A stretch of DNA of 47,949 nt from Nitrospirota bacterium. GTDB lineage: Bacteria > Nitrospirota > Thermodesulfovibrionia > UBA6902. Under the pieces are notes generated by a model. It did not search any database. It was not told the origin of the DNA and was given only the letters and a program-made list of their open reading frames with translations. The DNA is taken from contig JACRMS010000001.1 in assembly GCA_016214845.1 (NCBI GenBank), positions 1 to 47,949 of the forward strand. Reading direction: 5' to 3'. Made by a program: the position numbers and the translations under genes. The number at the start of each line of letters is the position of its first letter. The stretch's first letter is position 1. Below are positions 1-47,949 of the stretch, in pieces.

Positions 1-239
1 AAGTCCAGCCTGCCGTCACAGTTGTTGTCTTTGCCGTCGCATATCTTCGGCGCTCCGGGATAGACTTTGTTGTCGTTGTCGTTACAGTCTGTTAACTTTC
101 CCTTCGGACATGAAATGTCTCCGGGGCTGCCGTAACCGTCTGAGTCATTGTCTGTACATGCCGCGTGAACCGGAACAAATGACAGGGCAAGCACAAGTAC
201 AGAAAACAGGATGATAAAAATTGATCGATACTTAAACAT
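1..239 (-). CDS. Secreted Cys-rich repeat protein (MopE-like putative metal-binding motif), N-terminal part
   Basis: Partial gene: the N-terminus is here and the gene runs off the window start. The ATG at 239 is preceded by a strong GAGGAGG ribosome site. The protein starts with a Sec signal peptide (MFKYRSIFIILFSVLVLALS, Ala-rich end near residue 27). It then shows CTDNDSDGYG, a Cys-Pro-Lys-Gly turn, DCNDNDNKVYPGAPKICDG and KDNNCDGRLD. That is the Asp/Asn-rich, paired-Cys pattern of the 'putative metal-binding motif' family first noted in MopE, found in secreted or surface proteins with many tandem copies. The Asp/Asn clusters suggest calcium binding; this is inference. Copy number and any C-terminal anchor lie outside the window. 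Confidence 0.75.
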   Translation of the reverse strand, partial: MFKYRSIFIILFSVLVLALSFVPVHAACTDNDSDGYGSPGDISCPKGKLTDCNDNDNKVYPGAPKICDGKDNNCDGRLD

Positions 240-434
240 AATCCCTCCTCTTTTTTAAGTCTTTAATTGGTTTTATTCCAACGTGTTTGATTTGTACGCT
301 GGTACTTTAGTTAATTTAAAGTACCGCAGGGAAGGGATTCAATAGAAATGTTACTTACTGATTCGGTGTATTTTGTGAATAAAAATTCACAGATTGAGGG
401 GGAATTGACTTAGAAAACAAGGTTGAATGCCGGA

Positions 435-1085
435 TCATTTTGAGAGGTAATTCTCTAAAATCTTCATGCACTCCAGGGTCTTTTCACCTTCTTTTGTAAG
501 AAAATATGACTTCTCTTTGTCCTGCTCAATGATCCCGGACTCTTTAAGATTCTTAAGATGAAAAACTACTTTTGTGTGGTCTTCTATGTCCAGCGCCTTT
601 GTTATTTCCATAAGGTGCAGGCCTCTGTTCTGGTGGAGCAGTTTGATAACTTTTCTCCTTATGGAATTGGTCAAAGAGCTTAGGGTAAAATCCATGTCCA
701 ATTTTTTAATGCCTTCTTCAAATCTGGACTCTTCCAGCGCGCGCCTTATTATTGCGTGCAGGTCTTCTATCTTGAAGGGCTTGGATATGTAGTCGCTTGC
801 GCCTTTTTTTATCGCCTTAACTGCGTTATCAACTGTGGCAAAGGCGGTAATCATAATTACCTTCGTCCCCGGACTGCGCTTCCTGATTTCTGCAAGCGCA
901 TCCATGCCGCTCATCTTCGGCATCATAAGGTCCAGAAGCATAACATCAAATTTATTTGCTGTAACTTTCTCAATGGCCTCTATCCCTGTGGACGCTTCGT
1001 CTGTATGGTATCCCTTCTTGCTCAGTATCTCGGAGAGATTGGCCCTTAGTTCGCTATCGTCATCAACTATAAGGATGTTTTTCAT
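435..1085 (-). CDS. Response regulator, REC domain plus ArsR-like winged helix
   Basis: The N-terminal receiver domain (about residues 1-120) has the acidic pair DDD near residue 10, phosphoacceptor Asp in LLDLMMPKMSG (Asp52 counted from the ATG), the Thr of MITAFAT and the Lys of SKPF, so it should accept phosphate. The C-terminal 75 residues (RRKVIKLLHQNRGLHLMEIT through FHLKNLKESGII) look like an ArsR/MarR-type winged helix, an uncommon output compared with OmpR, NarL or NtrC types. The frame is open up to a TTG at 1091 that overlaps the stop of the upstream kinase; ATG at 1085 gives the usual MKNILIVDDD start and is preferred. It is translationally coupled to the kinase at 1088-2530, its likely partner. 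Regulated genes are unknown. Confidence 0.88.
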   Translation of the reverse strand: MKNILIVDDDSELRANLSEILSKKGYHTDEASTGIEAIEKVTANKFDVMLLDLMMPKMSGMDALAEIRKRSPGTKVIMITAFATVDNAVKAIKKGASDYISKPFKIEDLHAIIRRALEESRFEEGIKKLDMDFTLSSLTNSIRRKVIKLLHQNRGLHLMEITKALDIEDHTKVVFHLKNLKESGIIEQDKEKSYFLTKEGEKTLECMKILENYLSK

Positions 1086-1087
1086 AT

Positions 1088-2530
1088 TCAAAATTTTCCC
1101 GCATTTTTCCCGTTTGCCGCAGGGAGTCTGACAGTAACTGTCGTCCCCAGTCCTTCCCTGCTCTCTATGTCTATCTCGCCATTGTGCTGGTTAATGATGC
1201 CGTAGCATAGCGATAAACCAAGCCCTGTGCCGCTTCCGACTTCCTTTGTAGAAAAAAAAGGGTCAAATACCTTTAACAGGTTTTCCTGAGAGATCCCTGT
1301 GCCGGTGTCGGCTATCTTTATTTTGACCCAGCTGTCGGAATGCGAGCATTCTATGTTGATATGGCCGCTCTCAGGAATAGCTTGAATGGAATTGGTCAAA
1401 ATGTTTATAAAAACCTGCGTTAATTGTACCGCATCTCCCATCACATTTGATACATTCAAAAGCGTCTTGTGTACAATCACATTCCTTAATTTATTCTTAA
1501 GCAATGAAAGCGCTTCATCAATGACGGTGTGTATGTTAACGGGCTTTTGTACAGGCTCAGTTATACGGGAAAACTGCAGCAGGTCTTTTGTAATGGCGGC
1601 TACCCTGTCTGTATTTTTTTCTATGGAGTCAACCCTTCTTCTAATCTCATGGTTGTCCATGCCTTCTAATTCATCTCTCAACATTTGCACATTTAATGAT
1701 ATGCTCGTAAGCGGATTGTTTATCTCATGCGCGGTGCCGGCGGCAAGCCGTCCGAGGGGCGCTAATTTTTCATAACGCGCAAGCCGCCTTACCTGCTGTT
1801 CCAGACTTCTCCTGGTTTCTGTATCGAATATATTCAATGCCCTCACGACGAAATAAGTAATAAGGACAGCACACAGTCCGCGCAGGCCCTCTACCGGAAC
1901 CTGAAAATAAGGCACTGCTATGCGGGAGGGGAACAGCCCTGCAAAAATACCGTAAAGTAAAAATATGACGCCGGCATAGAAAAGCTTTCGTGAAACAGGA
2001 ATGCCTAAGCCTTCTTCCCTTAATGAATACATTATTAATCCGTAGGCTGTCAGGAGCCCTCCAACAAAACCAAAGGTCTTTCTCGTCAAGATCTCTAATT
2101 GTTCAAATAATTGATGACCTATGCTGAATCCTGTATTCAACAGATAGATACACCAGAAGAGAAATAGAATAGCAGGAATTCCCTTTAACCATTTCTTAAT
2201 GCTGTTATGGGTTAGTGATATAAGTGATAAGCCGAACAGCAACAGGAACAAGAATGACAGTACAGCAACAAATACCGCTACCATTTTTACCCAGAAGACC
2301 TCGTGCATCAATACATATCGTCCTTTTAAAAGCAGGTAGAGTTCAAGCCATTCGTGTGTTCCATGTGTGAACCCGAACCACGCCAGCAATTGAAGATGGT
2401 TTGCAAGTTTCAGGTCACTTGTCTTTATCTTTAATACAATGAACAGACCTAACAACAAAAAGGAAAGACCATAAAAGAAATACAGGTGGCCAATTGGAGG
2501 GATGTCAGAAAACACGGCAAAATCAATCAT
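1088..2530 (-). CDS. Membrane sensor histidine kinase with multi-TM N-terminal sensor
   Basis: The first roughly 235 residues hold about six or seven hydrophobic helices (around 15-34, 82-108, 115-133, 153-170, 183-200, 214-232) with little soluble sequence between them, so the signal is probably sensed in or at the membrane. Next come HisKA with phosphoacceptor His268 (GRLAAGTAHEINNPL) and HATPase_c with N box NILTNSIQAIP, G1 IADTGTG and G2 GSGTGLGLS, all intact. The ATG at 2530 follows GAGGTT. Its TGA overlaps the possible TTG start of the response regulator, so the two form one operon and likely a two-component system. The ligand cannot be told from sequence. Confidence 0.9.
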   Translation of the reverse strand: MIDFAVFSDIPPIGHLYFFYGLSFLLLGLFIVLKIKTSDLKLANHLQLLAWFGFTHGTHEWLELYLLLKGRYVLMHEVFWVKMVAVFVAVLSFLFLLLFGLSLISLTHNSIKKWLKGIPAILFLFWCIYLLNTGFSIGHQLFEQLEILTRKTFGFVGGLLTAYGLIMYSLREEGLGIPVSRKLFYAGVIFLLYGIFAGLFPSRIAVPYFQVPVEGLRGLCAVLITYFVVRALNIFDTETRRSLEQQVRRLARYEKLAPLGRLAAGTAHEINNPLTSISLNVQMLRDELEGMDNHEIRRRVDSIEKNTDRVAAITKDLLQFSRITEPVQKPVNIHTVIDEALSLLKNKLRNVIVHKTLLNVSNVMGDAVQLTQVFINILTNSIQAIPESGHINIECSHSDSWVKIKIADTGTGISQENLLKVFDPFFSTKEVGSGTGLGLSLCYGIINQHNGEIDIESREGLGTTVTVRLPAANGKNAGKF

Positions 2531-2824
2531 TCCTAAACCTCAAGGCTGCCATGGAAGGGAGCTGCTGCCTTCCCATTTCTTTTTTTAATGGAAAAAAAAC
2601 CACCTTAAAGATTTGAGCAAAAAAGATACCAAACGAAAGATATTGTAAAATCAAAGTATTGAGCAGACACGATGCTGATGGATTGCCATCCTGGCATGTC
2701 ATTACGGCATGAAGCTCAATCTCAGAGGCTTCGGAGGGCGAAGGGCGAAAATTATTTTATCAGTGACATCTTATTATGCGATCTGCGCCCAGTACAGTAT
2801 TTATCTCTGTAATAATTACTTTTG
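2531..2824. other. Intergenic region, nothing recognised
   Basis: About 290 bp between two minus-strand genes. It is AT-rich near the kinase start. I see no convincing coding frame, RNA gene or terminator. A short direct repeat GGCATG occurs twice around 2695-2712. Confidence 0.4.
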
Positions 2825-3112
2825 TTACTTTGGAACGATCGGCGCGTAAAAAGATTCCAGCTGATAAGCCCTGTCAAAATACTCCTTGGCCACGTCCATC
2901 TTTTTCATCTTGTAATAAGCGTAGCCGATGAAGTAGTAGGTCTTCGGGTCGGGTTTTTTCTCGGCCTCATCTTTCATAATGCTGATGGCCTCGTCCATTT
3001 TGCCCTGGAAATAAAGAGAGTAGGCCTTTTCCATCGGCGTCTTCTGCGCCCAGGCCAGAGAGAAGGACAAGGTGAAAGCAATAATTAATAATGTTACGAT
3101 AATTTTTTTCAT
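2825..3112 (-). CDS. Small secreted TPR protein
   Basis: A 95-residue protein with a Sec signal peptide (MKKIIVTLLIIAFTLSFSLA, Ala-Trp-Ala cleavage region) followed by about two tetratricopeptide helix pairs: AYSLYFQGKMDEAISIMKDE and YYFIGYAYYKMKKMDVAKEY. The frame also allows a GTG two codons upstream, but GGGGAGG lies 5 nt before the ATG at 3112 and would leave no spacer for the GTG, so the ATG is chosen. It probably acts in the periplasm as a small protein-binding adaptor; no partner is visible. It stands alone between the kinase and PBP1A genes. Confidence 0.75.
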   Translation of the reverse strand: MKKIIVTLLIIAFTLSFSLAWAQKTPMEKAYSLYFQGKMDEAISIMKDEAEKKPDPKTYYFIGYAYYKMKKMDVAKEYFDRAYQLESFYAPIVPK

Positions 3113-3287
3113 AAGCACCTCCCCGTAAATGTTAGCATATTTCCCGTGTATTTTAAAAAGTATTTGAAACCATTTCTGTGATTGTAATCGCTATTACAGT
3201 TGCGAGTAACCAGTAGCAACTGACGAGTTGGAATTTTCATCTATCTCGTCACTCGTTACCCGTCACCTATCACTATTCAATTGCAGC

Positions 3288-5615
3288 TCAATCCGCCTCA
3301 TGCTCAGGCTCTTCAGGCGCGCCGAATTCCATTTTCTTTTTTCTGACGGCTTCCCTTTGGGACTTTGATGAGTATGCCCTGGGGACAGTCCCCTCTTTGA
3401 AAAATTCCACCATTTTTTCCGTATCACTTGTAGCGAGAAGTCCGGTCAGCGGATCAATCACCGCGGTAACAATGCCTTTGGGTAAAGGAAAGGTTTTGTT
3501 CGCGGGCACGTCTTTCATAAAGTCCATCCATATTGGCAGCGCGGCTTTTGCCCCTGTCTCCCTTGCCCCAAGCGGCCGCATGTTATCAAAGCCAACCCAC
3601 ACTCCCGCGGCCAATTCAGGGGTATATCCTACAAACCACGCATCCTTGAAGTCGTTAGTTGTCCCCGTCTTTCCCGCTATCGGCATCTGCAATTCCCGCG
3701 CGCGCTTGGCGGTCCCGTATTTCACCACATCCTCAAGCATCGATGTGGCAAGAAACGCGGTCTGAGCGCTGATGACTCCTGTGCCTTTGGGCTGATTATT
3801 TTCAAGGACATTTCCATCAGCATCCAGTAAGTATTTAATTGCGATCGGATTTATTTTCATTCCGTCATTGGCAAATACGCAAAAGGCGGAAGTGAGTTCA
3901 AGCGGTGTGACACTCAGGCTGCCGAGGGCGAGAGACAGGTTGTAAGGAAGCGGACCGGGAATGCCGAGTGCGCCTGCGAATTTAATAACGTCCTTGACGC
4001 CGACTTTTTCAAGCAGTTTTATCGTGACAATGTTCCTTGAATACGCGAGCGCCTCTCTCAATCTTGTGGGCCCGTGGAACTTCCTGTCATAGTTTTCAGG
4101 CCTCCATTCGCCGAACTGTTCAGTCGAGTAACTTACAGGCTCATCCACTATCGTGCTTGCCGGAGTGTAGCCGCTGTCCATGGCCGCCGCGTAAATTACA
4201 GGCTTGAACGCGGAGCCCGCCTGCCTCTTCGCAAATACAGCCCGGTTGAATTCACTCTTTCCGAAATCATATCCGCCGACGATGGCCTTGATATAACCGG
4301 TGGAAGGCTCTACGGCAACAATTGCCCCCTGCACAACAGGCTCCTGCTCAAGCTGAAAAACAGGCTCATTGCTTATCATCTCTTTTACCTTGACCCTGAT
4401 GACATCGCCTGACCTCAGAATGTCAGGGAGCTTGAAATATCTGAAATCCTTGATCACCTTGCCGCTTGAATCAAGTAATCTTTTTGCCCATGTGGTGTCA
4501 GGCAGGAATATCCTGCCGGTAAAGCCCCTTGCTTTGACAATCGCCTGCGAGTCGGAAACTGTAATCACAGTCGCAGTCATGATGTCGCCCTGCCGCATGA
4601 CAACTTTCCCGAACGGTTTTTCTTCCTTTAACTCATTCTCCAGGATAATGTCTTTGTGTCCGATCGCCCCTCTGTAGCCCTGCCTTTTGTCCAGCTCCCG
4701 CAGGCCGTTTTGCATTGCCCTGACAGCGGCAGCCTGCATTCTTTTATTCAACGTCGTATACACCTTGAGCCCGCCTTTATACACCTTTTCAACGCCGTAT
4801 TCGTCTTCAAGATATTTTCTGATATATTCGAGGAAATAATTTTGCGTATACAGTTCATACCTCATACTTGAAAGATGAAGGGGCTGCCTGTATGCCTTTT
4901 CCGCTTCATCTTTGGTTATGTACTTTTCCTCCTCCATTCTTCTCAGAACGATATGCTGCCTTTCCTTTGCCTTGTCAAGATCGCTGTATGGCGAAAATTT
5001 GCTCGGCGCCTTGACGAGCCCGCCGATAAGCGCGGCCTCCGCGAGGTTTAAATCAGAAACAGACTTGCCGAAATAAGTCCTCGCCGCCATCTCGACACCG
5101 TAAGCGCCGTGTCCGAAATAAACCTTATTAAGATAAAGTTCGAGGATCTCTTCTTTTGTCAAGTTCTTTTCGATCCTGAATGCCAGGGTCGCCTCTTTTA
5201 ATTTTCTGACCACGGTTTTTTCGGGGGAAAGGAAGATCACCTTCGCAAGCTGCTGGGTGATAGTGCTTGCGCCTTCCTTTATCCTGCCTGCGATAATATC
5301 TTTTAATATCGCCCTTATGATCGCGATGTAGTCGATGCCTTTATGCTGCCAGAACCTTGAATCCTCAACAGCCACAACAGCGCGTATTAAATTTTCAGGG
5401 ATCTTGCTGATGGGCACGAATATGCCTTTTTCAACCTTGAACTCGCCGACGAGGCTATCGTCATCCGCGTAGACCTTTGTCCCGTTTGCAGGGACATAGC
5501 CTTTGATCTCATTTATTTGCGGGATGTCCTTTATCAGCGCAAGATAGCCCCCTACGGCTGAGCCTGCTATTAAGACGAGTACAAAGATGAGAGTGTTAAA
5601 TAAAAATTTTTTCAT
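3288..5615 (-). CDS. mrcA: Penicillin-binding protein 1A (bifunctional transglycosylase/transpeptidase)
   Basis: Class A PBP of 775 residues, normal family length. A single N-terminal membrane anchor (about 7-27) is followed by the GT51 glycosyltransferase domain with catalytic Glu84 in VAVEDSRFWQHKGID and the STITQQLAK motif. The OB-like insert around residues 330-430 is typical of PBP1A. The transpeptidase domain has nucleophile Ser468 in AGSAFKP, an SRN motif (YSRNIV) and KTGTTND. It polymerises and crosslinks peptidoglycan in the periplasm. The charged tail after about residue 730 is ordinary. It is divergent from ileS, with a 264-bp shared upstream region. Confidence 0.95.
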   Translation of the reverse strand: MKKFLFNTLIFVLVLIAGSAVGGYLALIKDIPQINEIKGYVPANGTKVYADDDSLVGEFKVEKGIFVPISKIPENLIRAVVAVEDSRFWQHKGIDYIAIIRAILKDIIAGRIKEGASTITQQLAKVIFLSPEKTVVRKLKEATLAFRIEKNLTKEEILELYLNKVYFGHGAYGVEMAARTYFGKSVSDLNLAEAALIGGLVKAPSKFSPYSDLDKAKERQHIVLRRMEEEKYITKDEAEKAYRQPLHLSSMRYELYTQNYFLEYIRKYLEDEYGVEKVYKGGLKVYTTLNKRMQAAAVRAMQNGLRELDKRQGYRGAIGHKDIILENELKEEKPFGKVVMRQGDIMTATVITVSDSQAIVKARGFTGRIFLPDTTWAKRLLDSSGKVIKDFRYFKLPDILRSGDVIRVKVKEMISNEPVFQLEQEPVVQGAIVAVEPSTGYIKAIVGGYDFGKSEFNRAVFAKRQAGSAFKPVIYAAAMDSGYTPASTIVDEPVSYSTEQFGEWRPENYDRKFHGPTRLREALAYSRNIVTIKLLEKVGVKDVIKFAGALGIPGPLPYNLSLALGSLSVTPLELTSAFCVFANDGMKINPIAIKYLLDADGNVLENNQPKGTGVISAQTAFLATSMLEDVVKYGTAKRARELQMPIAGKTGTTNDFKDAWFVGYTPELAAGVWVGFDNMRPLGARETGAKAALPIWMDFMKDVPANKTFPLPKGIVTAVIDPLTGLLATSDTEKMVEFFKEGTVPRAYSSKSQREAVRKKKMEFGAPEEPEHEAD

Positions 5616-5655
5616 ATCGATGATTATAGTAACGATTTATTTGAACTGTCAATTA

Positions 5656-5686
5656 AAGATTCCGCGCAGCTTGCTGCGGGAATCTT
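5656..5686. other. Stem-loop in the PBP1A/ileS divergent region
   Basis: The arms AAGATTCC and GGAATCTT enclose an inner stem GCAGC/GCTGC with a TT loop and a small internal bulge. On the minus strand the hairpin is followed by a weak T-rich run (TTTAATT). It lies upstream of both divergent genes, so it is more likely a leader structure or a repetitive palindrome than a terminator. Function unknown. Confidence 0.4.
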
Positions 5687-5879
5687 AATGCAATGAATTA
5701 TTATTTTCTTCATTCGCTCGCTTGACCCTGCAGCAAGTTTGCAGGAATACGCTCGCTACCCATTTATGGTAGTGCGTTGTTGACACAAGCTTCTCAATGA
5801 TGTTAAATTTTTTGATTAAATCAGCCCTCTCCGTTTTAATACAAAAAGAGGTATAATTAATCTTGTCGCTCAAAAACAT

Positions 5880-8687
5880 ATGACCACTGATTATAAAGAT
5901 ACATTAAATCTTCCCAATACTGCATTTCCCATGAAGGCGAATTTGGCCCAGAAAGAGGTGGAGCTGCTTGCCGTCTGGGAGAAAAGCGGGACTTACCACA
6001 AGATGCAGCAGAAAGACCGGGCCAAAAGCTACATCCTGCATGACGGCCCTCCGTACGCAAACGGCAATATTCATCTGGGACACGCCCTCAATAAGATCCT
6101 TAAGGACATGATCGTGAAATATAAGGCAATGAAAGGGCACTACGCGCCTTACGTACCGGGCTGGGACTGTCACGGCCTTCCCATTGAGCATCAGGTGGAT
6201 AAAAACCTCGGGGCCAAGAAAGAGAACACGACCATAACGGAAAAGAGAAAACTTTGCAGGGAATATGCCGCGAAGTTTTTAGACATTCAACGGGAGGAGT
6301 TTAAACGCCTCGGCGTATTCGGCGACTGGCAGGACCCGTACATTACAATGTCTTTTCTCTATGAAGCGACTATAGTCAGAGAGCTTAACAGGTTTGTTCA
6401 AAATGGCTCTGTTTATAAAGGGAAGAAACCCGTTCACTGGTGTCCGACTTGCGTGACTGCGCTTGCCGAGGCAGAGGTGGAATATGCTGACAAGGAATCT
6501 CCTTCAGTCTATGTGAAGTTTAGAGTGAAAGATCCAAGAGGTAAGTTCTCGCCGGATGCCGTGAAAGGTACGTACTTTGTAATATGGACGACAACCCCGT
6601 GGACGCTCCCTGCAAATATGGCTTTGGCGCTGCACCCAAAATTTATTTACCGTCTTGTCCAGACACCTGAAGGGGAACTGATACTCGCTCAGGACCTGAT
6701 TCAAATCTGCATGGAGAAATTTGGATATAAAGAAGGCGATTATAAAATCACAGACGGAGGATGGGCCGGCTCAGAGCTCGAAGGCATTGTTTGCAGACAT
6801 CCGTGGATTGAAAGAGATGTGCCTGCAATTTTAGGCGAACATGTGACCCTGGACCAGGGCACCGGAATAGTCCACACAGCTCCGGGTCATGGTGAAGAGG
6901 ATTATGAAATAGGATTGAAATACGGATTGGATGTGTATGCGCCGGTTGATAAAAAGGGTTGCTTCACTGATGAGGTTGAAGGTTTTACCGGTCAATTTGT
7001 TTTTAAAGCCAACCAGGAAGTTATTAATAAGCTCAAAGAAGAACATGCGCTTCTCGGTGTACCTGAGAATATAAAACATTCCTATCCTCACTGCTGGAGA
7101 TGCAAAAGGCCAGTGATCTTCAGGGCCACGGAGCAGTGGTTCATTTCTATGGAGAAAAATGATCTGAGACATCGCGCCCTTGATGAAATTAAAAAAACTA
7201 AATGGGTCCCGACATGGGGTATGGACAGGATCAACGGGATGGTAGAGAACCGGCCTGACTGGTGTATCTCAAGGCAAAGGTCATGGGGCGTGCCCATAGC
7301 ATTGTTCCAGTGCAAAAAATGCAAGCAATTCATAAACGACAAAGCGGTTATGGAAAGGATTGAGCAGGAATTTGCACAGCATGGGGCGGACATCTGGTTT
7401 GAAAAGACCGAGGCGGAGCTGCTTCCCGCTAACTACAAATGCGCAAAGTGCGGCTCACAGGAGTTTATAAAAGAGATGGATATCCTTGATGTGTGGTTTG
7501 ATTCAGGCGTAAGCCACGCGGCGGTCATGGAGGCTGATGAGCGGCTCACGAGTCCTGCTGACCTTTATCTTGAAGGCAGTGATCAACACAGGGGTTGGTT
7601 TCAGAGTTCGCTCCTCACTTCTGTCGGCACTCGCGGCAGGGCGCCGTATAAGGCAGTCCTCACCCACGGCTTTGTTGTGGACGGGCAAGGGAAAAAGATG
7701 TCCAAGTCCCTCGGCAATGTTATTTCGCCTCAGGAAATTACAAAGAAACACGGCTCTGAAATATTGCGGCTCTGGACTTCATCTGCCGATTACAGGGAGG
7801 ACATGAGGATCTCAAATGAGATCATGTCCCGTCTTGTCGAGGCATATAGAAAAATCAGGAACACCTGCCGGTTTCTTCTTGGGAATATAAATGACTTTGA
7901 TCCGGCGATGGCGGAATTAAGTAAGATACAAAAAGATGACTTACTTGAGATAGACAGATACGCCCTGAGCATTCTTCAGGGACTGATCAGGAAAGTAAGT
8001 ACTGCCTACGAGACCTTTGCGTTTCATGAGGTCTACCATGCCATATATAAGTTCTGCGTAATTGACATGAGCTCATTCTATCTTGACATCCTCAAAGACA
8101 GGCTGTATACATTTAAGGCTGGCTCAAAGGAGAGAAGGTCGGCGCAGATAGTTTTATATAACATATTGATATCATTAACAAAAATGGTAGCTCCAGTCCT
8201 GTCTTTTACTGCTGAAGAGATCTGGCAGCATATCCCCGGTAAGAAGGAAGAGAGTGTGTTTCTTTCTACCTTTCCGGAGGTGAAAGAAGAATTTATTGAC
8301 ACGGAACTGGAGCAAACCTGGGAGAGGCTTGCAAAGGTTCGTGATGAAGTCAATAAGGCATTAGAAATTAAACGCCAGGAGAAAGTTATCGGCAACGCCC
8401 TTGAAGCAAAGGTTACATTATTCGTAAATGAAGAAATGTCTCAACTCCTTGAAAAATACAATGAATTTCTACCGACACTTTTTATAGTCTCTGCTGTAGA
8501 AGCCTTGAAAGATTCAAAGGCGGCTGAAACTGCATATCAAAGTTCAGAAGTTGAAGGGCTTTCCGTCTTTGTAGAAAAGGCAGAGGGAAATAAGTGCCAG
8601 CGGTGCTGGAACTGGGACGTCAATGTCGGAAAATATGAGACCCATCCCGAGCTGTGCAAAAAATGTTATGAAGTGATTGCATCGTGA
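5880..8687 (+). CDS. ileS: Isoleucyl-tRNA synthetase
   Basis: Class I synthetase of 935 residues charging tRNA-Ile. The N-terminus [19 protein letters not shown] is typical of bacterial IleS. The HIGH signature is HLGH at residues 65-68 in [15 protein letters not shown], and KMSKS is at 606-610. The CP1 editing domain lies between ([26 protein letters not shown]). The C-terminus carries a zinc ribbon, CQRCWNWD then CKKC. A TATAAT hexamer at 5852-5857 may be a -10 box, but no clear -35 and no good Shine-Dalgarno site precede the ATG. Its stop overlaps the lspA start, a common pairing. Confidence 0.97.
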
Positions 8688-9148
8688 GGAAAGTCATGCT
8701 CATAGCTATAATTGCTTCTCTTGTTGTGATTACCGATTACATAACTAAAAAGGCTATCGTCGCCAAACTTACACTCTTTGACAAGATTGATGTGCTGCCA
8801 TTCTTAAGGATAGTTCATGTGGAAAATAAAGGGGCCGCCTTTGGGCTTTTCGCTAATCTCGGCAATAATATATTTATGGCAATTTCAGTTATCGCAATTA
8901 TCGCGATCCTGGTATATGTATCCAAATTTGCTAAAGGAAGCGAGGTGTTTTCTTTTTCCCTGATTCTCGGCGGCGCAGTCGGGAACTTGTTAGATAGAAT
9001 TACCACTGGGAAGGTAGTTGATTTTATTGATGTTTATATTAATAAATGGCACTGGCCGGCATTCAACGTGGCAGACTCCGCGTTAACAGTTGGGATCATG
9101 TTGTTTATCTGGTCGAGTTTAAAATCCGGGAAACCTAAAGAAATCTGA
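8684..9148 (+). CDS. lspA: Lipoprotein signal peptidase (signal peptidase II)
   Basis: A 154-residue integral membrane aspartic protease that removes signal peptides from prolipoproteins after diacylglyceryl transfer. Four hydrophobic helices are visible. The family blocks are [29 protein letters not shown] (catalytic Asp113) and FNVADSAL (catalytic Asp131). The GTG at 8684 overlaps the ileS stop. An ATG at 8696 has a better ribosome site (GAGGA, 5 nt spacer) but would drop the positively charged MRKV before the first helix; both starts are possible. Substrates in this window include the BamD-like protein and the outer membrane factor, both with lipoboxes. Confidence 0.95.
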
Positions 9149-9205
9149 GAGATATGCCGTTAATCACTTTAAAAAATATAACGACACAAATGAGAGGTAA
9201 AACCA

Positions 9206-9388
9206 ATGAATAAAACATGCGGTCATAATACAACCTCACAGGATACGGAAAAGAAATCAAAAATTAAAAACTTCTTTGAAAAGCAGGCGACCAAGCTGAG
9301 ACAACGCAAATTTACATGTCCGATCTGCAAAGAAGTCTTTCACGGACTCTCCAAGCTGAGCGCCCATCTCAAGAAACACTGCACGTGA
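9206..9388 (+). CDS. Small C2H2-type zinc finger protein
   Basis: A 60-residue basic protein with a clear ribosome site (GAGAGG before ATG). The N-terminal half is Lys-rich and polar (KKSKIKNFFEKQATKLRQRK). The C-terminal half is a single classical zinc finger, Cys38-x2-Cys41-x12-His54-x3-His58 (CPICKEVF, HLKKHC). Single C2H2 fingers are rare in bacteria. It could bind DNA, RNA or protein. It follows lspA by 57 bp in the same direction and may be cotranscribed. I do not recognise a named family. Confidence 0.7.
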   Translation: MNKTCGHNTTSQDTEKKSKIKNFFEKQATKLRQRKFTCPICKEVFHGLSKLSAHLKKHCT

Positions 9389-9402
9389 TAGTCTGTTGAA
9401 GG

Positions 9403-10401
9403 TCAGTCGTCGGCTGACCCAAGCGGCAGATAAGCCTTTGGATTTAAGGAAAGATCTACTGTTTTCGCGTTTATAAGATGATGGTATCCTGCGGCAGCTA
9501 TCATTGCCGCATTGTCAGTGCATAAGTGCAGCGAAGGAAAATAAACCTCAAAATCTTTTTCAAGAGCTTCCCGCTTGATATTTTCTCGTAAGGCGCTGTT
9601 TGCGGCTACTCCTCCAGAGAGAATGATTGTTTTAATACCGGTTGCTCTCGTCACGTCAATTATTCTGTTTGTCAAACTTCCCACAACAGCGGATTGAAAG
9701 CTTGCGGCAATATCCTCTTTGCTTGCCTCAGGGTTTTTTCTGACATAGTTTAATACCGCAGTTTTTAATCCGCTAAAACTAAAGTCGAAACTATCTTTAA
9801 GAAGCGCCTTTGGGAAGGCCACAGCTTGGGGATTCCCTTTTGACGCAAGCGCATCAATGATCGGGCCACCGGGGTATCCAAATCCAAGGAGCTTCGCCAC
9901 CTTATCATATGCTTCTCCCGCGGCATCATCCCTTGTCCTGCCCAATTCAATATATTGTCCAAAGCCGTCCACCTTGTATATGCTTGTATGCCCGCCTGAT
10001 ACTACAAGGGCGAGAAAGGGAAACTCGGGCTTAGTCTCAAGAAATACTGAAAATATATGCCCCTCCAGATGATTTACGGCAACCAGCGGGACAGTGTGGA
10101 CAAATGAAAGTGATTTCGCAAAGCAAACCCCGACAAGGAGCGAGCCGATCAACCCGGGCCCATGACTTACTGCAATCGCAGAGATATCACGTATCCCAAC
10201 CCCGGCTTGCTTTATTGCCTCATCAACAACGGGGCAGATCATCTCCAGGTGTCTTCTTGATGCAAGCTCCGGGACTATGCCGCCATACTTTTTGTGGATT
10301 TCATTCTGGCTTGAGACGATATTTGAAATGATACTGCTTCCATCCATAACAATAGAGGCGGCGGTGTCGTCACAGGATGTATCTATTCCCAAAATCAGCA
10401 T
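9403..10401 (-). CDS. tsaD: tRNA N6-adenosine threonylcarbamoyltransferase
   Basis: TsaD (Gcp/YgjD/Kae1 family, ASKHA fold) transfers threonylcarbamoyl from TsaC product to A37 of ANN-decoding tRNAs, working with TsaB and TsaE. Visible family blocks are ILGIDTSCDDTAAS, the metal-binding HLEGHIFS, VSGGHTSIY, GEAYDKVAKLLG, GGPIIDALA, FSFSGLKTAV and SGGVAANSALR. Length is normal. The ATG at 10401 gives the standard MLILGIDTS start; a TTG at 10407 is also in frame. A parS-like palindrome lies just upstream at 10415-10430. Confidence 0.96.
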   Translation of the reverse strand: MLILGIDTSCDDTAASIVMDGSSIISNIVSSQNEIHKKYGGIVPELASRRHLEMICPVVDEAIKQAGVGIRDISAIAVSHGPGLIGSLLVGVCFAKSLSFVHTVPLVAVNHLEGHIFSVFLETKPEFPFLALVVSGGHTSIYKVDGFGQYIELGRTRDDAAGEAYDKVAKLLGFGYPGGPIIDALASKGNPQAVAFPKALLKDSFDFSFSGLKTAVLNYVRKNPEASKEDIAASFQSAVVGSLTNRIIDVTRATGIKTIILSGGVAANSALRENIKREALEKDFEVYFPSLHLCTDNAAMIAAAGYHHLINAKTVDLSLNPKAYLPLGSADD

Positions 10402-10414
10402 CTTCAAATATCAT

Positions 10415-10430
10415 TGTTCCACGTGGAACA
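10415..10430. promoter_or_regulatory. Candidate parS site (ParB centromere)
   Basis: The 16-mer TGTTCCACGTGGAACA is a perfect palindrome and matches the widely conserved chromosomal parS pattern TGTTNCACGTGNAACA at every fixed position. ParB/Spo0J loads at such sites and spreads to help origin segregation; they usually lie in the origin-proximal part of chromosomes. It sits 14 bp before the tsaD ATG, so it might instead or also be an operator. No parA or parB gene lies in this window. Confidence 0.75.
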
Positions 10431-10476
10431 TATTTTCTTTCTGCTATATGATGTCTTCAAAAAAGATTTTTAATAC

Positions 10477-10623
10477 GAAATGAAAGTCTATTCCAGAATT
10501 TCTATAATCGACAAACAGTTTATTACATCTCTGCTTTAGGGGCTATAGTGTTCAAGCCTTTAACTCTATGCCCTCAGCTTTTCAAAGGTGTCGCATAGAA
10601 ATTCTTCCACAGCCTTCCATTTC
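10477..10623. repeat. Palindromic interspersed element, copy A
   Basis: The left arm GAAATGAAAG...TTCCAGAATTTCTAT and right arm ATAGAAATTCTTCCACAG...CTTCCATTTC are imperfect inverted repeats about 35 nt long. They enclose about 75 bp unlike the inner part of the other two copies. It shares AATTTCTATAATCGACA at the left end and GGTGTCG(C/T)ATAGAAATTCTTCCACAG at the right end with copy B. It lies between tsaD and the precorrin-2 dehydrogenase gene and looks like a MITE-like or structured repeat. Confidence 0.75.
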
Positions 10624-10644
10624 AGCAACCATTGGGCGCAGAGT

Positions 10645-11268
10645 TCATAATGGATAAACCTGCTGATTAATATATTCAGAGGCAGCCCGAAAGCCGTTTT
10701 TTCTAAGAATGCGAAAGATGTTTTCTGAAGCAAGAGATTTAAGAAGTTTCTCCCTTTTTTTATTGTCCAGTAGTTTCTTTATCGCCCTGTTACGGGTTGA
10801 TTCGACAAACTTTAAATAAAGTGCAAATTCTTTATCGTAAAGTTTTTCCATTTCTTTTCTAATGGCCTTTGAGATTGCTGGACTCGCGCCTTCAGTTGAG
10901 ATAGCAATAGTCAAAGGCCCGCGCCTTACGATTGAAGGTGCGATAAAATTTCCCTCTGAGGGCAGATCAATTACATTTACGAGATGTCCCGCCTCACGCG
11001 CTATCTGGGTATTTACCTCAGTGGAAGAGGTGCACGCGATTACGACAAAGGCGTCTTTAGTGTCTCCAGTTTTATAGGCCCTTATAATATGTTTAATCTT
11101 CCCTTTATCTTTAAGTATCCGTAAGTTGCGTGTAATTTCAGGGCTTATTATTTTAACCAAAGCTCCTGCCTTGAGAAGTATGCGCACCTTTCTTTCCGCA
11201 ACACGGCCTCCTCCAACTACAACTGTTTTTTTATTTTTCAGATTCAAAAAGACGGGATAATATTTCAC
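10645..11268 (-). CDS. Precorrin-2 dehydrogenase / sirohydrochlorin ferrochelatase (CysG N-terminal type)
   Basis: A 207-residue Met8/CysG-N type enzyme converting precorrin-2 to sirohydrochlorin with NAD, often also inserting iron, in siroheme or heme d1 synthesis. The NAD-binding loop is VVVGGGRVAERK, followed by VVIACTSS and VNVIDLPSEGNFIAPSIV, then ISTEGASPAISKAIR at the active site. It is a stand-alone protein without the CysG methyltransferase half. It starts with GTG overlapping the TGA of the bamD-like gene, so it is translationally coupled to an unrelated envelope gene. Siroheme would serve sulfite or nitrite reductases, none of which are in this window. Confidence 0.88.
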   Translation of the reverse strand: MKYYPVFLNLKNKKTVVVGGGRVAERKVRILLKAGALVKIISPEITRNLRILKDKGKIKHIIRAYKTGDTKDAFVVIACTSSTEVNTQIAREAGHLVNVIDLPSEGNFIAPSIVRRGPLTIAISTEGASPAISKAIRKEMEKLYDKEFALYLKFVESTRNRAIKKLLDNKKREKLLKSLASENIFRILRKNGFRAASEYINQQVYPL

Positions 11269-12035
11269 TTTTTTTCTTTAAACGAAGTGATGAGTTCTCT
11301 CGCATCATTGGCACGTTTTATTGTGGGGAATTTTACAATTAGAGAAGTCAGGGCATTTATCGCCTTGTCACGCTGTCCCAGATTTTCATAAGAAAGACCG
11401 AGATAATAAAGCGTTTCAGATTCTTTCATTGAGTCAGGGTAGTTTTCAAGCAGGCCGGTAAAGCGCTGCACTGCCGCATTGTAAGAGCCTTTTTTATAAT
11501 AGAAATTTCCAATGGAGAATTCATATTCAGCAAGCACTCGCCGGCACACGGTTATCCTGTCGTCGACAATATCCATGTATGGGTTTCTGGGATAATCCCG
11601 TCTAAGCTTTTCAAATTCCTTTAAAGCCCGTTGAGCATAAGAGTAACTGATGTCAACGGTTGTTATCCTTTTAAAAAAGCTCAGTGCCAGATTATATTGA
11701 GCGTAAGGCGCATACTTGCTATATGGATATGTATTCAGGAATGTTTCGTATTCAACCGCTGCTTCATCATAGGAGGCGTCCTCAAAATATGTGTCAGCGA
11801 TGCGAAGCTTGGCCAACGTTGAATATTGCTGAGAGGCATCCTTTAATTTAATTTTTTCAAGAAGCTCCCTTGCTTCCGCATAGGAGCCGGCAGATATAAG
11901 GTCATTTGCCTTTTTCAAAGATCCTTCAGGGTCAAAAGGCGGTTCCTGGACCTGGGCGGCCGAGCATCCAAGCACAATCAGGAGGATAAGCAGAAAAAAG
12001 ATTTGCCGGACATATTTAGTTTTTTTGTATTTCAT
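11265..12035 (-). CDS. bamD: Outer membrane assembly lipoprotein BamD-like
   Basis: A 256-residue lipoprotein with lipobox LIVLGC, so Cys24 would be lipidated after LspA cleavage. The rest is TPR repeats (KANDLISAGSYAEARELLEK, EAAVEYETFLNTYPYSKYAP, YNAAVQRFTGLLENYPDS, DKAINALTSLIVKFP), the BamD/YfiO arrangement. BamD supports BamA in inserting beta-barrel proteins into the outer membrane. A promoter is seen at 12061-12090. A generic TPR lipoprotein is the alternative, but size and the repeated 'YP.S.Y' helices fit BamD well. Confidence 0.88.
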   Translation of the reverse strand: MKYKKTKYVRQIFFLLILLIVLGCSAAQVQEPPFDPEGSLKKANDLISAGSYAEARELLEKIKLKDASQQYSTLAKLRIADTYFEDASYDEAAVEYETFLNTYPYSKYAPYAQYNLALSFFKRITTVDISYSYAQRALKEFEKLRRDYPRNPYMDIVDDRITVCRRVLAEYEFSIGNFYYKKGSYNAAVQRFTGLLENYPDSMKESETLYYLGLSYENLGQRDKAINALTSLIVKFPTIKRANDARELITSFKEKK

Positions 12036-12060
12036 AACTTCCCTTATTACAAAGTAAATA

Positions 12061-12090
12061 ATTTTATCTTAACGCAAGTATTTTTATCAA
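12061..12090 (-). promoter_or_regulatory. Sigma70-type promoter of the bamD operon
   Basis: On the minus strand, TTGATA (12090-12085) is separated by 18 bp from TAAAAT (12066-12061), about 25 nt before the bamD start codon. It would also serve the coupled precorrin-2 dehydrogenase gene. Confidence 0.5.
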
Positions 12091-12174
12091 ACTGTATCGC
12101 GCAATAAAAATAATAACTTTATAACTAATTGTTCAGTTTACTATCTGTCATGAATTTATTACAATTAACTTATT

Positions 12175-12981
12175 ATGAAAACAATAAAGACGGAAGAATA
12201 TATTATCGAAGAAGAGCCGTACTATCTGCCTTCAGGCAGGGAGATAGAGATATTTGAGGCAGCTTACAAGAATCAGATACCGGTCATCTTGAAGGGACCA
12301 ACCGGATGCGGCAAGACCAGATTTATGCAGCATATGGCCTGGAGATTGAAGAGACCTCTTATTACTGTTTCTTGTCATGATGATCTCACTGCCTCCGACC
12401 TTGTTGGCAGATATCTTGTGCGCGGAGGGGAGACGGTATGGGTTGACGGGCCTCTTACAAAGGCCGTGAAGGTCGGCGGCTTCTGCTATCTCGATGAAAT
12501 TGTCGAGGCGAGGAAGGACACCACAGTCGTAATCCATCCCTTGGCGGATGACAGGAGGATCCTCCCCATAGAGAAGCTGGGCGAGACACTACAGGCGCCT
12601 CCGCAATTCCTCTTCAGCATATCCTACAATCCGGGATACCAGAGCATCCTCAAAGACCTCAAGCAGTCTACACGTCAGCGGTTTCTTGCAATTGAGTTCA
12701 GCTATCCTGACAAGAAGCTTGAAAAGCAGATCATAATGCACGAATCCGGTATTGATGAAACCACTGCGGAAAGACTGGTGAGTTTCGCCGAAAAAACTCG
12801 TAATCTGAAAGACAGGGGGCTGATCGAGGGGGCAAGCACAAGGCTTTTAATTCACGCTGCAAAATTGATCTCTTCCGGCATTGAAACGACAGAGGCCTGC
12901 AAGACCGCAATTGCCGAGCCCCTTACCGATGACCATGAAATGCTGTCGGCCCTTTCCGAACTAATAAGCTCCATATTTTAA
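12175..12981 (+). CDS. cbbQ: CbbQ/NirQ/NorQ-type MoxR AAA+ ATPase
   Basis: A 268-residue AAA+ ATPase. Walker A is GPTGCGKT (41-48) and Walker B/sensor region FCYLDEIVEARKDTT. The family-specific HPLADDRR, SISYNPGYQS, LKQSTRQRF and a C-terminal TRLLIHAAKLI block match CbbQ/NorQ. These proteins form hexamers that with a VWA partner (CbbO/NorD) remodel target enzymes: Rubisco (removal of inhibitory sugar phosphates) or nitric oxide reductase (maturation). The partner follows with a TAATG overlap. Neither target is encoded here, so whether it acts as CbbQ, NorQ or for a third enzyme is open. Confidence 0.9.
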   Translation: MKTIKTEEYIIEEEPYYLPSGREIEIFEAAYKNQIPVILKGPTGCGKTRFMQHMAWRLKRPLITVSCHDDLTASDLVGRYLVRGGETVWVDGPLTKAVKVGGFCYLDEIVEARKDTTVVIHPLADDRRILPIEKLGETLQAPPQFLFSISYNPGYQSILKDLKQSTRQRFLAIEFSYPDKKLEKQIIMHESGIDETTAERLVSFAEKTRNLKDRGLIEGASTRLLIHAAKLISSGIETTEACKTAIAEPLTDDHEMLSALSELISSIF

Positions 12982-15224
12982 TGCATGAGATTGAAGAGAA
13001 ATATATTGAGCAATTAAAAGAAGAGATCATAAAAAATCTACGCCTGGATTTTTTTGATGATGAAGAGATAAAAGCGATCTTAATGGACCTGACGTCCTTT
13101 GACAAAAAGATAAGACAAAAAGCTGTTGCCCTCTGCCAGACCCTTTCCCATAAAAGCTCATCCCTGGTCCCGACTACAATTAAACGCGTTAAAAACGCCT
13201 CCCGATTCCTTGTGCCAAGAGAGATGGAAAAATGGATAAACCACGCCTATGATTTGTTAGACCATCAGGGAGTTGATCCTTTTTTAGGTTTTATTTCAAG
13301 GATGGATGCTGAGACCCTTTGGAATTTTCTGATGCCAAAAGGGCTTTCACTTCAGGAAGTTGCGCCGTTTCTTGAAACTTATCTGAGGGGCATATCGGGG
13401 CTTGAACTGAAGGTCATGCCAAACAAAGAATCTTATACCAACACATCAACGATATATCTTCCTCCCTTTTTAGACAAATATGAAGAGCACGATAAAAATC
13501 TTCTGATTTATAAATTCATGGCAGCCCACAAATGGGCACAAATAGTACAGGGCACACTGACCCCTGACGCAGCCACACTAAAAGCCTTTCTGAAAGATGA
13601 TGTTACAGCCCATCCCGACATAGAAACCTTCTTCGGACTTTTTCCTGAAAAGGAACTCGCGATCGATCTTTACAACCTTATTGAAGCCTTCAGGCTTGAA
13701 TCATTTCTTAAAAAAGAGCTCCCCGGACTTATGAGAGAAATGCGTAACATTAAGAAAGATTTCATTAAATTCAGGGCCCCTCTTTCAAGCCTTTCAGAAA
13801 AAGCAGCGTTTGTTGAACTGCTTTATCAGTCTTATCTGAGGGGAGAAACTGAAACCTCTTTTTTAAACAAAGAGATCGGAGAAATTTTAAATCTGAAAGA
13901 AGAGACCGGTAATTATGAAAGCATGACAGCCCTTTTTAAACTTTATGACATGGCAATTAAATTTGCAGGCACTTACCAGCCGCGAAGTTATCTGCTTCTT
14001 CTTGGTGCAATAAGGCCGGAAGAAATCTCCGTTCATTTGAAAGAGGAGAGACGGGCGCACAAAAAGAGGCTTGAGGGCTTCGTCACAAAAATCATAAACA
14101 TGCCCTCATTTGATCCTCAGAAGATGTCCGCGCATAAGAGCCTCTTTCGGGACAGGATGGCTGACCCTGCGAAAGAATACCTGCTTATCAAAGGCAGGAT
14201 AATCGATCTTGACACCGAGACAAAAGACTTTATCGCTGAGAGGGGCGGGATACCGGGCGGCGTAATGGTCAAGGGGGCAGACATTGGCGGGGCGGGAAGT
14301 CCTATCACCCTGACCGAACTAATGGAAGAAGAGGAAATATTTCAGGAGGCTACGGGCGGGATAAAATATGATGAATGGGATTATAACAGGGGAGGCTACA
14401 AGAAAAAGTGGTGTACCCTTTATGAACATAATATCCATCCGGTGCACGACTCATTTGTGGAGCTGACCCTCAGGCGTTACAGCGGACAAGTCAGCGTGCT
14501 GAGGAAGAAGTTTGAACTTTTAAACAGAGAACCCAAGATAATCAGAAGACAGAAGGACGGAGACGATATAGATATTGATGCAGTTGTCGATGCGTTTTCA
14601 GACATACACGCGGGCCTTTCACCGGCTGAAAATTACTTCACAAAATACGACAGGCAGCAAAGGAACCTCGCAGTATTGTTTCTTATCGATATGAGCGGTT
14701 CCACAAAGGGCTGGGTAAATGAGGCTGAAAGAGAATCCCTTATACTAATGGCTGAGGCGCTTGAAGCGCTTGGTGACCGGTATGCTGTTTATGGTTTTTC
14801 CGGCATGACAAGAAATAAGTGCGATTATTATTGTGTAAAGAGTTTTGACGAACAGTACTCAGACATTGTAAAGCGGCGCATCAGCGGCATAGTCCCAAAA
14901 GACTACACCCGCATGGGGCCGCCTATCAGGCACTCAATATCTCTTCTTAAATCTGTTGATGCAAGGACAAAGCTGCTTATCACTCTCAGCGACGGGAAGC
15001 CGGAAGATTATGATGCGTACAAAGGCAACTACGGCATTGAAGATACCAGAAAGGCGCTCATAGAGGCAAAGGAATACGGGATCCATTCCTTCTGCATAAC
15101 CATTGACAGAGAGGCAAGCTCGTACCTGAAACGCATGTACGGTGAGGTAAATTATACAGTGATAGATGATGTCAGGAAGCTCCCGCACAGGATCACGGAG
15201 ATTTACCGGCGGCTTGCAACCTGA
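12981..15224 (+). CDS. cbbO: CbbO/NorD-type VWA domain protein
   Basis: A 747-residue partner of the upstream ATPase. The C-terminal von Willebrand A domain starts near residue 563 and has a full MIDAS set: DMSGST (Asp570), the Thr of DYTRMG and the Asp of TLSDGKPEDYD. The long N-terminal helical region (about 1-450) is as in CbbO, where the VWA domain docks on the target and the N-terminal part binds the hexamer. The ATG overlaps the upstream TAA by one base, indicating tight coupling. No transmembrane segment is seen, so the complex is cytoplasmic. The target enzyme is not evident from the neighbours. Confidence 0.87.
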   Translation: MHEIEEKYIEQLKEEIIKNLRLDFFDDEEIKAILMDLTSFDKKIRQKAVALCQTLSHKSSSLVPTTIKRVKNASRFLVPREMEKWINHAYDLLDHQGVDPFLGFISRMDAETLWNFLMPKGLSLQEVAPFLETYLRGISGLELKVMPNKESYTNTSTIYLPPFLDKYEEHDKNLLIYKFMAAHKWAQIVQGTLTPDAATLKAFLKDDVTAHPDIETFFGLFPEKELAIDLYNLIEAFRLESFLKKELPGLMREMRNIKKDFIKFRAPLSSLSEKAAFVELLYQSYLRGETETSFLNKEIGEILNLKEETGNYESMTALFKLYDMAIKFAGTYQPRSYLLLLGAIRPEEISVHLKEERRAHKKRLEGFVTKIINMPSFDPQKMSAHKSLFRDRMADPAKEYLLIKGRIIDLDTETKDFIAERGGIPGGVMVKGADIGGAGSPITLTELMEEEEIFQEATGGIKYDEWDYNRGGYKKKWCTLYEHNIHPVHDSFVELTLRRYSGQVSVLRKKFELLNREPKIIRRQKDGDDIDIDAVVDAFSDIHAGLSPAENYFTKYDRQQRNLAVLFLIDMSGSTKGWVNEAERESLILMAEALEALGDRYAVYGFSGMTRNKCDYYCVKSFDEQYSDIVKRRISGIVPKDYTRMGPPIRHSISLLKSVDARTKLLITLSDGKPEDYDAYKGNYGIEDTRKALIEAKEYGIHSFCITIDREASSYLKRMYGEVNYTVIDDVRKLPHRITEIYRRLAT

Positions 15225-15240
15225 TTTATCAGCTCGGATT

Positions 15241-16392
15241 ATGACTATGAAAGAAGAGGGCCGGGATTATTTTCACAATGAGTTCAATCTGCGCGAGGGA
15301 CTGATATACCTTAATCATGCCGCTGTATCCCCGTGGCCTGTACGCACGGCAAAGGCTGTGCAGCAGTTTGCGGAAGAGAACATGGTCCAGGGTTCTTTGA
15401 ATTATCTTAAATGGATCGAGGTTGACAACGGACTGCGCGCACAGGCGAGGGAACTTTTAAACGCCCGTTCAAAAGACAGCATTGCCCTTGTCAAAAATAC
15501 CTCTGAGGCCCTGTCTTTTGTGGCATACGGGCTGGACTGGAAGGGGGGTGATAACATTGTCAGCGCCGATCAGGAATTTCCATCCAACCGCATTGTCTGG
15601 GAGTCGCTCCGTCAAAGAGGTGTTGAATTCCGCGAAGCTGACATCAGTAAAACAGAGAGTCCCGAGGATGCTCTTTTCTCAATAGTCGATAATCGAACAC
15701 GTCTGATTACAATCAGCTCCGTACAGTTTTCAACAGGCCTCAGGATGGATATTGCACGCATCGGCGAGTTTTGCAAAAGCAAAGGCATCTTATTTTGTGT
15801 TGATGCGATCCAAGGTCTCGGAGCCTTGCGGTTTGAAGTTGAAAATATTGGCGCGGACTTTGTTATGGCAGATGGGCACAAGTGGATGCTCGGCCCTGAA
15901 GGGCTTGGACTTTTTTACTGCCGTCCTGAAGCAATGGACCGTTTGAATCTTACTCAATACGGCTGGCACATGGTTGAGGCCGCAGGGGATTTTGACCGCA
16001 GGGGTTGGAGCATCGCAAAGACAGCCCGCCGCTTTGAATGCGGAAGCCCCAACACCGTTGGCATTCACGCACTCAGCGCGAGCCTTTCACTTTTGTTGGA
16101 AACAGGAATGGAGCAGGTGGAAAGAGATGTGCTGAAAAGAAGCGAATATCTTTTTGACAAGATTACGTCAAACCCTGAACTCGAATTGCTCACCTCAACA
16201 GCTTCAGGCCGCTATGCCGGCATCGTCACTTTCAGAAGACGCAATGTTGATCCGGCAGCGCTTTACCGTCATTTGAGTCAGAACAATATAGTATGCGCCT
16301 TGCGCGGAGGAGGTATTCGCCTGTCGCCTCACTTCTACACCCCGTATGATCATCTCGACCGCGCGATAGATCTTGCCAATGATATTTCATAA
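15241..16392 (+). CDS. Class V aminotransferase (cysteine desulfurase/selenocysteine lyase-like)
   Basis: A PLP enzyme of about 383 residues. The opening YLNHAAVSPWP is typical of class V enzymes. The cofactor Lys is Lys214 in ADGHKWMLGPEG, Asp of the PLP pyridine contact is in FCVDAIQGLG, and ALRGGGIRLSPHFYT is the C-terminal substrate-binding block. The open frame reaches 15166 inside the VWA gene, but homology begins after the ATG at 15241 (a second ATG lies at 15247), so that start is used. Substrate is uncertain: kynureninase, isopenicillin-N epimerase-like and desulfurase relatives look alike. It may be cotranscribed with the CbbQ/CbbO pair. Confidence 0.85.
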   Translation: MTMKEEGRDYFHNEFNLREGLIYLNHAAVSPWPVRTAKAVQQFAEENMVQGSLNYLKWIEVDNGLRAQARELLNARSKDSIALVKNTSEALSFVAYGLDWKGGDNIVSADQEFPSNRIVWESLRQRGVEFREADISKTESPEDALFSIVDNRTRLITISSVQFSTGLRMDIARIGEFCKSKGILFCVDAIQGLGALRFEVENIGADFVMADGHKWMLGPEGLGLFYCRPEAMDRLNLTQYGWHMVEAAGDFDRRGWSIAKTARRFECGSPNTVGIHALSASLSLLLETGMEQVERDVLKRSEYLFDKITSNPELELLTSTASGRYAGIVTFRRRNVDPAALYRHLSQNNIVCALRGGGIRLSPHFYTPYDHLDRAIDLANDIS

Positions 16393-16409
16393 AACATAAC
16401 CGGGTCTCT

Positions 16410-16793
16410 ATGCGTCCTAAACATAAACAAATTTTTTCCGGCGGCATCCTGGCGACAATCGGATATTTGCTGTCGCCGCTCTCGTGGTGGAATGATTTGT
16501 ATTTGAATATCCCGCTCGCATACGTCTGTGCCTGGCTGGCAAGCTTATTATATAAGCCTGCATTTCTTCCCGTATTTATTGTCTCTTACTGGATAACAAA
16601 CATAACCGGCTTTGTACTGATGCATAAGGGAATAGAAAAAATTGCGGGAAAAGAAGTCAAAAAATCATTTTCAAAAAAAGTCCTTTTAAAGGATCTCGCG
16701 CTTTCATTGGCGTATACTGTCTTGATAATCATCCTGATTAAATTACATATAATCAGACCCATCGAGCAGTACTTCACCAGCCCTGCTTTGTAA
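16410..16793 (+). CDS. Small membrane protein of unknown function
   Basis: 127 residues with about three or four hydrophobic segments (around 9-25, 33-48, 50-72 and 93-113). It is rich in Trp/Tyr near the first helix (SPLSWWNDLYLNIPLAY). No catalytic motif is apparent. It starts 17 bp after the aminotransferase stop and is probably in the same operon. I do not recognise the family. Confidence 0.65.
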   Translation: MRPKHKQIFSGGILATIGYLLSPLSWWNDLYLNIPLAYVCAWLASLLYKPAFLPVFIVSYWITNITGFVLMHKGIEKIAGKEVKKSFSKKVLLKDLALSLAYTVLIIILIKLHIIRPIEQYFTSPAL

Positions 16794-16832
16794 CCATTCC
16801 AAACCCCTCTCAATACCTGTTACAATATTCGG

Positions 16833-19526
16833 ATGTCCAGACACGAACTCATAATTGAAGGGGCCAGGCAGAATAACCTGCAGAATATAAGCCTCCGCCT
16901 GCCGCACAATACCTTCATCACAATAACAGGCGTTTCCGGCTCAGGCAAGTCTTCTCTTGCGTTTGATACGATCTTTGCCGAAGGCCAGTGGAGGTTTATA
17001 GAATCCCTTTCAACCTATGCCCGGCTATTTCTTGAGAAGCTCGACCGTCCGGACGTTGATTCTATACGTAATATCAGGCCGGCGATCGCGCTTGAGCAGC
17101 GCAATACCGTAAAGACCTCACGCTCCACTGTCGGCACAACTACGGAGATATATGATTACCTCCGCCTGCTCTATGCAAAAATAGCTGAGCCTCACTGCCC
17201 GAAATGCGGCAGGAAATTAAAGTCGTGGAACCCCTCCCTTGTGGCAAAGGAACTTATCGAAAAATATCCTGATAGAAAGGCGATGATCATCTTTGACTCG
17301 GATGATACCGCGGAAGAATTACAGAAGAAGGGTTTTCACCGTCTTCGTGAAAAGGCCCCGTCCGGTCATGAAGTAATTCTTGACAGACTTGTTATAAAAG
17401 ACGAACCGCGTTTGTCAGATTCAATTGAGACCGCGTGGGAGCACGGAAATAAAAGTGTGAAGGTTGAGCTTGTCAGCGATAGGGAAGAAAAGAACGAAAT
17501 CCTTCATTTTATTTCCGAGCTGAAATGTCTTGACTGTAATATTGAGATCATGAAGCCTCAGCCCCTGCTATTTTCCTTCAACCATCCGCTTGGCGCGTGT
17601 CCGAAGTGCAAAGGCTTCGGCAACATACTTGAATACTCCGAGGACTGCCTCATTCCAGACAAAGACCTCACACTTGAGAAGGGGGCCATCGAACCCTGGA
17701 GCAAGCCTTCAAACAGATGGTGGTACAGGCAGTTTGCAAAGGCCGCCAAGGCGCGCGGCATAAATCTCAAGGTCCCTTACAAGGAGCTTTCCGATGAGGT
17801 GAAGGCGCTGATATTCAGCGGAGCAAGTGACTTTCACGGGATGAACGATTTCTTTGAATATCTTGAGAGCAGGCGGTACAAACTTCATGTCCGAGTTTTT
17901 TTAAGCAGGTACCGGAAGGCGGTCACCTGCGATCATTGCCTTGGCAGCAGGCTCCGTCCGGAGGCGCTCGCATTCACTGTCGGTGGATTGAATATAGCCC
18001 GGATGACAAACATGCCCATCGCGCAAATGAACAATTATTTTTCAACCCTCGGCCTCACTGAATATGAGCGAGAGATTTCATCTGAGATACTCAGACAGAT
18101 TGATCTCAAGCTGAGTTTTTTAATGCGCGTCGGGATCGGTTATCTCACGTTAAACAGGGAAGCGAAGACCCTCTCAGGCGGCGAGTCGCAGAGGATAAAT
18201 CTTGCAAATCAATTAGCGTCAAAATTGACCGGCACCCTCTACGTCCTTGATGAGCCAACCGTCGGCCTTCATCCAAGGGACGTTGGCAGGATTGCGGAAA
18301 TTCTGAAAGAGCTTGCCGCTGCGGGAAATACTGTCATCACAGTGGAGCATGACAAGGCAATTATTAATTCTTCAGACTGGATCGTTGAGATCGGGCCCGG
18401 CGGAGGAAACAGGGGAGGCAAGGTGCTCTTTTCAGGACCAAGAGAAGATTTTCTCAAGACAGATACTCTCACCGCAAATTATCTGAAAAACATAGAACGG
18501 ATCCCTGTTCCAAAGATCCGAAAAAAAGGCAGCGGCAAAAAACTCTTGATCAAGGGAGCAAGCGGAAACAATCTGAAGCACATAGACATCAATATCCCTC
18601 TTCAAACCCTGACCTGTGTAACAGGCGTATCAGGCTCAGGCAAGAGCACCATTGTTGAGGACACGATTTACAAGGCGCTTGCGAGGCATTTCAAGATCGA
18701 GTTTGAAACCCCTGACCCTTTTGAATCCGTCAAAGGACTTGAGTATCTGAAAGGGGTCAAGATCATTGATCAGCACCCGATCGGCAAAAGCCCGCGCTCA
18801 AATCCTATCACATACATAAAGGCGTTTGACCACATAAGAAAGGTTTTTTCAGAACAGCATGAAGCGAAAATGATCGGGCTTACCCCCGGGCACTTTTCAT
18901 TCAATACAGAAGGAGGGCGCTGCGAGGCTTGCAGCGGCGCGGGTTATCAAAAGCTTGAGATGTATTTTTTCGAGGACCTGTTTGTAAAATGCGAAGAGTG
19001 CGGCGGCAGGCGATACAAACCTGAAGTTCTCACTGTAAACTATAACGGGAAAAATATTCATGAAGTCTTAGCCCTTACTGTTGACGAGGCAATTGAGTTT
19101 TTCAAATCCATTCCTTCCCTTGCGGACAAATTAAAACTCATGTCCTCAGTCGGACTCGGCTATCTGAGGCTGGGACAACCTGCAACAACACTTTCGGGCG
19201 GAGAGGCCCAGCGGCTGAAGATCTGCGCGGAATTAGGCGTCCTCAACAGGAAAGACTATCTCTACATACTTGACGAACCCACAGTCGGCCTTCATTCCGA
19301 TGACATAAAAAAACTCCTGAAGGTCCTCAATCACCTTGTGGACGCAGGCAACACCGTGCTTCTGGTCGAGCACAATTTAGATGTAATAAAATGCGCCGAC
19401 TGGGTCATTGACGTAGGACCCGAAGGCGGTGACGAGGGCGGCTACGTTGTAGCTGAGGGGACGCCTGAGAAAATCATAATGAACACAACATCCCATACCG
19501 GACTGTTCCTGAAAGAATATTTGTAA
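16833..19526 (+). CDS. uvrA: Excinuclease ABC subunit A
   Basis: An 897-residue UvrA, the damage-recognition ATPase of nucleotide excision repair that loads UvrB. Two ABC modules are complete: Walker A GVSGSGKSSLAF and GVSGSGKSTIVE, signatures LSGGESQRINLA and LSGGEAQRLKIC, Walker B LYVLDEPTVGLH and LYILDEPTVGLH. Zinc sites include CPKCGRKL with CLDC, CPKCKGFG with CDHC, and CEACSGAG with CEECGG. The region EGQWRFIESLSTYARLFL and AIALEQRNTVKTSRSTVG differs from the common EGQRRYVESLSAYARQFL form, suggesting a divergent UvrA branch. A TACAAT hexamer 6 bp before the ATG and no ribosome site hint at a leaderless transcript. Confidence 0.93.
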   Translation: MSRHELIIEGARQNNLQNISLRLPHNTFITITGVSGSGKSSLAFDTIFAEGQWRFIESLSTYARLFLEKLDRPDVDSIRNIRPAIALEQRNTVKTSRSTVGTTTEIYDYLRLLYAKIAEPHCPKCGRKLKSWNPSLVAKELIEKYPDRKAMIIFDSDDTAEELQKKGFHRLREKAPSGHEVILDRLVIKDEPRLSDSIETAWEHGNKSVKVELVSDREEKNEILHFISELKCLDCNIEIMKPQPLLFSFNHPLGACPKCKGFGNILEYSEDCLIPDKDLTLEKGAIEPWSKPSNRWWYRQFAKAAKARGINLKVPYKELSDEVKALIFSGASDFHGMNDFFEYLESRRYKLHVRVFLSRYRKAVTCDHCLGSRLRPEALAFTVGGLNIARMTNMPIAQMNNYFSTLGLTEYEREISSEILRQIDLKLSFLMRVGIGYLTLNREAKTLSGGESQRINLANQLASKLTGTLYVLDEPTVGLHPRDVGRIAEILKELAAAGNTVITVEHDKAIINSSDWIVEIGPGGGNRGGKVLFSGPREDFLKTDTLTANYLKNIERIPVPKIRKKGSGKKLLIKGASGNNLKHIDINIPLQTLTCVTGVSGSGKSTIVEDTIYKALARHFKIEFETPDPFESVKGLEYLKGVKIIDQHPIGKSPRSNPITYIKAFDHIRKVFSEQHEAKMIGLTPGHFSFNTEGGRCEACSGAGYQKLEMYFFEDLFVKCEECGGRRYKPEVLTVNYNGKNIHEVLALTVDEAIEFFKSIPSLADKLKLMSSVGLGYLRLGQPATTLSGGEAQRLKICAELGVLNRKDYLYILDEPTVGLHSDDIKKLLKVLNHLVDAGNTVLLVEHNLDVIKCADWVIDVGPEGGDEGGYVVAEGTPEKIIMNTTSHTGLFLKEYL

Positions 19527-19530
19527 GCCT

Positions 19531-19679
19531 GAAAACCTGTTCCAGAATTTCTATAATCGACAACAAAACAGTAGCTGGTAGTTAGTAGACAGTAGATATG
19601 GGACCCCAACTACTTACTGCTATCTACTGACTACCTTTTCAAGGTGTCGTATAGAAATTCTTCCACAGTCTTTCATTTC
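19531..19679. repeat. Palindromic interspersed element, copy B
   Basis: It begins 4 bp after the uvrA stop. The core 19547-19660 is bounded by inverted ends AATTTCTATAATCGACA and TGTCGTATAGAAATT. The conserved right flank CTTCCACAGTCTTTCATTTC follows. The core is almost identical (about three mismatches in 113 bp) to that of copy C, but in reverse orientation. It may also act as a 3' structure for uvrA. Confidence 0.8.
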
Positions 19680-19761
19680 GTAACCGCAGAACGGATTCGG
19701 AAATGCAGGCTATCTTGACTACCTCTGAATTAATGATATTATTTTCACAGGAGGTGTGAAA

Positions 19762-20268
19762 ATGAAAACAAGGTTTATGTTCTTAATCAGTCTTCTGTTA
19801 ATAGCGGCGAGCATAACATATGCGGCTCAAAAGGCTGTGCAGCCTGCCCCGAACGGAATTACGATGCCTGAGGGTTACAAAGACTGGCGGATCATTGCCC
19901 CGTCTCACCGCAGTGATAACAACACTATCAGGGTTGTCCTTGGAAATAATACAGCGATACAGGCGGCAAGGGAAGGAAAGACCAATCCCTGGCCGGATGG
20001 AACGGTCTTTGCAAAACTTGTATGGAAAAATAAGACCCACGAGAACTGGCCCACCGCGACAATCCCCGGAGAATTCGTCCACGCGGAATTTATGATAAAG
20101 GATTCCAAAAAATATCCTGCAACAGGCGGCTGGGGTTTTGCCCGCTGGCTCGGCATGGAGCAAAAGCCTTATGGCAAGGACGCCAACTTTGTGCAGGAGT
20201 GCTTCGGCTGTCACACGCCGGTGAAGGACAATGATTATGTGTTTACCCATCCGGCAGTGATGCCGTAA
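19762..20268 (+). CDS. Cytochrome P460 family protein
   Basis: About 168 residues with a Sec signal peptide (MKTRFMFLISLLLIAASI, cleavage near TYAAQ) and one c-type heme site CFGCH near the C-terminus. The blocks MPEGYKDWRII, NNTIRVVLGN, WPDGTVFAKLVWK and GGWGFARWLG match the P460 fold, periplasmic cytochromes that include hydroxylamine and NO-detoxifying members. A GTG lies 6 bp upstream in frame, but AGGAGG at 19749-19754 is 7 nt from the ATG at 19762. It is monocistronic, flanked by repeat B and convergent hflX. The crosslinking Lys and real substrate cannot be decided here. Confidence 0.85.
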   Translation: MKTRFMFLISLLLIAASITYAAQKAVQPAPNGITMPEGYKDWRIIAPSHRSDNNTIRVVLGNNTAIQAAREGKTNPWPDGTVFAKLVWKNKTHENWPTATIPGEFVHAEFMIKDSKKYPATGGWGFARWLGMEQKPYGKDANFVQECFGCHTPVKDNDYVFTHPAVMP

Positions 20269-20282
20269 AGTACGGAAGTGCT

Positions 20283-21911
20283 TTACAGCGGCCAGAGTTT
20301 ATTCTCTATCGCAGCCATGAGCTTGTGAAATGTTTCCGGTTTTTTGGCTGAGATGGAAATACCGCCGAACCGTTTGCAAACATTTTCGACTACTTCCCTG
20401 TTCACCAGGTCCTCTTTGTTGAAGGCCAGCAACTGCGGTTTTTGTGAAACACCCAGATCGCTGAGTATCTTGTCCACGGATTTCATGTGCTGTTCAAAGC
20501 GAGGGTTCGATACGTCAACAACATGAAGAAGCAGGTCCGCGTCTTCAAGTTCTTCAAGGGTGGACCGGAAAGCAGAGAACAGGTCCTTCGGCAGGTCCCG
20601 GATGAAACCGACAGTATCGGTGATGATCACGTCTCTTTCTTTTGGGAACCTGAGCCTCCTGCTTGATGTGTCGAGTGTCGCAAACATCTTGTCTTCAACA
20701 AACGTCGCGCTTTTTGTGAGGTTGTTGAGCAGCGTTGATTTCCCTGCATTTGTATAACCGATAATTGAAATTATCGGAAGCCCAAGCTCAACCCTGCGCG
20801 ACTTCCTCTGCTGCCTTGCGCGGCTCAGGGATTCAAGCTGTTTTTCAAGCAGGGTTATCCTGTCTCTTACCCTTCTTCTGTCAACTTCAAGCTTCATTTC
20901 ACCAGGGCCTCTTCCGCCGATGCCGCCCATTAAGCGGGACATCGCGGTCCCTTTACCGGTAAGCCTCGGAAGCCTGTAGCTCAATTGCGCAAGCTCGACC
21001 TGCACCTTTCCGTCCCTGCTGTGCGCGCGCCGGGCAAAAATATCGAGGATGAGCTGTGAACGGTCAATGACCTTCAGCTCCGTCAGATCACCTATCGCTT
21101 TAATTTGTGAAGGATTCAGGTCCTGATCAAAGATCAACAGCGTTGCGCCCTTATTCAATGCATTTATCACCAGGTCTTTTATCTTTCCCTGGCCCATGAG
21201 AAACTTAGGGTTGATCTCCTTCGGTTTCTGTAGCACGGTGTCGAGGACAACGACATTGCTTGAATCCGCAAGCTCCTTCAGTTCTTCCATTGATTCTTCC
21301 TGCGCGTGCCTCGGCCCTGTTGATACGCTTACAAGGATCGCGCGCTCACGCTTGTCTTTTACATCAAACCCTTTTCTCTGGGATTGCAGGCTGTCCTCGG
21401 TTGCCGAGACCATCACATCAAAGTCTTCAAAGGCGGTCTCGATCCTTTGAAAAGGGAAAGGCCCTTTTATTTCATATGATGTTTTTGCATCGGTTGAGAA
21501 AAGATGAGCAAGTGAAACATTGTCAGGCTGTCCGTCCTTTAATCCAATGACGATAAGAGCGTCAAGCCTCAGGAGTGAAAGGTCTGTAATGTCATCCTGA
21601 TTTATCGCCTCGCTCTTAAGGTGTGTATGGATCAGCCTGAGGCCGCGGAGGACCTTTCTGCCGAGGGGATGATTTTCAAGTTCGGGAATAAATATCCCCC
21701 TTGCATCACCCACGATCACATGATGTATATCTCCGTCCCTGTCAGCAAGCACCCCGATCTGCCGCCCAATCGCGTCAGACCATTCAGCCATGTACCTTGC
21801 GAGCTCAGCAGTCAGCGCCTTGTCTTTTGGAATACGCCTCCTGTAGATTTTCTCAAGCGCCTTGATCTCGCTTCCCTTTAAGCCTGAGATGTTACCGTGA
21901 ACAGATGGGAT
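20283..21911 (-). CDS. hflX: GTPase HflX, apparently starting at a non-standard codon
   Basis: HflX is a ribosome-associated GTPase that splits stalled or heat-damaged ribosomes. The protein has the HflX N-terminal domain (LDTVLQKPKEINPKFLMGQGK, GGRGPGEMKLE, coiled helix), then the G domain: G1 GYTNAGKSTL, G2/G3 TLDTSSRRL and DTVGFIRDLP, G4 FNKEDL. The first in-frame ATG is 21791, but 40 more in-frame codons upstream (HGNISGLKGSEIKALEKIYR, then RRIPKDKALTAELARYM) look like the usual HflX N-terminus. They begin at an ATC (21911-21909) placed 5 nt after GGAGG; an in-frame TAA lies further upstream and no ATG, GTG or TTG intervenes. Confidence 0.9.
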   Translation of the reverse strand: MPSVHGNISGLKGSEIKALEKIYRRRIPKDKALTAELARYMAEWSDAIGRQIGVLADRDGDIHHVIVGDARGIFIPELENHPLGRKVLRGLRLIHTHLKSEAINQDDITDLSLLRLDALIVIGLKDGQPDNVSLAHLFSTDAKTSYEIKGPFPFQRIETAFEDFDVMVSATEDSLQSQRKGFDVKDKRERAILVSVSTGPRHAQEESMEELKELADSSNVVVLDTVLQKPKEINPKFLMGQGKIKDLVINALNKGATLLIFDQDLNPSQIKAIGDLTELKVIDRSQLILDIFARRAHSRDGKVQVELAQLSYRLPRLTGKGTAMSRLMGGIGGRGPGEMKLEVDRRRVRDRITLLEKQLESLSRARQQRKSRRVELGLPIISIIGYTNAGKSTLLNNLTKSATFVEDKMFATLDTSSRRLRFPKERDVIITDTVGFIRDLPKDLFSAFRSTLEELEDADLLLHVVDVSNPRFEQHMKSVDKILSDLGVSQKPQLLAFNKEDLVNREVVENVCKRFGGISISAKKPETFHKLMAAIENKLWPL

Positions 21912-22056
21912 GATGACCTCCGTGATAAAGTTTTATTTGTAATTATAACAAAAGGGGAGAATGGGGGTATTATCTCTTTAATTCACTTTTTAATACAGGA
22001 AGTGTCCCTGCTGGTTTCTTATTAGCCAACCGAGATAATCATATTGTATTTGTCCC

Positions 22057-23139
22057 TTAACCATGTCCCTTAATGTCCCTTATCTTTTCTGAAATTGCTG
22101 GAGAAAGCAGATAATGCGTGCCCTTCTTTTCACCCTGTTTTACCAGCAGCTTTTTTTCAACGAGACCGGTCAAGTCACGCGTTGACGTTCTTTTTATGCT
22201 ATTGCAAAGAGACTGGCATTGCTCATTATCAATTTGATCATTAATGACTAAATATCTAATGATTTTGTCCTGCCTCGGATTCAAACCATAAGCGGCAAAC
22301 TCTTTAAGAACTTTTTCAGAAATGATGACCCTTTTACCCTTTTCCTGAATTTCCGTCATCTGTGAGCGCAAGCCGGTCACAAAATATTCAAGCCAGCCGG
22401 TCATGTCCATATCATTGTTGCTGACCGACTGAATGGCCTTATAGTAGGCCGGCCTGTCTTTGTCGTAATATTCGGAAATGCTGAACAGCCGTTTGAAGTC
22501 GTACCCCGTTTTGTAGAGAACAAGAGTGGACAGAAGTCTCGCAGTTCTTCCGTTGCCGTCAATGAACGGATGAATATGGACAAACTGAAATTGCGCGATT
22601 CCTGCAAGAAGAACGGAAGGAAGTTCTTCTGCCCCGTTGAGCCAATTTACAAATTTCCGCATTAGATGCGGTACTTCAAGAGGTGAGGGAGGCGTATAAA
22701 TGATCTCGCGGGTTCTGGAGTTGGCAACGTAGTTTTGAATCGTTCGATAATTGCCGGGGTCCGCCTTCTCGCCGCGCACGCCTTTGACCGTAACCTTGTG
22801 AAGCTCCCTGATAATGCCTTCGGTAATCGGGTCTTCCTTTCCAAGATATTTCGATATGAAATCCATAGCTTTTTTATAATTCAAAAGCTCCTTTTCATCG
22901 TCACGATTAATGCCCTTAAGCTTTTTGCCTTCAAGAATGTTTTGGGCCTGTTCAAGGCTTAATGCCGTGCCCTCGATATGAGTGGAATGGTGGGACTCAA
23001 GGATAAGGGCTTCTTTCTGCATGTCGGCAATCCATTCGTCCTTGAGCTTGACCGCGTCAAGAAAACCGCGAACGCGCTCGATTTCAACAAGGGCCTTGTT
23101 GATCTTGGGTGTTATTGTGAATTTCGGATTAAACGGCAT
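22057..23139 (-). CDS. Fic domain protein with N-terminal inhibitory helix and C-terminal winged helix
   Basis: A 360-residue Fic protein, likely an AMP-transferase for a protein substrate. The active motif is complete: HPFIDGNGRTAR, His190 to Arg201. The autoinhibitory motif (S/T)xxxE(G/N) is present near the N-terminus as STHIEG (Ser52, Glu56, Gly57), making it a class II, self-inhibited Fic. Residues 285-350 look like a winged-helix domain (RQDKIIRYLV, SIKRTSTRDLTGLVEKKLL). This layout is widespread in bacteria and often mobile. It stands next to a Bro-N gene, with no separate antitoxin visible. Confidence 0.92.
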   Translation of the reverse strand: MPFNPKFTITPKINKALVEIERVRGFLDAVKLKDEWIADMQKEALILESHHSTHIEGTALSLEQAQNILEGKKLKGINRDDEKELLNYKKAMDFISKYLGKEDPITEGIIRELHKVTVKGVRGEKADPGNYRTIQNYVANSRTREIIYTPPSPLEVPHLMRKFVNWLNGAEELPSVLLAGIAQFQFVHIHPFIDGNGRTARLLSTLVLYKTGYDFKRLFSISEYYDKDRPAYYKAIQSVSNNDMDMTGWLEYFVTGLRSQMTEIQEKGKRVIISEKVLKEFAAYGLNPRQDKIIRYLVINDQIDNEQCQSLCNSIKRTSTRDLTGLVEKKLLVKQGEKKGTHYLLSPAISEKIRDIKGHG

Positions 23140-23593
23140 TGTTTAATTCCCGCCCTCTTTCCTCAATGACGAGGTTGCGTTTTAATCGCCAACTCGTTTG
23201 AGGGTGCCGGATATTGCGGCCTTTTTCCATTACCGTTATTTTATTCCTTCTTCTATTTTGTATGACATAGTAATTTCATAGATGCTTATTCAGTATCAAT
23301 TTTTCTTTTAATCCATTGGGGTAGATGAAAGATAATTTCTTCCTTTCAAAAATTGGAGTTGCTTTATGTATAACCCGATAAAGCTAAATCAACCTTTGCC
23401 GGTTGTTGTCCACTTTTAATTTCGTCCAACTTGCCAAAGGGAAGACCTTCAAGTTCTTCAAGAACATCCTCAATTTCTCAAAGAGTTTTGATTTCCGACA
23501 ATTTTACTTTAAAAGTGATAAAAGTTTAAAGCTCGGCTTTGATAAGCTTCTGAAGCCTCTCGATTTAGTGTTTGCACCATATAAATATTCCTT
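23140..23593. other. 454-bp gap with a possible gene remnant
   Basis: No intact gene is seen. On the minus strand, about 23364-23480, a frame reads EIEDVLEELEGLPFGKLDEI and continues KSGQQPAKVDLALSGYT to a stop. It is preceded in the same frame by an internal TGA and by a short MVQTLNREASEAYQSR-like peptide in another frame. This could be a decayed small gene, perhaps an antitoxin-like protein near Fic, but it is too short for assignment. Confidence 0.3.
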
Positions 23594-24427
23594 CTACCCC
23601 TTAATCCTTCTTTTCTCGCTCACACTTAATTCCTTGAAATTCTCACTTGAAACAACTTTTTTGCCTGAGCGTTTCTCAATATCTTTCCTGGTCCTGCCCG
23701 CTACCGCCCCGCCGTCCTTAGCATCTTTTTTCAGCGGGACAAAACCCTTTGAGTCTCTGTCCCTCGTCAGTTTTGTTGTAGTAGCCTCGGCAAGCATCGT
23801 AAGAATAAGTTCGATGTCGTTCATGTGGTCCCGCAGGTTTTCTCTTTCAAGGTTCTTGAGCTTCTTGTATTCCTCAACCTTAAGATCAAATGTCCCCTGC
23901 ATGATCTCATTAGTCAGGATTGCGAATTCCCTTTCCGTCTGGACTCCCCTGTTGTTCCACTCTCCTGTAAGGCCCTGGCGAACAGCGATCCCGCGCAGCC
24001 TTTTGTCAATCCAGTCTTTGGGATAACCCTTTTTCTCATAAAGCTCCTTCATCCTCTCCATTGCCAGTTGAGGGTCTTCGATCTCGTCAATCCTTTCCTT
24101 TCCAACTTTTGCCAGCCAGCGTTTCAACGGTTCAACTCTTGGAGAAGGAATTGACTGGATGACACGAAACATGGTTTCGGTATTGGCGCAATCGGTTAGG
24201 CGCATCTTGCCGTCAGGAGCAGCCATTTTCAAGTGTACGATTTTTTCGTACGTTTCGTTAAACCCCTCATTAACAAGCTTTCTTTTAAGATCGCTCCAGT
24301 ATCGCTTGGGAATACTGCTGTCAGTTAAAACCTCGATAACATCAATGATCGAAAACCACCACTCATTGTTATGGATGGTTTTTCTGATCCTTTTCCCTTC
24401 AAAGATAGTTAGCTTGTTTTCTTCCAT
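23594..24427 (-). CDS. Bro-N domain (phage antirepressor-like) protein
   Basis: 277 residues. The N-terminal segment (KLTIFEGKRIRKTIHNNEWW, FSIIDVIEVLTDS, YWSDLKRKL, GKMRLTDCANTETMFRVIQS, IPSPRVEPLKRWLAKVG) is the Bro-N fold found in viral and prophage antirepressors and in many stand-alone bacterial genes. The C-terminal half is charged and helical (DWIDKRLRGIAVRQGLTGEW, LTNEIMQGTFDLKVEEYKKL) and ends in a very basic tail, so nucleic-acid binding is likely. A strong GGAGG site precedes the ATG. No other phage gene is nearby. Confidence 0.8.
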   Translation of the reverse strand: MEENKLTIFEGKRIRKTIHNNEWWFSIIDVIEVLTDSSIPKRYWSDLKRKLVNEGFNETYEKIVHLKMAAPDGKMRLTDCANTETMFRVIQSIPSPRVEPLKRWLAKVGKERIDEIEDPQLAMERMKELYEKKGYPKDWIDKRLRGIAVRQGLTGEWNNRGVQTEREFAILTNEIMQGTFDLKVEEYKKLKNLERENLRDHMNDIELILTMLAEATTTKLTRDRDSKGFVPLKKDAKDGGAVAGRTRKDIEKRSGKKVVSSENFKELSVSEKRRIKG

Positions 24428-24624
24428 ATGTCCCCCCTCCTTTGAAATTATACTTGGATGTTCAATTATACAATATAAGCAGAATTGCCTGATAATAAAT
24501 TTGGCTTAAACTTAAAGGGAATTAACATAGATTCCCGCTTACGACATGCCAACAACAGGTGCTTTAGGCACGGGAATGACGACCCCTGTTTTTCTATGCT
24601 TTCTACTAACTACCGGCTACCATC

Positions 24625-27276
24625 TCAGTGCGCCCCGGCCCAGTTTTTCCCGATACCGATGTCTACTTTAATGGGGACGTCGAGCTTGACTGCGTTTTCC
24701 ATTTCTTCTTTAACGAGCGGCATGATTATATCTTTCTCGCCTTCCGGTACTTCAAATAATAATTCATCATGGACCTGAAGGAGCATCCTTGTTTTGAGAT
24801 TTTCCTTTTTCAATCTCCGCCAAATGTTCAGCATCGATATTTTAATTATATCAGCGGCGGAGCCTTGCACCGGGGTGTTGATTGCAAGCCTCTCGCCAAG
24901 CTGTCTTGTATTTTTGTTTGAGCTCTTGAGTTCCGGTATCGCCCTTTTCCTATTGAACATTGTCGCAACGAATCCCGTCCCGGTTGCCTGCCCGATTGTT
25001 TTGTCCATATACTCTTTGACACCGCCGTGTTTTGCAAAGAAGGTATCTATGTAATCCCTTGATTCATCCGGCGGGATCCCAAGCTGCTTGCTCAATCCGA
25101 ACGGGCTGATACCGTAGACAATGCCGAAGTTCACTGTCTTTGCGCGCCTTCTCATTTCAACTGTAACCTCATTGGCTGAACAACCGAATAGTTCTATCGC
25201 GGTCCTTGTGTGAATGTCGCCGTCATGCTGAAAGACCTCGATAAAGCCTTTGTCCCGGCTCAAATGCGCAAGCACGCGAAGCTCTATCTGCGAGTAGTCG
25301 GAAGAAAGAAGCAGGAAACCCTCTTCTGCTATAAAGGCCTCCCGTATCTTTGTGCCCCATTCACCCCTGATCGGGATGTTCTGGAGGTTCGGGTCAGAGC
25401 TGCTCAGCCTTCCGGTTGCGGTAATTGTCTGATTGAATGATGTGTGGAGCCTGCCTGTCTTTGGATTTACCAGCTTCGGAAGCGCGTCAACGTATGTGTT
25501 CTGGAGCTTTGACAATCCTCGGTATTCAATGATCTCTTTAGGAAGTTCATGCTCAAGCGCAAGCTGCTCAAGCACATCAATGTCTGTTGAATATCCTGTC
25601 TTGGTTTTTCTAAGGGTCCGCAGGCCGAGCTTTTCAAACAGAATCTCCTGAAGCTGCTTCGGCGAGTTGATATTGAATTCTTCGCCCGCGATAAAATAAA
25701 TCCTCTTTTCAATGCTCGCAAGCTCCTGCGTCAGTTTTCTGGAAAAGGTATCCATCAAGGGGACATCGATCTTCACGCCAGCCATTTCCATGTCAGCAAG
25801 GACTTCAACCAAAGGCATTTCTATCTCATGAAATAATTTTGCAAGGCCCTCTATTTCAATCTTCGGCCCAAGATGGCTTTTCAATTTCAAAGTAACAGCA
25901 GAGTCTTCGCCTGAGTATTTTGCTGCGCTTTCTACTGAGACTTCCCTGAAATTAAGTTTGCCTTTATCGGTGACATCATTAAATAAAAGTTTTTTGATGC
26001 CGAGATATTCCATGCAGACGTCTTCGAGTCCATGATTTGTCTTGTTTGGATTCAAAAGATAAGAGGCGAGCATGGTGTCAAAGTTAATTCCCTGTAAATT
26101 CATTCCCTCATTTTTCAAAATGATGAAGTCGTATTTAATGTTGTGACCGGTCTTTTTAATCTCAGGGCTTTCAAGAATCGGTTTCAACTTCCCTAACACA
26201 TATTCTTTAGATAGTTGTTCCGGCACGCCAAGATATGAATGGGCCAGCGGGACGTAAAAAGCTTTCTCAGGATGTATAGAAAAAGATATGCCGACAAGCT
26301 CCGCTGTAACCGGCGACTTGGAGGTCGTCTCGGTATCAATTGTTACCTCATCTTTTATTAATGAGAGAGCGTCTTCAAGGGTGTTTTTATCAAGGACAGT
26401 GATATATTCCGTTTTATCATCAGCGGATGTCTCCGGAACGAGCTTTATCAGACTGCTGAACTCGAACCTGCGGAAATACTCCATTAACTTTGCCCATTCC
26501 GGTTCACCGGGTTTCAGGTCTTTGACCTTTACATCAAGAGGAACGTCAGGATGGATCGTTGCGAGCTCTTTGCTGAGCTTAATGTTCTCAATATTGTCAG
26601 ACACGGCTTTTTGCGCCTTGGCGTTTTTGATTTTGGAACGGTTTTGCAGGAGGTTGTCGAGGCTGCCGAATTCCTGCAAAAGCTTTACAGCGGTTTTTTC
26701 TCCGATGCCGGGGGCGCCTGGAATATTGTCTGACGTGTCTCCCATGAGGGCGATGATCTCAGGAAAGCGGGACGGCTCAACGCCAAAGCGTTCAAGGACG
26801 TCTTTCTCCTCAGTGATCTTCTCCTTCATGGTGTCATACAATTTGATCTTCGGGCTTACCACCTGACACATGTCCTTGTCTCCCGTGACGATAAAGACAT
26901 CAAGCCCTTCCGCCTCTGCCTCTTTTGCAAGAACGCCCAATATGTCATCGGCCTCGTAACCGGGCTTTTCAATCGTCAGAATATTAAAAGCATCGATTAT
27001 CTCCTTGATCAACGGGACCTGCTGCCTGAGTTCATCCGGCATTCCCGGACGGTGTGCTTTGTACGCCTCGTATGCTGCGTGTCTCGTGGTCGGGTGCGGC
27101 GTGTCAAATACTATCGCAAAATAATCAGGGTTTTTCTCTCTCAATATCTTTAATATCATGTTGGTGAAACCGTAAATCGCGTTGGTGGGAAAGCCGCTTG
27201 AATTGGACAGATTTCTGATAGCGTAGAATGCGCGGTAGAAGTAAGAATTGCCGTCAATGAGGTAGAGGGTTGGCAT
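24625..27276 (-). CDS. polA: DNA polymerase I
   Basis: 883 residues with all three Pol I domains. The 5' nuclease (1-290) shows LIDGNSYFYRAFYAI, TGDKDMCQ and GDTSDNIPGAPGIGEKTA. The 3'-5' proofreading domain (about 300-480) keeps its acidic residues (IDTETT, GHNIKYDF, YSGEDSA), so proofreading should be active. The polymerase domain has motif A SSDYSQIELRVLAHLS, motif B RRRAKTVNFGIVYGIS and motif C LQVHDELLFEVP. It fills gaps after excision repair and removes RNA primers. uvrA, the UvrD-type helicase and exonuclease III elsewhere in the window work in the same repair routes. Confidence 0.97.
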   Translation of the reverse strand: MPTLYLIDGNSYFYRAFYAIRNLSNSSGFPTNAIYGFTNMILKILREKNPDYFAIVFDTPHPTTRHAAYEAYKAHRPGMPDELRQQVPLIKEIIDAFNILTIEKPGYEADDILGVLAKEAEAEGLDVFIVTGDKDMCQVVSPKIKLYDTMKEKITEEKDVLERFGVEPSRFPEIIALMGDTSDNIPGAPGIGEKTAVKLLQEFGSLDNLLQNRSKIKNAKAQKAVSDNIENIKLSKELATIHPDVPLDVKVKDLKPGEPEWAKLMEYFRRFEFSSLIKLVPETSADDKTEYITVLDKNTLEDALSLIKDEVTIDTETTSKSPVTAELVGISFSIHPEKAFYVPLAHSYLGVPEQLSKEYVLGKLKPILESPEIKKTGHNIKYDFIILKNEGMNLQGINFDTMLASYLLNPNKTNHGLEDVCMEYLGIKKLLFNDVTDKGKLNFREVSVESAAKYSGEDSAVTLKLKSHLGPKIEIEGLAKLFHEIEMPLVEVLADMEMAGVKIDVPLMDTFSRKLTQELASIEKRIYFIAGEEFNINSPKQLQEILFEKLGLRTLRKTKTGYSTDIDVLEQLALEHELPKEIIEYRGLSKLQNTYVDALPKLVNPKTGRLHTSFNQTITATGRLSSSDPNLQNIPIRGEWGTKIREAFIAEEGFLLLSSDYSQIELRVLAHLSRDKGFIEVFQHDGDIHTRTAIELFGCSANEVTVEMRRRAKTVNFGIVYGISPFGLSKQLGIPPDESRDYIDTFFAKHGGVKEYMDKTIGQATGTGFVATMFNRKRAIPELKSSNKNTRQLGERLAINTPVQGSAADIIKISMLNIWRRLKKENLKTRMLLQVHDELLFEVPEGEKDIIMPLVKEEMENAVKLDVPIKVDIGIGKNWAGAH

Positions 27277-27388
27277 GGATTTAAGAGTATCAAATGTGTT
27301 ACATTAATGCAATTAAAGCCCCGGTGCAATCGCTGAGCGGAGACTTTTTTTAATAAGCGATAATTATATTTGGATAATATTTTTTGTT

Positions 27389-27417
27389 TTGACTCCTGCA
27401 ATTTTTTCTCTTATACT
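27389..27417 (+). promoter_or_regulatory. Sigma70-type promoter of the cytochrome/FeS/NrfD operon
   Basis: TTGACT (27389-27394), an exact 17-bp spacer, then TATACT (27412-27417). The expected start near 27424 gives a leader of about 60 nt ending in GAAGGAG before the ATG at 27486. The same two hexamers with the same spacing precede the helicase gene at 31936. Confidence 0.7.
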
Positions 27418-27485
27418 TTTAACCCTGAGTAGCAGTCTTAAATCACTTTTCTTTTAATACTAAATTTATTGAAGGAGTATAAAAT

Positions 27486-28118
27486 ATGAAACGCTCCATC
27501 TTTATGCTCTCCCTGCTCATTGCAGTGTGTTTCTGCATAGCATCTCTTCCTCATTACGCAATCGCTGTTCACGAAGAAGCCCCGGTACATGGCGAGCCTG
27601 CTATTAAAGAAGAGGTCCCCTTTGACACGCCTGTCGAAGAGATAGCCAAATATCTTGCCCCCATGAATGAATTAAACATATTCCCATGCGCAGACTGTCA
27701 TGACGCAAGCTGGGAGACAAATTCTCAAAAACGCGAATTAGGGCCGCCGCACGATGAAACCCCGGGTAAGTTCCTGAACCACGACTCTGAAAACAGGTGG
27801 TGTCTTGATTGCCACAGCGCAAAAAGCAGAAATATGTTTCAGCTCTTAAACGGCAAGCTTGTCGAGTTCAAGGAATATTATAAAGTTTGTGAGCAGTGCC
27901 ATAAGAGGATCTATCGTGAATGGAAGATGGGCGTACACGGCAAAAGGACCGGCATGTGGAATGGCGACAAGCAGTGGATGCACTGCACCCAGTGTCACAA
28001 TCCGCACAATCCGCCGTTTCAGCCTATAAAGCCGATGCCGGCGCCGAGAAAACCCCTGAGTGTGAGATTAACGGATACGACCGAGAGCGTTGCTGCTGAG
28101 AGCAAGGCTGCTCACTAA
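27486..28118 (+). CDS. Periplasmic tetraheme cytochrome c
   Basis: 210 residues. A Sec signal peptide (MKRSIFMLSLLIAVCFCIAS, end near residue 27) is followed by four CxxCH heme sites: CADCH (68-72), CLDCH (106-110), CEQCH (135-139) and CTQCH (167-171). Extra His residues (HDASW, CHNPHNPP) may be distal ligands. It is the first gene of an operon with a four-cluster ferredoxin and an NrfD-type membrane subunit, so it probably exchanges electrons between them and periplasmic partners. The Pro-rich tail after residue 175 has no evident function. Confidence 0.9.
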   Translation: MKRSIFMLSLLIAVCFCIASLPHYAIAVHEEAPVHGEPAIKEEVPFDTPVEEIAKYLAPMNELNIFPCADCHDASWETNSQKRELGPPHDETPGKFLNHDSENRWCLDCHSAKSRNMFQLLNGKLVEFKEYYKVCEQCHKRIYREWKMGVHGKRTGMWNGDKQWMHCTQCHNPHNPPFQPIKPMPAPRKPLSVRLTDTTESVAAESKAAH

Positions 28119-28138
28119 AATATATTGGAGGCGGAGCA

Positions 28139-29080
28139 ATGTCAGAAGATACAAAAGAAAAAAACAATAGCCTGATAACAAGGCGGAAACTTCTTGCCGG
28201 TCTTGCAGCTGGCGCTGCTGCACTTGCTTTACCAGTAAAAAACGCTGACGCCTATGTTGTTGAAGAATATTTAAGGCAGCATTTTAAACGGCTGACCCCT
28301 GAAGAATTAAAGGGCATCCTCAAAAAGACTGAAGAGGAATTATCATTTAAATACGGCAAGCAGATCAATGTAAAAGCGACCCCTCCAATGGACAATGTTT
28401 TATACGGCTACGCCCTCGACCTCTCGCGGTGTGTCGGCTGCAGAAGATGTGTATACGGATGCGTTAATGAAAACAATCTCTCCAGAAATCCCCAGATCCA
28501 ATGGATAAAGGTATTGGAGTTTGAGAAAGAAAACCCAAAGTGGCAGATACTTGAAGAATCAAACCGCTATTATGAACCAGAACAAGTCCCTGAAAAGGGG
28601 AAATTTTATGTCCCTGTTCAGTGCCAGCAGTGCAAAAACCCGCCTTGCGTAAAGGTATGTCCTGTTCAGGCCACCTGGCAGGAGCCGGACGGGATAGTGG
28701 TGGTGGATTACAATTGGTGTATCGGCTGCAGGTTCTGCATGGCTGCCTGTCCGTACGGCGCGAGGAACTTTAACTGGGGCAAACCGTACGTGCCCAACGA
28801 GGAAATTAATCCCAACATGCATTATCTCGGCAACAGGCCTCAGTACAAAGGCGTGGTCGGCAAATGCACATTCTGTATTCAAAGGTCCAGAGAGGGCAGA
28901 TACACGGCCTGTGTTGAGGCGTGCCCGGTCGGCGCGAGAAAGTTCGGCAATCTTTTAGATCCGAAAAGCGAGATACGCTATATACTTGAAAACCTGAAAG
29001 TGTTCAGACTGAAAGAGGAGCTTGATACCAACCCCAAATTCTTTTACTTTTTCAGCATGGGTATGCCGGTCAAAAGTTAA
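28139..29080 (+). CDS. Tat-exported 4x[4Fe-4S] ferredoxin subunit (NrfC/DsrO/TtrB-like)
   Basis: 313 residues. The N-terminus has a twin-arginine signal (Arg15-Arg16 in LITRRKLLAGLAAGAAAL), placing the mature protein in the periplasm. Four cubane cluster sets are visible: CVGCRRCVYGC, CQQCKNPPCVKVCP, CIGCRFCMAACP and CTFCIQRS with CVEACP. This is the electron-transfer subunit of CISM-type and NrfCD-type complexes. It lies 20 bp after the cytochrome gene with a GGAGG site and 32 bp before the NrfD-like gene. The three likely form a quinol:cytochrome electron-transfer unit; no molybdopterin catalytic subunit is present. Confidence 0.9.
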   Translation: MSEDTKEKNNSLITRRKLLAGLAAGAAALALPVKNADAYVVEEYLRQHFKRLTPEELKGILKKTEEELSFKYGKQINVKATPPMDNVLYGYALDLSRCVGCRRCVYGCVNENNLSRNPQIQWIKVLEFEKENPKWQILEESNRYYEPEQVPEKGKFYVPVQCQQCKNPPCVKVCPVQATWQEPDGIVVVDYNWCIGCRFCMAACPYGARNFNWGKPYVPNEEINPNMHYLGNRPQYKGVVGKCTFCIQRSREGRYTACVEACPVGARKFGNLLDPKSEIRYILENLKVFRLKEELDTNPKFFYFFSMGMPVKS

Positions 29081-29112
29081 AAGAAATACTTTTCATAAAG
29101 GGAGATATTACT

Positions 29113-30333
29113 ATGCCAGTGGATACAATAAACGGAATTGCAAGAACCATATTCAAAGGCAGCAAAGCTTACAAGACCTGGGTAGGAGTTCTGTCATTAT
29201 TTGCGGCACTCGGGATTGGTCTATATTATATACAGGCAACTCAGGGTCTTATCGCAACTAACATGAGGGACCAGGTTTCCTGGGGCTGGTACATTGCCAA
29301 CTTCACGTTCCTTGTCGGTGTTGCCGCCGCAGCCGTTGTGCTTGTCATTCCTTACTATATATATAAATACAAGCCTATCGGCGACATCGTGCTTATCGGC
29401 GAATGCATGGCGGTCGCCGCGGTCTCAATGTGCCTCATGTTCATCCTGCTTGACATGGGCAGCCCTGAAAGGTTCTGGCATCTTATCCCCGGTCTCGGCA
29501 TCTTTAATTTTCCGCAATCTATTCTGACCTGGGACGTTGTCGTATTAAACGGTTACTTGGCCCTGAATTTATTCCTTGTAGTCTACGCACTTTCAAAAAT
29601 CTATCAGGGTCAGGAATATAAAACGAAATTTATCTGGCCGTTCATTGTATTATCCATCCCTGCCGCGATCAGTATCCATACAGTTACTGCATTTTTATAT
29701 CTCGGACTTCCGGCGAGGCCTTTCTGGAACGCAGCGGTATTGGCGCCAAGATTTATAGCCTCAGCATTCTGTTCAGGGCCTGCTTTTATGCTTCTTATTT
29801 TCCAGATAGTCAGGAAAAACACCAAATTGAACATCAAAGATGAGGCGCTTTTCAAGGTCGGGGAATTGATTACATGGGCGATGGCCTTTAACCTCTTTTT
29901 CCTCATAGCTGAAATATTCAAGGAGCGTTATTCCGCCACTGCTCATCTTGCCCCGATGAATTATCTCTTTTATGGACTTCACGGGCATGATCATCTTGTT
30001 CCCTGGATATGGACCGCGGTAATATTTAATTCAATCGCCTTTTTGATTTTACTGATGCCGTCTTTAAGGAAGAATTTCACAACGCTTAACATTGCATGCG
30101 TGCTGATCTTCATAGGGGTTTATATCGAAAAGGGCATAGGGCTGGTCTTCCCTGGTTTTGCCCCTGATACGTTGGGCGAAATATACGATTACATGCCTAA
30201 TTCGCTTGAGCTTGTGATCTCCCTTGCCGTCTGGGCGATCGGGCTTTTGATTTTTACCGTATTCGCAAAAGTTACAATAGCAATAAAGACAGGCGAAATC
30301 GGCCACGCCGGCGCAGCTTCACACGAACACTAA
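29113..30333 (+). CDS. nrfD: NrfD/PsrC-type membrane subunit
   Basis: 406 residues with nine or ten hydrophobic helices, matching the NrfD/polysulfide reductase PsrC family of quinone-interacting membrane anchors. Conserved-looking pieces include WGWYIANFTFLVGVAAAAVV, ILLDMGSPERFWHLIPG and SILTWDVVVLNGYLALN. It would oxidise or reduce menaquinone and pass electrons to the Fe-S subunit in the periplasm. The operon ends right after it at a strong terminator (30357-30386). Confidence 0.9.
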   Translation: MPVDTINGIARTIFKGSKAYKTWVGVLSLFAALGIGLYYIQATQGLIATNMRDQVSWGWYIANFTFLVGVAAAAVVLVIPYYIYKYKPIGDIVLIGECMAVAAVSMCLMFILLDMGSPERFWHLIPGLGIFNFPQSILTWDVVVLNGYLALNLFLVVYALSKIYQGQEYKTKFIWPFIVLSIPAAISIHTVTAFLYLGLPARPFWNAAVLAPRFIASAFCSGPAFMLLIFQIVRKNTKLNIKDEALFKVGELITWAMAFNLFFLIAEIFKERYSATAHLAPMNYLFYGLHGHDHLVPWIWTAVIFNSIAFLILLMPSLRKNFTTLNIACVLIFIGVYIEKGIGLVFPGFAPDTLGEIYDYMPNSLELVISLAVWAIGLLIFTVFAKVTIAIKTGEIGHAGAASHEH

Positions 30334-30356
30334 TAAACAATTTTTTTATCAGCGAT

Positions 30357-30386
30357 GGCAGGAGGCAACAGCCTCCTGCCTTTTTT
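30357..30386 (+). terminator. Rho-independent terminator of the NrfD operon
   Basis: A perfect 10-bp GC-rich stem GGCAGGAGGC/GCCTCCTGCC with an AACA loop, followed by six T residues. Confidence 0.92.
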
Positions 30387-30391
30387 ATTAA

Positions 30392-30423
30392 TAAAAATGC
30401 CGCCGGAATCATCCCGGCGGCAT
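30392..30423 (-). terminator. Rho-independent terminator of the cysC/sulfotransferase operon
   Basis: On the minus strand, ATGCCGCCGG and CCGGCGGCAT form a 10-bp stem with a 7-nt loop followed by a short T run. Together with the plus-strand terminator next to it, it insulates the two convergent operons. Confidence 0.85.
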
Positions 30424-30452
30424 ATGGATCAACACTAAATTATAAGCAACTC

Positions 30453-31100
30453 TTAATCTGAATTATCTGAACAGGCGTTGCATTTCAACTCCTCAATCAG
30501 TCCCTTGTCATTCAAGTGCTTAACAATTGTGTCAACAGTCTCCGATAAGGTCAACCTGTTAGTCTCAACCACAATATCCGGGCAATCAGGCACTTCATAA
30601 GGATCGTTCACGCCTGTAAAGGACTTTATCTGTCCTGAAAGCGCTTTCTTGTAAAGCGACTTGGGGTCTCTTTCAATACAAACGCTTACCGGACAATTTA
30701 CAAAGACCTCTATAAATTCATTTGCTTCAACAAGGCTCCTGGCGGTCTCCCGGTCTTCCTTAAACGGCGAAACAAAGGCACAGATGGTGATTATGCCTGC
30801 ATCAACAAAGAGTTTTGCCACCTCCGCAATCCTGCGGATATTTTCCTGCCTGTCTTCCTTTGAAAAACCGAGGTCCCTATTAAGTCCGTGACGCATATTG
30901 TCGCCGTCAAGGACATATGTATGCGCACCCATTTCGTGCAGCCGTTTTTCAAGCTCACGGGCAATTGATGTCTTGCCGGAGGCTGGAAGCCCTGTCAGCC
31001 ATATAACAACTGAGGCGTGCCCTTTGAGTTTCCTCCTGTCCGCTTTTGAAATCTCGAATGCCACCCAGTAGACATCACTCTTTGGTTTTTTTGAGTCCAT
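30453..31100 (-). CDS. cysC: Adenylylsulfate kinase (APS kinase)
   Basis: 215 residues. It phosphorylates APS to PAPS. Walker A GLPASGKT (37-44), DGDNMRHGLNRDLGFS (substrate lid and APS contacts), ENIRRIAEVAKLF, FVSPFKEDRE and IYR-like SLYKKALSGQIKSFTG are all present, so it should be active. The C-terminal CNACSDNSD tail is unusual. No ATP sulfurylase or PAPS reductase lies alongside; instead a sulfotransferase gene precedes it in the same direction, 28 bp away, which points to PAPS use as sulfate donor rather than assimilation. Confidence 0.94.
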   Translation of the reverse strand: MDSKKPKSDVYWVAFEISKADRRKLKGHASVVIWLTGLPASGKTSIARELEKRLHEMGAHTYVLDGDNMRHGLNRDLGFSKEDRQENIRRIAEVAKLFVDAGIITICAFVSPFKEDRETARSLVEANEFIEVFVNCPVSVCIERDPKSLYKKALSGQIKSFTGVNDPYEVPDCPDIVVETNRLTLSETVDTIVKHLNDKGLIEELKCNACSDNSD

Positions 31101-31128
31101 AATTTTTCTCCTTATTAAAAATAAAATC

Positions 31129-31827
31129 TTACAAGTAACCCAGGTCCCTCAAACGTGCCTTGATTATCTCCGGATCTTCAGTTTCTTCAGAGGCTGCAAA
31201 TTGAGCTGTCTCATCGGATTGCTGCGCCCGGTTCCTGTATAAAGAACTATCCACGACTTTTGTCATATCCTGCATATTCAGTTTTGTTCCAAGAAAGCTG
31301 CCGATATTTTCAGCTGCAGCAACAGGGTCATCTATCGCATCTGAATAATTCACATAGAGCACTTCCATGTTCTCCTGCTGCCCCATCCATTTCTTTACTT
31401 CTTCAAGATGGACCGAATAGTTTTGCCTTAAGACATTGTCATCAATATTGTCTTCCTTCTGCTGAAGCCTCGCGGCCATTTTTTTCTGCGAAGCCAGGAT
31501 CTCGTCAATGCTTCTCAGCATAAATATGATCCTGTATCTGAATTTTTTATCCATATTCAGATACCGCAATAAGGGCGAAACTATTTTGACCACCTTGCCG
31601 CGCGCGAGATCAAGCCACGAGTTATCTTTCTCTAAGTCCTTCACCTTCTCAAACTCATAATATCCTTTCGGATTGTCCTCGTCGGGCTTCCTGATATTAT
31701 CAATCAATAAAGGCATCTTACACGCGTCCAGCATTTTCATCATCATTGAAGTGCCTGAACGTGGGAGCCCGGAAACTACAATTATAGTGTCACCGGGATT
31801 ACATCCATTTGATGGAACATTGGCCAT
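31129..31827 (-). CDS. PAPS-dependent sulfotransferase family protein
   Basis: 232 residues. The 5'-phosphosulfate loop is VVSGLPRSGTSMMMKML (conserved Arg-Ser-Gly-Thr at 23-26), and the 3'-phosphate region is FMLRSIDEILASQKKM. VLYVNYSDAIDDP and the C-terminal LYRNR block are family-like. It is shorter than many sulfotransferases but has both PAPS-binding parts. A good GAGGAG ribosome site precedes the ATG. Paired with cysC, it probably sulfates a sugar, lipid, peptide or polysaccharide; the acceptor is not evident. Confidence 0.85.
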   Translation of the reverse strand: MANVPSNGCNPGDTIIVVSGLPRSGTSMMMKMLDACKMPLLIDNIRKPDEDNPKGYYEFEKVKDLEKDNSWLDLARGKVVKIVSPLLRYLNMDKKFRYRIIFMLRSIDEILASQKKMAARLQQKEDNIDDNVLRQNYSVHLEEVKKWMGQQENMEVLYVNYSDAIDDPVAAAENIGSFLGTKLNMQDMTKVVDSSLYRNRAQQSDETAQFAASEETEDPEIIKARLRDLGYL

Positions 31828-31935
31828 TAGCTGTCTCCTCGTTATTTACATTTAAAAAAACAGAGCTCAGTCAAAAACCTGAACCCTCCTGTTTATAATA
31901 TAACGGCAGAAACTGCCGGAAAGTTTAATGCCGGT

Positions 31936-31964
31936 TTGACTCTGATTTAACCTTCTTTTATACT
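31936..31964 (+). promoter_or_regulatory. Sigma70-type promoter of the helicase gene
   Basis: TTGACT (31936-31941), 17-bp spacer, TATACT (31959-31964). The predicted start is only about 11 nt before the ATG at 31982, and no Shine-Dalgarno site is seen, so the leader is very short. Confidence 0.65.
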
Positions 31965-31981
31965 GAAGCTGTGCAACTTAA

Positions 31982-33970
31982 ATGAAGAAATACGAAATCA
32001 AGACATCTTCCGCTTTTAAACCTTCAATAGATTATTCATCGTATCTCAATTCTGAACAGCTCAACGCGGTAACGTCCGGCCACGGCCCGTCTCTTGTCAT
32101 TGCCGGAGCTGGCTCGGGAAAGACAAGGGTTGTTACTTATAAGGTAGCATATCTTATGGAAAAAGGCATACCCCCTTCAAGAATAATGCTTCTTACCTTT
32201 ACCAACCGGGCGGCGCGTGAAATGCTCCACAGGGTGGAGCTTCTGATAAAGGGAGAGGCAAGAAAGGTATGGGGCGGTACGTTTCATCACACCGGCAATA
32301 TTATCCTCCGGCAATATGGCGATGAGGTCGGGCTGAACACCAATTTCACAATCCTTGACAGTGAAGACACGAAAGACCTCATAGACTCCTGTGTAGCCGA
32401 GCTTAACCTGAGGGCGGACAAGATGTTTCCAAAGGGAAAGATAATCCTTGAGGTCATTAATCGCGCAACAGGCTCTGAAAGGACGATTGCCGATGTAATT
32501 GAGAATGACTTCTCGTACCTTCTCGTTTTCGCGCAAGAGATAGAGAAGGTGAGTGAGCTGTATGTTAAAAAGAAGAAGGCCATGAGCCTCGTGGACTTTG
32601 ACGACCTGCTTTATTACTGGAAAAAGATCTTAGTTGAGGCCCCGGCGATAAAAGAAAAACTTTCAGACAGGTTTCTCTACATCCTTGTGGATGAATATCA
32701 GGACACAAATAAAATCCAGGCGGAGATAGTCGACCTTATGGCATCAAAACACAGAAACCTCATGGTGGTCGGGGATGACGCCCAGTCCATTTATTCTTTC
32801 AGGGGCGCGTGCTTTGATAACATAATAAACTTCCCGGAGAGATATCCCGACGCAAAGATCTTCAAACTCACCACAAACTACAGGAGCACCGAAGAAATCC
32901 TGGCCCTTGCAAATGAGAGCATCTCCTGCAACAGGAGGCAATTCCCGAAGTCACTGGATTCGGTCCAGAGAAGGGGCGCCCTGCCCGCGCTCGTGCCTCT
33001 TCAAAATTTATCGCAGGAAGCGGAGTTTGTATCGCAGCGGATACTCGACCTCATTGACGAAGGCGTGCCGCTGAAAGACATTGCGGTCCTCTACCGTTCG
33101 CATTATCAGTCCATGGAATTACAGATGGAGCTGACAAGGAGAAGGATACCGTACGAGGTGCGGTCGGGCATGAGGTTCTTTGAACAGGCGCACATAAAAG
33201 ACATCATCTCATACCTGAGGGCCGCCTTAAATCCGATGGATGAGATTTCCTGGACCAGGATTTTGAAGCTCATCCCCGGTATAGGAAACGTGACCGCAAA
33301 AAAGGTCTGGGAATTCATCAGGGCCTCGGAACATCCCTTTGAGACGGCAGTGTCGGAGGACATCACAAAGATGCTTTCACGCAGGGCAAAGGACAACTGG
33401 AAGACATATAAAACAAGCCTTGAGACGTTAAAAGACGAAACCGTTTTAAACCACCCCGCAGAGGCAATAAGGGAGATACTTGAGAGTGGTTACATTGCCT
33501 ACCTGCAAAGCAATTATGAAAACTACGAAGACAGGCTGGAGGACATCGAGCAACTGTCAAATTACTCCGGGCACTTTCAATCCACAAGAGAATTTCTGAG
33601 CGACCTTGCCCTGCTGACAAGTGTTCAGGCAGAAGATGTAGTCGAGCCGGAAGAAGAATCTGAATCGATTGTCCTCTCTACCATTCACCGCGCAAAGGGG
33701 CTGGAGTGGTCCAGGGTATTTATGATCGGGCTTGCGGACGGCAGTTTTCCAACTTCAAAATCCATGGGCAGCCTTCAGGGGGAGGAAGAGGAGAGGAGGG
33801 TTTTTTACGTTGCCGTCACAAGGGCAAAGGACGAACTCTATCTCTGCTATCCTGTCATGGATGACAGATGGCAGGGCGGCTCCATTATAAAAAGGCCCTC
33901 TCAGTTTATCCAGGAGCTGCCGGAGAGGACTTACGAGAAGTGGGAGATAGAGGGACAGGAAGCCGGATAG
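31982..33970 (+). CDS. UvrD/Rep/PcrA-type superfamily 1 DNA helicase
   Basis: 662 residues. SF1A motifs in order: Q motif LNSEQLNAV, motif I AGAGSGKTR (Lys47), Ia LTFTNRAAREM, II ILVDEYQDTN, III VVGDDAQSIYSFRG, IV LTTNYRS, V STIHRAKGLEW, VI RVFYVAVTRAKDELYL. It is a 3'-5' helicase for repair or replication restart. It lacks the C-terminal extension of some UvrD proteins. Its 3' end overlaps the convergent sensor kinase gene by 65 bp. Confidence 0.92.
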   Translation: MKKYEIKTSSAFKPSIDYSSYLNSEQLNAVTSGHGPSLVIAGAGSGKTRVVTYKVAYLMEKGIPPSRIMLLTFTNRAAREMLHRVELLIKGEARKVWGGTFHHTGNIILRQYGDEVGLNTNFTILDSEDTKDLIDSCVAELNLRADKMFPKGKIILEVINRATGSERTIADVIENDFSYLLVFAQEIEKVSELYVKKKKAMSLVDFDDLLYYWKKILVEAPAIKEKLSDRFLYILVDEYQDTNKIQAEIVDLMASKHRNLMVVGDDAQSIYSFRGACFDNIINFPERYPDAKIFKLTTNYRSTEEILALANESISCNRRQFPKSLDSVQRRGALPALVPLQNLSQEAEFVSQRILDLIDEGVPLKDIAVLYRSHYQSMELQMELTRRRIPYEVRSGMRFFEQAHIKDIISYLRAALNPMDEISWTRILKLIPGIGNVTAKKVWEFIRASEHPFETAVSEDITKMLSRRAKDNWKTYKTSLETLKDETVLNHPAEAIREILESGYIAYLQSNYENYEDRLEDIEQLSNYSGHFQSTREFLSDLALLTSVQAEDVVEPEEESESIVLSTIHRAKGLEWSRVFMIGLADGSFPTSKSMGSLQGEEEERRVFYVAVTRAKDELYLCYPVMDDRWQGGSIIKRPSQFIQELPERTYEKWEIEGQEAG

Positions 33971-35900
33971 AAAAAGTCGTCCCCCTGTCAGACGTTTTTT
34001 CAAGATGGATCTCGCCGTGATGCTGCTCAATAAGCTTTTTCGTGACCGCTAATCCAAGTCCGGTCCCTTTAGACTTTGTCGTAAAAAACGGCTTAAATAT
34101 CCGGTCCTTCATTTTACCGGCAATCCCTGTTCCTGTATCGGAGACGGTTACCTCAATGGAATGCGTATCCGGCTGATAAAATGTTCTGAAGACCAATTCC
34201 CCGCCCGTTGGCATTGCGTCCACGGCATTTATTATCAGGTTTAAAAAAGCCTGCTGCAATTGAAAAGGGTCTGCCATTATTTCCGGCACCATGCCGTCAA
34301 ATCCTTTTATGATCTTTACTTCTACTGCCCTTGAGGAGGGGCAGGCATGTTTTAGAGAAAACTCAATGGTCTTATCAAGGAGGTCATTAATATTTACGGT
34401 CATTAACTGAGGCTCGGACTGGGTGACGAATTTCAGGAGGCTGTTTATTGTCAGCTCTATCCTCGCCACCTCATCTATCGACTTTGATAAAATAATTCTG
34501 TCCTCTTCCGAAATGTCATATTCTTTATTGAGCAATTCAATAGATGTTTTGATGCCTGCCAGAGAATTCTTGATACCCTCGGACAGTCCCGTGGCCCATT
34601 CACCGATCAGTTTCATCTGCTCCACCCTTTGAAGCGCTTCCTCGATACGCTTGTGCTCCGTGACATCCTGGACCGTGCCGATCAACCTTGTACTCTCTCC
34701 CTTATCGTTACATATAGTCAGCATTCTGGCGCGGACAAACCTCTCTTCTCCGTCAGAACGAATGATCCTGTATTCAAGGCTTAAAGGCCAATTGCATGAC
34801 GCTGTGGAAAAAATCGTGTCCTTTAACTTCTGCCTGTCATCAGGATGAACAAGGGCAAGAAAGTTGTCCACGGTAGGTTCAAAGCTCTCAGGGTCAACCC
34901 CGAAAATGCTGTACATTTCTTTGGACCAGAACCCCTTTAGATTGACAAGGTCTCTCTCCCAATGGCCCAGATGCGCAACCCCGGCGGCCTCCGCGTAACG
35001 CTCCTCGCTTTTCTTCAGCGCCTCTTCCATTTGCATGCGTTCGGTGATGTTTCTTACTATGTCCGTTGAGCCGGTCACTTTTCCATTCTCAAAGATCGCG
35101 GACGAGTTGATCTCTATATCCAGCCAGCTTCCGTCTTTTGCACGCATCTTCCCGGTAAAGTTTTTATAAGAGCCCCTGCTGCTTAACTCTCCAAACTTTT
35201 CCTTTAGCGCGGGGACCTGGTCCGGGCTGATTACATCAAGGATTTTCATTCTCAGAAATTCCTCTTTTGAATAACCGAATATCTCAACAGCCTTTTTGTT
35301 CACATCAATAAAATTGAAGTCCGGATCCAAAGTGAATATCGCGTCATTTGCGGACTCGACAATTCCCCGGTATTTCTTTTCTGACGCCCTTAGCGCCACC
35401 TCAGAGCTGCGAATGGCCCGGAGAAAGGTGATACGCAGAAATAAAAACCCTCCGAGCCATACAGGCAAAACTATTGCCGTTATGATCCCGGCGCGCATCA
35501 CAACAGGATACAGGGAACGGACAATCTCAATCCGTCCCACGACTTTCCCGGAGTCAAAAAGTTTTGCGCTTTTCATAATGACCGGAGACTTCAGCGGGAC
35601 CTCATTTTTGACGATCAGTTCATTTCGCGTGTTGTATACAAACCTTGACTCAGGGAGTGCCCCTTTCTTTTGCTGCGCTATAAGCTCTTCGATCCTCATT
35701 TGTTCGAATTCCCACATCAGGGGATTAGAGCTGATGATCTGCGTAATTGTGTTCGCCTTGATCTCGGCCTCGGTCTCAAGACTTCCTGATGTATTTTGAT
35801 ATGTAATAAGAAAATATCCGAGGGGGAAAATAACGGTCCCGCTAAACATAAGCGCGGTTGACAGCCAGGTAATGATGCGGGTCAATTTTGCGGTCTTCAC
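33906..35900 (-). CDS. PAS sensor histidine kinase-like protein lacking the phosphoacceptor His
   Basis: 664 residues, GTG start 2 bp after the upstream binding-protein gene. Layout: membrane helix (about 10-33), periplasmic segment with RFVYNTRNELI, second helix (about 135-157), PAS (about 175-290), second PAS/PAC (about 300-420), dimerisation helix, HATPase_c. The ATPase motifs are intact: N box FLNLIINAVDAM, G1 VSDTGTGIA, F box FKPFFTT, G2 GTGLGLAV. In the H box, where relatives read GxxAHEIxNPL, this protein reads ATGLSEGIKNSLAGI, with Glu441 replacing His. It may bind ATP without autophosphorylating, or act as a regulator of another kinase. The tail beyond RLPV overlaps the helicase gene. 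Confidence 0.85.
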   Translation of the reverse strand: MKTAKLTRIITWLSTALMFSGTVIFPLGYFLITYQNTSGSLETEAEIKANTITQIISSNPLMWEFEQMRIEELIAQQKKGALPESRFVYNTRNELIVKNEVPLKSPVIMKSAKLFDSGKVVGRIEIVRSLYPVVMRAGIITAIVLPVWLGGFLFLRITFLRAIRSSEVALRASEKKYRGIVESANDAIFTLDPDFNFIDVNKKAVEIFGYSKEEFLRMKILDVISPDQVPALKEKFGELSSRGSYKNFTGKMRAKDGSWLDIEINSSAIFENGKVTGSTDIVRNITERMQMEEALKKSEERYAEAAGVAHLGHWERDLVNLKGFWSKEMYSIFGVDPESFEPTVDNFLALVHPDDRQKLKDTIFSTASCNWPLSLEYRIIRSDGEERFVRARMLTICNDKGESTRLIGTVQDVTEHKRIEEALQRVEQMKLIGEWATGLSEGIKNSLAGIKTSIELLNKEYDISEEDRIILSKSIDEVARIELTINSLLKFVTQSEPQLMTVNINDLLDKTIEFSLKHACPSSRAVEVKIIKGFDGMVPEIMADPFQLQQAFLNLIINAVDAMPTGGELVFRTFYQPDTHSIEVTVSDTGTGIAGKMKDRIFKPFFTTKSKGTGLGLAVTKKLIEQHHGEIHLEKTSDRGTTFSIRLPVPLSPTSRKSSPAAPG

Positions 35901-35902
35901 AA

Positions 35903-36757
35903 TTAGTTGTCAGGATTACCCGGCAATACCAAATGGCCGGATTCTTCCAATATCCTTCTGCCTTCATCTGAAAAGATAAAAGCAATAAATTCCCGGACGC
36001 GCCCGGGAGGCCCCGGTTTGACCACCAGGTATAATGACTTGGAAAGCGGATACCTGCCGTCCGCAAGTGATTTTACGCTTGGGAGTATGCCCTCGTAGGG
36101 AAGAATTTTTACGCGGCGTTTCTCAGAAATGATTTGCGCTAAAGTAGAGAAACCGACTGAACCGGAGACACGTTCAACCAGATCGGCGCAGTCCTGGTCG
36201 GTCAGGGCGATCAACATGCCCGGGCGGGACAAGGCGGCGTCAACAGCTTTGCTCATTTCCGGGGACATCCCTTTTATGGCAAGTGTGTCGGATTCACCGG
36301 CGGGGCGAAGCACCAGCCGCACCTGTTTTCCATCAGGCCATTGATTGAAATCCCCCCGGTATATCTTAAGAATGTCATCGGTGTTCAAGCCTGTGACCGT
36401 TACGTCCGGATTAGAAATGAGCAAAAGCGGGGTCATGGCATATTTGATTATAGATAGGTTTTTTGAATCCTCATTATCCAGCAAAAGCCTGGAGCTGAGG
36501 CCTATATCTACTGCACCCTTACTGACTGCCTTGATACCGCCGGTGCTGCCCAGGCTGGGCATGACCTCGACCTTGACGTCAGGATGGGATTTCTCAAAGG
36601 CAGCGGCAAGAAGCTTCATTGGACCAAGGGCGTTGCCGGTGCCCCCTATTTTCAGGACCTCTTCCGCGTATGCAGGCTGGATGTGTATCAGAACTGAAAT
36701 TACAAGCGCGGCTATAAAATTCCGCACAAAATGTTTCACACTACAATGCGTCGACAT
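35903..36757 (-). CDS. PstS-like periplasmic substrate-binding protein
   Basis: 284 residues with a signal peptide (hydrophobic FIAALVISVLIHI, cleavage near YAEE). The mature part is a type II periplasmic binding fold of the PstS/phosphate-binding kind: IGGTGNALGPMKLLAAAFEK, LGSTGGIKAVSKGAVDIGLS, ILKIYRGDFNQWPDG, LRPAGESDT, KSLYLVVKPG. No transporter genes accompany it; instead it sits 2 bp before the PAS kinase-like gene. It likely serves as a ligand sensor for that protein. Ligand could be phosphate or another oxyanion. Confidence 0.82.
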   Translation of the reverse strand: MSTHCSVKHFVRNFIAALVISVLIHIQPAYAEEVLKIGGTGNALGPMKLLAAAFEKSHPDVKVEVMPSLGSTGGIKAVSKGAVDIGLSSRLLLDNEDSKNLSIIKYAMTPLLLISNPDVTVTGLNTDDILKIYRGDFNQWPDGKQVRLVLRPAGESDTLAIKGMSPEMSKAVDAALSRPGMLIALTDQDCADLVERVSGSVGFSTLAQIISEKRRVKILPYEGILPSVKSLADGRYPLSKSLYLVVKPGPPGRVREFIAFIFSDEGRRILEESGHLVLPGNPDN

Positions 36758-36784
36758 AAATTAAATGTACCTCATTTTTAATAA

Positions 36785-36932
36785 AATGGCAAAGGACGGG
36801 AATTTCTATACGACACCTTGAAAAGGTAGTCAATAGATAGCAGTAAGTAGTTGGGGTCCCATATCTACTGTCTACTAACTACCAGTTCCTGTTTTGTTGT
36901 CGATTATAGAAATTCTTCCACAGCCTTTCATT
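36785..36932. repeat. Palindromic interspersed element, copy C
   Basis: The core (36801-36914) is nearly identical to that of copy B but inverted. It reads AATTTCTATACGACACC at its left end and TGTCGATTATAGAAATT at its right. The conserved flank CTTCCACAGCCTTTCATT nevertheless stays on the right, as in copies A and B. It lies between the divergent binding-protein and exonuclease III genes. Confidence 0.8.
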
Positions 36933-36970
36933 GCAGCAACCATTCATGTTATAAAATCAAAGGCTGAGCT

Positions 36971-37753
36971 ATGATTATGAAGGTCGCGAGTTTCAACGTT
37001 AATTCGATCAGGGCCAGGTTGAACATTGTTATTGACTGGCTGAAGAAGGAATCGCCGGATGTTCTCTGCCTTCAGGAAACTAAGGCGACTGATGCTGATT
37101 TTCCCTTGACAGCATTTAAAGAGACAGGTTATCACGCCGTGTTCCGGGGAGAGAAATCCTACAACGGAGTTGCCGTCATCAGTAAAGAGACGCCTGAAAA
37201 TATCCGGGCAGGCTTTGATAAAAACGGCTCTGACGGCACCCGCCTGATCACGGTCACTATCAATAATATTCCTGTGGTCAATACTTACGTCCCGCAGGGG
37301 TTCCATCCTCTTTCTATGAAATTCAAAGAAAAGCTTGAATGGTTTCAGAGGCTGCATGAGTACTTTAATAGAAATTTCAAACCTGACAAGCCTCTCGTCT
37401 GGGTTGGGGATTTCAATGTCGCGCCTGAGGCCATCGATGTTCATGACCCAAAGCGCTTGCTCGGAGAAATAGGCTTTCATCCCGATGAACATGCGGCCCT
37501 GAAGAAGATCATGCAGTGGGGCTTTGTTGATGTCTTCAGGATGCATCAGCCCGATGCGGGGCAGTACACTTTTTACGATTACCGCGCAAAGAACGCGATA
37601 AAAAGAAAAACAGGCTGGCGCGTAGACCACATCTGGGCCACACGCCCTCTTGCTGAAAAGTCAGTCCGCGCGTGGATCGATATGGCCCCGAGACTACTGG
37701 AAAAGCCGTCTGACCATACGCCCATCGCGGCTGAATTCAAGATAGAAAGTTAA
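36971..37753 (+). CDS. xth: Exodeoxyribonuclease III
   Basis: 260 residues of the EEP nuclease family: AP endonuclease and 3'-phosphatase/3'-5' exonuclease in base excision repair. Motifs: SFNVNSIRAR, LCLQETKA (metal-binding Glu), NTYVPQG, VWVGDFNVAPE (catalytic Asp and Asn), WRVDHIWAT and the terminal SDHTPIAAEF with the catalytic His. ATG codons at 36971 and 36977 are both possible. It is probably monocistronic. It marks the left edge of the accessory island, as the next 5 kb hold no housekeeping gene. Confidence 0.95.
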   Translation: MIMKVASFNVNSIRARLNIVIDWLKKESPDVLCLQETKATDADFPLTAFKETGYHAVFRGEKSYNGVAVISKETPENIRAGFDKNGSDGTRLITVTINNIPVVNTYVPQGFHPLSMKFKEKLEWFQRLHEYFNRNFKPDKPLVWVGDFNVAPEAIDVHDPKRLLGEIGFHPDEHAALKKIMQWGFVDVFRMHQPDAGQYTFYDYRAKNAIKRKTGWRVDHIWATRPLAEKSVRAWIDMAPRLLEKPSDHTPIAAEFKIES

Positions 37754-37865
37754 ATCTGCTGCACGGAAAGAAAGGATATTATTTAGCCACGAATCAACAC
37801 GAATTTTCACAAATAAAATAAGGCGCCCATTGCCCAAGAGCCTATTTTTATGTTTAAGGCAACCA

Positions 37866-37961
37866 GTGCCGGGAGCGTTTAATAAAATCGTTGAGCACCT
37901 GCAGTTGCATATCAACTTTTTGATTGTGGCATAGACGGCAACGGTCTTCTTTTTTTGTGAG
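37866..37961 (-). pseudogene. Decayed serine recombinase N-terminal fragment
   Basis: About 95 bp closely similar to the 5' end of the recombinase fragment at 38961-39206. The shared stretches include CTGCAGTTGCATATCAACTT and GGCAACGGT, in the same orientation, but with an internal deletion of about 15 bp and several substitutions. The start codon and frame are lost. With the second fragment it brackets the HTH/nucleotidyltransferase pair as a direct repeat about 1.2 kb apart. Confidence 0.7.
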
Positions 37962-37981
37962 ATATTTGGCGGGACCCGGAT

Positions 37982-38452
37982 TTATTGCTTTTCTGATTTA
38001 ATTGTCTTTAACACATCTTTTAGCACAGGCAGCACGAGTTTATCTTTTGAACGGCCAGCCGCCTGTTTGCTTTTAATAATCAACTCAAGCGGCAGTACCG
38101 ACACTTTAAAATTATCCAGAGATATTTTTATTGCCTGTTTTTTGATTTCGGCATATTCGCCTAAACCATGCACATGAGTTACAATGTCAAAAAGCTTTAC
38201 GTCGTCTCCAGCGAACATAGGAGCGTTGTTTCCAATAGGAGGGATATAAATGGACTTAACTTTTTTTAAGGCTTTAGTTAACTGAGGGTTGGCCAAATCC
38301 GCAAACCAAAGATCAATATCTTGAGTAACAACCGGTGCGCCTTGTAAAGCGGCCGCTGATAGGCCGATAATCATGAAATCAACCTTGTGGCGAACTAATT
38401 CCCGTAGAAAACGGATTTCATTTTTGTTGAATATGAGGTTGTTTTTGACCAC
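37982..38452 (-). CDS. MNT/AbiEii-type nucleotidyltransferase, candidate toxin
   Basis: 156 residues of the polymerase-beta-like nucleotidyltransferase fold. The active motif is visible: Gly30-Leu-Ser32 in IIGLSAAALQG and the Asp pair Asp45/Asp47 in TQDIDLWF. The central part (DVKLFDIVTHVHGLGEYAEI) and LPLELIIKSKQAAGRSKDK fit stand-alone family members found with HTH partners. It starts with GTG inside the end of the HTH gene (35-bp overlap). The pair resembles type IV-like toxin-antitoxin or abortive-infection modules, where the transferase would be the toxin and the HTH protein the antitoxin. That role is inferred from layout. Confidence 0.75.
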   Translation of the reverse strand: MVKNNLIFNKNEIRFLRELVRHKVDFMIIGLSAAALQGAPVVTQDIDLWFADLANPQLTKALKKVKSIYIPPIGNNAPMFAGDDVKLFDIVTHVHGLGEYAEIKKQAIKISLDNFKVSVLPLELIIKSKQAAGRSKDKLVLPVLKDVLKTIKSEKQ

Positions 38453-38795
38453 GGGTCAAGGCCCTCCTTAAACGTTCAATTGGCGGTTCGCGCATTAATA
38501 ATAACGTGTGTCTGATATTGTCCCGGTCAATATTTTTGTATTTCCTGGCTATCTCATCTACTTTATTTAGTAAAAGTTTCATCTTTTCCATCTCTTGATT
38601 ATCTTCGGTAAGAAATTCTGAAGGAGACATATTCAGGCTCTTCGCAATAGCTCTGATAGATTTAGGCAAGACATATTCCTTACGCGCTAATGTATAAAAG
38701 ACATTGCGGCTTACCCCTGCCTGCTTAAGCAGTTCAGAGAGCGTAATATTCTGCTGACGACACTTGTCTTTAATTATTTCGAGTGATATTCTCAT
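38418..38795 (-). CDS. XRE-family HTH regulator, candidate antitoxin
   Basis: 125 residues. The N-terminal helix-turn-helix reads LSELLKQAGVSRNVFYTLAR and continues through IRAIAKSLNMSPSEFL, a standard XRE fold. The C-terminal part is helical and charged (MEKMKLLLNKVDEIARKY) and may contact the partner nucleotidyltransferase encoded by the overlapping next gene. A 21-bp palindrome at 38806-38826 just upstream of the start is the likely operator for autorepression. Confidence 0.8.
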   Translation of the reverse strand: MRISLEIIKDKCRQQNITLSELLKQAGVSRNVFYTLARKEYVLPKSIRAIAKSLNMSPSEFLTEDNQEMEKMKLLLNKVDEIARKYKNIDRDNIRHTLLLMREPPIERLRRALTRGQKQPHIQQK

Positions 38796-38805
38796 GGTAA
38801 ATATA

Positions 38806-38826
38806 GTGTACCATAATATGGTACAC
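38806..38826. promoter_or_regulatory. Palindromic operator of the HTH/nucleotidyltransferase pair
   Basis: Perfect inverted arms GTGTACCATA and TATGGTACAC around a single central A, 10 bp upstream of the HTH start codon. TATATT and TATTAT hexamers in and beside it are possible -10 boxes, so binding would block transcription. Confidence 0.75.
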
Positions 38827-38960
38827 GCAGCAATACTTTTTACTTGTTGACAGTCTTGCGATAAATGTTACATCCTGCAATTATTAAGTGCTTGTTCTGA
38901 TGGCGTGAACATTGGTAGGTATTATCCTCAACGTTTAAGCCCATGGGAATTTATTGACTC

Positions 38961-39206
38961 TTAGATGTTATTGAGGTTTTCTCTCAGCACGGGGAATATG
39001 GGCACACCCCCATATTTATTGTAGAAATACGGGATATGTCCCTGGTCAATCCTTGTATTTGCCCCGGTGTAACCATGATCGATATATGTTTTATACAGCT
39101 TCCAGCCGGAGCGTTTTATAAAATCGCTGAGCTCCTGCAGTTGCATATCAACTTTTTGCTTGTCGGTTGATACCCTGGCATATACGGCAACGGTTTTCTT
39201 TTTCAT
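38961..39206 (-). pseudogene. Truncated serine recombinase (resolvase N-terminus)
   Basis: An 81-codon frame. Residues 1-52 (VAVYARVSTDKQKVDMQLQE, FIKRSGWKLYKTYIDHGYTG) are the start of a resolvase/invertase catalytic domain including the nucleophile Ser in ARVSTDKQ. After YTGANTR the homology stops and an unrelated tail (IPYFYNKYGGVPIFP) runs to the stop. The rest of the catalytic domain and all DNA-binding parts are missing, so it is inactive. It marks the right edge of the HTH/nucleotidyltransferase insert. Confidence 0.8.
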
Positions 39207-39539
39207 GCGCTCATTCCTGTTAAATCAGGGTGCGGAAAAAACCCCTTTAAAATCCGGACTATTAACTTCGTTAAAACAAAGTGTTTTTTATTATACAAAA
39301 TGGTGCGGAAAAAACTAATGTTTTTTCCTCAGTAGAGATCACATCAAATTTATGTGCTATTAGGCAGATAACTGCATAATATGACAAACGGAATATTAGT
39401 CAACACGGTTAGTGTAATGAAGATGAATAGTTACGCCAAATAAACAATTTTTATTTTATTTACTCGGCTAATATTTATGTTATTATCTATAAAATTATCT
39501 AATAACTGGTTGCCCTATACCAATATAAAGGAGGAAACA
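39207..39539. other. AT-rich gap with a 14-bp direct repeat upstream of the TIR operon
   Basis: GGTGCGGAAAAAAC occurs exactly at 39229-39242 and 39302-39315. A related GGTGCGGA occurs at 40759, after the TIR operon. The rest is very AT-rich, with TATTAT/TATAAA hexamers near 39480-39495 that may form the promoter of the TIR genes. No coding frame is supported. Confidence 0.5.
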
Positions 39540-39932
39540 ATGGCAAACAAAAAGAGAGTCTTTATCAGCTTTGATGTTGACCACGACAAAGGCACTAAAG
39601 AAATGCTTGCAGGTCAAGCCAATCTGCCAGATAGCCCGTTCGAGTTTAAGGATGCATCTGTGAAAGAGCCTCTAATTGGTGACTGGAAGGAGAAAGTAAA
39701 ACGGCGTATGGATAATATAGACGTTGTGATTATTCTCTGCGGCGAGAAGACTCATACAGCTACAGGAGTTGCGGCTGAATTGACAATTGCTAAAGATAAG
39801 GGAAAATCATACTTTCTTTTAGCTGCATACTCCGACAAGAATTGTACAAAACCCACATCGGCATCTGCTTCAGACAAAGTCTATAACTGGACATGGCCTA
39901 ATTTAAAGGCCCTTATTGCTGGGGGTAGATAG
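39540..39932 (+). CDS. ThsB-like TIR domain protein (MTH538/DUF1863 type)
   Basis: 130 residues, nearly all one TIR-like domain. Beta-A is KRVFISFDVDHDKGTKEML. The middle has GDWKEKVKRRMDNIDVVIIL, then the helix with the putative catalytic Glu80 (VAAELTIAKDKGK), and SYFLLAAYSD. This matches the MTH538/ThsB group, which in Thoeris anti-phage systems makes a cyclic ADP-ribose-type signal from NAD. The frame is open to 39477, but AGGAGG at 39529-39534 sits 5 nt before the ATG at 39540. It is followed 10 bp later by a second TIR-like membrane protein. No ThsA (SIR2/SLOG) is nearby. Enzymatic activity is inferred from the retained Glu only. Confidence 0.85.
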   Translation: MANKKRVFISFDVDHDKGTKEMLAGQANLPDSPFEFKDASVKEPLIGDWKEKVKRRMDNIDVVIILCGEKTHTATGVAAELTIAKDKGKSYFLLAAYSDKNCTKPTSASASDKVYNWTWPNLKALIAGGR

Positions 39933-39942
39933 GCACTATCCG

Positions 39943-40749
39943 ATGAAATTGTTTATTATACATAGGTTCAAAGAAAGAAGGCAGGCCAAACTGCTTTTTA
40001 AAAAAAGCGGCTTAGAAATGGCTGCAAAATTTGATCTGATTTTTCTTGATAGTGTCAGCTGCAAAGATTGGAAAGACCAAGCGATTAAGGCAATCTCCCA
40101 AGCAGAAACCGTTATAGTTTACGATCGCGAATCTTGCGAGAAATCAGAAAACGCAAAATGGGAAATCAATAAGGCCGGAGAGAGCAATTTGCCTATTGTG
40201 GACATTAATCCTAATGATGCTCCATCTGTAGTGTGTTCAAAGTTGAAACCATACTATGATCTCGAAGCGGAGTTCAGCGAATGCTTCAAGAAAAAAGGTG
40301 GAACAAGTACGCTGGATCTCTACAAGTTGATGATCGAGTCTTCTGAAAGCCTTATTCAGCGACGACAGAAAACAAATGCATTTTTCATAACGGCTATAGG
40401 AAGCCTCTTGGCCATTGCTGGTTTAATGGTAAAGACTGGAGCGTTACATTCTGGTACAATTTGGCTGCTTTATGGGTTTTCTGTGGTGGGTTTTCTATTG
40501 TGCAACTCTTGGAGAAATCTCATAGACAATTATGGGAAGTTAAACAAGGCCAAGTTTGACGTTATCCTACGGCTGGAACAAGACCTTGATGCCCAAATAT
40601 ATGCAGCCGAGTGGGTATCTTTAGGTAAGGGATTGCGTCCACGCAAATACAAATCATTCACTTCAACGGAAAAAAACGTTCCGCTTTATTTCGCGATGCT
40701 CATATTAATCCTTACTCTTATTGCCGTGGGTTGGCAGATAAGTGGCTAA
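39943..40749 (+). CDS. TIR-like domain fused to RipA-like membrane domain, candidate effector
   Basis: 268 residues from the ATG at 39943 (an upstream frame start at 39916 overlaps the previous gene). The N-terminal roughly 95 residues look like a second TIR-type domain: KLFIIHRFK, WKDQAIKAISQAETVIVYDR, the Glu74 helix NAKWEINKAGES, LPIVDINP. After a linker, LYKLMIESSESLIQRRQKTN leads into two hydrophobic helices (about 148-164 and 172-189). A soluble segment NKAKFDVILRLEQDL with EWVSLGKGLRPRKY follows, then a third helix (249-265). The latter part resembles RipA-type membrane proteins; this is recognised by pattern, not by search. It is likely cotranscribed with the ThsB-like gene and could be its membrane-acting effector or sensor. 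Confidence 0.7.
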   Translation: MKLFIIHRFKERRQAKLLFKKSGLEMAAKFDLIFLDSVSCKDWKDQAIKAISQAETVIVYDRESCEKSENAKWEINKAGESNLPIVDINPNDAPSVVCSKLKPYYDLEAEFSECFKKKGGTSTLDLYKLMIESSESLIQRRQKTNAFFITAIGSLLAIAGLMVKTGALHSGTIWLLYGFSVVGFLLCNSWRNLIDNYGKLNKAKFDVILRLEQDLDAQIYAAEWVSLGKGLRPRKYKSFTSTEKNVPLYFAMLILILTLIAVGWQISG

Positions 40750-40855
40750 CTATTCACTGGTGCGGACGCAAAAAGCCGCGCCGCATAGTTCAACCATTAA
40801 AATCCCCACTTTAATCGTTAATCATCAAACTGTTATTTCATCTGAATTCTTGAGA

Positions 40856-40896
40856 AGCAGGTATTCTCAGTAAATATTAAAACGAGAGTACCTGCT
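40856..40896. other. Stem-loop between the TIR operon and the AAA gene
   Basis: A 13-bp inverted repeat, AGCAGGTATTCTC and GAGAGTACCTGCT, with one mismatch (a G-U pair in RNA) and a 15-nt AT-rich loop. The left arm overlaps an alternative small hairpin GAGAA/TTCTC. There is no T run, so it is not a simple terminator. Function unknown; it could be a regulatory leader or recombination-site structure. Confidence 0.5.
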
Positions 40897-41023
40897 ACTT
40901 TCCAGAATATATCAATGTTTTCCTCTTTTTCCCGGAAAGGGATCTCACCTGTTAAATAAAGACATGCTATAGTATTAACAGGCAGGAGAAAATCGTTTGT
41001 AGCTAAAATGTGGGGCTCGAATT

Positions 41024-41806
41024 TTGAGGGATTCGTCTAAAATCATAGGGCAGGACAAATTACTCGAGAAAGAAGTATATCCGCGTCTTAAGAAGTCTAT
41101 TCCCTTTATCGTGACCGGTCAGCGAGGCATCGGCAAGAGTGAGATTATCAGATGGTCTTTTGCTCATTATTTATCAGACAAGGTCTTCTTTTCAGGGGCG
41201 CTGTCATATGGTGACATCCTGAAACTTATTGCTGAGGCTCAGGGTATCGAGGAATACAAGAAGATGAAGAACACGGATTTAGAGCGTGAGGTTATCAAAT
41301 CAAAAAAGATTGCGCTCTTTATGGACGACATAGAACGTGCGACACCGAAACTTATACATTTCCTGACAGCTTTGAACGAGACCTGGACAATATACATGAG
41401 CGGGAATGAGCCGTTCCGGGAAGAACTGAAAAGGCTGACCTGGGGCAAGCCGAAAATAAAAGTAGAGCCGATAGACACCAAGGACCGGCTGCGCCTTGCC
41501 GAATACTGCATTTCAAAGACCGGGTCAATGATTGCCGGTCACGAAATAGCGTCAAAGTCGCGCGGTGTTCCGGCCCGGGCATGGGCAATAGCAAAGGGCG
41601 AAATTGTCCGGAACGAAGGTGAGAGGGTATCAGGAGAAGAAATTAATATAGCCCCGGTGTTCCTGGTAGTCGTTGCCGGCATTATGGTTTTGCGTTATGT
41701 CGGCAAGGGAATGGGCGAGCAAGATTTATATATGCTCGGTGGTATGGGTATGGCCGCTGGTTTATTTATAAGATATTTCATATCTAAAGCAGAACGTAGT
41801 AAATGA
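41024..41806 (+). CDS. AAA ATPase with C-terminal membrane helices
   Basis: 260 residues. Walker A is TGQRGIGKSE (32-39), Walker B ALFMDDIE (Asp101-Asp102), and a sensor-like YMSGNEPFR block follows, as in ORC/Cdc6- or TniB-like AAA proteins. GVPARAWAIAKGE resembles a winged-helix lid. Two hydrophobic helices (about 209-225 and 236-252) at the C-terminus would anchor it in the membrane. The only fitting start is TTG at 41024, with GGGG 9 nt upstream; an in-frame stop lies at 41000. Its TGA overlaps the start of the YdjM-like gene. Role unknown; it could be part of the defence island or a mobile-element remnant. Confidence 0.72.
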   Translation: MRDSSKIIGQDKLLEKEVYPRLKKSIPFIVTGQRGIGKSEIIRWSFAHYLSDKVFFSGALSYGDILKLIAEAQGIEEYKKMKNTDLEREVIKSKKIALFMDDIERATPKLIHFLTALNETWTIYMSGNEPFREELKRLTWGKPKIKVEPIDTKDRLRLAEYCISKTGSMIAGHEIASKSRGVPARAWAIAKGEIVRNEGERVSGEEINIAPVFLVVVAGIMVLRYVGKGMGEQDLYMLGGMGMAAGLFIRYFISKAERSK

Positions 41807-42690
41807 CGGCCCCGACACACATAGCGTTCAGTTTAGCGACAGCGCTTTTATTCGGTGCTGAAGGATCAACCGTTCTCGGACTTGCGGCCGGCGGCGCATT
41901 GCTGCCCGACATAGACCATCCTCAAAGCGCTATTGGCCGGGTGTTCTTTTTCTTTTCTATTCCGCTTAATAAATATTTCGGACATCGAGGCTTTATTCAC
42001 TCCGTCATCTTGTGGCTGCCGCTTACGGTATTAGGATCCTTTTTCTTTAAACCAATGCTATACCTTGGAATGGGCGCATTGTCTCACTGTCTCCTTGATT
42101 GTCTGAACATCTCAGGCGTTGCGCTTCTCAAACCGGTAACGGAAAAGATCTTTGTTCTTGCTTCTCAGAGGTACAGGATCGGCACAGGATCCCGTCAGGA
42201 GTTTATTCTTATGATGGCACTCGGTTTTGTAGGCTGGGGCGGCGGGTACATCGGGAGCCAGGGCGGTATAAGGACGATGCTTCAAGCTTTCATGGGTAAT
42301 TATCAGATGGCCGTTGACCGGTATAAACGGGAAGGCACTAAGCAATGTTATTTTGAAGGTAAGCTACGATTAGCAGACGGCAATATCAAAGAGGGATCCT
42401 GGCTTGTGATCGGGACGGAAGGATCCGGACCATTTACGCCGCTTGCTGTATATGACAGGGAAGAAAATAAAATTATTCATGTCCCGGATCAGGCGGAGTT
42501 TCTTAAGGCTAAGATCAAAGTAACAGAAAAAGATTGGCATACCTTAAAACTGTCCGGGCCGTCGCAACTGACAAAGGGGACTGTTTATTTTAAGCCGGGG
42601 AGTAAGTGGCATATTGCGAAGGAAGGGGAGTATGTTTTTGGGGTTTTGCAGTATGAGGGGGATGTAACTTTGAAGCCGTCAACGTTGTAG
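41803..42690 (+). CDS. YdjM-like membrane-bound metal-dependent hydrolase family protein
   Basis: 295 residues. The N-terminal two-thirds match the YdjM/DUF457 family: MTAPTHIAFSLATALLFG, LLPDIDHPQSAIGR, GHRGFIHSVI, GALSHCLLDCLN. These supply the His/Asp residues thought to bind metal between membrane helices. The C-terminal 110 residues (from about 185) are soluble and beta-rich (GKLRLADGNIKEGSWLVIGT, TVYFKPGSKWHIAKEGEYVF), an extension not usual for YdjM. The ATGA overlap with the AAA gene shows tight coupling. Such genes are often carried by conjugative elements. Confidence 0.82.
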   Translation: MTAPTHIAFSLATALLFGAEGSTVLGLAAGGALLPDIDHPQSAIGRVFFFFSIPLNKYFGHRGFIHSVILWLPLTVLGSFFFKPMLYLGMGALSHCLLDCLNISGVALLKPVTEKIFVLASQRYRIGTGSRQEFILMMALGFVGWGGGYIGSQGGIRTMLQAFMGNYQMAVDRYKREGTKQCYFEGKLRLADGNIKEGSWLVIGTEGSGPFTPLAVYDREENKIIHVPDQAEFLKAKIKVTEKDWHTLKLSGPSQLTKGTVYFKPGSKWHIAKEGEYVFGVLQYEGDVTLKPSTL

Positions 42691-43109
42691 TATATTTAAA
42701 GATTACCTATATGTATCTTCAAACTTTATTGATATCGAATATTAATAACTGTTCGCATGTATCAATAAATTCAATTATGATCCTGGGGGCTTGATTTATT
42801 CCTGAAAGAGAGAGGTTCGGATCACTGATTGAATCTGTACTACGGCATGAAAGACGCGTTTTTGAAAATCATAACGTCTGCCGTCTTTGTTAAATCTATT
42901 TACAAATTTATTTTCAATGATAGTCCCTGTACTAATTGCTCTGAACTTATTTACGAATTACGGATTTCAGCCGGAGTTCCTTTAAAAAAGGAATAGATTC
43001 AAGAAGCCTTGATTGTTGTTGCTAAGTTCTCCCTAAAAAGTCTTATGACAGCACTTTTTGAAAAATATAGATTATATCTGTAATTGCCCGTATCAGATGT
43101 ATCTTGTCT
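42691..43109. other. 419-bp AT-rich gap, no supported gene
   Basis: A minus-strand frame (about 42795-42965) reads KFRAISTGTIIENKFVNRFN with KDGRRYDFQKRVFHAVVQIQ after it. It has no start codon and a TAA just upstream, so it may be a remnant of an acquired gene. No RNA gene or clear terminator is seen. Confidence 0.35.
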
Positions 43110-44315
43110 TTACTCATGACGAAGAGCATCAATGGGGTCAAGTCTGGCTGCACGTCTTGCCGGAAAGAAACCGAAGATCACACCAATCACAGCAGAAAAC
43201 AGGAAGGAAAGCAGGTTGATACCAGGATTGAAGATGTATGGAACCTGCATAAGTCGAGCTACGACAATCGAAGCTGCTGTCGCCAGAGCGATGCCGACCA
43301 ATCCACCCAGCGATGAGAGCACCACAGCTTCCACGAGGAATTGTGTGAGCACATCATTCTCAAGAGCGCCGATGGCGAGTCGAACACCGATCTCACGGGT
43401 TCGCTCTGTGACTGACACAAGCATAATATTCATGATGCCGATGCCGCCGACAAGGAGGCTGACTGCCGCAACCGCTCCCAACAATGTCGTAAGCAATTGA
43501 GTGGTGCCGGTGAGCATTTTTGTGATCTCCTTCATGTCCATCACATTAAAGTTATCATCATCGCTCGCTGAAAGATGACGCCTCTCCCGCATTAATCTTC
43601 TGATATCACTCTGGGCTTTTTCAGTTGATGAGCCTTGCTGGACAGAAATCTGAATAAGACCGACATCCTGATTGCCAGAGATACGCCGATGAAAGGTGCT
43701 CAAAGAAATAACCACAATATCATCCTGATCCATGCCCATAGTGCTCTGGCCTTTTGCTTCCAACACCCCTATTACATCACACGAAAGTTTTTGCAGACGA
43801 ATCTTTTCCCCTAAAGCCCCTTGCCCGCCGAACAGTTTTTTGCGGACTGTCTCCCCAATAATACATACCGCCGCGCCGCTGCGTAACTCGCTCTCACTGA
43901 ATTCCCTGCCCGCCCCGATAGACCTGTTTGTTACCTTTAAATATTGATTATCGGTTCCAGTCACCTGAGTTGTCCAATTTTGGTTGCCGAATATGGCCAT
44001 AATTGACTGCGACGATACCGGCGCCACAGCAGCAATTGAGCTGATTTCCTTTGCAATAGCATCAGCATCGTTTTCTTTGAATGGAATATTGCCGGTAGAC
44101 TGACCGGGCCCCAACCTCTTTCCTGGACTTATCATCAGCATATTGCTGCCCATGCTTGCGATCTGTTGCTGGATCTGGGCCGTGGCTCCTCCGCCGATGG
44201 TAACCATTGTAATTACTGCTGCCACGCCTATGACAATACCAAGTACAGTAAGAAATGATCGCAGGATATTGCGTCTGATTTCCCGTAAAGCCAGCAATAT
44301 TGTGTTCCACAACAT
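43110..44315 (-). CDS. MacB-type ABC transporter permease (FtsX/MacB_PCD)
   Basis: 401 residues. N-terminal helix (ILRSFLTVLGIVIGVAAVIT), a large periplasmic MacB_PCD domain (about 45-270, with GNIPFKENDADAI and VTGTDNQYLKV), then three C-terminal helices around VSLLVGGIGIMNIMLVS, VEAVVLSSLGGLVGIAL and FLFSAVIGVIFGFFPARRAA. In MacB this domain is fused to the ATPase; here it is a separate protein whose start overlaps the ATPase stop by one base. It forms the inner membrane part of a tripartite pump using mechanical transmission. Substrate unknown (macrolides, peptides or toxins in relatives). Confidence 0.93.
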   Translation of the reverse strand: MLWNTILLALREIRRNILRSFLTVLGIVIGVAAVITMVTIGGGATAQIQQQIASMGSNMLMISPGKRLGPGQSTGNIPFKENDADAIAKEISSIAAVAPVSSQSIMAIFGNQNWTTQVTGTDNQYLKVTNRSIGAGREFSESELRSGAAVCIIGETVRKKLFGGQGALGEKIRLQKLSCDVIGVLEAKGQSTMGMDQDDIVVISLSTFHRRISGNQDVGLIQISVQQGSSTEKAQSDIRRLMRERRHLSASDDDNFNVMDMKEITKMLTGTTQLLTTLLGAVAAVSLLVGGIGIMNIMLVSVTERTREIGVRLAIGALENDVLTQFLVEAVVLSSLGGLVGIALATAASIVVARLMQVPYIFNPGINLLSFLFSAVIGVIFGFFPARRAARLDPIDALRHE

Positions 44316-45052
44316 TATTGGGGCCTCCCTTTTTGCTCGTCCGACGAGACCAGACCGTCCAGGAAATGGATGATGTGCTTTGCGTAGGCTGCCATATCCA
44401 ACTCGTGGGTAATCATGATAATGGTAATCCCCTGGTTGATGTTCAACGAATTCAGCAATTCCATGATCTCCCGGCTTCGGGCAGTATCCAGGTTGCCTGT
44501 GGGCTCGTCTGCAAGGAGCACGGCCGGTTCTGTGACAATAGCGCGAGCGATAGCGACCCTCTGTTGCTGTCCACCTGAAAGCTCACCTGGAGTATGAGAC
44601 TCCCATCCCTTGAGTCCCACAATATCCAGAGCTTTAAGTGCTTGCTCTCTCCGCTGGTGTGCGGGGGCACCCCGATAGATTAGAGGGAGTTCTACGTTCT
44701 CAAGCGCAGAGGTACGGTTCAAGAGGTTGTACCCCTGAAATACGAACCCCTGGTAATAACGTCGCAGCAGGGCCCGCTGATTGCGGGACAGTTGTCCGAC
44801 ATCGACATCCCTGAACATATAAGTCCCGGCGGTTGGCGTGTCGAGGCACCCGAGGATGTTCATACAGGTAGATTTCCCCGATCCGCTCGGCCCCATTATA
44901 GCAACAAACTCCCCCTCATCGATGTGAAGATCGATACCTCGAAGGGCCTGCATTGATGCATACCCTTTACCATAGACTTTGGTTACTCCTCTGAATTCGA
45001 TGAGGTGTTGTTCCGATTTACTAGCTTTTTGTTGCGCACCACCGGTTTTCAT
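44315..45052 (-). CDS. MacB/LolD-type ABC transporter ATPase
   Basis: 245 residues. Walker A GPSGSGKST, Q loop FVFQGYNLL, signature LSGGQQQRVAIARAIV, Walker B VLLADEPTGNLD and switch His in MITHELD are intact. It powers the FtsX-type permease encoded next. Its ATG overlaps the MacA stop (ATGA). The short N-terminal tail (MKTGGAQQKASKSEQH) is not conserved in the family. Confidence 0.94.
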   Translation of the reverse strand: MKTGGAQQKASKSEQHLIEFRGVTKVYGKGYASMQALRGIDLHIDEGEFVAIMGPSGSGKSTCMNILGCLDTPTAGTYMFRDVDVGQLSRNQRALLRRYYQGFVFQGYNLLNRTSALENVELPLIYRGAPAHQRREQALKALDIVGLKGWESHTPGELSGGQQQRVAIARAIVTEPAVLLADEPTGNLDTARSREIMELLNSLNINQGITIIMITHELDMAAYAKHIIHFLDGLVSSDEQKGRPQ

Positions 45053-46335
45053 TTAGCACCTGTAATAAGATCGACCGCAACCTCCATACCGGGTTGGATG
45101 TCTCCGGTCAGTATTTCCGTCATGCGTCCGCTTGTTGAGCCCGTCGTGACAGAGACGGGGGACAGTTGTCCGTTCTTTAATATCCAGACCCTTTGCTGCT
45201 TTCCGTTGGTTGTTATGTCAATGCGCTGTTGGGTTCCGCTGGGCGGACGTGGGAGAAGGGAGCCGACCAAACCAGTGGAGGACTTTTCTTCCTGCTGTAC
45301 GGGCGGTGTAAAACGAATTGCTGCGCTTGGTACCAGGATCGGATTTTCGATTTGTTTTACTGTTATGTCCGCAGTAGCCGTCATTCCCGGACGAAGGGAC
45401 AAATCCGTGTTGTTGACTTTCAGCACGGTCTCGTAGGTCACGACCCCTGACGTCGTTGTTGAAGCGTAGCGGGCCTGAGTAATCCGTGCTTCGAAAGTGC
45501 GATTAGGATAGGCAGAAACGCTGAAAGTTGCTTTCTGGCCCTCCTGCACTTTGCCCACGTCAGCTTCATCTACATTCACGTGCAGTTCCATTTGCTTCAG
45601 GTCTTCGGCAAGAGTGAACAGCACAGGAGCTTGAAAGGATGCTGCCACGGTCTGCCCCGGCTCTATGTTGCGTGTCAGAACAACGCCATTGATTGGCGAC
45701 CGAATAATAGATTTGGAGAGGTCTGTCTCATTTGCCTGAAGAGTGGCCTGGGCCTCGGTGACAGTAGCTATGGCGCTGGCTGCATCGGCCTTTGCCCGTT
45801 CAAAGGCCGCGTCTGCAGCATCCATCTCAGCTTGCGAGGGGACTTTACCATTGCTCAGTTCTTTCACTTTTTGAAGTTGTGAAAGTTTAGCCCGCGTTTC
45901 CGCAACAGTCGCCTGAGTTTGCAAGACCTTTGCCTTTGCTGACTCCAATGCAGCTTTGGATTGGGTTAATTGTGCTTCGAGTTTTAGAGTATCCAGCCTG
46001 GCCAGGACCTGGCCGATTTTTACTCTGTCGTTGTAGTTGACTTCGACGCTTTTGATTATACCGGATAATTCGCTGCCTACACTGACCGTGTTTGTAGGCT
46101 GCAAGGTGCCGGTTGCGGTGACAATGACCGTAAGTTCTCCGCGTCGGACTTGCTCGGTTTTGTATTGTGGTACGGTTGTCTTTCCTGCCGCTTTCCACAT
46201 GATTACGGCTGCCACTGCTAAAATTGCCACTAAGGCAATGACAAGATATCGCTTCAGACCCTTGCTGAACATAGGGGCGTGGTGCAGTCCCAGGGTCTCT
46301 GTAATATCCGATTCCGGCTCAATTTTCGATTTCAT
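45049..46335 (-). CDS. macA: MacA-type periplasmic adaptor (membrane fusion protein)
   Basis: About 428 residues. One N-terminal membrane helix (LVIALVAILAVAAVIMW) is followed by the lipoyl half-motif GTLQPTNTVSVGSELSGIIK, a long coiled-coil hairpin rich in Ala/Gln/Lys (AALESAKAKVLQTQATVAET), the second lipoyl half NGVVLTRNIEPGQTV, and beta-barrel and membrane-proximal domains. The frame opens at a TTG (46353), but GGAG 7 nt before the ATG at 46335 favours that start. It links the MacB-like inner membrane pump with the outer membrane factor encoded just upstream. Confidence 0.92.
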   Translation of the reverse strand: MKSKIEPESDITETLGLHHAPMFSKGLKRYLVIALVAILAVAAVIMWKAAGKTTVPQYKTEQVRRGELTVIVTATGTLQPTNTVSVGSELSGIIKSVEVNYNDRVKIGQVLARLDTLKLEAQLTQSKAALESAKAKVLQTQATVAETRAKLSQLQKVKELSNGKVPSQAEMDAADAAFERAKADAASAIATVTEAQATLQANETDLSKSIIRSPINGVVLTRNIEPGQTVAASFQAPVLFTLAEDLKQMELHVNVDEADVGKVQEGQKATFSVSAYPNRTFEARITQARYASTTTSGVVTYETVLKVNNTDLSLRPGMTATADITVKQIENPILVPSAAIRFTPPVQQEEKSSTGLVGSLLPRPPSGTQQRIDITTNGKQQRVWILKNGQLSPVSVTTGSTSGRMTEILTGDIQPGMEVAVDLITGAK

Positions 46336-46356
46336 TTCTCTTCTCCATTTCAAAAG

Positions 46357-47820
46357 CTATTTCTTTTCAGCAGGATCCATTGATGTCCAACCGCCTCCAA
46401 AGGCTTTGTACAGGCGGACCAGGTTAGAGGTTACGGTTCCGCTGCTCTGGGCCAGTTGATCCTGAAAGGTGAGTAGTGAGCGCTGCGCCTCCAAGACATT
46501 ATTAAAATCAGTCAGCCCACTCTGGTACTTGTATTTTGCAAGCTCAACAGCTTTTTGGGCCGCCTGTGCTGCCTCTTGAAGATTATCCCTTCTGTTTTGC
46601 TCTTCCGCGTAGGCGACGAGAGCGTTTTCCACATTTTCCAGTGCACTGAGAATGGCAGCTTCATACTTATTCAATGCCTGCTCATGAAGCGCTGACTGCA
46701 CTTCTATGTTTTGTCGGATAGACCCGCCCTTGAAGATCGCCCACGTGATTCCGGGTCCAAAGCTTGATGACCACGTTTGTGAGGCGGGAGAGGTACTCAC
46801 TTTCAATGTTTCGATTCCGATGGATCCACTTAAGGTTAACTTGGGGTAGAGGTCTGCGGTGGCCACGCCGATCCTTGCTGATTGAGCAGCCAATTCGCGC
46901 TCTGCTCTTCGCACATCCGGCCGGTTTCTAAGAACATCGGCCGGTACGCCTATTGCAAGCTTAAGGGGAATAACCGGAATTGACACTTGCTGCTCCAGTA
47001 GACTATGTACCTTTCCAGGTTGTTCTCCCAGTAAAACAGCAATACGGTTCAATGCCTCTTCCTTCCCGGTGCGAAGGGTTGGCAGCGAGGCTCGGGTGTT
47101 CTCGCTGTTATAACGTGCCTGCTGTACTGATAGTTCATCACTCAGCCCTGCCTCATATCGCCATAAGGTCAACTGGTAGGTTTCGTTTTGTGTTTCCAGA
47201 TTACCTTCCGCAATAGCCAATCGTGATTGAAACGTTCTCAGATCGATGTAGTTTACAGCTACTTCAGCGAGGAGAGAGACCACCACATCGCGCAAATCCT
47301 CCTGACTGGCTCCGACATCTGCTTCAGCAGCCTCGACGGAACGTCGAACACCGCCAAAGATGTCAATTTCCCAACCTGCGTCAAAGCTTGCTGTATAAAG
47401 GTCACTTGTTTCGCTGGTCCTGTTAGTCCCGGTATCTTTACTGCTTTCAGTCCAAGTTGCAGAGCCTACGGCATCGAAGGTCGGGAATAGACCGGCCTTG
47501 GCTATACCCCGGCGAGCGCGAGATTCACGAACCCGCGCCCGTGCCTTCTTTAGGTCGAGGTTGCCCGACACAGCACGATCGATCAGGCTGGAGAGTGCAG
47601 GATCGTTGAGCGCAAGCCACCACGCAGCCAGCGTCTTGGGATCCATCTCCCCGGCGATCAGACCGCTTTTTAGTTCGCTGTGCCATGTCGTGGCTAATGA
47701 TGTGTCAGGCCTGACATAATCTGGCCCAACAGTTACGCAACCAGTCATTATCAGTACCACTGGTATCCATGAAAGACGCGAAAGATAACTAATATAAGTC
47801 TTTTTGTATAAAAAACTCAT
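46357..47820 (-). CDS. Outer membrane efflux lipoprotein (NodT/TolC family)
   Basis: 487 residues. The signal sequence ends in lipobox LIMTGC, so Cys28 would be lipidated. GPDYVRPDT and TWHSEL near the start and two duplicated OEP repeats (YTASFDAGWEIDIFGGVRRS, then WSSSFGPGITWAIFKGGSI) with long helices are typical of NodT-type outer membrane factors (OprM-like). It forms the exit duct for the MacA/MacB pump. It is the first gene of the operon; the 129 bp after 47820 carry its promoter region, where I see no clear consensus hexamers. Confidence 0.93.
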   Translation of the reverse strand: MSFLYKKTYISYLSRLSWIPVVLIMTGCVTVGPDYVRPDTSLATTWHSELKSGLIAGEMDPKTLAAWWLALNDPALSSLIDRAVSGNLDLKKARARVRESRARRGIAKAGLFPTFDAVGSATWTESSKDTGTNRTSETSDLYTASFDAGWEIDIFGGVRRSVEAAEADVGASQEDLRDVVVSLLAEVAVNYIDLRTFQSRLAIAEGNLETQNETYQLTLWRYEAGLSDELSVQQARYNSENTRASLPTLRTGKEEALNRIAVLLGEQPGKVHSLLEQQVSIPVIPLKLAIGVPADVLRNRPDVRRAERELAAQSARIGVATADLYPKLTLSGSIGIETLKVSTSPASQTWSSSFGPGITWAIFKGGSIRQNIEVQSALHEQALNKYEAAILSALENVENALVAYAEEQNRRDNLQEAAQAAQKAVELAKYKYQSGLTDFNNVLEAQRSLLTFQDQLAQSSGTVTSNLVRLYKAFGGGWTSMDPAEKK

Positions 47821-47949
47821 AGTTTTCCTTTTAAAGGTCTTGCCACCTTGGTTCGTCTTAAAAATGTTTTCTTCCCGGACTCAGCCTGTACTTTGTGTAT
47901 CCCGGCCAGCGAAAATTGCACAACATGGTCTGCATATTTCTCAATATCT

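Follow-up and report, generated by a model that had tools for sequence, protein, structure and literature searches.

Where does translation of hflX begin in a genome whose hflX reading frame runs on upstream of its first ATG? The question is raised by a 47,949-nucleotide stretch of a Nitrospirota genome (hereafter the window; Table 1), in which the open reading frame from the ATG at 21791 encodes 502 amino acids and the frame extends 40 codons further to an ATC at 21911 (IPSVHGNISGLKGSEIKALEKIYRRR...). The original prediction had placed the start at this ATC, pointing to the open frame, to the lack of ATG, GTG or TTG before an in-frame TAA and to a GGAGG 5 nt before the ATC. Direct reading agreed on each count: the frame is open, the codons between the TAA (21935-21933) and the ATC are AAC TTT ATC ACG GAG GTC ATC, and the GGAGG occupies bases 21921-21917. 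A second ATC (21914) abuts the first just 2 nt past the GGAGG; relatives align to the one at 21911.

The product was identified as HflX from its match to TIGR03156 (442.3 bits, against a curated cut-off of 216.75) and from its AlphaFold2 model (mean pLDDT 81.9), which matches ribosome-bound HflX and HflXr structures (best E 2.1e-33). The HflX of E. coli splits 70S ribosomes (PMC9067457), and by family membership the protein of the window is predicted to be a 70S ribosome-splitting GTPase. It belongs to a long form of HflX with an N-terminal extension (residues 1-190) that matched no Pfam family and nothing significant among PDB sequences (one weak match, E 0.09); modeled alone from a single sequence, the extension had a mean pLDDT of 39, too poor for reading a fold. 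The extension carries a conserved IHTHL...QDDLTDL motif, which may resemble JAMM/MPN metal sites.

Table 1. Features of the hflX locus, with positions numbered along the window.
Feature	Position	Strand	Basis or remark
hflX coding region with stop codon, from AUC	20283..21911	minus	542 aa; open frame; TIGR03156 442 bits; full-length alignment with relatives
N-terminal extension of long-form HflX, residues 1-190	21342..21911	minus	no known family
First canonical ATG, start given by an NTG-limited gene caller	21789..21791	minus	judged not the main start; drops residues 1-40 (conserved, confidently modeled)
AUC start codon	21909..21911	minus	aligned codon is ATH in 140/158 Nitrospirota loci
Shine-Dalgarno GGAGG, 5 nt spacer to ATC 21911	21917..21921	minus	direct reading; match of at least 5 bases at 120/140 Nitrospirota ATH starts
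In-frame TAA closing the hflX frame upstream	21933..21935	minus	open-frame reading
Possible -10 box TATAAT, inferred leader roughly 25 nt	21942..21947	minus	read by eye
Fic-family gene (PF02661)	22057-23139	minus	between polA and hflX
Bro-N gene (PF02498)	23594-24427	minus	between polA and hflX
polA	24625-27276		

The comparison with relatives that the original prediction proposed, looking for ATG at the aligned position, returned ATC (five) or ATT (five) in the ten genomes of the window's genus. Wider sampling of the phylum gave the same picture: among 158 Nitrospirota loci, 140 carry ATT (50), ATA (50) or ATC (40), collectively ATH, and only 15 have a canonical ATG, GTG or TTG (NTG) near the aligned position, with three loci left without a call; GTG (3) and TTG (4) account for 7 of the 158 starts. 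The loci were anchored on a conserved XGN..GL motif, and an NTG within -6 to -2 codons of this motif was taken as the start unless it lacked a Shine-Dalgarno sequence and an ATH had a match of at least 5 bases. A first set used 90 of 101 genomes, mostly metagenome assemblies like the rest of the survey; the other 11 (G011, G015, G020, G027, G031, G034, G043, G044, G047, G050 and G056) were set aside, their HflX being absent, broken across contigs or frames, or of the short form. A second set contributed 68 further loci (24 of the window's class, 44 of other classes) from 195 genomes, many overlapping the first set. L033, whose sequence begins 4 bases before the start codon, was counted as ATH without a Shine-Dalgarno sequence, and L093 and L103 were counted as NTG but also carry an ATH with a weak one. 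The alternative left standing by the original prediction, that the AUC reflects an error in sequencing or assembly or a start lost in this genome alone, is the least probable reading of all: the genome of the window is a draft in 41 contigs, but the same codon class occupies the same place in all ten genus members compared and in 14 single-contig genomes.

The ATH start extends to other phyla. Among the best-scoring long-form loci, it was found in 16 of 17 from the phylum of an Acidobacteria record (best 17; 60 genomes drawn), 26 of 30 from that of a Syntrophobacterales record (best 30; 59 genomes drawn) and 18 of 30 from that of a Myxococcota record (best 30; 47 genomes drawn), which pooled gives 60 ATH and 15 NTG starts in 77 loci. 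A start-blind pattern scan of named genomes, kept separate because of possible overlap with the other genomes, yielded, among the matches listed, 80 loci from at least 118 stretches: 44 with ATH, 33 with NTG and three without a call, the latter including L254 (masked) and L268 (cut off). An earlier, simpler start rule gave 43 ATH and 34 NTG for the same matches. The Desulfobacterales among the named loci listed have mostly ATG, mostly without a Shine-Dalgarno sequence. At L440, L178 and L198 an ACG, and at L230 a CTG, takes the expected place of the start in lieu of either NTG or ATH; these are possibly other near-cognate starts. The short-form HflX of Acidobacteriota was inspected at 13 loci, 12 of them readable, and its starts were not clear-cut. 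The presence of NTG starts in all three collections (Nitrospirota, other phyla and named genomes) implies that the AUH start is dispensable in some lineages. Still, the best reading of these counts is that the non-AUG start of hflX is deeply conserved across several phyla.

Several observations distinguish a start codon from an internal isoleucine. A Shine-Dalgarno match of at least 5 bases with proper spacing precedes 74 of 81 ATH starts, but 227 of the 3200 isoleucine codons inside those frames. In Nitrospirota, 134 of the 140 ATH starts stand four codons ahead of the motif, whereas among the best long-form loci the distance is -3, -5 or -6 for 6 of the 16 ATH starts in Acidobacteriota and for 14 of the 18 in Myxococcota, and a spaced Shine-Dalgarno of at least 4 bases accompanies the ATH in 16 of 16 and 16 of 18 of them, respectively. 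The ATH thus occupies different places in different lineages, mostly moving together with the Shine-Dalgarno sequence, as expected of a start but not of a conserved isoleucine. An internal isoleucine downstream of a true NTG start would fit the 26 of 140 Nitrospirota ATH loci that have an in-frame NTG within 60 codons above the ATH (12 only beyond 25 codons, 14 nearer) and the great length of the frame in some loci (731 codons in L004). The frame contains no NTG, back to a stop or for 60 codons, in 114 of the 140, however, and a stop lies within 20 codons of the ATH in 109 (104 without an NTG between) and directly before it in six (e.g., L065). Furthermore, the frame of L214 is closed by a stop 14 codons before the motif even though those of its near relatives stay open further up. 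Along with the variable place of the ATH, these stops make an upstream NTG start very improbable.

We think it just as far-fetched that HflX starts downstream, at the ATG at 21791, and that the conserved stretch above it is untranslated. Although this ATG is the first canonical start in the frame, no downstream start is common to the relatives, in which the next NTG lies 6 to 137 codons in (median 40). Across the ten genomes of the genus, the variable columns in codons 2-40 number 16/39, 8/39 and 38/39 at the first, second and third codon positions, a pattern typical of coding sequence under purifying selection. A downstream start would also remove a strand (residues 4-6) and a helix (residues 13-24) that the model places within a block, residues 1-70, with pLDDT of 82-94. 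Translation of hflX very likely begins at AUC 21911.

Upstream of the start, a consensus scan of the minus strand found no promoter before hflX. A TANAAT sequence does, however, lie 10-45 nt before the ATH in 55 of 138 loci, whereas two control windows gave 9 and 13 of 138. No Rfam family reached its gathering score upstream of hflX (positions 20000-24700 scanned), which speaks against a structured leader RNA of a described family in this interval. The 28 bases before the start (21912-21939) are the same in L003, a 98% identical relative; higher up, its sequence diverges from the window except for one piece resembling the Fic gene. In 18 of 30 relatives, polA ends no more than 1.5 kb above hflX, which suggests that the Fic-family and Bro-N genes were inserted between polA and hflX in the lineage of the window.

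Is the codon kept as such by selection? A FastTree phylogeny was built from 172 HflX proteins (125 with ATH, 42 with NTG and five unassigned) with the start region excluded; of the Nitrospirota loci L032-L111, one in three was included. Exchange of ATH for NTG or the reverse required 15 changes on this tree, 12 of them forced by well-supported branches. Shuffling gave a mean of 37.4 changes and never a value as low as 15 (0 of 500). Because no root was inferred for the tree, gain and loss of the ATH start are indistinguishable in these counts. Within the 125 ATH rows, by contrast, ATT, ATC and ATA interchanged at least 32 times; the third base thus drifts among A, C and T but seldom to G, even though ATG makes up 892 of the 4552 internal ATN codons of the same proteins. 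The codon is coupled to its ribosome-binding site as well: Shine-Dalgarno matches of at least 5 bases precede 120 of 140 ATH but 0 of 15 NTG starts in Nitrospirota, and a match of at least 4 bases is absent at just 8 of the 140. Strong Shine-Dalgarno sequences and ATH also change in concert across the tree (median p 0.039), with a sign test that ranges from 0.004 to 0.51 depending on the pairing. Four class relatives whose hflX starts with ATG or another NTG (L095, L096, L102 and L108) have no spaced Shine-Dalgarno of at least 4 bases. The best explanation of these patterns is that selection holds the codon within AUU, AUC and AUA and away from AUG, GUG and UUG. A non-AUG start of hflX is very probably under selection, and the relatives thus lend support to the proposal in the original prediction of an AUC start of the infC kind.

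We used three other genes of the window's class as controls. The infC gene starts with ATA (24) or ATC (1) in 25 of 26 readable loci, including ATA in the genome of the window; four of its 30 loci were unread by the patterns and L351 was ambiguous (ATG beside ATC). All 28 readable obg loci (26 ATG, 2 GTG; 2 of 30 unread) and all 18 readable frr loci (ATG; 12 of 30 unread) have canonical starts. Thus, hflX has its AUH habit in common with infC but not with obg or frr, whose starts rule out a habit general to these genomes or to genes of ribosome recycling. In one genome (G051), hflX starts with ATG (L095) yet infC seems to start with ATA (L324). What the sequences show directly is the start codon, how it is conserved, its pairing with the Shine-Dalgarno sequence and the matching feature of infC.

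The shared start class suggests a shared control. Initiation at any codon but AUG, GUG and UUG is repressed by IF3, which controls infC and the Streptomyces sigR gene in this way; the repression is reported to be lost in both genes when the codon is changed to AUG (PMC5472188). Similarly, raising IF3 in vitro was described to lower the share of full-length product from an AUU paired with a CAU anticodon (PMC10158994). In hflX, the strong, well-spaced Shine-Dalgarno sequence on a seemingly short leader could aid a weak AUC start, and IF3 on the 30S subunit would reject initiator tRNA paired with AUH, as it does for infC. HflX synthesis would then be low when IF3 is in excess and rise when free 30S subunits outnumber IF3, so that hflX output would track the ratio of free 30S subunits to IF3, together with infC. 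HflX is reported to split 70S ribosomes under stress and IF3 to stop the free 30S subunits from rejoining the 50S (PMC9067457). Extensive splitting could sequester IF3 and so release both genes from repression, until IF3 recovered and shut them again; with infC of the same class also at AUH, the splitter and the anti-association factor would be derepressed and shut off together. By analogy with infC and sigR, the AUC codon may tune HflX to ribosome state, as the original prediction had supposed. We infer the repression by IF3, the direction of the response and the control shared with infC, and we lean toward IF3 gating as the reason for the AUH start. The explanation as a whole, a selected AUC start with a strong Shine-Dalgarno sequence that is gated by IF3 alongside infC, has in our estimate a probability of about 0.7.

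Its main rival is that the AUH start acts as a fixed brake that keeps HflX scarce without useful sensing of IF3. An excess of a ribosome splitter could be harmful, and a brake alone would favor AUH too. AUA and AUU starts with extended Shine-Dalgarno sequences are reported to give about 10-30% of the AUG output in S. aureus (PMC13009471), and a brake of this sort has been proposed for E. coli pcnB, whose AUU start is said to limit it (PMC1780047). However, GUG and UUG are also weaker starts, yet they are found at so few of the Nitrospirota loci; in addition, a strong Shine-Dalgarno sequence kept beside a very weak codon looks regulated rather than merely low. Neither point is decisive, and we regard a fixed brake as unlikely but worth taking seriously. 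IF3 gating, if correct, invites a broader view, to which we give even odds: an ancient start-codon regulon spanning several phyla, in which IF3 acts through the AUH starts of infC and hflX alike. Such a regulon would make the splitting and anti-association factors in step whenever 30S subunits exceed IF3, and would place HflX in a feedback loop driven by ribosome state, one that tends to be hidden by gene callers restricted to ATG, GTG and TTG.

A literature search, with most subscription journals outside its scope, found no printed report of a non-AUG hflX start; the article that matched both hflX and start-codon terms (PMC10618245) concerns, in its matching text, another protein. In the reports retrieved, few bacterial genes besides infC are described as having a near-cognate start by design, and those named are reported from narrow groups. 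With AUH starts of hflX in Nitrospirota, Acidobacteriota, the phylum of the Syntrophobacterales bacterium and Myxococcota, control through the start codon would reach beyond initiation to ribosome splitting, and IF3 control in trans becomes directly testable. As a practical matter, the N-termini of HflX proteins are likely misplaced wherever gene callers accept only ATG, GTG and TTG.

The closest known system is infC, which resembles hflX in its AUH start, strong Shine-Dalgarno sequence and wide conservation and occurs in the same class. It differs in that IF3 there acts on the gene that encodes it; HflX has no known role in start-codon choice and, for this reason, control of hflX would be in trans. 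The sigR gene of Streptomyces is also a gene other than infC with a non-canonical, group-conserved start, an extensive Shine-Dalgarno sequence and known IF3 control (PMC5472188). Its start is, however, GTC (32 of 34 in its group, with GTT in two; PMC5472188), it encodes a sigma factor in one genus, and its control by IF3 was established by experiment whereas that of hflX is proposed from sequence comparison. The ccpN (AUA) and cvfC1 (AUU) genes of S. aureus share with hflX the AUH start and extended Shine-Dalgarno sequence (PMC13009471), E. coli pcnB (AUU) shares the AUH start (PMC1780047), and lepA, with a possible AUU start, is likewise a ribosomal GTPase gene, reported in that source for two species only (PMC1780047). 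All four differ from hflX in their functions and narrower reported distribution. Lastly, the hflX genes of Bacillales and hflXr of Listeria resemble our case in that expression is thought or shown to follow ribosome state, there via a leader peptide (PMC8632094, PMC6310831). The means differ, a small leader ORF with alternative RNA structures in those genes and an unusual start codon, with no Rfam element, here. Set beside these systems, hflX appears to be a new and unusually widespread case of a near-cognate start paired with a strong Shine-Dalgarno sequence.

Follow-up and report, generated by a model that had tools for sequence, protein, structure and literature searches.

Gene organization and domain architecture

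The window, that is the whole stretch of 47,949 nucleotides that was analyzed, carries on its minus strand a gene for a histidine kinase-like membrane sensor preceded by a gene for a periplasmic binding protein. The genes and features considered here are listed below.

31982-33970, plus strand: UvrD-like helicase gene, convergent with the sensor gene
33906..35900, minus strand: pseudo-histidine kinase (the sensor), 664 aa, GTG start (ORF, Pfam, structure model)
35376..35900, minus strand: sensor module, residues 1-175, made of a TM helix, a small periplasmic alpha/beta domain and a TM helix
34629..35375, minus strand: two cytoplasmic PAS domains, about residues 176-424 (Pfam, structure model)
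34416..34628, minus strand: DHp (dimerisation) helices, residues 425-495, phospho-acceptor His absent
34578..34580, minus strand: Glu441 codon (GAG) at the phospho-His position
34566..34568, minus strand: Asn445 codon, position +4 relative to the His position, unchanged in the four family members
33951..34283, minus strand: core of the CA (ATP-binding) domain, residues 540-650, with the N box (N554, N558), G1 (DTGTGI), F (IFKPFFTTK) and G2 (GTGLGL) boxes (Pfam, alignment, structure model)
35903..36757, minus strand: PstS-like periplasmic binding protein (PF12849), 284 aa

The stop codon of the binding protein lies 2 bases before the GTG of the sensor, whose gene overlaps by its final 65 bases the 3' end of the helicase gene. 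Pfam recognizes PAS in two regions of the 664-residue protein and HATPase_c with 88.8 bits, while the HisKA match, at 24.9 bits, stays slightly under the cut-off of 26.9; residues 1-175 have no Pfam match. The AlphaFold2 model has a mean pLDDT of 82.8 and a pTM of 0.37, which makes the domain folds usable and their arrangement not. In it, two TM-length helices flank the periplasmic alpha/beta domain and are followed by two PAS domains, the DHp helices (residues 414-460 and 465-493) and a CA fold. Foldseek groups this model with histidine kinases including ZraS and HK853, and also with NifL; the nearest kinases to its transmitter are of the AtoS/ZraS type. The HisKA build, a two-helix DHp and a GHKL ATP-binding domain with N, G1, F and G2 boxes, is found by Pfam, alignment, model and Foldseek. 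Elsewhere in the window, positions 37982-40749 resemble, by eye, a short defence or toxin-antitoxin region: a nucleotidyltransferase-like gene and its HTH partner (37982-38795) occur there together with what may be a TIR-like gene (39477-39932).

The phospho-acceptor position

The H box of the sensor is GLSEGIKNSLAGI (codons CTG TCC GAG GGT ATC AAG AAT TCT). The first-pass annotation of this DNA had read Glu441 in place of the phospho-His, followed by a Gly instead of a Glu, and both substitutions are confirmed by the ORF codons and by the alignment of orthologs: Glu441 is present in the four family members, and Gly442, shared by the window protein and its closest ortholog (in genome G006), takes the place of the acidic +1 residue of autokinases, which the two more distant members (in G026 and G034) retain as an Asp. 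The Glu codon was rightly held to be no reading error, as independent assemblies agree on the residue using different synonymous codons, and the N, G1, F and G2 boxes described as intact align in all four members. The replacement of Pro by Ser in the same box, which had been listed together with these two, has another standing: Ser also occurs in His-bearing canonical sisters (AHEIKNSLAGI, L002/L018/L058) and is therefore neither part of the His loss nor a mark of degeneration. Relative to these sisters, the residues changed near the site in the four members are the His and the Glu that follows it, now a Gly or an Asp. Asn445, which occupies the +4 position where HisKA phosphatases have a Thr or an Asn, is unchanged.

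Whether another His of the dimerisation helices could stand in was considered as an objection. There is no other DHp His in the window protein or the G006 ortholog, and the single one of the distant pair, His461, is absent from these two, leaving none conserved among the four members. By sequence and modelled fold, the sensor is a HisKA homologue without the defining His, for which reason pseudo-histidine kinase is the proper annotation. The core is predicted to be unable to autophosphorylate by the usual route, as the phospho-His is gone.

Distribution, descent and selective constraint

A homologue search in the 61 whole genomes around that of the window gave four full-span, high-identity matches, namely the window's own protein, that of G006 (91% amino acid identity) and those of G026 and G034 (47%), the latter two genomes belonging to a genus other than that of the first two. 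The family thus defined falls in the Nitrospirota, class Thermodesulfovibrionia, and is known from four genomes, all of them metagenome assemblies. A family-alignment search of 84,980 species genomes retrieved the same three relatives and one distant ordinary kinase, with search patterns derived from the N-terminal part that family members with another sensor would escape. The H box is SEGIKNSLAGI in the G006 ortholog and AEDIKNSLAGI in the two 47%-identical orthologs; residue 441 is therefore Glu in all and His in none, and the objection of a recent mutation fails.

On a tree of 48 transmitters, a single change accounts for the Glu group (support 91/84), as it does in 93% of the bootstrap trees. 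His-bearing kinases with AHEIKN(S/A)LAGI, whose genes stand beside NtrC-type regulators, form the sister group. On this tree, the loss of the His is a single event, and an old one. Furthermore, dN/dS values calculated by the simple NG86 method on two independent pairs, window-G006 and G026-G034, are respectively 0.135 and 0.127 for the whole gene and 0.067 and 0.064 for the DHp, where each pair has its minimum, and none of the four genes contains a stop or a frameshift. From these ratios, the family is under purifying selection, which is strongest in the His-less helix pair.

The window's genome contains 56 transmitters alignable at the site, with a His in 53, a Glu in one (the sensor) and an Asp in two, so that about one transmitter in twenty lacks the phospho-His. 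An Asn at +4 is found in 40 of the 53 His-bearing ones; being that frequent in canonical kinases, its retention as Asn445 is weak evidence of function.

Sensor module and binding protein

The 175-residue sensor module occurs in at least 50 copies in 37 of 230 genomes of class Thermodesulfovibrionia. The outputs of 50 modules (L126-L175) were read and comprise 35 kinases, 11 HD-GYP and three GGDEF or GGDEF-EAL, the remaining copy being truncated where its contig ends. The His is present in 31 of the 35 kinase outputs, the other four being the Glu family, and a PstS-like gene lies directly upstream in 38 of the 50 module-bearing loci. Read across these loci, the sensor is modular, with an output swapped several times and the pseudo-transmitter as one such output. 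Two of the loci, L142 (G182:C8) and L143 (G006:C71), are 99.9% identical over 6.3 kb although their genomes belong to different families; the contigs are nearly equal in length, and one is probably misbinned.

The genetic coupling to a PstS-like binding protein, already proposed from the window, extends to the family, with a PF12849 gene directly upstream of the sensor gene in the four genomes. The binding protein is PstS-like according to PDB and NCBIfam matches, the latter with 98.9 bits against a cut-off of 206.6, and in view of these matches it may bind phosphate or some other small anion. We considered the orphan state of the gene pair as a special trait and dropped the idea, since most relatives with the same module, canonical kinases included, are also without an adjacent regulator.

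Search for a partner

In none of the four genomes is the sensor gene adjoined by a gene for a response regulator, a sigma-54 activator or a kinase. The nearest canonical triad of binding protein, kinase and NtrC is present in the window's own genome (G000), G026 and G036, and G034 has its kinase, at a contig end; it is absent from G006, which rules it out as an obligate partner. A constant partner sought by phylogenetic pattern across the family genomes was not found.

Relation to known systems

To our knowledge, few natural pseudo-histidine kinases are understood, DivL being the main case. The sensor resembles DivL of Caulobacter (PMC4211667) in being a natural HisKA-type transmitter with PAS domains that has lost the phospho-His, conserves this loss across orthologs and keeps the N, G1, F and G2 boxes. 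Unlike the sensor, DivL is an alphaproteobacterial protein that reads DivK~P and whose site holds a Tyr (or Ala), and no binding-protein partner is described for it; a Nitrospirota membrane sensor with a Glu, paired with a PstS-like protein, lies outside the DivL family. With NifL (PMC9866876), the sensor shares the PAS-PAS-H-GHKL build, but NifL has a conserved His, a flavin PAS and NifA as its partner, and the sensor scores 86.4 bits against the NifL model TIGR02938 of NCBIfam (cut-off 242) and has no activator gene beside it. The AioXSR and ArrXSR systems (PMC5908839) likewise have the gene of a periplasmic anion-binding protein directly beside that of a membrane sensor. They combine a PhnD-like protein (AioX or ArrX), a phosphorylating His kinase and a response regulator in the cluster, whereas the sensor has a PstS-like protein, a Glu and no adjacent regulator. 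By the features compared, the sensor is not DivL, NifL or AioXSR/ArrXSR, although its mode of action may resemble that of one of these.

Two further comparisons bear on function. The sensor aligns residue for residue at the site with HisKA bifunctional kinases of the CrdS type (PMC3510030), including the Asn at +4; in contrast to CrdS, a working kinase with a His, a Glu and the cognate regulator CrdA, it has both kinase residues replaced. The ChrS pseudokinase variant (PMC9491836) is, as the sensor could be, a dead histidine kinase able to alter the output of a paralogous kinase, but it arose by laboratory evolution through a frameshift in the CA and keeps its His, whereas the sensor has an intact CA and lost its His in nature.

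Proposed function

The His-less build of the sensor is real and conserved. Natural pseudo-histidine kinases such as DivL are already known; no published survey of Glu-type pseudo-kinases was found in the literature searched. Since the His is lost in all relatives of the same build that were found and yet the site is tightly conserved, the sensor probably acts on a partner by turning it off or adjusting it, and not by phosphorylation. The reading that we favor, at a probability a little short of even, is that of a conserved kinase-dead transmitter which is gated by the periplasmic binding protein and dephosphorylates or binds a response regulator. The PstS-like protein would bind a small anion in the periplasm and then, as the conserved gene pairing suggests, dock on the 175-residue membrane module, as is presumed for relatives in which the same module bears kinase, HD-GYP or GGDEF outputs. 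The signal would pass through the two PAS domains to the DHp/CA core, whose intact boxes point to ATP or ADP binding. There, usual autophosphorylation should be impossible with the His gone, judging by the sequence and the established HisKA mechanism. The DHp helix pair would instead dephosphorylate or sequester a phosphorylated regulator charged by another kinase, most likely of the NtrC/AtoC type.

This proposal draws on CrdS (PMC3510030), in which an alanine scan separates the two activities. H371 and E372 are required for the kinase, the E372A, D, G and Q variants are kinase-dead and phosphatase-competent, H371A retains most phosphatase activity (the regulator has a half-life of 2.6 min with it and of 53.5 min when no protein is added), and the phosphatase cannot do without N375. 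In the sensor, both kinase-only residues are replaced and the phosphatase Asn445 is kept, and in the light of CrdS the simplest reading would be a transmitter without kinase that still meets its regulator at the DHp face. We suggest that this pattern fits a phosphatase or binder of a phosphorylated regulator at least as well as the two modes put forward in the first-pass annotation, conformational action and heterodimerisation. Against a phosphatase, a His mutant of PleC lost phosphatase activity too (PMC3510030), and in DivL, the pseudo-kinase studied in most depth, both activities are absent (PMC4211667).

In another explanation, which we hold to be possible but doubtful, the sensor regulates allosterically in the way of DivL or NifL: its DHp/CA would have no phosphatase chemistry and would only bind proteins, through a surface whose state depends on the periplasmic signal and on ADP/ATP. 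The DivL and NifL models both operate without phosphorylation by their own core, the NifL transmitter acting by nucleotide-dependent contact with a sigma-54 activator (PMC9866876), and a chain of the NifL-NifA complex ranked third in the whole-protein fold search, with DivL among the PDB sequence matches. The strong constraint on the phosphatase residue N445 and the DHp helices speaks against a purely allosteric role, as does the lack of an adjacent sigma-54 activator or kinase gene. Unlikely, in our estimate, is a subunit that pairs with a canonical kinase, to which it would add a periplasmic input and whose His its CA would phosphorylate in trans, or which it would block. Heterodimers of paralogous kinases are documented (PMC9491836), the CA boxes are intact and the DHp resembles that of a co-resident canonical kinase (L002, AEQMRLVGEWAAGLAHEIKNSLAGIK), but the closest paralog, whose transmitter is only about 46% identical, does not occur in G006, and the partner search gave no constant candidate. 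Because of this last result and of the frequency of Asn at +4, the allosteric and heterodimer explanations both stay viable.

Phosphate signalling by an unusual route, for instance an acyl phosphate on Glu441 or a different His, is very improbable in spite of an ATP site that appears intact: the window protein and its close ortholog have no DHp His, His461 of the distant pair is unshared, and the +1 catalytic acid is a Gly in two of the four members, a change that makes CrdS kinase-dead (E372G). A decaying gene or an assembly error, which the small number of genomes and their metagenomic origin might suggest, is hardly credible given independent assemblies that concur with different codons, a dN/dS of 0.13 that is lowest in the DHp, the lack of stops and the preserved gene pair.

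With a single-event loss, close canonical sisters and a defined periplasmic input, the family is a clean case of a natural pseudo-histidine kinase, for which the residue pattern predicts phosphatase without kinase activity, dependent on Asn445. It would bear on the repurposing of two-component proteins and on how many annotated 'histidine kinases' of environmental genomes lack a kinase role.

Other transmitters without the phospho-acceptor His

The two Asp-type transmitters of the window's genome, ADRIRN (C17) and ADKIRN (C33), both retain the Asn at +4. The first (G000:C17:44678-45697, L214/L232; homologs L233-L261) represents a separate His-less family, VADR(I/V)RNPA, with an Asp at the phospho-His position, an Arg or Lys at +1 and an Asn at +4 in the 30 loci of the class that were fetched (30/30), and no description of it was found in the literature searched. 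The second (G000:C33:1831-2808, L219/L262), with the motif GIADKIRNRV, has an ortholog only in G006 (L263, 95% identity) among 41 genomes.

The spacing of an acid and an amide by three residues is that of the CheZ and HisKA_3 phosphatases (DxxxQ; quoted in PMC3510030), and by this parallel the His loss would create a two-residue phosphatase site. It is conceivable, if rather improbable, that His-less HisKA transmitters arose repeatedly in Nitrospirota as ligand-gated response regulator phosphatases, the acid four residues before the conserved Asn (Glu in the sensor, Asp in the two other lineages) then being a new catalytic site and not a mere kinase loss.

Gln-type kinases (AQEIRNPLAGI) were also encountered, at L043:7861-9714 and L044:9219-11066, with a PhnD-like binding protein. 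Such kinases (L014/L015) were considered as members of the Glu family and ruled out by their different sensor, their PhnD-like binding protein and their separate position on the tree. A gene for an ArrA-like arsenate reductase lies near the L043 copy and one for a related molybdopterin reductase near the L044 copy, which carries an in-frame stop.
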